This document shows positions 1-40,549 of a stretch of 40,549 bases of DNA, in pieces. This DNA comes from Methylocystaceae bacterium (GTDB taxonomy: Bacteria; Pseudomonadota; Alphaproteobacteria; Rhizobiales; Beijerinckiaceae): NCBI GenBank assembly GCA_009773555.1, contig WSXZ01000048.1, positions 5,894-46,442 on the forward strand, written 5' to 3'. The first letter of the stretch is position 1. Every line of letters begins with the position of its first letter. Under the pieces are notes generated by a model. That model did no database searches and had not been told where the DNA came from. It saw only the letters and a program-made list of their open reading frames with translations. Position numbers and translations under genes: made by a program.

Positions 1-183
1 CTGATTGCGATCCTGGATCAGCAGGGGCAGGCGCTTGGCCGAGGCGCTGGCGACGCTCATCTCCTGCCTGCTATGGGCGGCCCCGCGGGTCTTTTGCTCG
101 TGGTTGACGTTGGTGGCGAGGCCAAGGGCGAGAAATCCAACCCAAAACGCCACGGGCACGAAGCGCGACTTCGAAAACGGCAT
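1..183 (-). CDS. Partial membrane-anchored protein of unknown function (N-terminus only)
   Basis: A reading frame on the minus strand starts with ATG at 183 and runs off the left edge of the window, giving 61 codons. A good ribosome binding site (GGGAGA) lies 5-6 bases before the ATG. The N-terminus has basic residues (MPFSKSRF) followed by a hydrophobic stretch of about 16 residues, so it is either a signal peptide or a membrane anchor; the following segment is polar. I do not recognise the family. It is divergent from the MocR-type regulator that starts at 417. MocR regulators often control a divergent neighbour, so this gene is a candidate target, but that is inference only. Confidence 0.5.
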   Translation of the reverse strand, partial: MPFSKSRFVPVAFWVGFLALGLATNVNHEQKTRGAAHSRQEMSVASASAKRLPLLIQDRNQ

Positions 184-416
184 TTTGGTCTCCCTTTGCT
201 CAGGCGCTCTACGATCGAACGCAGCTTTCCCCAATGTGCGTCCAAGTAAAAGCGCCAGGAGCAAGCAACCTGATGGCGCCAGCTCGAAACAGTTCTCCTC
301 TCTGGCTGGCGTGCTAATTAGCAATGGGCGCGAAAGTTGGCGCCAATGCTTACGTTCCCTGTGGACCTATGCGCGCGGGTCAGAAGCGCATTAGCTTGCG
401 CCCAGGGGAGACAGCG

Positions 417-1940
417 ATGACCTTAACAACCACGGATCGTCCAGCGCCCATCGTCAAAAGCGGGCATGTGCAACTGTCGATCATTCTGGCTGAGTCAGAC
501 AAGAACACTCTGCAGAATCAGATCTTCGACCAGATCCGCTCAATGATTCTCAACGGTCAGCTCAAATGCGACGATCCGATGCCGACCACCCGCGAGCTGA
601 GCAGCCAGCTTGGCGTCTCGCGCAACACGGCGGTGTTGGCCTATGAGCGGCTGATCGCAGAAGGCTATATTCGCACGAAGCCATACGTCGGCACCTTCGT
701 TTCGCCGGATCTGCCGGACACGGCGTTTCTGTCGGCCAATCACCGCACGCCGCAAGCGGAAGAGCAGGGCGCCGCGATTGAAGTTCCGCCGCCCTGCGGG
801 GCGTTGCGCACTCATCGCCTCGCCGACCCGGAGCGCCGTCGCCTCGCCGCCGATTTCTGGGTGGGCCGGCCGGACGCACGATCCTTTCCGCTCAAGGCAT
901 GGTCGCATCACATCAAGAATCGGCTGAAGGCGGTCGGCTCCAATCTCACGAGCTATAGTGACGCCGCAGGACTGATGGAGCTGCGGCGCGCCGTCGCCAA
1001 ACATCTTGCGCCGGCGCGCGGCGTCGTCGCCGATCCGGAGCAGATCGTCATCGTCGGCGGCTGCCAGGACGGCTTCAATCTGGTCGGCCGCCTGCTCGTC
1101 ACGCCCGGCTCCACCGCCGTCGTCGAGTCGCCCTGCTATCAGGGCGCGGCCTTCGTGCTCGAAAGCCTTGGGGCGACGCTTTATCCCGTGCCTGTCGATC
1201 AGGACGGGCTCGACGTGTCGCGACTGCCGAAAACCCGGGGCGCCGTCGCCTATGTGACGCCGTCGCATCAATATCCGATCGGCGTGACCATGAGCCTGCA
1301 GCGGCGGCTTGAGCTTCTGGCCTGGGCGACGCAGTACGACGCGTATATTATGGAAGACGACTATGACAGCGACTTCCGTTTTGTCGGTTCGCCGCTGACG
1401 GCGCTGAAGGGGCTCGATCGCAACGAGCGCGTCATCTATCTCGGCACTTTCTCGAAATGCATGGGACCCGGACTGCGCCTCGGCTATGTGGTGCTGCCCC
1501 GCCGTCTCGCCGAAGCCGGGCGGCGCATGAAGATGCTGATGAACAACGGTCAAAGCTGGCTGGAACAGGCGGCGATGGCGGATTTCATGTCGAGCGGCGA
1601 GTTCGGGCGCCATTTGCGGCGTATTCGCCAGCTCTATCGCGATCGGCGCGACGCGCTGCTGGGCGCGCTGCGGAATCACTTCGGCGCCTGTGAGATCTAC
1701 GGCGACCAGGCCGGCATGCATCTCGTGTGGAAGCTGCCGGACGGTTTTCCGGACGCCGCCGAGGTGGAGAAGAGGGGCCTAGCCGCCGGCGTTGGCGTCT
1801 GTTCGCTGGCGACGGGCTCGGCGCTGCGCTTTGACGACATCAATGGCGGCGATCGGCTGCTGATGCTCGGCTTCGTCGCGCTCACCGAAAAAGAAATCGA
1901 GACCGGAATCGCCCGGTTGGCGCAGGCGCTGAAAGCGTAG
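417..1940 (+). CDS. MocR/PdxR-type transcriptional regulator (GntR wHTH fused to aminotransferase-like domain)
   Basis: The 507-residue product has a GntR-type winged helix at about residues 20-95 (motifs NQIFDQIRSMILNG, TTRELSSQLGVSRNTAVLAY). A linker and a fold-type I aminotransferase domain follow. The PLP-binding lysine is visible at K347 in LGTFSKCMGPGLRLGY, and EDDYDSDF and TPSHQYPIG are further family motifs. Members bind a PLP-linked effector and regulate vitamin B6, GABA, taurine or similar genes; the ligand cannot be read from the sequence. I chose the ATG at 417 because AGGGGAG sits 8 bases upstream and the protein then has a normal family N-terminus; an in-frame ATG at 324 would add 31 residues that do not resemble the family. 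Confidence 0.9.
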   Translation: MTLTTTDRPAPIVKSGHVQLSIILAESDKNTLQNQIFDQIRSMILNGQLKCDDPMPTTRELSSQLGVSRNTAVLAYERLIAEGYIRTKPYVGTFVSPDLPDTAFLSANHRTPQAEEQGAAIEVPPPCGALRTHRLADPERRRLAADFWVGRPDARSFPLKAWSHHIKNRLKAVGSNLTSYSDAAGLMELRRAVAKHLAPARGVVADPEQIVIVGGCQDGFNLVGRLLVTPGSTAVVESPCYQGAAFVLESLGATLYPVPVDQDGLDVSRLPKTRGAVAYVTPSHQYPIGVTMSLQRRLELLAWATQYDAYIMEDDYDSDFRFVGSPLTALKGLDRNERVIYLGTFSKCMGPGLRLGYVVLPRRLAEAGRRMKMLMNNGQSWLEQAAMADFMSSGEFGRHLRRIRQLYRDRRDALLGALRNHFGACEIYGDQAGMHLVWKLPDGFPDAAEVEKRGLAAGVGVCSLATGSALRFDDINGGDRLLMLGFVALTEKEIETGIARLAQALKA

Positions 1941-1949
1941 CGCTGCGCC

Positions 1950-2262
1950 AACCCTCTCCCATCGGGAGAGGGTGGTTGCGAAGCAACCGGGTGAGGGGTT
2001 TTTCCTCGCGAGTTTTGGCGGCGTTGCGGCGGATTCGTCGCGCCTGTATTGGCGAAATCGTAACCCCTCACCCCGGTCCTTCGTACCGACCCTCTCCCAC
2101 AGGGAGAAGGTGTCCGCGCGCCTCTCCCACAGGGAGAGGGTGGTTGCGAAGCAACCGGGTGAGGGGTTTCCGCTTCGCGCGAGTTTGCGTATTGCGAGGT
2201 GGCCATAACCCTCACCCCGGTCCTTTGGACCGACCCTCTCCCCATGGGAGAGGGTTTCGCGC
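1950..2262. repeat. REP/BIME-like cluster of alternating palindromic repeats
   Basis: The 335-bp gap between the regulator and the MFS gene is almost wholly repeat. Four units are visible at about 1950-2000, 2062-2112, 2121-2170 and 2206-2257. Two start with a CTCTCCC...GGGAGAGGG hairpin followed by GGTTGCGAAGCAACCGGGTG and GAGGGGTTT. The other two are inverted relatives reading CCCTCACCCCGGTCC and then GACCGACCCTCTCCC. Alternating orientation is the hallmark of bacterial interspersed mosaic elements. An open frame runs through it into the MFS gene but encodes only repeat. The cluster may also act as a transcription terminator for the regulator gene. Confidence 0.85.
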
Positions 2263-2275
2263 GAGCCCTACGTTC

Positions 2276-3490
2276 ATGAACGACTTCAGCGGCGTCTCGC
2301 GTCTGCGCGCCATACCGTCCGGCGTCTGGGCGCTCGGACTCGTCTCGCTGCTCATGGATTTCTCATCCGAGATGATCCATGCGCTGCTGCCGATCTATCT
2401 CGTCGGCGCGATGGGCGCCTCGATGGCCGAAGTCGGAATCATCGAAGGCGTCGCCGAAGCGACCGCCTCGATCGTGAAAATATTTTCGGGCGCGCTGTCG
2501 GACTGGTTCGGACGCCGCAAACAGCTGGCGATCATCGGCTATGGGCTTGCCGCGCTCACGAAGCCGATGTTTCCGCTGGCGCCGAATGTGGCCTGGGTCA
2601 TGGCCGCCCGCTTCATCGATCGCGTCGGCAAGGGCATACGCGGCGCCCCGCGCGACGCGCTTGTCGCCGATATCGCGCCGGCCTCCATTCGCGGCGCGGC
2701 CTTCGGGCTTCGCCAGTCGCTCGACACGATCGGCGCCTTTCTCGGGCCGGCGGTCGCGGTCGCCGCGATGTGGGTCTCGGCCAACAGCATCCCTTTCGTC
2801 TTCTGGATCGCGACGATTCCGGCCGCGCTCGCCGTTGCGGTCCTGGCGTTCGGCGTGCGCGAGCCCGAAGCCTCCCGCCCGCCGCGGCCGGCGCGTTTTC
2901 CGCTGCACATCGAGGAAGTCCGCCGGCTCGGCGGCCCCTTCTGGATCGTTGTGGCGATCGGCGTCGTCTTCAGTCTGGCGCGCTTTTCCGAGGCTTTCCT
3001 CATTCTTAAGGCGCGCGACGTCGGACTGCCGGTGGCGCTCGCGCCGCTGGTGCTCGTCGCGATGAATGTCGTCTACGCCGGCGCCTCCTATCCGGTTGGC
3101 GCCTTCTCGGATCGCGGCGACAGAAAAACGCCTCTCATGGCGGGTCTTGTCGCGCTGATCGCCGCCGACGCCGTCCTGGCGGTCGCCGATCATATGCCGC
3201 TCGTGTGGCTCGGCGTGGCGCTTTGGGGCCTGCACATGGGCCTCACCCAGGGCCTGCTCGCGACGCTCATCGCCGACGTCGCGCCGGCGGCGTTGCGCGG
3301 CTCGGCCTTCGGCGTGTTCAACCTTGCAAGCGGGGTCGCGCTGCTCGCCGCCAGCGCCGGCGCGGGGGCGCTGTGGGACGCCTTCGGGTCCGCTTCCGCC
3401 TTCTGGGCGGGCGCGCTTTTGGCGTCGCTGGCGCTCGTCGGGCTCGCGGTCGGCGGCGGTCGGATCGGCCAGCCCCACGGGCCGGTTTGA
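2276..3490 (+). CDS. Major facilitator superfamily transporter
   Basis: The 404-residue inner-membrane protein has about 12 hydrophobic segments. The MFS signature after TM2 is clear (GALSDWFGRRKQ), and its counterpart in the second half (GAFSDRGDRKTP) confirms the internal duplication. The segment DRVGKGIRGAPRDALVAD is typical of a drug/small-molecule MFS subgroup common in alphaproteobacteria. The substrate is unknown. I start it at the ATG at 2276, just after the repeat cluster, because everything upstream in the frame is repeat sequence; the ribosome binding site there is weak. Confidence 0.85.
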   Translation: MNDFSGVSRLRAIPSGVWALGLVSLLMDFSSEMIHALLPIYLVGAMGASMAEVGIIEGVAEATASIVKIFSGALSDWFGRRKQLAIIGYGLAALTKPMFPLAPNVAWVMAARFIDRVGKGIRGAPRDALVADIAPASIRGAAFGLRQSLDTIGAFLGPAVAVAAMWVSANSIPFVFWIATIPAALAVAVLAFGVREPEASRPPRPARFPLHIEEVRRLGGPFWIVVAIGVVFSLARFSEAFLILKARDVGLPVALAPLVLVAMNVVYAGASYPVGAFSDRGDRKTPLMAGLVALIAADAVLAVADHMPLVWLGVALWGLHMGLTQGLLATLIADVAPAALRGSAFGVFNLASGVALLAASAGAGALWDAFGSASAFWAGALLASLALVGLAVGGGRIGQPHGPV

Positions 3491-3662
3491 GCCGGCGCGT
3501 TAAGAACTTCGCGTCGAAAATCAGGCGCGTTAACCGCTGGCTAAGCATGTCAATTAAACATTGAAAATGAACGATAAATTATCGCAATTGCGCCATTGTT
3601 GATCATTCATTTCAGAACTGGCGGGGGCGCTGGCGTTTCAAGAACGCACCATTGAGGGACCA

Positions 3663-4388
3663 ATGAAAAAACGAGCTTTCGGCGTCGCCGTCGCGGCTTG
3701 CCTCTCCGTCCTGTCGGCGTCGGCCGCAGACCTGCCTTCGCGCAAGGAGCCGCCGCCGGTCTATTATCCGCCGCCGCCAATCTTCACCTGGACCGGGGTC
3801 TACGCCGGTCTCAATCTTGGCGGCGGGTGGCTTGATCGATACGATTATGGACATTGGCTGGCGCCCTCGAGCGCGTCGAACAGTGGCGGCGTCGTCGGCG
3901 GCGGCCAGATCGGCTATAATTATCAGCTCACCCCGCTCTTCGTCGTCGGTCTCGAAACCGATTTTCAAGGATCGGGCGTCGGCGGCGGCGGCAATCAGGG
4001 TTGGGGCGCAACGCGCAGCGTCGACTGGTTCGGCACGGTGCGCGGCCGCGCGGGCGTGTCGATGCTGAACGCGCAGCTGCTCCTTTACGGTACCGGCGGC
4101 TTCGCCTATGGCGACCTGCGTCTCAACTACGGATGGCTTGGCTCTCAGGCCCGCACCGGAACCGGGTGGACGGCGGGCGGAGGGCTTGAATACGCCTTCC
4201 TCCCGAACTGGTCGGCGAAGGTCGAATATCTCTACACAAACATCGGCGCGAATTACGACTCTATCTACGTTGCGCCGTTCATCGTCGAATCCCAGCAGCG
4301 CGCGCATCTCAATACCGTGCGCGCCGGCGTCAATTATCGCTTCAACTGGCTGCTTGCGCCTCCCGGCCCGCCAATGGCGGCCTACTGA
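3663..4388 (+). CDS. Outer-membrane beta-barrel protein, Omp25/Omp31-like porin family
   Basis: The 241-residue product has a signal peptide (MKKRAFGVAVAACLSVLSASAA), a short Pro-rich segment with the family phrase FTWTGVYAGLNLGGGW, and alternating beta strands ending in the aromatic-type C-terminus NYRFNWLL followed by a short tail. This is the small eight-stranded barrel family abundant in Rhizobiales (known as Omp25/Omp31 in Brucella). The role is structural or adhesion-related; no substrate can be assigned. The preceding 170 bases are locally AT-rich (around 3550-3600), which suits a promoter. A rho-independent terminator follows at 4415. Confidence 0.85.
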   Translation: MKKRAFGVAVAACLSVLSASAADLPSRKEPPPVYYPPPPIFTWTGVYAGLNLGGGWLDRYDYGHWLAPSSASNSGGVVGGGQIGYNYQLTPLFVVGLETDFQGSGVGGGGNQGWGATRSVDWFGTVRGRAGVSMLNAQLLLYGTGGFAYGDLRLNYGWLGSQARTGTGWTAGGGLEYAFLPNWSAKVEYLYTNIGANYDSIYVAPFIVESQQRAHLNTVRAGVNYRFNWLLAPPGPPMAAY

Positions 4389-4414
4389 ACGCGAATGCTA
4401 CGAGGATGAGCGAC

Positions 4415-4438
4415 AAAAGCCCCGGCGACGGGGCTTTT
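4415..4438 (+). terminator. Rho-independent terminator after the outer-membrane protein gene
   Basis: A stem of AAAAGCCCC paired with GGGGCTTTT and a GGCGAC-type loop lies 27 bases past the stop codon. The 3' arm ends in four T residues. It separates the porin transcription unit from the sdh operon. Confidence 0.8.
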
Positions 4439-4550
4439 GCATATGTGGCCGTCGAAGGCGCCGCCCGCGTAGTTGCGGCGCCGCAACATTTGAACTATCT
4501 GCTTTGGAAGCGTTCCGAGAAGAAATCGGCCGCACGCGAGAGGGTTCTAC

Positions 4551-4958
4551 ATGGCAGACGCCGACACTGACGGGCTCGCCGCGCGGCGGCCGCTGTCGCC
4601 GCATCTGACGGTCTTTAGGCCCATCCTGACGATGATGATGTCGATCGCGCATCGAATCACCGGCGCGGGGCTTTACGTCGGCATGGCGCTTCTGGCGCTG
4701 TTCCTGCTCGGCGCCGCAGTTGGCGGCGTCGCCTTCTCCGCCGTGTCCTGGATCGGGTCGGGCTTCATCGGCAATCTGCTGGTGCTGATGATCGTTTGGG
4801 CGATTTTCCACCATCTGCTCGGCGGCGTGCGTCACGCGCTCTGGGACCGCGGGCTTTACATGGACGCGAAGGGGCGGGAACTGCTGGCGCAAGGGACGCT
4901 CGTCGGCGGCATCCTGTTGACGCTGCTCGTCTTCATCTTCAAGACGCTGGCGAGCTGA
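4551..4958 (+). CDS. sdhC: Succinate dehydrogenase cytochrome b556 subunit
   Basis: The 135-residue inner-membrane protein has three transmembrane helices. The N-terminal RPLSPHLTVFRP and SIAHRITGAGLY are the SdhC signature for quinone binding. The haem-ligand histidine lies in FHHLLGGVRHALWD. With SdhD it anchors SdhA/SdhB to the membrane, binds haem b and passes electrons from succinate to ubiquinone in complex II. It is the first gene of the sdh operon; sdhD follows after 13 bases. Confidence 0.96.
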   Translation: MADADTDGLAARRPLSPHLTVFRPILTMMMSIAHRITGAGLYVGMALLALFLLGAAVGGVAFSAVSWIGSGFIGNLLVLMIVWAIFHHLLGGVRHALWDRGLYMDAKGRELLAQGTLVGGILLTLLVFIFKTLAS

Positions 4959-4971
4959 GCGGAGCGAACTC

Positions 4972-5367
4972 ATGACGGTTGCGACGAGGTTCAAGAGCGG
5001 TCGAACCGGACCCGGCGACGCCTATGTCTCCGACCATAGCGGTTCGCCTCACGCACGCTTCATGCGGTTGACGTCTTATGCGCTGGTCCCGCTTGGCGTG
5101 TTGAGCGCCTGGTGGATTCTTGGACTTGCCGGCAAGCCGCTCGAAGGCGTGCGCGCCGAGATCGGCAGACCAATTCCCGCACTCGTGCTTCTTGCGTTCG
5201 GCGTCATCGGCATGATCCATGCGCGACAAGGCATGGACGACATCATCGAAGATTATGTGCACGATAAAGTGTTGAAGGCGCAGGCGATCGTCGCCAACAC
5301 ATGGGCGTCGCGCGCCATCGCAGCGATCTGGGTCCTCGCGATCCTCCTCATCGCTGCGCCGAAGTAG
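4972..5367 (+). CDS. sdhD: Succinate dehydrogenase membrane anchor subunit
   Basis: The 131-residue product has three hydrophobic segments. The motif MIHARQGMDDIIEDYVHD carries the conserved histidine and arginine near the quinone/haem site. It pairs with SdhC in complex II. The ATG at 4972 is preceded by GGAGCG and lies 13 bases after sdhC. The 145 bases between its stop and sdhA contain no convincing gene. Confidence 0.95.
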   Translation: MTVATRFKSGRTGPGDAYVSDHSGSPHARFMRLTSYALVPLGVLSAWWILGLAGKPLEGVRAEIGRPIPALVLLAFGVIGMIHARQGMDDIIEDYVHDKVLKAQAIVANTWASRAIAAIWVLAILLIAAPK

Positions 5368-5512
5368 TCGGACGATGCAACCCACGGACGTCGACGTGAC
5401 AGGCGAGAGCAGAAAGCAGCGCCACGGCGCTGCTCTGATCTCAATGATCCCGTCTTGTAACGACGCGGCGACGCTGCGCGCGGCGCGAATGAGATTCGAG
5501 AAGGCTTGATCG

Positions 5513-7345
5513 ATGGTTGCAAAGGGTCCTGCATCAAATGTGTCGGTGGGCGGTCGCGCCTATGCGATCGTCGATCACACCTTTGACGTCGTCGTCGTCG
5601 GGGCGGGCGGATCGGGCCTTCGCGCCGTCGTCGGCTGCGCCGAGGCGGGACTGAACGTCGCCTGCGTCACCAAGGTCTTTCCAACCCGCTCGCACACCGT
5701 GGCGGCGCAGGGCGGCATCGCCGCCGCGCTCGGCAACATGGGGCCGGACAATTGGAAATGGCACATGTACGACACCGTCAAGGGCTCCGACTGGCTCGGC
5801 GACCAGGACGCCATCGAATATATGTGCCGCAACGCCCCGCCCGCCGTTTATGAGCTGGAGCATTGGGGCGTCCCCTTCTCACGCACCACGGAAGGGACGA
5901 TCTACCAGCGTCCGTTCGGCGGGATGACGACGGACTTCGGCAACGGCCCGCCGGCGCAGCGCACATGCGCGGCCGCCGATCGCACCGGCCACGCGATGCT
6001 CCATACGATGTATGGCCAGGCGCTGAAGCTTGACACGAAGTTCTTCGTCGAATTTTTCGCGCTCGACCTCATCATGGATCAGGACGGCGCCTGTCGGGGC
6101 GTCGTGTGCCTGAAGATCGATGACGGAACGATCCATCGTTTTCGCGCCGCGCTCACCGTGCTCGCGACCGGCGGCTATGGCCGCGCCTACCTTTCCGCGA
6201 CGTCGGCGCACACCTGCACCGGCGATGGCAACGCCATGGTGCTGCGCGCGGGGCTGCCGCTGCAGGACATGGAGTTCGTGCAGTTTCATCCGACGGGAAT
6301 CTATGGCGCGGGCTGCCTGATCACCGAGGGCGCGCGCGGCGAAGGCGGTTATCTGACAAACAGCGAAGGCGAGCGCTTCATGGAGCGCTACGCGCCTTCA
6401 GTGAAGGATCTTGCGCCGCGCGACATGGTTTCGCGCGCCATCACCGTCGAGGTTCGCGAGGGCCGCGGCGTCGGCAAGAATCAGGATCACGCCTATCTGC
6501 ATCTCGAGCATCTCGATCCGCAGATTCTGCATGAGCGGCTGCCGGGCATCTCAGAAAGCGCGAAAATTTTCGCCGGCGTCGACGTGACGCGCCAGCCGAT
6601 CCCGATCATTCCGACCGTGCATTACAATATGGGCGGCATACCGACGAATTATCACGGCGAGGCGTTGCGCAAGCGCGACGGCAATCCCGACGAGGTGGTG
6701 CCGGGCCTGATGGCGCTCGGCGAAGCCGCCTGCGTTTCCGTGCACGGCGCCAATCGCCTCGGCTCGAATTCGCTCATTGATCTCGTCGTCTTCGGCCGCG
6801 CCGCGGCGCAGCGCGCCGCCGAACTCATCAAGCCGAACGATACGCAGCCGGAGCTCCCCGCGGATTCGGCCGATCTCGCGCTGTCGCGTCTCGATTTTTT
6901 CCGCAACGCCAACGGCGGGACATCGACAGCCACATTGCGCGACAGGATGCAGCGCACGATGCAGTCGCATTGCGCCGTCTATCGCACCGGCGAGGTCCTC
7001 GCCGAAGGCGTCGAACAGATCAACGCCGTCTGGCGCGACGGCGCCGACGTCAAGATCACCGATCGCTCGCTGATCTGGAACTCCGATCTCGTCGAGACGC
7101 TGGAATACGACAACCTTATCGTGCAGGCCGTCACGACGATGGAAAGCGCCGCCAACCGCACCGAATCGCGCGGCGCGCATGCGCGCGAGGATTTTCCGAA
7201 TCGCGACGACAAGAACTGGATGAAGCATACGCTCGCGACGATCGATCGCGAGAGGAAGACCACCTCGATCGATTATCGCCCGGTGCACAGCTACACGATG
7301 ACGAATGAGGTGGCTTACATCGAGCCGAAGGCGCGGGTGTATTGA
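5513..7345 (+). CDS. sdhA: Succinate dehydrogenase flavoprotein subunit
   Basis: The 610-residue catalytic subunit oxidises succinate to fumarate in the TCA cycle. The FAD dinucleotide-binding motif [13 protein letters not shown] is at about residue 26. The histidine that carries covalent FAD is H61 in [11 protein letters not shown]. Active-site segments [15 protein letters not shown] and [11 protein letters not shown] are present, and the C-terminal YRPVHSYTM is typical. Length matches the family. GAGAAGG lies about 8 bases before the start. Its usual next gene, sdhB, is displaced by about 900 bases by an AT-richer insert. Confidence 0.97.
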
Positions 7346-7364
7346 GGAACCTGAGGGCGTGGGA

Positions 7365-8252
7365 ATGAACAGAAAGGAGAATTTGCCGAGGGCTTTGCGT
7401 AGCCCTCTACCGATCTTCACAACGGATCTGTTCGAGTACTCATTGGCCGATCAAGGCATTAATATTGGCTTCGGAGCTGGAATACCGCCACGACTGGAAA
7501 AAAAAGTAAAGGCTGCGGCTATTACTTACAAATTAGGTAATAAATCCGTAGATTACGTCCTCAAAAACTATTTCAGAGATGAAGCTGACGAAGACATGGA
7601 GGAGCGGGCGGATGTCGAAGTGAATAAGTACGTTGAAATGTCAGCCGCGGTTTTCGAGGATATCGTTTCAAATATTGCTGACAAGGCAGATAGTCTTGGC
7701 TCGATATTGTGTGAGATGACGCTTGTAAGAATTTGCTACAGCCTGAAGGTTGCCCTCTTTACCGCTAACGTGGGCGCTCTCTTTGAAACCTGTGTGCTTG
7801 CTCGGATGATTTTGGAGCAATTGAGCTGGGGTATTTCTGTGGACGGTATTGCCGAGGAGCAGTCCGTCGTAACGAAGCGAGCACAGGGTTCACTATCCTC
7901 GCTTAGGAAAATCTATCCCACCGCTGGTCGAATATATGGGTACCTAAGCAACCATGCGCACTGGAGTTATCCCGAGCACACGAAGTCGATTTTCTCGGAT
8001 GGCGGCAAGTGGACCGTGTTGAAGGCAAATTCAGATAGCAAAGCGCAATCGTTGCTTTTGGTCCTATTGGTGGTCGATGTAATCGATGCTGTGTTGGAAT
8101 CGTTGCGACCGGACGCGCGCTCTCATGTCGGATCACCATCTAAGGCCATGAGCAAGAAACATACGCTTGAACACGTAGACGCCCTAATGACCATAGTAAG
8201 AGATCGCGACGAAGCTGCTGGCATCGTTTCCCTTTTCAATAGGGGGAGCTAA
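7365..8252 (+). CDS. Unknown AT-rich gene inserted between sdhA and sdhB
   Basis: This 295-residue protein is not part of any sdh operon I know. Four consecutive 60-base blocks from 7441 contain 30, 21, 29 and 24 G+C (43%), whereas a block inside sdhA (6781-6840) has 43 of 60. It is soluble by eye apart from hydrophobic helices around ICYSLKVALFTANVGALFE and SLLLVLLVVDVIDAVLES. The central LFETCVLARMILEQLSWG and YGYLSNHAHWSYPEH resemble all-helical DUF5677-like proteins, which I offer only as a hint. The start at 7365 lies 19 bases after the sdhA stop. Its TAA is directly followed by the sdhB ATG, and AGGGGGAG at its 3' end serves as sdhB's ribosome binding site. Function unknown; recent horizontal acquisition is likely. 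Confidence 0.8.
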   Translation: MNRKENLPRALRSPLPIFTTDLFEYSLADQGINIGFGAGIPPRLEKKVKAAAITYKLGNKSVDYVLKNYFRDEADEDMEERADVEVNKYVEMSAAVFEDIVSNIADKADSLGSILCEMTLVRICYSLKVALFTANVGALFETCVLARMILEQLSWGISVDGIAEEQSVVTKRAQGSLSSLRKIYPTAGRIYGYLSNHAHWSYPEHTKSIFSDGGKWTVLKANSDSKAQSLLLVLLVVDVIDAVLESLRPDARSHVGSPSKAMSKKHTLEHVDALMTIVRDRDEAAGIVSLFNRGS

Positions 8253-9041
8253 ATGGTCGAATTCACCCTCCCCAAGAACTCCGTCGTCGCCGAGGGCAAG
8301 ACGTGGCCGAAGCCCGAAGGGGCCGAGCGCCTGCGCGAATTGCGCATCTATCGATGGGACCCCGACGACGGCGCCAATCCGCGCATCGACACCTATTTCA
8401 TCGACGCCGACGACTGCGGGCCGATGGTTCTCGACGCGCTGATCTGGATCAAGAACCGAATCGATCCGACGCTGGCCTTCCGTCGCTCCTGCCGCGAGGG
8501 CATCTGCGGCTCGTGTTCGATGAATATCGGCGGGCTGAACACGCTCGCCTGCACCAAGGGCATGGATGAAATCGACGGCGCGATCAAAATCTATCCGCTG
8601 CCGCATATGGCGGTGGTCAAGGATTTGGTGCCCGATCTGACGATCTTCTATGAACAATACGCGGCGATCCAGCCCTGGCTGCGCGCCGGACCAGACCCCG
8701 AGAAGGAGCGGCTGCAGTCGCCGGAGCAGCGGGCCAAGCTCGACGGTCTCTACGAATGCATCCTGTGCGCCTGCTGCTCGACGGCCTGTCCGAGCTATTG
8801 GTGGAACGCCGATCGTTTCCTGGGTCCCGCGGCGCTGCTGCAGGCGTTCCGCTGGGTGCAGGACTCGCGCGATGAAGCGACGGAGGATCGCGTCTCCTAT
8901 GTCGACGACATCTTCCGCCTCTACCGCTGCCACACGATCATGAATTGCACCCAGGTCTGCCCGAAGGGTCTGTCGCCGGCCAAGGCGATCGCGGAACTCA
9001 AAAACATGGCCATCGCCCAGGACGAAGCGGAGTCGCGCTGA
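8253..9041 (+). CDS. sdhB: Succinate dehydrogenase iron-sulfur subunit
   Basis: The 262-residue electron-transfer subunit links SdhA to the quinone site. The 2Fe-2S cysteines are C80, C85, C88 and C100 ([14 protein letters not shown]). The 4Fe-4S and 3Fe-4S motifs are [16 protein letters not shown] and [18 protein letters not shown]. The first ATG abuts the stop codon of the inserted gene, so translation of sdhB is now likely coupled to that gene's translation. Protein length is normal, so the insertion left sdhB intact. Confidence 0.97.
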
Positions 9042-9111
9042 GCGCGGGGCCGCCTTGATCCCGCCGCGCCGCCGGTTTAGGACGGAACAAACGTCTTCGG
9101 AGATCTGCGCC

Positions 9112-9483
9112 ATGTCGACCAGCGCTCGTCGCAATTGCGCTTCGCTTCTCATCGCCGCCTATCTGATCGCCGGCGGCCTTCAGGCCGCCTCGGCGCAGCA
9201 GCTTCAGGTCGATCCCGGAGCGCTGGACGCCTCTGGTTCTGTCACGACGCAGCCGAAGGCCAAAAAGGCCAAGGCGCAGCAATCCCCGCGGGCCGGCGCC
9301 GGCCAGCAGCAGCAGCAGGGGAGCGGCGGCAACCGCCAGTTTGGCGAGCTTGAGGGTTGGTCGCCGGGCAAGGCGCCGCCTGGAGGAAAGCCGGCGGAAG
9401 CCGAAAAGCCGGCTTCGCCCAACGGCAAAATGCCCATCGGCGTTTCGCCCTCGGGGAATATGTCGGTCGGGCTTCCCTTCTAA
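9112..9483 (+). CDS. Small secreted low-complexity protein of unknown function
   Basis: The 123-residue product has a signal peptide (CASLLIAAYLIAGGLQAASA, probable cleavage before QQLQVD). A Lys/Gln/Gly-rich disordered segment follows, then a conserved-looking tail (NGKMPIGVSPSGNMSVGLPF). No domain is recognised. It lies between sdhB and asd on the same strand, 70 bases after sdhB. I start it at the ATG at 9112, which gives a standard signal peptide; upstream in-frame codons exist but add a non-signal extension. Periplasmic or cell-envelope location is inferred. Confidence 0.65.
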   Translation: MSTSARRNCASLLIAAYLIAGGLQAASAQQLQVDPGALDASGSVTTQPKAKKAKAQQSPRAGAGQQQQQGSGGNRQFGELEGWSPGKAPPGGKPAEAEKPASPNGKMPIGVSPSGNMSVGLPF

Positions 9484-9518
9484 AAGTCACAGCGCCGGGT
9501 CGCCGGCTGGAGTTGATC

Positions 9519-10553
9519 ATGGCGTATAAGGTTGCGGTCGTCGGCGCTACGGGCAACGTAGGCCGCGAGATGCTCGATATTCTCGCCGAGCGCCGCTTCC
9601 CTGTTTCGGAAGTCGTTGCGCTGGCGTCGCCGAGTTCGATCGGCACGGAGGTGTCCTTCGGCGATAGGACGCTGAAGTGCAAAGTGCTCGACTCCTACGA
9701 TTTCTCCGACGTCGACATTTGTCTCATGTCGGCGGGCGGCTCCGTCGCGAAGGAATGGGCGCCCAGGATCGGCGCGCAGGGCTGCGTCGTCATCGACAAT
9801 TCTTCGGCCTGGCGCATGGACCCTGACGTGCCGTTGGTCGTGCCGGAGGTCAACGCCGCCGCCGCGGCGGGATTTTCCAAAAAGAACATCATCGCCAATC
9901 CGAACTGCTCGACGGCGCAGCTCGTCGTTGCGCTGAAGCCCTTGCACGTTGCGGCGACGATCAAGCGCGTCGTCGTCTCGACCTATCAATCGGTCTCTGG
10001 CGCGGGCAAGGAGGGCATGGACGAACTCTTCGCGCAGACCCGTTCGGTGTTCGTCGCCAACCCTGTCGAAGCGAAGAAATTTCCCAAGCGCATCGCCTTC
10101 AATCTCATTCCGCAGATCGACGTCTTCATGGAGGACGGCTTCACCAAGGAAGAGTGGAAGATGGTCGCGGAGACAAAGAAGATTCTAGATCCCAAGATCA
10201 AGCTTGTCGCCACCTGCGTGCGCGTGCCGGTCTTCATCGGCCATTCGGAAGCGGTGAACATCGAATTCGAAAAGCCGATTTCGGCGGACGAGGCGCGTAA
10301 CATTCTGCGCGCGGCGCCGGGCGTGCTGGTGATCGACAAGCACGAGGACGGCGGCTACATCACGCCGCATGAAGCGGCGGGCGAAGACGCCACCTATGTC
10401 TCGCGCATCCGTACCGACCCGACCGTCGATAATGGGCTGGTTCTATGGTGCGTTTCCGACAATCTGCGCAAGGGCGCGGCGCTCAACGCCATTCAGATCG
10501 CGGAAGTCCTGATGAACCGCAAGCTGCTCGCGCCTAAGAAAAGGGCGGCGTAA
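9519..10553 (+). CDS. asd: Aspartate-semialdehyde dehydrogenase
   Basis: The 344-residue enzyme converts aspartyl phosphate to aspartate semialdehyde with NADPH, for lysine/diaminopimelate, threonine and methionine synthesis. The NADP-binding GATGNVGREML is at the N-terminus. The catalytic cysteine is C130 in NPNCSTAQLVVAL, and the active-site loop STYQSVSGAGKEGMDEL follows. The late CVRVPVFIGHSEAV carries the catalytic histidine. The start at 9519 is preceded by GGCTGGAG; an open frame extends further upstream but overlaps the preceding gene. Confidence 0.96.
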   Translation: MAYKVAVVGATGNVGREMLDILAERRFPVSEVVALASPSSIGTEVSFGDRTLKCKVLDSYDFSDVDICLMSAGGSVAKEWAPRIGAQGCVVIDNSSAWRMDPDVPLVVPEVNAAAAAGFSKKNIIANPNCSTAQLVVALKPLHVAATIKRVVVSTYQSVSGAGKEGMDELFAQTRSVFVANPVEAKKFPKRIAFNLIPQIDVFMEDGFTKEEWKMVAETKKILDPKIKLVATCVRVPVFIGHSEAVNIEFEKPISADEARNILRAAPGVLVIDKHEDGGYITPHEAAGEDATYVSRIRTDPTVDNGLVLWCVSDNLRKGAALNAIQIAEVLMNRKLLAPKKRAA

Positions 10554-10643
10554 GGCCCGAAGGCGATCATCATCGCCAAATAGGCCGAGCGTCAGCGCGA
10601 AGAGGGCGATCGCGGCCGAAAGCGAATCGCCGACGGCGACGGC

Positions 10644-11537
10644 TTATTTGTTGATCTTGAACAGCGTCGGATCTGGCACTTTCGCCTGGTCGATGTTGAA
10701 GATCGAGATCAAGGTCTCATAGCCTTGCGGGTCCTTCACCTGCCACTGCTTCAATTTGAAGGTCTTGGGGTCGAAGATCAGACGCACGTGCGACGTGCCG
10801 CCGAAGGTCGCCTTGTCCTCAATAGCGATGGTGACGCCGGAATCATCGATCTTCACGTCCTCGACGATGACATCCTTTTCGAGATCGATCTTGTCCTTCA
10901 TCAGGAATTTGAGCGGCGTCTGAGTGATAAAGTAGAGATCCTGCGTGTTGAGCTTACGGTCGCGCACGGCGACCTGCGCGCCATCGGCGACGACTTCCAT
11001 CGTCGCCGGCTGGGCGTATTCGAAACGCACACGGCCGGCGCGCTGAACGTGAAGCTTGCCTTCCGAACGCTTGCCGTCGCCGCCGATCTGCACGAAATCG
11101 GCGGTCATCACCGGCGATGCGTTGAAAAAAGCGTTGGCGCGCTTGAGCGCTTCGTCGCGGGTGAGCGGCTTCTCCGGCTCGGGCGCGGGCGGCGGCGCGA
11201 TCGTGGCGGCGGCAGCGGCGGGCCCCTGAGCGGTCGGTTTGCCGGTCTTCTTCCCCATCGGGTCTGCAGGTTTCGCCTCTCCGGGCTTGGCCGTCACGGG
11301 CTTGACCGTCACGGGCTTACCGTCGACGCCCTTCTCGTCAGCAGATTTGACTTCTGCCGATTTCGACCCTGTTTCCGCGGGTCTGGCTTCGGCTGGCTTC
11401 GCCTCCGCTGCTTTATTCGCGGCGACCGCCGGAACGCTTCCTTGCGACGGCGGCGCAGCGCGCGCGATCGTCGCAGCGGCGGCCGGAACGGCGAGTGAAA
11501 GCGCGGCGAGCAGGGCGGCAAAGTGAACGTATGTCAC
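10644..11537 (-). CDS. lolA: Outer-membrane lipoprotein carrier protein LolA with long Ala/Lys/Pro-rich N-terminal extension
   Basis: The 297-residue product starts with a signal peptide (HFAALLAALSLAVPAAAA). About 95 residues of low-complexity AEAKPAE/KPVTVKP-type repeats follow, and then a normal LolA domain from about residue 120 (LKRANAFFNASPVMTADFVQ, GRVRFEYAQPATMEVVADG, YFITQTPLKFLM). LolA ferries lipoproteins across the periplasm from LolCDE to LolB. The usual protein is about 200-220 residues, so the extension is notable; it may span peptidoglycan or be disordered. In alphaproteobacteria lolA commonly follows ftsK, and here the two are separated by the inserted pentapeptide region. 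Confidence 0.9.
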   Translation of the reverse strand: MTYVHFAALLAALSLAVPAAAATIARAAPPSQGSVPAVAANKAAEAKPAEARPAETGSKSAEVKSADEKGVDGKPVTVKPVTAKPGEAKPADPMGKKTGKPTAQGPAAAAATIAPPPAPEPEKPLTRDEALKRANAFFNASPVMTADFVQIGGDGKRSEGKLHVQRAGRVRFEYAQPATMEVVADGAQVAVRDRKLNTQDLYFITQTPLKFLMKDKIDLEKDVIVEDVKIDDSGVTIAIEDKATFGGTSHVRLIFDPKTFKLKQWQVKDPQGYETLISIFNIDQAKVPDPTLFKINK

Positions 11538-11605
11538 GGCGGGTTCCGATTCTGGGAAGCTGTCGCCGTCTTCCTAGCATAAGTTGGCGGAATTGGGGGC
11601 GAAGC

Positions 11606-11628
11606 CTACTCCGCCGCCTCGATATCGA
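11606..11628 (-). repeat. Distal copy of 23-bp direct repeat matching the ftsK 3' end
   Basis: These 23 bases are identical to 12369-12391, the last codons and stop of ftsK (reading DIEAAE-stop on the minus strand). The two copies are in the same orientation and bracket the pentapeptide-repeat gene. The arrangement resembles an integration or recombination event that regenerated the end of the target gene. Confidence 0.85.
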
Positions 11629-11679
11629 GAGTTATGGCGCGCTGCCCGAGCGCGCGAAAGCGCATTCGAGCGCGGCTGG

Positions 11680-12362
11680 CTATTCCGGCAGCTCGGACGG
11701 AAGGATGGTTCGATCGTCGATGATCGCTCGTGCGATCTGAGAGCGTGTAAGATTGCGCACGCCAGTGAGGTCGGCGCCTCTAAGGATGGTTCCATCGAGG
11801 ATAGCATTTTGCAAATTTGCGCCACGAAAATTGACGTTCGTGCAATCGGCGTCGCTAAGGTTCGCGCCCTTCAGATTGGCGTTGCTCAGATCGGTTCGGC
11901 GAATGAAGGCGCCGCTCAGATCAATCTTGAACGCTTCGCGCTGTTCGGTTCTGATTGCCGCGGCCATTCTCAAGTTCCTGCCTGGCTCTGCACCAGCCGA
12001 ATAATTTCGCGGACATCGGCGGGCGGCTCGGCGTCTCCATAATCTACCCGATTTTCCTTCAAATATATAGTCAGCAATTGCACGACGGGCTCCGACCAAT
12101 CAGGAAAGTCCCGGCAGATCTATTTCAATGCAAAAATGGATCCCAGCCTGACTTCAAGCTTCTCATCCCCCAATTGCCCAACCGATCTGTTCACAAGTTC
12201 GGCCACGTGTCCCCTGCGCGTAAGCTCGGTGAGACGGGTTTGGGCTTCAGCCTGTCGATTGGCGACTGTGACGCGCTTCCAACCGAGATACAGGCCAAAG
12301 GCGCCGCCAGTGAACAGTCCTATGTTACGAACGATCTCTGTTAGCTCTACCCACCATTGCAT
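11680..12362 (-). pseudogene. Broken pentapeptide-repeat protein gene
   Basis: Reading from 12362, the first 80 codons encode a membrane segment (NIGLFTGGAFGLYLGW) and a helical region (GQLGDEKLEVRLGSIFALK) typical of the N-terminal half of bacterial pentapeptide-repeat proteins. A TAG at 12120-12122 interrupts it. The same frame then continues with family-like sequence (ICRDFPDWSEPVVQLLTIYL) to a TGA at 11970-11972. The pentapeptide repeats themselves (ADLSNANLKGANLSDAD-type, through ILRGADLTGV) are in another frame from an ATG at 11967 to 11680. So one nonsense codon and one frameshift separate the parts. Local G+C is about 51% in 12001-12180, below the neighbours. The second part (95 residues) could still be translated alone. 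Confidence 0.7.
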
Positions 12363-12368
12363 TTACGG

Positions 12369-12391
12369 CTACTCCGCCGCCTCGATATCGA
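12369..12391 (-). repeat. Proximal copy of 23-bp direct repeat (end of ftsK coding sequence)
   Basis: This is the true 3' terminus of ftsK, including its stop codon, and is identical to 11606-11628. It lies 6 bases upstream of the start codon of the pentapeptide gene on the minus strand. Confidence 0.85.
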
Positions 12392-14806
12392 AGGCGCCCC
12401 GGTCGATGCCGCCGCCGACGAGAATTTCGCGCTTTCCGGCGTGGTTAGGCGCGGAGACGACGCCTTCCTGCTCCATGCGTTCGACGAGCGAAGCGGCCTT
12501 GTTGTAGCCGACCGAGAGGCGGCGCTGGATGTAGCTCGTCGAGCACTTCTTGTCGCGCAGCACGATATTGACGGCGCGGTCATAAAGGTCGCCGCCTTCC
12601 TCCGCGTCCATCGAGCCGGGCAGGGGCGCTTCGCCGTCTTCGCCAGCATCATCCTCGACAGTGATGGCGTCGAGATATTGCGGCGCGCCTTGCGTCTTCA
12701 CATGGGCGACGATGTCCTCGACTTCGTGGTCGGACACGAAAGGCCCATGCACGCGCGAAATGCGGCCGCCGCCCGCCATGTAGAGCATGTCGCCCTGGCC
12801 GAGCAGCTGCTCGGCGCCCTGTTCGCCCAAAATCGTGCGGCTGTCGATCTTGGAGGTCACCTGGAAGGAGATGCGCGTTGGGAAATTCGCTTTGATCGTG
12901 CCGGTGATGACGTCGACGGAGGGGCGCTGCGTCGCCATGATCAGATGGATGCCCGCGGCGCGCGCCATCTGCGCCAGTCTCTGGATCGCGCCTTCGATGT
13001 CCTTGCCGGCGACGAGCATGAGATCCGCCATCTCGTCGACGATGACGACGATATAAGGCAGCGTGGAGAGCGTCATCTCCTCATGCTCGAAGATCGCCTC
13101 GCCGGTTTCGCGATCGAAGCCCGTCTGCACCGTGCGGGTGATCGTCTCGCCCTTGGCCTGCGCGTCGGCGACGCGGACATTGTAGCCGTCGATGTTGCGC
13201 ACGCCGAGCTTCGACATTTTCTTGTAGCGATCCTCCATCTCTCGCACCGCCCATTTGAGCGCCACGACCGCCTTTTTCGGGTCGGTGACGACGGGCGTCA
13301 GCAGATGGGGGATGTTGTCGTAGACGGAGAGCTCCAGCATCTTCGGATCGACCATGATGAGCCGGCACTCTTCGGGCTTCAGCCGATAAAGCAGCGATAG
13401 GATCATGGTGTTGATCGCGACCGACTTGCCGGAGCCGGTGGTGCCGGCGACCAGAAGATGCGGCATGCGGGCCAGGTCGACGATCACCGGCTCGCCGCCG
13501 ATCGTCTTGCCAAGCGCGATGGCGAGCTTGTGGTTGGAGCGGACGAAATCTTCGCAGGCGATGAGTTCGCGCAAATAGACCATCTCGCGACGCTGGTTCG
13601 GCAGTTCGATGCCGATGGCGTTGCGCCCCGATACGACGGCGACGCGGGCGGAGACGGCGGACATCGAGCGGGCGATGTCGTCGGCAAGGCCGATGACCCG
13701 CGAACTCTTGATGCCGGGCGCCGGCTCCAGCTCATAGAGCGTGACCACTGACGGAAAAATCCTCGAGCACGCCCTCAAGCAGACGCGCGTTGTGCTCGAG
13801 CGCCTCCTGCGGGAGCTTGACGCCGCTCGGCTGCTTCTTCGGCTCGGCGAGAAGGGCCAGGGGCGGCGTCTCATAGCGCGTATTGACGCGGGGCTGCGGG
13901 GCGCGGGTAGGCGCACGCGTCCTGCGGGGCGCGGGCGCGGACGGGGCGACCGCAGGTTCAAAGGGCGGCTCGTCGAGATCTTGGGGCGGCGACGCAAAGC
14001 CGGGATAAAGGTCCAGATCCTCGAAGGTCGGCTCCACGCGCGGATAGCGCGGGGGCGGCGGCCGGTCCGTCGTCGCGGCGCGACGTCTGAGTCTTGCGGC
14101 GGCGCGCAGCATCCAGGCTTTCAGCGCCAGTCCAAGATGAATCAGCGCGCCGAGCGAGATCAACGCGACGCCAGGCTCGCCGCCGGCGTCAGGAACGGCT
14201 GCGCATATCCGCTTCGGATTCAAAGCCCAGCCCCGCTGCGCCGGTCACGGCGAGAATCGCGACGAGCGCGGCGCCGACGCCAAAGACCGCGGTCAGGACG
14301 CCGGAGCCGGCAAAGATCAGCCGTGGAACGGTCAGGATGGCGTCGCCGGCGACGCCGCCGAGGCCGGTGGGCAGCGGCCAGCGGTTGGTCGCGGGCAAAA
14401 GCGACGCGGTCGCGGCGGTTGCGAAAACGCCGAGGACACAAAGGCCGACGCGCAGCATCACGCGGCCGATTCGGCGCCGTCGCATGAGACGCAATCCCTG
14501 GGCGGCGATCGGCACGATGGCGGCGATGGCGCCGAAGCCGACGAGCTGCATCAACAGATCAGAGACGATCGCGCCCGGTCCGCCGAGCAGATTGCGGACG
14601 TGGCCCGAGGTCGCGTGGTTGAGCGAAGGATCGCGGGCGGACCAGCTGACGAGCGCCAGCGTCAGCGCGGCGGCGCTCACGAGCAAGGCGGCGCCCAGTA
14701 TTTCCGCCAGCCTCCGCGCCGCAAACTCGCGAAGCTGCTCGGTAAAATGGCCCCTTGCATGGCTGCGCATATGAAGAGAAGCCTCGCTTGATCGCAGCGC
14801 CGCCAA
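12369..14806 (-). pseudogene. ftsK: DNA translocase FtsK, reading frame broken twice
   Basis: Three fragments in different frames make up one FtsK. Fragment 1 (14806-14189) has the four-helix membrane domain. Fragment 2 (about 14223-13732) carries the Pro-rich linker and the start of the motor up to [10 protein letters not shown]. Fragment 3 (about 13745-12369) has [18 protein letters not shown], Walker A GTTGSGKS, Walker [13 protein letters not shown], and the gamma DNA-reading domain ([19 protein letters not shown]). The first break, near 14190-14200, is small. At the second, the family's conserved residues between LEDFxV and VVTLYE (about ten, ending in RPGP) are missing as well as the frame. 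FtsK pumps chromosome termini through the septum and is usually essential, so a second copy elsewhere or an assembly fault is likely. Confidence 0.85.
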
Positions 14807-14852
14807 CGGCGCGCGTATGCGGGCAGCGTAAAAAATCTCGGTTAAGGTGCGC

Positions 14853-15698
14853 TTAAGCCTGGTTGTGCGGTTTCTTGCCGCCCGCCGCGACGATCTGATT
14901 GATCTCGGCGCCGTAAATGAAGATCGCCGCCAGCATCTGAAGAAAGACGATGGCGATCACGATCGAGGCGAGGCCGGCGTAAGTCGAAACATAGCTGCCA
15001 GCGAATCTCGCGAGATAGGCGCCGAAGCCGGCGCCGAGCGCGAGCGACGCGATCAGCGTCAGCGCGATGCCTGGCCCGATGAAGGTCAGATTGCGCCGCT
15101 CCGCGGGCAAAAATTTATGAGCCGCATACAGGGCAATGGCCAACAGGGCGGTGGTGACGCCATAGCGCACCGGCGCGTAAAGGGGCTGAAGCTCCTGCAC
15201 GAGGGCGGGTATGTATCGTTCGGCGATCGCGCGCGCGAGAGGCCCCAGCACGAGCAGAATAGCGACGGCGAGGAGCGCGGCCGCGCCGAGAAAGACGTAA
15301 AGAATTGATTCGAGGCGCGTCAGCCACCAGGGGCGCTTGTCCTTGAGGTCATAGGCGCGGTTCAGCGCGACGCGCAGCGCTTCCACTCCGGTAGAGGAGA
15401 AATATATGGCGAAGATCGCGCCCAGCGTCAGCAGCCCGCCACGCGGTTGCGTCAGCACATTACGGATTTCCCCGGAAATCGGCCCGGCGACGCTCTCCGG
15501 CCATGTTTCGAAAAGCAGTTTTGTCGCCGCGTCCGCTTCTCGTCCCAAGCCGAAGAAGCCGGCGAGCGCCGTCAAAAAAATCAGGAACGGAAACAACGAC
15601 GTCAGGATTGCGAGGGCGATATAGCTTGTGACCGCCCAACCATCGTCGCGGTCGAACTTGAGATAGGCGTCATAAAAGATTTGAAAGAACTTTCGCAT
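14853..15698 (-). CDS. YihY/BrkB-family inner-membrane protein
   Basis: The 281-residue product (from ATG at 15698) has about six transmembrane helices. The family motifs are SYIALAILTSLFPFLIF near the N-terminus, FSSTGVEALRVALNRAYD in the middle, and AGLASIVIAIVFLQMLA near the C-terminus. The molecular function of the YihY family is not settled; older annotation as ribonuclease BN is wrong. An upstream in-frame ATG at 15845 would add 49 residues that overlap the divergent LprI-like gene, so I prefer 15698. It lies upstream of ftsK on the same strand, with about 46 bases between them. Confidence 0.85.
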   Translation of the reverse strand: MRKFFQIFYDAYLKFDRDDGWAVTSYIALAILTSLFPFLIFLTALAGFFGLGREADAATKLLFETWPESVAGPISGEIRNVLTQPRGGLLTLGAIFAIYFSSTGVEALRVALNRAYDLKDKRPWWLTRLESILYVFLGAAALLAVAILLVLGPLARAIAERYIPALVQELQPLYAPVRYGVTTALLAIALYAAHKFLPAERRNLTFIGPGIALTLIASLALGAGFGAYLARFAGSYVSTYAGLASIVIAIVFLQMLAAIFIYGAEINQIVAAGGKKPHNQA

Positions 15699-15759
15699 GG
15701 CGGACTCATGATAGCGTGGCGACCGGGAATGGCGATGGCGGAAGGGAGTGAATTCGTCG

Positions 15760-16173
15760 ATGAGAAGCTTTTCTTTACGGCGCGCCGCCGCCATCAGCGC
15801 GGCTTTTGTCGTTCTGGCGCATTCAATGAACTGGGCGTTCGCCAAGGACTGCGACGGTCGCGGCTCTCAGACTGACCTCAATTTGTGCGCGGGAGAGAAT
15901 TTCAAACAGGCCGACGCGAAACTCAACGCCATCTACGCCAAATTGCAAAAAAAGATCAGCGCGGCGGGCCAGCCAAAATTACGGGAGGCGCAAAAATCCT
16001 GGATCGCCTACCGGGATGCGCAATGCGCCTTTGAAACTCTGGGGACGATCGACGGCAGCATTCACAGCATGGTCGTGGCGCAATGTCTCACGGATGTGAC
16101 CGAGCAGCAGACGAAACGGTTGGAGCATCAACTCACCTGCGAAGAAGGCGACGTCTCCTGCGGCGGTCAGTAG
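15760..16173 (+). CDS. LprI-like secreted protein (DUF1311 family)
   Basis: The 137-residue product has a signal peptide (LRRAAAISAAFVVLAHSMNWAFA, then KDCDGRG). The LprI/DUF1311 pattern follows: paired cysteines, ADAKLNAIYAKLQKKI, REAQKSWIAYRDAQCAFE, and Cys near the C-terminus, giving six cysteines that could form disulfides. Some relatives inhibit lysozyme; that role is not shown here. The ATG at 15760 has GGGAG 11 bases upstream; a GTG at 15748 is an alternative. It converges on uvrC with a 10-base gap. Confidence 0.8.
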   Translation: MRSFSLRRAAAISAAFVVLAHSMNWAFAKDCDGRGSQTDLNLCAGENFKQADAKLNAIYAKLQKKISAAGQPKLREAQKSWIAYRDAQCAFETLGTIDGSIHSMVVAQCLTDVTEQQTKRLEHQLTCEEGDVSCGGQ

Positions 16174-16183
16174 CGCGCTGGCG

Positions 16184-18169
16184 CTACTCGCGCTGAAAAT
16201 GCTCATAAACCAGCCGCGCCGTGGCCTTGTTGACGCCAGGCACCTTCTCCAGATCCGAAAGCGCCGCCCTTGACACCGCCTTCGCCGACCCAAACGCCAG
16301 GAGCAGCGCGCGTTTGCGCGATGGCCCGACGCCGGCGATCTCATCCAGCGGATTCTTGGTGAATTCCTTTTTGCGCCGCGCGCGATGCGTGCCGATCGCA
16401 AAGCGATGCGCTTCGTCGCGCAGGCGCTGCACAAAGTAGAGCGCCGGATCGTGCGGCGGCAGGCGAAACGGCTCGCGGCCTTCGACGAAGAATGTTTCGC
16501 GTCCGGCGTTGCGGTCGGCGCCCTTGGCGATCGACGCGATCGCCACCCCTTCGACTCCGAGTTCGCGCAAGACGTCGCGCGCCACGTCGAATTGGCCGCG
16601 TCCGCCGTCGATCAGAATGAGATCTGGCTTTGCCGGAAACGCCTCGCGATCCTGCTCCGTTTCTCCATCCTTGGCGAGCCGCGCGAACCGGCGGGTGAGC
16701 ACCTCGCGCATCATGCCGAAATCGTCCCCCGGCGTGATCTCCGCGCTTCTGATGTTGAAGGTGCGGTAGTGGGCTTTCATAAATCCTGCAGGCCCCGCGA
16801 CGATCATCGCGCCGATCGCCTGCGCGCCGCCGATGTGGGAATTGTCGTAGACCTCAATGCGCCGCGGCGCCGAGACGAGACCAAAGGCCTGGCCGAGCGC
16901 CCCGAGCAGGCGCTGCTGGCTTGCGTCTTCGGCGAGCTTGCGCCCGAGCGCTTGCCGCGCGTTCTGAAGCGCGTGGTCCACAAGTTCGCGCTTCTCGCCG
17001 CGCTGCGGCGCGAGCACTTCGACGCGGCGGCCAAGCCGCGCGGTCAACACTTCTTCAAGCAGCGCGCTGTCCTCGATCGGATGGGAGAGAAAGACGCAGG
17101 GGGCCGAAGGGTGCTCCTGATAAAACTGCGCGAGAAAGGCGTCGAGAACTTCGGACTCGGACAGCGACGCGTCGGCGCGGGGAAAGTAGGAGCGATTGCC
17201 CCAGTTCTGGTAGGCGCGAAAGAAGAACGCTTCGACGCAGAAACGTCCGGCGTCCTTGGCGATGGCGAAGACGTCGGCTTCTTCGACGCTGCGTGGATTG
17301 ATTCCCTGCGCGCCCTGAACCGCCGAGAGCGCCGAGATTCGGTCGCGCAGCCGCGCCGCGCGCTCAAACTCCAGTCGCTCGGAGGCTTCGGTCATTTCGC
17401 GCGCCAGCTGTTCGCGGACGTTGCGACTTTTGCCAGAGAGAAAATCCCGCGCCTCTCGCACGAGCTCGGCGTAATCCTCCATGGAGATTTCGCCGGTGCA
17501 CGGGCCCGAACAGCGTTTGATCTGATAGAGCAGGCACGGACGCGTGCGATTGTCGAAGAAGCTTTGCGAGCAGGATCGCAAAAGAAATGCGCGCTCCAGC
17601 GCATTCAGCGCCCGATTGACCGCCCAGACGCTGGCGAAGGGGCCGAAATAGTCTCCCTTGCGCGCGCGGGCGCCCCGGTGCTTGAGAATCTGCGGCGCGT
17701 CATGATCCTTGGCGATCAGAATGTAAGGGAAGGATTTATCGTCGCGCATCAGCACGTTGAAGCGCGGCTTCAACTGCTTGATGAGATTTGCTTCCAAAAG
17801 CAGCGCGTCGGTTTCAGTCTCGACCGAGATGAACACCATCGTCGTCGTCGCCGAGATCATCCGCGCGATGCGATTCACATGACCCGCAAGACGCGTGTAG
17901 CTCGCGACGCGCTTGCGCACGTTTTTCGCCTTGCCGACGTAGAGCACCTCGCCACTTTCAGCGATCATGCGATAGACGCCGGGCCCGTTCGGCGCGTGCC
18001 GCCAATGCTTCTTGATGACGTCGACGCCGCGCTTGACGCTTTCCGGCGTCTCGGGCGTCTCGGCTCCCGGATCGGACGGCTCCGCCTCCGCCTCCGCCGC
18101 GGCGTCGGGCGCGTCAAAGACGTCGTCTTCTTCGGGGGGAAGATCGCGCGGATTTGCGTGAGCAGTCAT
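16184..18169 (-). CDS. uvrC: Excinuclease ABC subunit C
   Basis: The 661-residue protein makes the dual incisions in nucleotide excision repair with UvrAB. An acidic N-terminal tail of about 45 residues precedes the GIY-YIG nuclease domain ([20 protein letters not shown]). Next come the UvrB-contact UVR motif ([16 protein letters not shown]), the RNase H-like 5' nuclease domain ([27 protein letters not shown]) and two helix-hairpin-helix motifs at the C-terminus ([29 protein letters not shown]). Length is normal for alphaproteobacteria. The long open frame on the opposite strand is a composition shadow. Confidence 0.97.
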
Positions 18170-18347
18170 TCACCTAGATCTATTCGCCGCCGGCCGCGAT
18201 GGAAAGAGTCGCTGGAGGCGCCCCGCCGGACCAAAGAGCTGTGTAGAACCTCGATCCGCCGCGCATTTCCCTGAGCGCCGCCTTGCGCCCGCCTGTCCGT
18301 CTGGCCACAGTCCTGCAAAGCTTGGGCTGCGACGATCAGGGGACGGC

Positions 18348-19457
18348 ATGCAGGCGGCGAGGATCACCGTTGGCGCGGTCCTGTTTCCGGCGCTGGCGCT
18401 GGGGCTGGCCGGCGTTTTTCTGTTCGGCGAGCGCTGGATCTCCCAGGTTCCAGCGTCCATCGATTTCGTTCCGCCGACTCTCGCAGCGGTATTGTTGATC
18501 GGGGCCGTCTTCGCCGCCTTGCAGCACGCCGAAATTCTCGGCGCCAAGACGGGCGAACCCTATGGCACGCTTGTGCTCACCATCGCCGTGACCGTTATCG
18601 AGGTCGCGATCATGGCCTCGATGATCGAACATGGAGACGAGGATCCGACCGAAGCGCGCGAGGCGGTGTTCTCCGCAATCATCATCGTTTGCAACGGCCT
18701 TGTCGGGCTCTGCCTTCTGCTCGGCGGCTTCCGTCACCACGAGCAGGAAATTCAGCCGATGGCGACGAGCGCCTATCTGGCCATCCTGATCGCTCTTTCC
18801 GTTCTCACGCTCATTCTGCCGGATTATACGACGTCGAGCTACGGACCTACTCTGTCTACAACTCAGCTCATTTTCGTCAGCGTTCTGTCGGTGCTGCTCT
18901 ACGGCGCATTTCTCTTCATTCAGACCGTGCGGCATCGATCCTACTTTATCGACGTGCATGTCGCCGCGGTGGGCCACGGCGAGGCGAAGCCTTCGCGTGC
19001 GGTGGCGATATTCGCAGTTGCGGGACTGGGCGCCAGCCTGCTTGGCGTCTCGCTTCTCGCGGAGCGTGTCATTCCCGGTCTGGAAGAGGCGCTTCGCTGG
19101 GGGGGCGTCGACGACGTGAACCGGGTGACCGGCGCGGCCGTGGCGATGTTGGTCCTACTGCCCGAATCGATGAACTCCATCCGCGCCGCGACGCGCAACG
19201 CGCTTCAGACAAGCCTCAACGGTGCGCTCGGCTCCGTCGTCGCGACGATCGGGCTCACGGTTCCCGCCGTGGCGCTGTTGAGCGTCGCGACGAACCGGGA
19301 GATCGTCTTCGGTCTCGAAAAACGCGACACCGTCTTGCTGCTGCTGACATTGCTGCTGAGCGTTGTGAGCTTCGGCGCCGGCCGAACGAATCTCATGACC
19401 GGGCTGGTGCATCTCGTCGTTTTCGCGACATATATTTTTCTTTTGTTCGTGCCCTGA
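18348..19457 (+). CDS. Calcium/proton antiporter of the CaCA superfamily (ChaA-like)
   Basis: The 369-residue membrane protein has about 11 hydrophobic segments. Each half holds an alpha-repeat with the conserved acidic site: GEPYGTLVLTIAVTVIEVAI and SLNGALGSVVATIGLTVPAV. These define cation/proton exchangers of the ChaA/y4hA type, which export Ca2+ or Na+/K+ in exchange for protons. Ion specificity is not certain. The acidic stretch EHGDEDPTEA sits between helices. The glutathione S-transferase gene follows after 20 bases and is probably co-transcribed. Confidence 0.88.
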   Translation: MQAARITVGAVLFPALALGLAGVFLFGERWISQVPASIDFVPPTLAAVLLIGAVFAALQHAEILGAKTGEPYGTLVLTIAVTVIEVAIMASMIEHGDEDPTEAREAVFSAIIIVCNGLVGLCLLLGGFRHHEQEIQPMATSAYLAILIALSVLTLILPDYTTSSYGPTLSTTQLIFVSVLSVLLYGAFLFIQTVRHRSYFIDVHVAAVGHGEAKPSRAVAIFAVAGLGASLLGVSLLAERVIPGLEEALRWGGVDDVNRVTGAAVAMLVLLPESMNSIRAATRNALQTSLNGALGSVVATIGLTVPAVALLSVATNREIVFGLEKRDTVLLLLTLLLSVVSFGAGRTNLMTGLVHLVVFATYIFLLFVP

Positions 19458-19477
19458 TTGTCACGCGTGGAGCGCCA

Positions 19478-20122
19478 ATGAACGACGACAATCCGATCTT
19501 GTTTTACGCGCCGCGCACGCGGGCCTCTAGCGTGCTGACTCTGCTTGAGGAACTCGACGTTCCCTACGAGCTGCGCCTGTTGAATTTCCAGCTCGGCGAA
19601 CAGCGCAAGCCCGAATACCTCGCCGTCAATCCACTCGGCAAAGTGCCAGCCATTGTTCATAATGGCGCGCTCGTGACCGAGCTTGGCGCGATTTTCATCT
19701 ATCTTGCCGACGCTTTTCCGCGGAAAGGACTCGCGCCGGCGATTGGCGACGCCTTACGCGGGCCTTATCTGCGCTGGCTCGTGTTCTACGGGTCGGCGTT
19801 CGAGCCTGCGATCGTCGATCGTTCGATGAAGCGCGAGCCGGCGCCTGCAAGCAGAAGTTCCTACGGCGATTTTGATGGCGTCATGGCGCTGATCAACGCG
19901 CAATTGACGCAAGGCCCTTATCTCTTCGGCGAGCGCTTCACCGCCGCCGACATTCTTTGGGGCGGCGCGCTGCGGTGGACAGTCGGTTTTGGCCTTGTTC
20001 CCGAAAGCGCGCAAATCCGCGCCTATGTCGAGCGCGTGACGTCGCGTCCAAGCTTTGCGCGCGTTGCGCAGACCGACGAAGAGTTGCTCAAGATTCAAGA
20101 AGCGGCGGCGGCGGGCAAATGA
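19478..20122 (+). CDS. Glutathione S-transferase family protein
   Basis: The 214-residue product has the thioredoxin-like N-terminal domain with ILFYAPRTRASSVLTLLEEL (serine/arginine in the glutathione-site loop), the cis-proline segment NPLGKVPAIV and the ES-type ELGAIFIYLAD. The helical C-terminal domain contains FTAADILWGGALRW, the usual capping motif. It probably conjugates or reduces electrophilic substrates in the cytoplasm; the substrate is unknown. The start at 19478 is preceded by GTGGAG and lies 20 bases after the antiporter stop. Confidence 0.9.
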   Translation: MNDDNPILFYAPRTRASSVLTLLEELDVPYELRLLNFQLGEQRKPEYLAVNPLGKVPAIVHNGALVTELGAIFIYLADAFPRKGLAPAIGDALRGPYLRWLVFYGSAFEPAIVDRSMKREPAPASRSSYGDFDGVMALINAQLTQGPYLFGERFTAADILWGGALRWTVGFGLVPESAQIRAYVERVTSRPSFARVAQTDEELLKIQEAAAAGK

Positions 20123-20129
20123 GGCGTCT

Positions 20130-20152
20130 TCTCTCTCCCGATGGGAGAGAGA
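20130..20152. terminator. Hairpin between convergent gst and ung genes
   Basis: A perfect 10-bp stem (TCTCTCTCCC paired with GGGAGAGAGA) with a three-base loop lies 8 bases past the GST stop. It has no T-run but sits between convergent genes, as expected for a bidirectional terminator. It resembles the shortest palindromic repeat unit elsewhere in the window. Confidence 0.5.
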
Positions 20153-20181
20153 TTCGCGCACGACTTTCGCGCGCTCGAACG

Positions 20182-20814
20182 TCACCAGTCGATCGGCGTT
20201 TCCGCGTGCGCGATCAGGTAATCATTCGCCTTCGAGAAATGCTTGCAGCCGAAAAAGCCATTGTTCGCCGAAAGCGGCGATGGATGCCCGGCGCCCTTGC
20301 GCCGGGCATAAGCGCCCCACAGCATGAACGCAACGCCTTCGCGTTCGCGCGATAGCGCGTGAATGGCGGCGTCGGTGAATTGCTCCCAGCCCTTGTTCTG
20401 ATGCGAACCGGCGGCGTTCTCGCGCACGGTGAGCGTGGCGTTAAGCAGCAGCACGCCTTGTCGCGCCCAGCGCGAAAGATCGGGATCGCGCGAGACCGGA
20501 CGGCCGAGATCGGCTTCGATTTCCTTGAAGATGTTTTGCAGCGAGGGCGGCGGCGGCGTCGTCGCGCCGACGGCGAAGCAAAGGCCGCAGGCTTGGCCGG
20601 CGCCGTGATAGGGGTCTTGCCCGAGAATGACGACTTTCACCGTGTCGAACGGACATTCGTCGAAGGCGCGAAAAATCTGCGACGCCGGCGGGTAGATCCG
20701 GCCCGCGACATATTCGCCGCGGACAAATTCCCGCAGCGCGCGGAAATAGGGCTGGTCGAATTCCGCAGCGAGATGTTTGCGCCAGCTTTCTTCGATGCGG
20801 ACGGGTTTGGTCAT
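20182..20814 (-). CDS. ung: Uracil-DNA glycosylase, family 1, with an apparent internal gap
   Basis: The 210-residue enzyme removes uracil from DNA. The catalytic aspartate motif GQDPYHGAGQACGLCF and the LLLNATLTVREN motif are intact, as is the second catalytic motif HPSPLSA. Family members normally have about 12-14 residues between the WGA(Y/H)A.KKG strand and HPSPLSA; here ARRKGA runs straight into GHPSPLSA. The gap keeps frame. At DNA level it falls on a GC hairpin (GCCCGGCGCC/GGCGCCGGGC type) around 20290-20312. The activity of the shortened form is uncertain. Confidence 0.9.
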   Translation of the reverse strand: MTKPVRIEESWRKHLAAEFDQPYFRALREFVRGEYVAGRIYPPASQIFRAFDECPFDTVKVVILGQDPYHGAGQACGLCFAVGATTPPPPSLQNIFKEIEADLGRPVSRDPDLSRWARQGVLLLNATLTVRENAAGSHQNKGWEQFTDAAIHALSREREGVAFMLWGAYARRKGAGHPSPLSANNGFFGCKHFSKANDYLIAHAETPIDW

Positions 20815-20838
20815 TTTGAAGGGCCGATCGTATCGAAT

Positions 20839-20889
20839 TTATTTCGCGTCCAAAATATCGTCGACGGCGTGGAGGAATTCGCGAGCCAT
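20839..20889 (-). pseudogene. Possible 16-codon stub of a HEPN (DUF86) toxin gene
   Basis: Directly overlapping the nucleotidyltransferase stop in a TAATG is a 16-codon frame reading MAREFLHAVDDILDAK. That pattern (Leu, two acids, Ile-Leu-Asp-Ala) matches the N-terminal helix of HEPN/DUF86 proteins that pair with such nucleotidyltransferases. It stops at 20839, 25 bases before ung. The position and overlap are what a MNT-HEPN operon would show. The assignment rests on 16 residues, so it is tentative. Confidence 0.4.
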
Positions 20890-21185
20890 TAAAAAACGCG
20901 GACCGCCGATTTCTCGATCGCATGGCGCAGGCGAGGATGCAGGCCGTCCCGAGTGGTCAAATCCACCGCAGTCTTCAATTCATCCTCGAGAAAAAGTTTA
21001 ATGCCGACAAGATCAAATGCGTTGAATCGGCTGGCGGGATCATAGTCGATGAAAAGATCGAGATCGCTGTCCGCAGTCGCTTCATCGCGTGCGGCGGAGC
21101 CAAAGAGGAACAACGATGTCGCGCCGCGAGCCTTGATGGCCGGCGCGTATTCCTGCAGTCGCGTGATGGCTTCGACACGTTTCAT
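20889..21185 (-). CDS. Minimal nucleotidyltransferase (MntA-type antitoxin family)
   Basis: The 98-residue protein has the pol-beta type nucleotidyltransferase signature FLFGSAARDEATADSDLDLF, with the GSxxR loop and the two metal-binding aspartates of SDxDL. The size is that of the MNT proteins that act as antitoxins by AMPylating HEPN RNases. In a complete system the HEPN gene overlaps or follows it; here only a short stub follows. An orphan MNT could be a relic or serve another HEPN protein elsewhere. Confidence 0.85.
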   Translation of the reverse strand: MKRVEAITRLQEYAPAIKARGATSLFLFGSAARDEATADSDLDLFIDYDPASRFNAFDLVGIKLFLEDELKTAVDLTTRDGLHPRLRHAIEKSAVRVF

Positions 21186-21217
21186 AAAGGCAGTCTAATC
21201 GAAAAGCGCGCGTCTGC

Positions 21218-22537
21218 TCAATCCTGCAGCGGGCCCCAGGCGGGATCGCTCGCAAAGCCTGGCGTCGGGACCTGAGTCTCCGACCGGCCGAAGACGTCGA
21301 CCATGTGGATTTTCGGTCCGCCGCCGCCCGAAGAATCGCGGAAGAACATCAGGAAGAGACCGTTGGGCGCCCAGGTCGGCCCTTCATTGTGAAAGCCCTC
21401 GGTGAGAATGCGCTCGCCGGAGCCGTCAATCTTCATGACGCCGATCGAGAAGTTGCCGCCGTTCTGCTTGGTGAAGGCGATGTAGTCGCCCTTCGGGGAC
21501 CAGACAGGCGTCGAATAGCGGCCGCCGCCGAATGAAATGCGCTTCGCCTCGCCGCCATGCGCGCCCATGACGTAGATCTGCTGCGAACCGCCGCGATCGC
21601 TCTCGAAGACGATCCGTGCGCCGTCGGGCGAGTAGGAGGGCGCGGTGTCGATGGCGCCGGTGTCGGTCAGACGCATCGTCGTGCGCGAGCGCAGATCCAT
21701 CGTATAAAGATTGGTCGTCGAGCCCTGCGCCAGCGACATGATGATCTTCTGTCCGTCGGGCGAGAACCGCGGCGAGAAGGTCATGCCCGGAAAATTGCCG
21801 ACCACTTCGCGCTGACTGTTCTCGATATTCATCAACAGGACTTTCGGGTCGCCGTCGGCGCCAAACGACATGTAGGTGACGTCGAGCGAATTGGGCGAAA
21901 ACCGCGGCGTGACGACGAGTTCGTCGCCGCGCGTCAAATAGCGCACATTCGCGCCGTCCTGATCCATCATGGCGAGGCGCTTGCGGCGCCTTTCCTTTGA
22001 GCCGGTTTCATCGACGAAGACGACGCGCGTGTCGAAGAATCCTTTCTCGCCAGTGATGCGGGAAAAAACCGCGTCAGAGAGGAGATGCGCGACGCGCCGC
22101 ATATTGGCGGCCTCGGTGACATATTGCTGGCCCGCGACTTGTTCGCCCGTCGTCACGTCGAAGAGTCGGAACTCCGTCTTCAGCCTGCCGTCGCCGGCGC
22201 GTTGTGAGCGACCCGTGAGGACAAATTGCGCGTTCACCGCCTTGAAGGCGGCGAGATAGGGCGCGGCGTCCGGCGGCGCGGCGTTTGCGGGCAGGGCGCC
22301 GGGGTCGATCGGATTCAAGAACACCGAGCGCTTGAAGTTGTTGAGCGTCACGGAGGTCACGGTGCGCGCGGCGTCGTCGCCGACAAAAGGCGCGACGGCG
22401 ATATTGACCGGCTGAAAGCCGCCGCCCTTGAGATCGATGATGCGTCCGGCGCGCGCCAGAGATGCGGGAAGGAAAGGGGCGAACGTCGCGCCGGCGAGGA
22501 GGCCGGCGGCGGCGCGGCGGGTGATGCAGCGTGTCAT
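21218..22537 (-). CDS. tolB: Tol-Pal system beta-propeller protein TolB
   Basis: The 439-residue periplasmic protein has a twin-arginine-like signal region ([19 protein letters not shown]), an N-terminal alpha/beta domain ([16 protein letters not shown]) and a six-bladed propeller of WD-like PD repeats ([58 protein letters not shown]). It binds Pal and TolA and helps constrict the outer membrane during division. It is the last tol gene here; tolA is 238 bases upstream across a repeat. Pal is not in the part of the cluster seen. Confidence 0.96.
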
Positions 22538-22620
22538 AGGCGATATCTTTCAAGCATCGGCGTGAAGAAAGCGTAGCGCTTTGCCGCGATGGACGAGGTT
22601 GTCGGCGAGAGCCTCATCGA

Positions 22621-22743
22621 CCCCCTCCCCAACCCTCCCCCGCTACGCGGGAGAGGGAGCAGATTTTGCGCTTCATACGCATCGCGCAAGCGCTGATCGT
22701 TAGCGTCCCCTCTCCCGCGAAGCGGGGGAGGGACAGGGTGGGG
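22621..22743. repeat. Composite inverted palindromic repeat between tolA and tolB
   Basis: Two arms of about 37-40 bases face each other. Each combines a CCTCCCCAACCCTCCCC-type or GGGGGAGGGACAGGGTG-type tail with a CCCCGCTACGCGGGAGAGG hairpin, and about 45 bases separate them. The same composite recurs at 29326-29453. It splits the tol cluster and may attenuate transcription into tolB. Confidence 0.8.
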
Positions 22744-22775
22744 GCGAATCCGTTCACCTTGAACAACGCCGCTCA

Positions 22776-23906
22776 CTAATTCGCATCCTGGAAGCGGATC
22801 GTGACGTCGTGTAGCGCCTCTTCATAATAGGGCAGGAACTCGGGCGGTATCCGCATCGGGCTGCAGCGTCGCACCGCCTGCATCGCCTGTTCGCCGCGGG
22901 CATGCTCGGTCGGGCTCGCCGAGGCGTTCAGCAGTTTCGGACGCCCTTCGAGTTCGCCGTCGCGGGAAAGATGGAACTCGACGATCGGCGTATAGCTCTG
23001 CCCGCCGAGCGACAATCCAGACGCCCAGCAGGGATAGTAGTGGTCGTGAATGTAGGCGGCGATGCGCGCCTCCATCGAAGCCGACATCGTTGCGGCCGCT
23101 CCCGTTGGCGCGCCGAGCGCCGCGGCCTGCGTCGCTCTGCCCGTCGCGGCCTTGCGTTGCGGCGCTTCGTGGCTCAGCAATTTCGAGATGCTGGCGGCGT
23201 CGAATTTCGACTTCGGCGCGTTCTCCTCGCCCGACTTCGGCGCCAGTTCGCCGATCGATGTCTCAGGCTCAGGCTTGTCTTGCGGCTTTTTGCTGTCGAG
23301 CAGCTTCGCTACCTCGTCGATCTTGAGCCGCTCTTTCGGCTTCTCCGTCGCCGCCGCATCCTTTGCCGTGTGGTCCGGCTTCGTGCGTGCGGGCGGCTTT
23401 GGCTTCACGACTTCGGCTTCTTCGGGTTCTTTCTTCTCGGGCTCTTTTTTGTCGGGTTCCGGCGGCGCGGCCTTAGGCTTCGCAACCGGCTTGGGCTCGG
23501 GCTGTTTTTCGACGGGCTTTGGCGGCGGCTCCGGCTTTGGCGGCAGCGCGGCGACTCGCTTGGGCGGCGTCGGCGGCGCATCGTCGGCGGTCGGCTGCGG
23601 CAGCGGACGTACGGGCGGCGGCGGCGTCGCTATGTCCTTCTTCGCCTGTGCAAGCGGCGGCTCAGGCTTCGTCTCGGCTTCCGGCGCGACCTTGTCCACG
23701 CGCGGCGTGGGCTTGATCTCGCGCGCGGTTTTCTCGCCCTTCATGATCTGGGTGAGTTCGCTGTCGGTGACGAGGTCGACCGGAACCGTCTCCACCGCAT
23801 CATCGAATTTGCGGGCGTCGGAAAACAGGACGAACGCCGCCAGAAGCAATCCCGCGTGGATCGCCGAGGAGAGAGGAAAACCCGGTTCGGAGCGCGAAAT
23901 TTTCAC
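22776..23906 (-). CDS. tolA: Tol-Pal system protein TolA (cell-envelope energy transducer)
   Basis: The 376-residue protein has one N-terminal membrane helix (SSAIHAGLLLAAFVLF), a long Pro/Lys/Glu-rich periplasmic rod (repeated KPEPPPKP and KKEPEKKEPEE segments) and a C-terminal domain from about residue 285 (ARIAAYIHDHYYPCWASG, RRCSPMRIPPEFLPYYEE). TolA transmits proton-motive force from TolQR to TolB and Pal. The C-terminal half is TonB/TolA-like in its YTPIVEFHLSRDGEL. The gene starts 11 bases after tolR. Confidence 0.93.
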   Translation of the reverse strand: MKISRSEPGFPLSSAIHAGLLLAAFVLFSDARKFDDAVETVPVDLVTDSELTQIMKGEKTAREIKPTPRVDKVAPEAETKPEPPLAQAKKDIATPPPPVRPLPQPTADDAPPTPPKRVAALPPKPEPPPKPVEKQPEPKPVAKPKAAPPEPDKKEPEKKEPEEAEVVKPKPPARTKPDHTAKDAAATEKPKERLKIDEVAKLLDSKKPQDKPEPETSIGELAPKSGEENAPKSKFDAASISKLLSHEAPQRKAATGRATQAAALGAPTGAAATMSASMEARIAAYIHDHYYPCWASGLSLGGQSYTPIVEFHLSRDGELEGRPKLLNASASPTEHARGEQAMQAVRRCSPMRIPPEFLPYYEEALHDVTIRFQDAN

Positions 23907-23917
23907 TTCCGCTCAGC

Positions 23918-24367
23918 TCACTTCTTCTCCTGCTCCGTCACCAGCGCGACCTTCTTGTAGCCGGCGCTGATGACAAGCGACATCACTTCGGCGACGCGGC
24001 CGTAGTTGACCGCCTTGGAGCCGCGCACATAGATGCGTTCGTCGAATCCTTGCTTCACGGCTTCCTTCAGCCTGTCGAGCAGCTGTGTCGTCTCGACCGG
24101 CTGATCCATCAGGAACACCTGTCCCTTCTCGTCGATGGCGATCGAGACCGGTTTCTGATCGATATTGAGCGCGCCGGCCTTGGTCTGCGGAAGATCGACG
24201 GCGACGCCGGTGGCGAGCAGCGGCGCCGCCACCATGAAGATGATGAGCAGCACCAGCATGACGTCGATGAACGGCGTCATGTTGATTTCGGCCATGGCGC
24301 CGTAGCGCGGCACGCCGCGCCGACGCCTGCCGCCCTTGCGTCCCGGAGTCGAGAGGGAAGCGCCCAT
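23918..24367 (-). CDS. tolR: Tol-Pal system protein TolR (ExbD family)
   Basis: The 149-residue protein has a basic cytoplasmic tail (GRKGGRRRRG), one membrane helix with the proton-channel aspartate (MTPFIDVMLVLLIIFMVAAP) and a periplasmic domain with LPQTKA and DERIYVRGSKAVNYGRVAEV. With TolQ it forms the proton-driven motor of the Tol-Pal complex. It lies 9 bases downstream of tolQ. Confidence 0.95.
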   Translation of the reverse strand: MGASLSTPGRKGGRRRRGVPRYGAMAEINMTPFIDVMLVLLIIFMVAAPLLATGVAVDLPQTKAGALNIDQKPVSIAIDEKGQVFLMDQPVETTQLLDRLKEAVKQGFDERIYVRGSKAVNYGRVAEVMSLVISAGYKKVALVTEQEKK

Positions 24368-24376
24368 GCGTGCTCC

Positions 24377-25120
<744 letters not shown>

Positions 25121-25301
25121 GATTTGTCCTTGAGTCGTCAGGCGCTCTGCGGCGGCTTTGGCTGCGACGCCCGGTCTATCGCCCGCAATTTCGCCATTTG
25201 TGGGGCTGCGATGCGCCGCACAACAAACCATAGGGAGGACGGGTTAACAAGGTGTGAGGGTTAAGCAAAGCTTAGCCAAGCGGATGGGTTCTGGCGGCGC
25301 C

Positions 25302-26270
25302 TCAGTCATTGAGCCGGTAAATCCACCATCCCTTGTGCTGATAGACAAGGGAAAATCGCGTCAGCGGCGAGGGCAGGGAAGTGGAGAACGGCAATAGCCG
25401 CGCAATCAGCCTGTCGCCGTCGCTCTTGCGCTGGAAATAATGCAGCCGCGTCGCGCCGCCCATCGGTTCGACGGCGAAGCCGCTTTCGATCTTTTGATCG
25501 CGCATCCATTGTTGCGCGGATTTGATGAGACCGTGCGAAACGCCGGTCGCGGCGAAATCCTTATAGGCGATGGAGAGCTGTTGCGGCCGTGCGGCGGCGA
25601 GCATCCACGCGTCCGAAATGCGCACGGCGACATAGGCGGGCTTGCCGTCCGCAAGCTTCTTCAACGCCTCGCTCGCGCGCGTCTCATCGGAATCGAGCAG
25701 CGCGTCCATGAAACGCGTGAAGCTGTTCGCTGAAGAAGTCGGGACTCCCGCGCCCCATCGCGCGCGCTCCGCCGCCCCCGCGGCCGACCAGGCGGCGGGC
25801 AACAGCAGTCCGCGCGCCTCTGCGTCGTCGAGCGGCGCGGCGCGTCCGGCGACGAGCCGAATCGTGCGCGAGAAGTCCCACCACGCCAGCACGACGGCGT
25901 CCTGCGGCGTATGTTCGCGGATTGCGGCGAGAACCTTCGCCGCATCGGCTGCCGAAACCTCTGCGAAGAAGATCGGCTCCGTCACCTGATTGCGCCACGT
26001 GAGCGGCGTCAGCCGACCTGCGTCATCGCGGGCGACGACGCCGGCGGCGATAGGGCGGCGCTCGTCCTTCGCCGAGACCTCGATCTGCTGGAGGCGCTCG
26101 GGCGTAAGTCCCAGGCCTTCGACATCCTTCGCCGCGTCCGCCGAGATTGGCGCGAGCCGCGTTTCAAACGGCGCGGTGGGATTGAGTCCGGCGTAGATCG
26201 CCCAGCCGAGCAGGGCGAAGCCGAAGACGATGAGGGCGACGCCGGCGATGAACCGAATGCGGGGAGTCAT
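25302..26270 (-). CDS. haoB: Hydroxylamine oxidation protein HaoB
   Basis: The 322-residue protein has one N-terminal membrane helix (FIAGVALIVFGFALLGWAIY) and a large periplasmic part. It follows haoA on the same strand, and the segments AVVLAWWDFSRTIRLVAGR and GWWIYRLND agree with what I recall of the HaoB family. HaoB accompanies HaoA in ammonia oxidisers and several methanotrophs; its function is not known, though a role in maturation or electron transfer is assumed. About 143 bases holding a palindromic repeat separate it from haoA. Confidence 0.85.
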   Translation of the reverse strand: MTPRIRFIAGVALIVFGFALLGWAIYAGLNPTAPFETRLAPISADAAKDVEGLGLTPERLQQIEVSAKDERRPIAAGVVARDDAGRLTPLTWRNQVTEPIFFAEVSAADAAKVLAAIREHTPQDAVVLAWWDFSRTIRLVAGRAAPLDDAEARGLLLPAAWSAAGAAERARWGAGVPTSSANSFTRFMDALLDSDETRASEALKKLADGKPAYVAVRISDAWMLAAARPQQLSIAYKDFAATGVSHGLIKSAQQWMRDQKIESGFAVEPMGGATRLHYFQRKSDGDRLIARLLPFSTSLPSPLTRFSLVYQHKGWWIYRLND

Positions 26271-26307
26271 GTGCGTCCACTGTCAGAGGTCATTGCCGCA
26301 CCCGATT

Positions 26308-26402
26308 GTCATTCCCGCGAAAGCGGGAATCCAGAGCAACAGCCGATTCTATCGCAGAACGCCCCTGGATTCCCGGTCGCGCTTTCGCGCGCCGGGAATG
26401 AC
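26308..26402. repeat. Inverted palindromic repeat between haoA and haoB
   Basis: GTCATTCCCGCGAAAGCGGG opens a 95-base element that closes with the reverse complement pattern ending CGCGCCGGGAATGAC. The arms of about 30 bases each contain their own hairpins (CCCGC/GCGGG and GGCGC/GCGCC types) around a 35-base core. It belongs to the widespread proteobacterial repeat family read as CHSRESGNP in one frame. It starts 12 bases after the haoA stop and may reduce transcription into haoB. Confidence 0.85.
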
Positions 26403-26413
26403 ATGCGGGACCC

Positions 26414-28013
26414 TCAACCCGCCTTGCTCTTGCGGCGCATGAGCAGACCGGCGCCGGCAAGCATGGCCAGCAGTCCGAGGCCGCCCGCAAAGGCGCGGCG
26501 CGCCGGCGAGTCGAGATCGAGGTCGCCGCGCTTCTGGCCGGCGATGCGCTTCAGCTCGGCGCGGATTTCCGCGGCTTCGCGCAGCTTCAGCCTTCGGTAT
26601 AGGTGTAGCCGCCGGGGTTCATATGCGCGAGCCCCTTGTAGTGCTTGATCTGATGGTGCTCCCACATGTCGGCGAAGACATATTCGATGGCGCTCGGATT
26701 ATTGCCCTTCTGCCAGAACAGCTGGAAGAAGCCGCCCGCGTCGTCCTTCTCGGGCGCCGGCGGCGCCGGTCGGTTCGTGGTCTGACCCGGCAGCAGCCTG
26801 TCGTTGTAGAGCTTCACCAGGACGCTGCGCGCTTTCTCGGTGATGTCGAGGCCGGAGACGATGCCCTTATCCATGCCGTCGAGATAGGCGCGCGCGAAGC
26901 TGTCGGAGTGACAATTGGAGCAGGTCGAAACCCACGACTCCTTGCGCTGCGTGAACCAGGGGTGGTTGAGGTTCTCCGCGATCTTCGGCATCGGCACGAA
27001 GGCCCAGCGCGACTTGCGCACCATGTTGTGCGTGAACTTGCCCTGATATTCCATGTGGCAGAAGGCGCAGGTCGGGGCGTTCATATTGCCCTTTTCCATC
27101 GCGTCGGCGAGGCGGACGTTCCAGTCCCATGTGTCGCCGCGCGTTGGCAGATCGCGCAGGCCTGCGGCTTACGCGCCTGCACGGCCGAGAATTCGTGCCG
27201 CGTGTGGCAGGAGTTACAGGTCGTCTGCGGCGTGTGGCAAAAGGTGCAGCCCTCCGCGACTTCGCGTTGCTCCATCGCCGCCCACACCGCGTTCTCGACA
27301 TTGGCTTTCATCGAGAGCGCGTGTGAGGGATGGCCGGGCTTCCATTGATCCTGCGGCCAGGTGAAGGTGTCGCGTTCTGATTCGCGTTCGGCGAACTGCT
27401 GCACATGGCATTGTCCGCAGGCGGCCGCGTCGGGCATGCGCAATTCGGCCTTGTGCTGGCCGTGATCCTTGCCGACTCCCATATGGCAGTCGATGCAGCC
27501 GACCTCCTTCAGCGGTTCGCCGTCCTTGAGCGTTCCCATCGAACGGAGATTGTTCTCGACCTCCGTGATCATCGCCTTCTTATAGGCGCGCGCATCCGAA
27601 TCCGGCAGATTGCGGATCGCGTCGAGATTGCCATGCACGCTGCCCTTCCAGCTGTGCGTCCAGCCCGGCGTCACTTGGCTGTGGCATTCGACGCATTGCG
27701 CGCGCTGCGCGTCGACGTCGATCGTTTGCGGCGGCTTATAGAAGTCGTGCGGATTGAGATATTTCGAGATCGGGATCGGCTCCCAATATTTCGAGAACGA
27801 GCCTTTGCCGGCGCCTTGCGATTCGTCATAGTAGCGCTTGGTCAGAGCGTCATAGAGCTCCTTGGGCGAGGCGGTCTTCGCAAGACCCAGCGCCTTGAAG
27901 GTTTCATCAGGCGTGTCCGCAAGAGCTGGCGCGCAGAGGACAAACGTCACGGCGAAGGCGAAGATCAGCGCGAGGCGAGCCGCGTAATGAGAAATCCTTA
28001 TTGAACTCAGCAT
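26414..28013 (-). pseudogene. haoA: Octaheme hydroxylamine oxidoreductase HaoA, frame broken at two points
   Basis: Eight c-heme sites are present when frames are joined: CVECH, CIDCH, CGQCH, CTFCH, CNSCH, CAICQ (H in frame-corrected sequence), CAFCH and CSNCH, beginning at residue 107 after a signal peptide (MLSSIRISHYAARLALIFAF). HaoA oxidises hydroxylamine in the periplasm, protecting methanotrophs whose methane monooxygenase co-oxidises ammonia. Break 1, near 27150, falls in heme site 6; one added base gives CAICH and continues as TRGDTWDWNVRLADAMEKG. Break 2, near 26590, follows GGYTYTEG; one added G gives WKLREAAEIRAEL and a C-terminal membrane helix. With both repairs the gene is 1602 bases (533 residues). 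The 28013 ATG has GGGAG upstream. Confidence 0.85.
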
Positions 28014-28170
28014 GCTCCCTCGCCCCTTCTGCGTCTGGCTGCATTGTCGGGGCCGAGGCGGCCACAGGAAAGGACCACAGGCGTTCCCGCCAATGAGGCC
28101 ACCCCCCGGGTCGGCCCTATGGGTCGTCAAAACGCTTCCTGACGATAAATGATGGTTTTCTGGAGAAGCC

Positions 28171-28917
28171 ATGACGACGCGTTGGTTCCCCTCAGCTTTG
28201 ACGACCGCCGAGGCGCCGCCCGGCATGCGCATCTATGCGATCGGCGACGTGCACGGCCGCGCCGATCTTCTGCACGTTCTCGCCGAAGCGATCGCCGAAG
28301 ATCTCGCGGCGCGCCGCTGCGAACAGGCGGTCACCGTGTTCGTCGGGGATTACGTCGACCACGGACTTGGCTCGAATGGCGTTTTGAAACGTTTGTCTAC
28401 CGCGGATTTTCCGACGCCCGTCGTGACCCTGCGGGGCAATCACGAAGAAACGATGCTGCGCTTCATCAACGACGCGGCGGCGCTCGACGATTGGGTCAGC
28501 AGCGGCGCGCTGATGACGCTGCATTCCTATGGCGTCGACGCCGGCGAGGAGGTGGCGAAAGGCGGAGCCTCACAGGTTCGCGTGAAATTTCTTGCGCATT
28601 TCCCGGATGAACATCGTCGCTTCATCGAAGAAACGCGGCTTTGGGCGGAATATGGCGGCTATTTCTTCTGCCACGCCGGCATACGGCGCAGCGCGCCGCT
28701 GCATTTGCAGACTCCCCACGATTTGATGAATATCCGTGAGGGGTTTCTCGACTGCGGCGAGTCTTTCGGGAAGGTGATCGTGCATGGGCATACGCCGCAT
28801 AACAACGTCGAGGATTTGCCGAACCGGATCAATCTCGACACGCATGCGTTCAAGACCGGCGTGTTGACGGCGGTGGCGCTGGACGGCGCCGAGCGGCGGT
28901 TTATTCAGACCGCGTGA
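28171..28917 (+). CDS. Metallophosphatase, serine/threonine phosphatase-like (PPP family)
   Basis: The 248-residue cytoplasmic protein has the bimetal phosphatase motifs in order: IGDVHGRADLL, VGDYVDHGLGS, LRGNHEETML, FCHAGI and VHGHTPHN. The usual GDYVDRG has His in place of Arg, which is a small deviation at the substrate-binding arginine. Relatives dephosphorylate phosphoserine/threonine or diadenosine polyphosphates. It is divergent from haoA and converges on yraN with a 4-base gap. Function in the cell is unassigned. Confidence 0.88.
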   Translation: MTTRWFPSALTTAEAPPGMRIYAIGDVHGRADLLHVLAEAIAEDLAARRCEQAVTVFVGDYVDHGLGSNGVLKRLSTADFPTPVVTLRGNHEETMLRFINDAAALDDWVSSGALMTLHSYGVDAGEEVAKGGASQVRVKFLAHFPDEHRRFIEETRLWAEYGGYFFCHAGIRRSAPLHLQTPHDLMNIREGFLDCGESFGKVIVHGHTPHNNVEDLPNRINLDTHAFKTGVLTAVALDGAERRFIQTA

Positions 28918-28921
28918 GGCG

Positions 28922-29302
28922 TCACCCGACGCGCAGCTCGAAGGCGTTTTCGAGATGGCGCGGCAGCCGGCCCGGCGCCAAAAAAATCGCGTCGGCGCGC
29001 AGCGTATAATTCATCGCCCAAGGGTTCGCCGCGAGCCAGCGGCCCACAGCCTGCGAGAAGCGGCGGTGTTTTTGCGGCGTGATGGCGATGACGGCGTCAT
29101 CGATAAGGCCGCGCGCTTTTACTTCGACGAAAACGATCGTGCGGCCGCGCTTCGCGATAATGTCGATCTCGCCGCCATGCGCACGAAAATTCCGCGCTAA
29201 GATTTGATAGAGCCGCGCCCGCAGCCACAGCGTCGCCGCCGTCTCGGCGCGAAGGCCATAGACATAGGCGGCGCGGCGGGCGTCGTGTTTTGTCTCGCTC
29301 AC
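28922..29302 (-). CDS. yraN: YraN family protein (UPF0102), endonuclease-like fold
   Basis: The 126-residue protein has the nuclease-fold motifs HGGEIDIIAKRG and IVFVEVKARG seen in this widespread family, and the RRAAYVYGLRAETAATLWLR start. Its biochemical role is not established; it is often next to rsmI, as it is here (rsmI begins upstream across a repeat). Length is usual. Confidence 0.9.
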   Translation of the reverse strand: MSETKHDARRAAYVYGLRAETAATLWLRARLYQILARNFRAHGGEIDIIAKRGRTIVFVEVKARGLIDDAVIAITPQKHRRFSQAVGRWLAANPWAMNYTLRADAIFLAPGRLPRHLENAFELRVG

Positions 29303-29325
29303 AATGAAACGGGCGCGATCACTAT

Positions 29326-29453
29326 GCCCCCTCCCTGTCCCTCCCCCGCTGCGCGGGAGAGGGGACTCTAACGACGCAGATCGTGCGGTTTCATTGCAGG
29401 GACCCGAGTCGGACTCCCTCTCCCGCGAAGCGGGGGAGGGTTGGGGAGGGGGC
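29326..29453. repeat. Composite inverted palindromic repeat between rsmI and yraN
   Basis: This is the same composite as 22621-22743: outer arms of GCCCCCTCCCTGTCCCTCCC type and GGGTTGGGGAGGGGGC type, each with a CCCGCNNNGCGGG hairpin, about 45 bases apart. It replaces the normal intergenic space between rsmI and yraN. Confidence 0.8.
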
Positions 29454-29464
29454 GCAAGTTCATC

Positions 29465-30379
29465 TCACTTCCCCCGCCCAGCCGCCAGCTCCAGCGCCCG
29501 CGCATAGACCTGTCGGCGCGGCTGGCCAGTCGCGGCGGACACCACGCTTGCCGCGTCCTTCACCGAATGCGCAGTCAGCGCCTCTTCGATTTTGGCGTCG
29601 AGATCGGCGGCCGCGGTCTGCGCCGCGTCGGCGCCGGGCGGGGCGACGAGCAGCACGATTTCGCCCCGTGGCGGCTCCTCTTCGGCGAGCGTCGCCGCGA
29701 GTTCATCGAGCGTCCCGCGACGGACCGATTCGAACATCTTGGTCAGTTCGCGGGCGATCGCCGCATTGCGCTTGCCGAGAATCGCCGCACAATCGGCGAG
29801 CGTTTCGGCCAGCCGGCGCGGGCTTTCGAAAAACACCAGCGTGCCGGGAATCGGCGCGAGTTCGGCGAGCCTTGCGCGCCGCGGTCCGCTTTTGTGCGGC
29901 AGAAAGCCCTCGAAAAAGAAGCGGTCGGTCGGCAGCCCGGCGACGACCAGCGCCGCCAGCACGGCGGAGGGGCCGGGCACAGACGTCACATGCACGCCTT
30001 TCTCCAGCGCCTCCTGGACGAGGCGAAAGCCCGGATCGGAGACGAGCGGGGTGCCGGCGTCGGACACGAGCGCGAGCTTCGCTCCCGCCTCGAGGCGCGC
30101 CAGAAGGTGAGGGCGGATCACCCTGGCGTTGTGCTCGTGATAGGCGACGAGCGGCGTCGAAATTCCGTAATGGGCGAGCAGGGTCTTGGTGACCCTCGTG
30201 TCCTCGGCGACCACCGCGTCCGCCGCGGCGAGAGTCGAGAGCGCGCGAAATGAAACATCCTTGAGATTGCCGATCGGAGTCGCGACGAGGTGCAGTCCCG
30301 GCTCGATTCTCTCGGCTTCGGCGCGCAGGCCAAAGGCGGTGTAGCTCGCAGCAGGCGGAGAAATGGCCTCGATGGTCAT
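29465..30379 (-). CDS. rsmI: 16S rRNA (cytidine(1402)-2'-O)-methyltransferase
   Basis: The 304-residue enzyme transfers a methyl group from SAM to the ribose of C1402 in the ribosomal decoding centre. The tetrapyrrole-methylase fold motifs are LHLVATPIGNLKDVSFRAL, AEDTRVTKTLLAHYGI, LVSDAGTPLVSDPGF and VPGPSAVLAALVVAGL. RsmI's FEGFLPHKSGPRRARL and FFESPRRLAETL are also present. The order lipoprotein (LpoA-like), rsmI, yraN is conserved in proteobacteria, with the first gene divergent. Confidence 0.96.
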   Translation of the reverse strand: MTIEAISPPAASYTAFGLRAEAERIEPGLHLVATPIGNLKDVSFRALSTLAAADAVVAEDTRVTKTLLAHYGISTPLVAYHEHNARVIRPHLLARLEAGAKLALVSDAGTPLVSDPGFRLVQEALEKGVHVTSVPGPSAVLAALVVAGLPTDRFFFEGFLPHKSGPRRARLAELAPIPGTLVFFESPRRLAETLADCAAILGKRNAAIARELTKMFESVRRGTLDELAATLAEEEPPRGEIVLLVAPPGADAAQTAAADLDAKIEEALTAHSVKDAASVVSAATGQPRRQVYARALELAAGRGK

Positions 30380-30562
30380 GCGCGTCGCCGATCTTTGTTC
30401 GTTTTAAGATATTAGATGTTCGTTTAAGAGGACAAGCACCAACTGCGCGCCAGCCGCAATTCCTCCAAATGGACCGTCTATTGACTTTCGGCTAGGGACT
30501 CGGACCCTTAGCGCGGAATAGCCGCGCCATGGCGAGAGCCCTCGGCGCCGCAGGGGGTTTTC

Positions 30563-31789
30563 ATGTCGACATTGTCTTCTCGCTCGCGCGCCGGCGCGTT
30601 CACGCGCGGGGCCGTGACGATGCGCGCTGCGCTCGTCGGCCTTGCGGCCACGCTCGCCGCCTGCAGTCCCACGAGCGGGCCCTGGGCGCCTGGCGCGCGC
30701 GATCTAAAGCTCAGCGGCGCGACCCAGACCGCCCCGGCCGAAAGCGAGACGATCGGAACAGGCGCGGTGAAAATCGCGCTGATCGTGCCGCTGACCGGCC
30801 CCTCGGGTCCGTCCTCCGTCGGCGCGTCGCTGCTCAACGCCGCAAAGCTCGCCTATGCCGACAGCGGCGCCAATGACGTGACGATCCTCGTCAAGGATGA
30901 TCGCTCGACGCCGTCGGGCGCCGCCGCGGCGACTCAGGCCGCCATCAACGAGGGCGCCGAAGTCGTTCTGGGACCGGTGTTCGGCGCCGGCGTCAAGGAG
31001 GCCAGCCGCGTCGCGCGCTCCGCCAACAAGCCGATGATCGCCTTTTCGACGGACTCCTCGGCCGCCGGCCGCGGCAGCTATCTGCTGTCCTTCCCGGTCG
31101 AAGGTTATGTCGATCGCGGCGTCAGTTTCGCCTCCCAGCACGGCAAGAAGTCGATCGCGGCGCTGGTGCCCGAAAATGACTACGGCACGCTGGCGATGGC
31201 GCAGTTCCAGCAGAGCGCCGCGACGTACGGCATCCGCGTGCCGGTCATCGAGCGCTACAAGCCGGGAGCGCCCGGCGAGTCTGTGAAGCGTTTGGCCGCC
31301 GCGCGCGATCAGTTCGACGCGCTGTTCATTCCCGAGCAGGCCGAGCAGATGCAGGCGGTGTCCAAGGAGCTCGTGGCGAATGGCATCGATTCCAAGAAGG
31401 TGCAGATTTTCGGCACCGGCCTGTGGAACGATGCGCGCACGCTGAGCCTGCCGGCGCTGCAGGGCGCCTGGTTCACGGCGCCGGAGAACGCTGGCTTCAA
31501 CGCTTTCGCGCAGCGCTACAAGGCCAAATACGGCTCCGACCCGGCGCGCGTCGCGACGCTCGCCTATGACGCGGTGTCGCTCGCCATCGCGCTGTCGCGC
31601 TCGCAAGGGTCGCAACGCTATTCGGAAAGCGTGCTGACCAATCCTTCCGGCTTCAACGGCGCCGACGGCGTCTTCCGCTTCAAGCCGGACGGCGGCAATG
31701 AACGCGGATTGTCGGTGCTCGAGATCGGCGGCGGTTCGGCGAAGATCATCTCGCCCGCGCCGCGCAATTTCACCGGCAACGGCGCGTAG
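30563..31789 (+). CDS. Penicillin-binding protein activator-like lipoprotein (LpoA/LivK-type periplasmic fold)
   Basis: The 408-residue protein has a lipoprotein signal ending LAATLAAC, with the lipidation cysteine at about residue 34. A type 1 periplasmic-binding fold follows (VKIALIVPLTGPSG, VVLGPVFGAGV, SIAALVPENDYGTLAMAQFQ, VATLAYDAVSLAIAL). The conserved neighbour rsmI makes LpoA-type PBP1a activator the likely role, but an ABC-transporter binding protein is possible. GGGGG precedes the 30563 ATG; an alternative ATG at 30620 gives a more compact signal peptide. Confidence 0.82.
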   Translation: MSTLSSRSRAGAFTRGAVTMRAALVGLAATLAACSPTSGPWAPGARDLKLSGATQTAPAESETIGTGAVKIALIVPLTGPSGPSSVGASLLNAAKLAYADSGANDVTILVKDDRSTPSGAAAATQAAINEGAEVVLGPVFGAGVKEASRVARSANKPMIAFSTDSSAAGRGSYLLSFPVEGYVDRGVSFASQHGKKSIAALVPENDYGTLAMAQFQQSAATYGIRVPVIERYKPGAPGESVKRLAAARDQFDALFIPEQAEQMQAVSKELVANGIDSKKVQIFGTGLWNDARTLSLPALQGAWFTAPENAGFNAFAQRYKAKYGSDPARVATLAYDAVSLAIALSRSQGSQRYSESVLTNPSGFNGADGVFRFKPDGGNERGLSVLEIGGGSAKIISPAPRNFTGNGA

Positions 31790-31882
31790 CGGTCGTTTCG
31801 CTCATCCTTCGCGACGCGCCATTGTGGCGCTCTAAGTAGAGTGGGCTCAGTCAGCATTCATTGATTTCTAGTGGAGGATATC

Positions 31883-32365
31883 ATGGCGACCAACCGCACA
31901 AACGTCTATTCGCCCTCGGAATTCCTGGAACGCCAGAGCGGTGACGCCTGTCTGCTCCCGCTGACAGTCGTCGGCGTTTCAAAGCCTGGCGCGGACAAGA
32001 ACTCCATTCTGTTCGCTCTGGATGTCGCGCGGGATGTCTGGATTAACGTGCCAATCGCGCTTGTCGAAAACGTCGAAGTTTTGGGAGATGCGAAGTGCGG
32101 CGCGGACAGCTATCCGCATGTCCGCCTGCGCATGAAGGATCCGAGTTCGCCCGAAGGTCAGGCCTTCGCCGCCTTCTTCAAGGGAATGGAGACCGCGCTC
32201 TTCGCCGTGATGCGCAAGGTGACGCCCATCTTGCAAGCGGCGGGAGAGGCGGGCCTGCGCGACGCCTGCCACGACTGCATACATGCGTGCACGCTGATCG
32301 TTCTTCCGCCGGACGATCCGTTCGCGCAGATCACCTGCATGCTGAATTGCAGCGCTTGTCCCTGA
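31883..32365 (+). CDS. Unknown 160-residue protein with a Cys/His cluster at the C-terminus
   Basis: The ATG at 31883 follows a strong GTGGAGGATA site. No signal peptide or domain is recognised. Eight cysteines occur: C23, C72, and a C-terminal cluster C129, C132, C136, C152, C156, C159 with H130 and H134 (ACHDCIHAC, then CMLNCSACP). The C129-x2-C132-x3-C136 and C152-x3-C156-x2-C159 spacing suggests metal or cluster binding, or a disulfide-rich end. The middle contains an amphipathic helix (GMETALFAVMRKVTPILQAA). Its last codons overlap a perfect 10-bp hairpin. Function unknown. Confidence 0.75.
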   Translation: MATNRTNVYSPSEFLERQSGDACLLPLTVVGVSKPGADKNSILFALDVARDVWINVPIALVENVEVLGDAKCGADSYPHVRLRMKDPSSPEGQAFAAFFKGMETALFAVMRKVTPILQAAGEAGLRDACHDCIHACTLIVLPPDDPFAQITCMLNCSACP

Positions 32366-32373
32366 CAAGCGCT
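32351..32373 (+). terminator. Hairpin overlapping the 3' end of the cysteine-rich gene
   Basis: AGCGCTTGTC and GACAAGCGCT form a perfect 10-bp stem around a CCT loop. The stop codon TGA at 32363-32365 sits at the loop. There is no T-run, so it may be rho-dependent or a part of the adjoining repeat. Confidence 0.5.
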
Positions 32374-32489
32374 TAGAGCAGGTTCCGAAAAAGTTGACAG
32401 ACTTTCGATGAGAACCTGCTCCAGCATTCTGGATTGGAGCGATTCCTTATCGATCACATGATTCCATGTGATCGGGAAGCGCTCTAAGC
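32371..32489. repeat. Nested inverted-repeat element of a Rhizobiales intergenic family
   Basis: The element is bounded by GCTTAGAGC and GCTCTAAGC. Inside, GAGCAGGTTC (32376) pairs with GAACCTGCTC (32412), and GATCACATG pairs with CATGTGATC around ATTC (32452-32473). From memory this resembles a repeat family common in Rhizobiales intergenic DNA. It fills the gap between the convergent cysteine-rich gene and glyS; the glyS stop codon (32484-32486) lies inside its end. Confidence 0.75.
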
Positions 32490-34679
32490 GGTCGCGCTTT
32501 CGCCGGCGATCTTGCCGAAATCGGCGACGCCCATCATCACGCAGCGCAATTCGGCAAGAAGCCGCAACCGGTTCAGCCGCAAATCGGCGTTGTCGGCGTT
32601 GACCGTCACATCGTCGAAGAAGACGTCGACCGGCTCGCGAAGTTTTGACAGCGCGCGCATGGCGCCGGCGAAATCTTCCTTCGAAAGATGTTCGGCGGTC
32701 TCTTCGCGCGCGCGGGCGATGGCGGCGGCAAGCTTATGCTCCTGCGGCTCAATGCGCAGATTCGGCGCATGGCGATGCGCATAGGCGTCCGGCCCGTCCT
32801 TCTTCTCCTCGGCCTTCAGAATGTTGCTGGCGCGCTTGTAGCCGGCGAGCAGGTTCCTGCCGTCGTCGGTTGAGAGGAATGTGTCGAGCGCCTCGACTTT
32901 GCGCGTGATCATGAGCAGGTCGTCCTGTAGCGGCGCCTGTTCCCCTCCCCCTTGCGGGGAGGGGCTAGGGGTGGGGGTCTCTGTTTCCGCAACAGCCCCG
33001 AGCGCCGCATCTATCAGATCGTGTCGCGCCCCCTTGTCGCGCAAGTAGACCTTGAGGCGATCGATAAAAAATTCGAGGAGGTCCGCCACAACGTCATGCC
33101 CGGACTTGTTCCGGGCATCCACGCCTTCACGTCGCGCGTGGATGGCCGGGACAAGCCCGGCCATGACGCCGTGCAGCGGCAAGCGCAGCTCGTTCTCCAA
33201 TACGATCCTAATCACCCCCAGCGCCGCTCTGCGCAGCGCGTAAGGATCCTTGCTGCCGGTCGGCTTTTCGTCGATCGCCCAGAAGCCGACGAGCGTGTCG
33301 AGCTTATCGGCGAGCGCCACGGCGATCGATACGGGATCGGTCGGAATGCGGTCGCCCGGCCCCTGCGGCTTATAGTGTTCCTCGATCGCCGCCGCGACGC
33401 TGGCGTCTTCGCCTTGCGCGCTGGCGTAATAGCGGCCCATCAGCCCCTGCAGTTCGGGAAACTCGCCGACCATTTCGGAAACGAGATCGGCCTTGCAGAG
33501 CGTCGCGGCGCGCTCGGCGAGGAAGGCGTCGGCGCCGACGATCGGCGCAAGCTCTTTCGCCAGCGCCGCGATGCGCTTGACGCGCTCGCCCTGCGTCCCG
33601 AGCCTTTCGTGAAAGACGATGGCGTCGAGCTTCGGCAGACGCGCTTCGAGCCTCGTCTTGAGATCGGTCTCGTAGAAGAATTTCGCGTCCGAGAGACGTG
33701 CGGCGATGACGCGCTGATTGCCGGCGACGACCGTCGCGCCGCCGTCCGAGGCCTCGATATTCGAGACGAGAATGAAGCGATTGGTGAGCGCGTTGTCCTC
33801 GCGCAGCACGAAACATTTCTGGTTCACGCGGATCGTCGCGCGAATGACCTCCGGCGGAATGGAAAGAAAACTCTCGTCAAACGCGCCCATGAGCGTCACC
33901 GGCCATTCGACGAGTCCGGCGACTTCTTCCAGAAGGCCAGCGTCTTCGACAAGCTCCAGTCCTTGCGCGAAGGCGAGATCCTTCGCGTCGTGCAGGATGA
34001 TGTCGCGCCGGCGCGCCGGATCGATGACGACCTTGGCGCGCTCGAGCGAGAGCGCATAATCCTCGAAGCGCTTCACGCGAATGGGCTGCGGCGCCAGGAA
34101 GCGATGGCCGTGGGTCACATTGCCCGACGCGATTCCGTCGACCTCGAAAACCACGACGTCGGGCGTCTCAGTCTCCGGTCCGAAAGTCGCGACGATCGAG
34201 TGGAGCGGGCGCACCCAGCGCAGCGAATCCCCGCGCTCGGACGCCGCGCCCCAGCGCATCGATTTCGGCCAGGGAAAGCTCTTGACGATCGCCGGCAGAA
34301 TTTCAGCAAGCACCTCGATCGTCTCGGCGCCGGCGCGCTCGATGACCGCGAGATAAAACTCGGCGCCCTTCTTGTCCTTCGCGACCGTCGCCTGATCGAG
34401 CGAGGCGAGTCCGGCGCTCTTCAGGAAGCCGGCGACCGCCGCCTCCGGCGCGCCGACGCGCGGACCTTTGCGCTCTTCGCGCAGATCGGGCTGGCGCGAC
34501 GGCAGGCCGACCACTTGCAGCGCGAGACGGCGCGGAGTCGCATAGGCGACGGCGCCTTCATAGGTCAGTCCGCGATCGACGAGCGCATTGGTGACGAGCC
34601 GCTTCAGATCGTCAGCCGCCTGCCGCTGCATGCGCGCCGGAATTTCTTCGGAGAAGAGTTCGAGAAGGAGATCAGACAT
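32484..34679 (-). CDS. glyS: Glycyl-tRNA synthetase beta subunit, with two repeat-derived insertions
   Basis: The 731-residue subunit binds tRNA-Gly and cooperates with GlyQ to charge it. It starts [17 protein letters not shown] and has the [48 protein letters not shown] and [15 protein letters not shown] motifs. Two segments do not belong to the family: about residues 504-529 ([17 protein letters not shown]) and about 566-579 ([13 protein letters not shown]). Both are palindromic repeats read in frame in the helical C-terminal half. They account for the excess over the usual length of about 690-700. glyQ is not in the window. Confidence 0.95.
32943..32980. repeat. REP-like palindrome inside glyS (residues about 566-579)
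   Basis: CCCTCCCCCTTGCGGGGAGG followed by GGCTAGGGGTGGGGG is the same element as the inverted repeats around the DUF559 gene. In the glyS frame it reads as a Pro/Ser/Gly-rich linker, with no stop. Confidence 0.85.
33092..33168. repeat. 77-bp palindromic element inside glyS (residues about 504-529)
   Basis: The outer 33-bp arms (beginning CGTCATGCCCGGACTTGTTC and ending GGCCATGACG) are inverted with four mismatches around an 11-base core. This family is usually intergenic in alphaproteobacteria. Here it is read in frame as [10 protein letters not shown]...RNKSGHD. Confidence 0.9.
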
Positions 34680-34688
34680 TACGTTGGA

Positions 34689-35117
34689 TCAGCTTGCGCT
34701 TCGTTCCCCTCCCCCCGCTTGCGGCGGGGAGGGGCTAGGGGTGGGGGGCTCTTGCGTTTGGTAGAGCGCGGCGCAGATCGTGTCCACAACGCTTTCAAGA
34801 TTGCGCAAAATCTCATAATTCCAAAATCGCAGCACGCGGTAGCCGCTTGTCTCCAGAAAGCGCGTGCGCATTTCATCGCGCAGCGCTTCAGCGTCGAAGC
34901 CATGCTGCTCGCCGTCTAGCTCGACGACGATGCGCGTGCGATGACATGCGAAATCCGCGAAATACGGGCCGATCGGCGCCTGTCGGCGGAAATGAACATT
35001 TTCGATTTCAAGTTGTCGGAGCTGCGTCCAAAGCCGCCGTTCGGCCGGCGTCGCTTCGCGCCGCAATTCTCGGGCGCGGGCCGTTCGAGGGTCTGAACGA
35101 TCTGCTTTGTCGTTCAT
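34689..35117 (-). CDS. DUF559 / Vsr-like endonuclease-domain protein
   Basis: The 142-residue protein has the DUF559 pattern RELRREATPAERRLWTQLRQ, FRRQAPIGPYFADFACHRTR, IVVELDGEQHG and RVLRFWNYEIL, placing it in the very-short-patch-repair-like nuclease fold. The acidic residues of YFADFA and VVELDG would form the metal site. Function in vivo is unknown. I start it at the ATG at 35117. Its last codons (QEPPTPSPSPPQAGGGERSAS) come from the repeat at 34704-34749. It sits between glyS and trxB. Confidence 0.85.
   Translation of the reverse strand: MNDKADRSDPRTARARELRREATPAERRLWTQLRQLEIENVHFRRQAPIGPYFADFACHRTRIVVELDGEQHGFDAEALRDEMRTRFLETSGYRVLRFWNYEILRNLESVVDTICAALYQTQEPPTPSPSPPQAGGGERSAS
34704..34749. 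repeat. Left 46-bp inverted repeat flanking the DUF559 gene
   Basis: These 46 bases (starting TTCCCCTCCCCCCGCTTGCG) are the exact reverse complement of 35124-35169. The flanking bases do not match, so the repeat is exactly 46 bp. Each arm contains its own GCTTGC hairpin, as in a REP unit. Confidence 0.9.
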
Positions 35118-35123
35118 TGCGCG

Positions 35124-35169
35124 GCCCCCCACCCCTAGCCCCTCCCCGCCGCAAGCGGGGGGAGGGGAA
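35124..35169. repeat. Right 46-bp inverted repeat flanking the DUF559 gene
   Basis: This is the perfect inverted partner of 34704-34749. It lies 6 bases upstream of the chosen DUF559 start codon, between it and trxB. Confidence 0.9.
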
Positions 35170-35194
35170 TGCAAACGCCCTGTGCGACAATATC

Positions 35195-36157
35195 TCAGGC
35201 GATTTCCTTGACCGCCGCCTTCGGCGCATCGAGGAGAAATTTCTCGACTTCGAGCGCCGCCATGCAGCCGAGCCCCGCCGCTGTGACAGCCTGGCGATAG
35301 ACTTCGTCGGCGACGTCGCCGGCGGCATAGACGCCCGGCATGCTGGTGCGCGTCGATCCAGGCTCGACGGCGATGTAGCCCGACGGTTTGATCGTCAATT
35401 GGCCGCGGAACAGTTCGGAAGCCGGAGAATGGCCGATGGCGACGAAGACGCCGTCCGCCGCAAGCGTGTGAATCGCGCCGGTCGCGACATTCTTGACGCG
35501 CGCGCCGGTGACGCTCAGCGGGTTTTCGTCGCCGACGATCTCATCGATCACATGATTGAAGAGAATCGAGACGTTTTCCTGCGCCAGCAGACGCTTCACC
35601 AATACGCGCTCGCTGCGGAATTCGTCGCGGCGGTGGATGATCGTCACATGCGACGCGAGATTTGAAAGATACAGCGCTTCTTCGACGGCGCTGTTGCCGC
35701 CGCCGACGACGAGCACTTTCTTGCCGCGAAAGAAAAATCCGTCGCAGGTCGCGCAGGCGGAGACGCCGAAGCCCTTGAACCTTTCCTCGCTCGGCAGTCC
35801 CAGCCATTTCGCCTTGGCGCCAGTGGCGATAATGAGCGAGTCGCAGGTGTAAGACTTGCCCGAATCTCCGGTGAGCCTGAAGGGCCGCTCGTCGAGATGG
35901 GCCTCGACGATATGATCGGAGACGAGCCTCGTGCCGACATGTTCGGCCTGCAGGCGCATCTGCTCCATGAGCCAGGGTCCCTGAATCGGCTCGGCGAATC
36001 CGGGATAGTTTTCGACCTCGGTCGTGATCATGAGCTGACCGCCCTGCTCGAAGCCGGCGATGAGCACCGGCTCGAGCAGCGCACGGGCGGCGTAGATCGC
36101 CGCCGTATAGCCGGCCGGGCCGGAGCCGATGATGATGACGCGCGCATGCTGCGGCAT
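35195..36157 (-). CDS. trxB: Thioredoxin-disulfide reductase
   Basis: The 320-residue flavoenzyme reduces thioredoxin with NADPH. The FAD motif IIGSGPAGYTAAIYAARA is at the N-terminus. The redox-active disulfide is C135-A-T-C138 in SACATCDGFF, and the NADPH motif VVGGGNSAVEEALYL follows. The C-terminal FAD segment is GVYAAGDVADEVYRQA. Cytoplasmic; length is standard. The gene is preceded by a plausible AGG near the start at 36157. Confidence 0.96.
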   Translation of the reverse strand: MPQHARVIIIGSGPAGYTAAIYAARALLEPVLIAGFEQGGQLMITTEVENYPGFAEPIQGPWLMEQMRLQAEHVGTRLVSDHIVEAHLDERPFRLTGDSGKSYTCDSLIIATGAKAKWLGLPSEERFKGFGVSACATCDGFFFRGKKVLVVGGGNSAVEEALYLSNLASHVTIIHRRDEFRSERVLVKRLLAQENVSILFNHVIDEIVGDENPLSVTGARVKNVATGAIHTLAADGVFVAIGHSPASELFRGQLTIKPSGYIAVEPGSTRTSMPGVYAAGDVADEVYRQAVTAAGLGCMAALEVEKFLLDAPKAAVKEIA

Positions 36158-36239
36158 GAGGTGGCCTCGCGAGTGACGGAGCCCGCAATCTAGCCATTAT
36201 CAGCGTCGCCGCAACCGCTCTGGCTGCGCCAATGCGCAA

Positions 36240-36262
36240 CGCCCTCCCGAAACCTGGGGGCG
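36240..36262 (-). terminator. Hairpin after the first Gly/Trp-rich gene
   Basis: CGCCC and GGGCG arms around a loop with CTCCCGAAACCTGG lie about 25 bases past the stop of the gene that ends at 36287. It lacks a T-run, and the sequence resembles the better terminator at 36734, suggesting that the gene and terminator were duplicated together. Confidence 0.45.
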
Positions 36263-36286
36263 CTTACCGCCGCGTGAAAGTCCCGC

Positions 36287-36706
36287 TTACCAGCCCCAAC
36301 CGCCGTCGCCGCCCCAGCCCGGGCAAACGTTCACCCATTGGCGTCGCCAGCCCCAATGAGTCGAAACCCTGCGGATCTGATAGCAGTCGCCATAGCCGGC
36401 GTTGGCGTAGCCTGGCCAGCCCCAGCCATTTCCCGCGCCGTATCCCGGCGAATAGGCGGGGAGGTCTGTGCGGTAATAGCTCCAGCCCCAAGGCTGGCCC
36501 CAGCCCACGGGCCGGCCCGGGCCGCCCCGACCGCCCCAACGGCCGGCCCAGCCGACTCCGGGCAGAACCGCGCCGCGGAAGCCGCCGCCGCCCCAGCCGA
36601 AGCCATGCCATCCGTCCCATCGCTGCGCCTGCGAGGCGCCGGAATGGGCTATCAGGCCAATGAGCAGAGCGCCGGTCGCGGCCGCCGCTTTGATTACTTT
36701 AGACAT
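36287..36706 (-). CDS. Secreted Gly/Trp-rich protein (first of two paralogues)
   Basis: The 139-residue product has a signal peptide (KVIKAAAATGALLIGLIAHSGASQA, cleavage before QRW). A Gly/Trp/Arg-rich middle follows, then a conserved end: YGDCYQIRRVSTHWGWRRQW then VNVC. The gene starts at ATG 36706, with GAGGAGCTGGAG upstream. Its paralogue lies 83 bases upstream at 36790-37384. The invariant Cys pair and WGWR.QWVNVC block probably form a small folded unit. Function unknown. Confidence 0.75.
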   Translation of the reverse strand: MSKVIKAAAATGALLIGLIAHSGASQAQRWDGWHGFGWGGGGFRGAVLPGVGWAGRWGGRGGPGRPVGWGQPWGWSYYRTDLPAYSPGYGAGNGWGWPGYANAGYGDCYQIRRVSTHWGWRRQWVNVCPGWGGDGGWGW

Positions 36707-36733
36707 CGCTCCAGCTCCTCCCCGATGCAAAAA

Positions 36734-36757
36734 CGCCCTCCCGAAACCGGAAGGGCG
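36734..36757 (-). terminator. Rho-independent terminator after the second Gly/Trp-rich gene
   Basis: On the minus strand CGCCCT and AGGGCG arms surround a loop and are followed by TTTTT. It lies 33 bases past the stop of the gene ending at 36790. Confidence 0.65.
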
Positions 36758-36789
36758 CGTGTCTCAAATGCCGACGCGAAGCGATCGGC

Positions 36790-37384
36790 TCACCAGCCCC
36801 AGCCGGTGTTCCAGCCGCCCCAACCGCCGCCCCAGCCGCTGTAGCAGACGTTCACCCACTGGGGCCGCCAGCCCCAATTGGTCCATACGTTGCGAAGCTG
36901 ATAGCAGCCGCCGTAGCCGATGTTGGAATAATAGGACGAACCCCAACCCAAGCCGTAACCCGCTCCGATGAGGCCCGCGCCATACCACGGCCAATAAGAA
37001 CGCGCCCACGGGCGTCGCCAGCCCCAGCCGCCGCCCCAACCGCCGACCACAGGCCTGCCCCAGCCGCCGCCGCGCCAGCCGCCGCCCCAACCCGCGCCGC
37101 GCCAGCCGCCGCCCCAGCCCGCGCCGCGCCAGCCGCCGCCCCAGCCCGCGCCGCGCCAGCCGCCGCCGCCCCAGCCGCCCGCCAAGTCCGCCGCCCCTGA
37201 AGCCGCCGCCGCCGAAGCCGCCGCCCCTGAACCCGCCGAACCCGCCACCGCCGAAACCGCCGCCGCCGAACCCGCCGCCTCGGCCGCCAAAGCCGCCCCT
37301 TTGCGCCTCAGCGATGTCCGTATGCGCCAGCAACCCGAAAACCAACGCGGCCGTCGCGACCGCCGTTTTGATCGATTGAGACAT
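36790..37384 (-). pseudogene. Secreted Gly/Trp-rich protein, second paralogue, frameshifted in the repeat region
   Basis: The N-terminus is in one frame: MSQSIKTAVATAALVFGLLA, signal cleavage near IAEAQ, then GGGFGGGGF repeats. From about 37175 the continuation as WRGAGWGGG repeats and YGGCYQLRNVWTNWGWRPQW is in another. Removing one G from a GGG at about 37175-37185 restores a 197-residue protein of 594 bases. The lesion sits in a GGC-rich repeat, where both polymerase slippage and base-call error are common. If read in the first frame it would end in an Arg-rich tail at 36764. Confidence 0.7.
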
Positions 37385-37824
37385 TTCCAGCTCCTGATCG
37401 TGGTCTCAACGCGTTTGCGCTGGCGGGCGAAAAATCCATGCGCGGTCCTGGCGCGCTGAACATTCGCCGCCAACCCCGCCAACGTCACTAAATCGCGCGC
37501 GGCGCACGCACTTCAAGAAGTGCTGCGCTCTACGTTCGAGCAGGGAAAGGAGCGTCCTGCTAAAAATAGTTCTGGAGTGTTGCGCTTATGTCGCAAACCT
37601 AAAAGACGCTTTTACGCAAAGCGGTCATGACGATCAAAGACAAGAATAAGCAGTAATGGAACAATGTAGGTTTAAGCGTGGTTTCATCATTGTCTTAAGT
37701 CTCAGCGGATGGCGCCGTGACGCTTCTGATCTCGCCATCTGATCTCGCCATTGTTTGGTCACGAGCGGTTTCTATTGGCCAGAGATCGCGGAGTCGCCCT
37801 GCGGCCCTTGCAAAGGAGAATGTT
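37385..37824. other. 440-bp intergenic region with an AT-richer stretch and small repeats
   Basis: No gene is supported. A 6-bp-stem hairpin (GCACTT CAAG AAGTGC) is at 37508-37523. A 13-base unit (CTGATCTCGCCAT) occurs twice in tandem at 37726-37751. The stretch 37560-37700 is AT-richer than the rest and probably holds divergent promoters for rlpA and the Gly/Trp-rich gene; I cannot name the boxes with confidence. Confidence 0.5.
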
Positions 37825-38175
37825 GTGAAAAAACATATGTCGGGAGTTCTGGCCCTCGGGCTCGCGAGCCTATTCGCGTCGACTGCGGCGCAAGCGGGCG
37901 AGTGGGTCGGCCAGGCGTCCTATTACGCGCACAGGGGGCGCACGGCGAGCGGCGCGCATGTCGGGGCCCTTACGGCCGCCCATCGGACGTTGCCCTTCGG
38001 ATCGAAGGTGCGGGTGACCAATTTGCATAACAATCGTTCGGTCGTCGTCACGGTGAACGATCGCGGACCTTTCACGCGCGGGCGGGTGATCGACGTTTCC
38101 GTCACGGCCGCCGACAGCCTCGGCTTCAGATCGGCGGGCGTGGCGCATGTCAGGGTAGAGCAGGTCGCCAACTAA
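37825..38175 (+). CDS. rlpA: Short RlpA-family septal ring protein (double-psi beta-barrel)
   Basis: The 116-residue product starts at GTG 37825 with AAAGGAG 6 bases before it. A signal peptide ([19 protein letters not shown]) is followed by the RlpA double-psi barrel: [57 protein letters not shown]. The catalytic-type Asp/His pair is in place. RlpA proteins are lytic transglycosylases that cut naked glycan strands at the septum. There is no SPOR domain, so this is the minimal form and its septal targeting is uncertain. It overlaps the convergent gene by 4 bases. Confidence 0.88.
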
Positions 38176-38998
38176 TATCGCCACCAGACTGCGCTGATCA
38201 GACCGCGCTCGGCGGGCGAGTTGACGCCGCCAAGCGCGGCGATCGCGCCGATCTGCAACGAAAGCGATGCGCTCACGTCGTAGACCGCGCTCAGCTGAAA
38301 TTTCTGTGCGGCGACGACGCCCGCCGGGCCGCCTCTCGGCGCAAAGCCGGAGAAGCTTTGGGCGAGAAGCAGGATCGCGGGCAGGGGACGCAGGCCAGCG
38401 GTGAAGTCGGCGCGGATCTCGTCGCCATTCTGTCCGCGCGACCGATAACCCAGCTGCGCGTCGACGAAGGCGGGAAAGCCGAAAAGCTCGAAGGGCCGGC
38501 CGACGAGCAGCCGCAGGTCGGCCTGCACGGGATCGCGCATGTCGAGGAACCGCCGCGCCGCGGGCGAGGCCGCCCGCACGCCCGCCTGCAGCGAGACGAT
38601 GTAATCGCCCCAGGTGAAGAGCAGCGTCCGCGCGCCCAGCGCGCCTAACCCGAGGCCTTCATAGCGCGCGCCCGGCGGGCCTTGGAGCGACAACGGCAGG
38701 CCCGCCTTGGCTTCCTCGACGAGCAGGTTGAGGTGGTCGTATGGCCCGGCAGCGCCGGAGAAATTCATATAGCCGCCTTCGGCGACGATCGTCAGCCAGT
38801 CAAAAAGGCCATGCTCGACGTATAGGCGCGTCTCGAACTTGCGATAGGAGGGCGTTTGGATCAGTCGGCCGCTGGCGTCATAGGCTTTGCGCGCGTCGGC
38901 GAAGGTCGTGGTGACGATCGCGCGAAGGCCGACTGCGCCGCACCGACCCAGAAGCAAAAAACAATAAAAACCGCCAAGAGACGCATGGCGACACGCAT
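38172..38998 (-). pseudogene. Putative outer-membrane beta-barrel protein, frameshift at the signal-peptide junction
   Basis: A clean signal peptide (MRVAMRLLAVFIVFCFWVGA, then AQSAFA) starts at ATG 38998 in one frame. The mature protein (AIVTTTFADARKAYDASGRL onward, ending [10 protein letters not shown]) is in the next frame. One added G in GCGCG at about 38924-38930 joins them (828 bases, 275 residues). The mature part has alternating strands and an aromatic C-terminal residue, like an outer-membrane barrel. Family not recognised. It converges on rlpA. Confidence 0.65.
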
Positions 38999-39095
38999 CG
39001 CGTCACGCACAGGAACCCGCCCGCCGCCGATCCGCCGCGGGCCTTACAAGGCGATGCTAGAAGCGATCCGAGCTGTTGACAACCGACGGTTGCGC

Positions 39096-39668
39096 TTATG
39101 CCCCCACATGCGCATGAACGTCGCGTCCGCCATGGCGCTGCATGATGTCCATCGCCGCGCGTTCGCGCTCGTCGTTCCAGACGCGGGCCCAAAGCAGCAG
39201 TCCGCCATGCTTCAATTGCGACTGCGCCCATTTGGTCTGTCGGTCGCCGACGAGCTTGGAAACCAGTAGGCCCAAAACCCCGGCTGCGCCGCCGGTCAAC
39301 AGTCCAAGCGCGATGGCGCTCGTCAGCGACAGGCCCCAGGCAAGGGCGACTCCAGCGCCAATGAAGACGCCGACGTAGAACAGCACGCCGACGATCGAGG
39401 CCTTGCCGATATTGAGAGACTCCCGATCGATGTATGGCGTGCGCGGCGCTCTGGGACTGTCTTCAAGCGCGTCGGCGCTCACGTCCGTGTCGCCGAGCTT
39501 TTGGCGCACTGTGTCCTCTTCGGCGAGTAGGCTGATCTCCGAGCGGTCGAAACCGCCCGTGAGAAGATCGTCGATCGCCGACTGCAGCGTGTCGACGGTG
39601 TCGAACAGGCCGACGACCTCGCGCAGCTCATGGCGTTCTTCGGGGGTGGTGGCTCTCTTCGCGTCCAT
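39096..39668 (-). CDS. Two-TM protein with a general-stress (YflT-like) N-terminal domain
   Basis: The 190-residue protein begins with VVGLFDTVDTLQSAIDDLLT and GFDRSEISLLAEE, similar to the YflT/DUF1269-type stress domain. A hydrophobic hairpin follows (IVGVLFYVGVFIGAGVALAW, AIALGLLTGGAAGVLGLLVS). The tail ends HGGRDVHAHVGA. Cytoplasmic membrane location is likely. Its function is unknown; related proteins are often stress-induced. RBS AGGAGCAAAAAC precedes the ATG at 39668. Confidence 0.75.
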   Translation of the reverse strand: MDAKRATTPEERHELREVVGLFDTVDTLQSAIDDLLTGGFDRSEISLLAEEDTVRQKLGDTDVSADALEDSPRAPRTPYIDRESLNIGKASIVGVLFYVGVFIGAGVALAWGLSLTSAIALGLLTGGAAGVLGLLVSKLVGDRQTKWAQSQLKHGGLLLWARVWNDERERAAMDIMQRHGGRDVHAHVGA

Positions 39669-39891
39669 GTTTTTGCTCCTGCGCGGCGATTTCGCGCGCG
39701 GCCGCGCTCTTGATTAAACAGAGCGGCGCGGCCGGTCTTCAAGAGGCGCCGGGCAGGGAAAAATCATGGGGGAGGGGCTCCGGAGAGAGCGGGGCGGCCA
39801 GAGCGGGGCGGCCCTGCCGACGCACGCACGGTTGGGGGCCTTGGCTACGCAGCGCGCCGTGGCGGCGCGCGCGTTGGGAATGACAGAGTGG

Positions 39892-40549
39892 CTAAGCGGC
39901 GCGGCGGTGCGGCGCGCCGCCGAAAAATTCCAGATAGCGCGCGTCGATCTCGGCGACCGGCATCACCACGAAAACATCCGTCGTGTTGAATTTGCGGTCG
40001 ACGACGGCGCCGTCGCCAAAACGCGCGCCGAGCCGCAGATAGCCTTTGATCAGCGGCGAGAGCGCGTCGCGCGCCTTGCGCGCATCGAACGCGTCGCGCG
40101 CCAGCATCCGCATCGGCGTGTGCAGCTCGTCTCGCGCGCTGACGCGCCACATCTCTTCCGCCGGCGCGTAATGCGCCAGATAGCTCAACGCCTGCGCGTG
40201 GGCGAGCGGATTGGCGCCGTGCAGGCTTGCGCAGCCGAACATCACGTCGATGTCGTGCGCTCGCACATAGGCGAGAAGCCCGCGCCATAAGAGTTCGATC
40301 GTCCGCTTGCTGCGATAGGGCGCGAGAACGCAGGAGCGCCCGAGCTCCAGCGCGCGCTTGCCGGCGTGGCGCACGAGAAGCGGCCCGACGTCATATTCGC
40401 TTTCGGAATAAAAGCCGCCGGCCTTCCTCGCCATATCGTCGCGCATCAATCGATAGGCGCCGACGATCTTCGGCCTGATCTTGCCGCGCCGTGTCTGCGC
40501 CGCGTGATCGATGACGATGAGATGATCGCAATATTTGTCGAACCGGTCG
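39892..40549 (-). CDS. olsB: Partial L-ornithine N-alpha-acyltransferase (OlsB-like GNAT)
   Basis: The gene runs off the right edge; about 218 residues are visible. RFDKYCDHLIVID and KIVGAYRLMRDDMA match the start of the OlsB acetyltransferase-like domain, and GFYSESEYDVGPL, ELGRSCVLAPYRSKRTIELL and MFGCASLHGANP continue it. OlsB transfers a 3-hydroxyacyl chain from ACP to ornithine, the first step of ornithine-lipid synthesis. Some related proteins are annotated hemolysin-like. The N-terminus is missing from the window. Confidence 0.8.
   Translation of the reverse strand, partial: DRFDKYCDHLIVIDHAAQTRRGKIRPKIVGAYRLMRDDMARKAGGFYSESEYDVGPLLVRHAGKRALELGRSCVLAPYRSKRTIELLWRGLLAYVRAHDIDVMFGCASLHGANPLAHAQALSYLAHYAPAEEMWRVSARDELHTPMRMLARDAFDARKARDALSPLIKGYLRLGARFGDGAVVDRKFNTTDVFVVMPVAEIDARYLEFFGGAPHRRAA

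Follow-up and report, generated by a model that had tools for sequence, protein, structure and literature searches.

Accessory-gene hot spots are usually sought at tRNA genes, at integrases, and between operons; hot spots of insertion as such, and toxin-antitoxin genes that hitch-hike, are of a known kind. A literature search over titles and the openings of abstracts, mostly outside the subscription journals, gave no report, among the matches listed, of a hot spot inside sdhCDAB or of the protein family described here. Searches of the same kind on DUF5677, on sdh together with toxin-antitoxin genes, and on insertion into core operons gave nothing relevant among the titles and abstract openings listed. 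Aditi is named among defence systems in two papers, and DitA is not named in the available portions of their text (PMC10121019, PMC12926258).

The stretch of DNA analysed here (the window, 40,549 nucleotides) comes from a Methylocystaceae bacterium (contig WSXZ01000048.1) and carries an sdhCDAB operon. sdhC (4551..4958, +; Pfam Sdh_cyt, E-value = 4.4e-21) and sdhD (4972..5367, +; Sdh_cyt, E-value = 1.4e-7) are followed by sdhA (5513..7345, +), which is complete up to its TGA stop as judged from the open reading frame call, Pfam, and the identity of its 3′ blocks with those of the congener G164. sdhB (8253..9041, +) is complete from its ATG onward by open reading frame call, Pfam, and flank identity. 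The sdhA-sdhB gap is 907 bases long and is occupied by one AT-rich open reading frame of 295 codons (7365..8252, +), as the original prediction had it. An ATG further upstream, at position 7305, would lengthen the product to 315 amino acids. The frame is judged to be more than a chance open reading frame, since five homologues are found in other genomes; pairwise identity among the six members is 24–38%. From homologues, alignment, and composition, the product appears to belong to a rare family that is remotely DUF5677-like.

The insert reads in the operon direction, and Shine-Dalgarno-like stretches precede both it and sdhB. The first, GAGGG at 7353–7357, was seen by eye in the 19-base spacer (7346..7364, +) that follows sdhA. 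The second, AGGGGGAG (8241..8248, +), lies within the last codons of the insert and by eye is likely the sdhB ribosome-binding site. The TAA stop of the insert (8250–8252) directly abuts the sdhB ATG at 8253. That the insert ends against sdhB and supplies its ribosome-binding site had both been predicted. The G+C content of the insert is 48.5% and its GC3 is 0.536, compared with 64.3% and 0.813 for sdhA and 63.2% and 0.844 for sdhB. The AT contrast originally proposed is therefore right in direction but not in size (43% versus 72%), those two figures having been derived from small hand-picked blocks.

A search for SdhB over 30 relatives yielded 28 matches, and the hit in G161 (E-value = 8.8e-4) is too weak to count as SdhB. 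The sdhA-sdhB gap is measurable in 17 congeners, 14 from this search and three (G089, G114, G135) from the family survey described below, among the matches listed. In 10 of the 17 the gap is one base or less, with a stop, one base, and an ATG, or else an overlap; three show gaps of 24, 36, and 48 bases. G152, G160, and G156 have a gap of 751–859 bases with a FitA-like ribbon-helix-helix and PIN pair that is VapBC-like by Pfam, and G017 has a gap of 356 bases containing a small 89-codon open reading frame. In G154, another congener, no sdhA lies closer than 1.5 kb to sdhB.

The congeners G164 and G153 are among the nearest with an empty site. Compared with G164, the last two 100-base blocks of the window sdhA are 96 and 97% identical and the first two of sdhB are 95 and 96% identical. 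For G153 the four corresponding values are 96, 97, 98, and 98%. Thus empty sites in congeners, together with sdh flanks that are 95–98% identical up to both edges, indicate that about 0.9 kb is gained precisely and with no damage to sdhA or sdhB. The gene is in the gap of none of the 17 measured congeners, and its GC3 of 0.54 stands against 0.81–0.84 for its sdh neighbours. The prediction of a foreign gene, inserted without damage and missing from close relatives, holds on these comparisons, and the gene is not a fixture of most related genomes. The possibility that the entire sdh operon had been transferred was rejected, since sdhA and sdhB of the window closely match those of congeners. An assembly misjoin or contamination, also raised in the original prediction as a possible source of error, might be suspected from the draft state of the host genome (144 contigs). 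It is so improbable as to be practically negligible, because both flanks are native within a single contig and the arrangement recurs in three other assemblies.

The family survey measured the sdhA-sdhB gap in 121 of 149 genomes among the matches listed. Six of the others show no sdhA in the sequence covered and 22 are unmeasured (contig ends, sdhB unrecognised, no match, or not retrieved); Methylocella tundrae G144 is not among the 121. A gap of at least 250 bases is present in 45 of the 121 genomes, the host included, again among the matches listed. As a control, the junctions of the operon were compared in about one genome per genus, 40 in all; these were taken mostly in handle order, after many of their sdhA-sdhB gaps had been seen. 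All four sdh genes were recovered from 39. A gap of at least 200 bases is found at sdhA-sdhB in 12 of the 39, at sdhC-sdhD in one, and at sdhD-sdhA in none. The Fisher p for sdhA-sdhB versus the two neighbouring junctions pooled is 5e-6, a value that is only a guide since the sampled genomes are related. Without the three genomes picked last (G017, G057, G078; two occupied) the counts are 10, 1, and 0 of 36. The one sdhC-sdhD gap over 200 bases among the 39 is that of L176 (G003), at 274 bases.

With varied cargo at one junction in relatives and empty sites in others, the sdhA-sdhB junction is an insertion hot spot in this family. It is not inviolate in this group, since cargo is found there in about one third of the measured family genomes and in three other lineages.

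The nature of the cargo was assessed with a Pfam scan of 78 open reading frames (two from L008, one being the window's own gene). Matches are to PIN (9), CRISPR_Cas2-type (9), DUF433 (8), DUF5615 (6), PIN_10 (6), FitA-like ribbon-helix-helix (4), Kdo hydroxylase (3), I78 inhibitor (3), methyltransferase (2), and PIN_2 (2) families, with some open reading frames matching several. Single matches include a glycosyltransferase, a PhdYefM antitoxin, and a Cys-rich CPCC protein. PADLOC labels nine of the cargo open reading frames Cas2 and one mad2. We take the Cas2-type proteins in the gap to be VapD-like, and the DUF433-DUF5615 pairs are presumably toxin-antitoxin modules. A cruder motif count per genome, covering 42 of the 45 occupied gaps, gives PIN in 8, Cas2/VapD in 9, DUF433/DUF5615 without PIN in 6, and none of the searched motifs in 12; G108, counted in the DUF433/DUF5615 group, is a methyltransferase by Pfam. 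Toxin-antitoxin-type genes occupy about half of these junctions (22 of 42), the other half holding other or unknown genes.

The VapBC-like pairs of the congeners (L008 809–1491; L009 809–1491; L014 2284–2960) consist of a FitA-like ribbon-helix-helix protein of 77–80 amino acids and a PIN protein of 148–149 amino acids by Pfam. The Cas2/VapD-like proteins display a YAI-FD-D motif and are about 112–144 amino acids long; they are found in the gap of L158, L161, L089, L169, L154, L094, L118, L134, and L091. Their genes, present in nine family genomes, are possibly a long-standing resident of the gap. A Kdo hydroxylase (PF11004, best E-value = 6e-106), a lipopolysaccharide enzyme, is situated between sdhA and sdhB in L080, L091, and L137. 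Thus the cargo is not only toxin-antitoxin-like, and the glycosyltransferase, methyltransferases, and I78 inhibitor likewise represent cargo in some neighbours that is not defence-like.

The six known members of the inserted gene's family are the window gene and those of Methylocella tundrae (G144; L002/L034), Hoeflea (L035), Rhizobium tubonense (L036), a Gemmatimonadaceae MAG (L037), and G582 (L038/L069). The host, M. tundrae, Hoeflea, R. tubonense, and Gemmatimonadaceae genomes each carry one copy. Within the taxonomic family of the host, a homologue is found in two of 149 genomes (the host and G144). Searches with a two-row alignment show it in one of 397 genomes of the order, the host only, and in two of 385 of the class, the host and G582; G144 is missing from the order result and presumably lies outside the 397 genomes drawn. 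Searches with a six-row alignment show it in one of 349 genomes of the phylum, the host only, and in one of 10 genomes of the family of G582, G582 itself. A search of genome contigs with two sequences gave four loci and added the Hoeflea, R. tubonense, and Gemmatimonadaceae members, and the single window sequence gave no match in the contig search. No homologue was found in plasmids (tblastn), in phages (window protein as query), or in viral contigs.

Three of the five relatives, those of M. tundrae, Hoeflea, and R. tubonense, are likewise located exactly between sdhA and sdhB. The original prediction had expected the gene in hot spots of other lineages; its presence at the same junction in three of them is a stronger result. 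The M. tundrae gap is 938 bases. The R. tubonense insert overlaps sdhA by a single A (TAATG), and its stop, like that of the Hoeflea insert, falls within the first codons of sdhB (ATGGTTGA). The remaining two copies lie elsewhere. The G582 copy has a TTG start 26 bases after guaA (GMP synthase by Pfam) and reads in the same direction; the 3′ end of guaA is a known island integration site. The Gemmatimonadaceae copy (L037, WYBP01000022.1) is found between attC-like repeats of about 135–150 nucleotides (GCCTAAC...CGTTAG) in an integron-like array, with seven to eleven copies of the repeat depending on the part compared. The array (L037 1–10076) also contains unrelated open reading frames, and one open reading frame in it carries a 21-nucleotide tandem repeat (about 6428–6868).

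In the six-row tree the M. tundrae copy joins Hoeflea and Rhizobium (93/95) and not the window. A clade of window and Methylocella, as vertical descent within the family would give, is disfavoured with a p-AU of 0.029, a weak result from six rows with long branches. This grouping and the disfavoured clade make separate arrivals at the sdhA-sdhB junction likely, the alternative being spread through recombination in the conserved flanks.

The location of four of the six known members between sdhA and sdhB, with overlaps in Rhizobium and Hoeflea, might also suggest that the protein acts on complex II, in assembly, regulation, or flavinylation, and that the gene is kept at the junction for this purpose. 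A single clade of the four sdh-borne copies is not rejected (p-AU = 0.46), which would accord with such a role. However, the gene is missing from nearly all searched relatives, including congeners with adjoining sdhA and sdhB, one member follows guaA and another belongs to an array of attC repeats, and unrelated genes are found at the same junction in many relatives. Moreover, all five alphaproteobacterial copies are AT-rich (GC3 of 0.39–0.54; 0.68 in the Gemmatimonadaceae copy). An accessory function in SDH is thus quite unlikely.

The attC-like array and the occupation of the same junction in three other lineages could instead point to a site-specific element, an integron cassette or homing-type element that recognises the sdhA-sdhB junction and carries the gene. 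But no attC core (GTTRRRY or RYYYAAC) is present within about 60 bases of either window junction, and there is no second gene, hence no recombinase, between sdhA and sdhB. Unrelated genes share the junction, and the junctions vary among hosts, with spacers of 19, 17, or 4 bases or a 1-base overlap. We consider such an element very unlikely.

Another reading is that the junction merely tolerates insertions and that the gene is a passenger with no selected function at this site. The heterogeneous cargo and the 12 of 42 occupied gaps with none of the searched motifs are consistent with it, but two observations are not. The frame is fully open in all six divergent members, which share 16 invariant columns, and this argues that the family is under selection somewhere. 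In addition, the two neighbouring junctions lack the insertion excess seen at sdhA-sdhB. A neutral passenger is therefore unlikely, though it deserves some weight.

The invariant columns cluster in part in two motifs defined from alignments of the six members. The first, ARMILEQLSW (amino acid positions 146–155; 7800..7829, +), contains R147, L150, E151, and W155, and the second, GRIYGYLSNHAHW (positions 188–200; 7926..7964, +), contains G188, Y191, G192, S195, and H199. The window protein has no Pfam, PADLOC, or NCBIfam match at E ≤ 10 and no PHROGs match at E ≤ 1; one other member matches phrog_31456 at 0.2. None of the six members has a PADLOC match at E ≤ 10, DitA included. PDB sequence searches gave chance-level hits only (E ≥ 0.28; E ≥ 0.38 for the DUF5677 alignment) and none for the Rhizobium member. 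DUF5677 (PF18928) is the best or only sub-threshold Pfam match in four of the six members (E-value = 0.0095–0.11) at 13.0–16.5 bits, below the gathering cut-off of 27.1; a fifth member, like the window protein, shows no match.

The residues offer a closer comparison. Across eight proteins of the order that match PF18928 (seven exceed the cut-off), an R, an E, and an H are the sole invariant residues besides the start Met, and the same RxxxE and later H occur in the same order (R147, E151, H199) in all six members. Profile comparisons are mixed. With hhalign the untrimmed comparison gives a probability of 1.2%, and the trimmed domain gives 25% (34% in global mode; P = 7.6e-4) with both motifs aligned. 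A DUF5677 HMM run on about 1,000 sequences (6 real, 996 shuffles, 6 reversed) places five of the six members in the top nine, yet the best scores 7.6 bits against 7.5 for the best shuffle; in the reverse test the top DUF5677 protein and a shuffle score alike (4.8 bits). The suggested kinship with DUF5677 is plausible, though below threshold, with the shared residues in its favour and mixed profile results. Three of the eight DUF5677 proteins match the PADLOC DitA model (best E-value = 1.7e-59), which we take to be part of the Aditi system (Millman et al. 2022).

The reading we favour, with moderate confidence, is that the insert is a horizontally acquired, promoterless, single-gene hitch-hiker, transcribed with SDH and probably encoding a DUF5677-like protein of defence or toxin type. 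The cargo sits exactly between the stop codon of sdhA and the start codon of sdhB, at a junction where accessory genes, toxin-antitoxin types prominent among them, have settled repeatedly in this family and which harbours a relative of the insert in Hoeflea and Rhizobium as well. Its message would form part of the SDH operon transcript, and its 3′ end would serve as the sdhB ribosome-binding site, so that sdhCDAB would keep working. The cargo may also be hard to lose, because a deletion that overshoots would damage complex II. The encoded protein, marked by an RxxLE ... YxxLSxxxH signature, would most likely act alone; no toxin-antitoxin partner gene adjoins the insert. The constitutive expression, coupling to sdhB, and defence or regulatory role originally suggested are conjectural. 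We infer co-transcription, selection by linkage, and a defence or toxin-type function from the company at the junction, the copy in the attC array, the patchy distribution, the foreign composition, and the remote resemblance to DUF5677; the route of DNA entry is likewise a matter of reasoning from sequence. Between 7100 and 8500 there are no terminator-like sites, which is weak evidence since shuffles average only 1.3, and two promoter-like sites, one on each strand (1.1 in shuffles).

In a wider and more tentative form, the alphaproteobacterial sdhA-sdhB junction may be a general harbour: addiction and defence genes that are unrelated to one another would enter it again and again, draw their expression from the respiratory operon, and be held in place through linkage to complex II. 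The window family would then be a single-gene defence or toxin protein without a name, with at least two separate arrivals. The hot spot, detected by counts of gap length, falls between genes for subunits of a single enzyme, in an operon that ranks among the most conserved in the cell. If the pattern is general, operon-internal junctions would be an overlooked source of genes for toxins and defence, and the SDH operon would suggest a way for promoterless cargo to be expressed and, with no addiction partner of its own, retained. The locus also offers genomic access to a protein family that has no name.

With regard to known systems, an integron gene cassette is resembled by the Gemmatimonadaceae homologue, in its attC-like array, and not by the window gene, whose junctions are without an attC core. 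DitA is linked to the family only via DUF5677; no member matches its model, and the insert has no adjacent partner gene. From DUF5677 itself the family differs in a shorter spacing between the two motifs and in an extra N-terminal region with conserved residues of its own (A50, S61, D63, Y69), while it shares the RxxxE followed by an H in a YxxxSxxxH-like stretch. VapBC, DUF433-DUF5615, and Cas2/VapD-like genes are unrelated to the insert in sequence. VapBC and DUF433-DUF5615 are two-gene modules, whereas the gap in the window holds a single 295-codon open reading frame and not the two adjacent small genes of a type II toxin-antitoxin module. However, all three kinds of gene are like the insert in junction and direction, and the VapBC pairs in the genus of the window are, like the insert, missing from most measured congeners.
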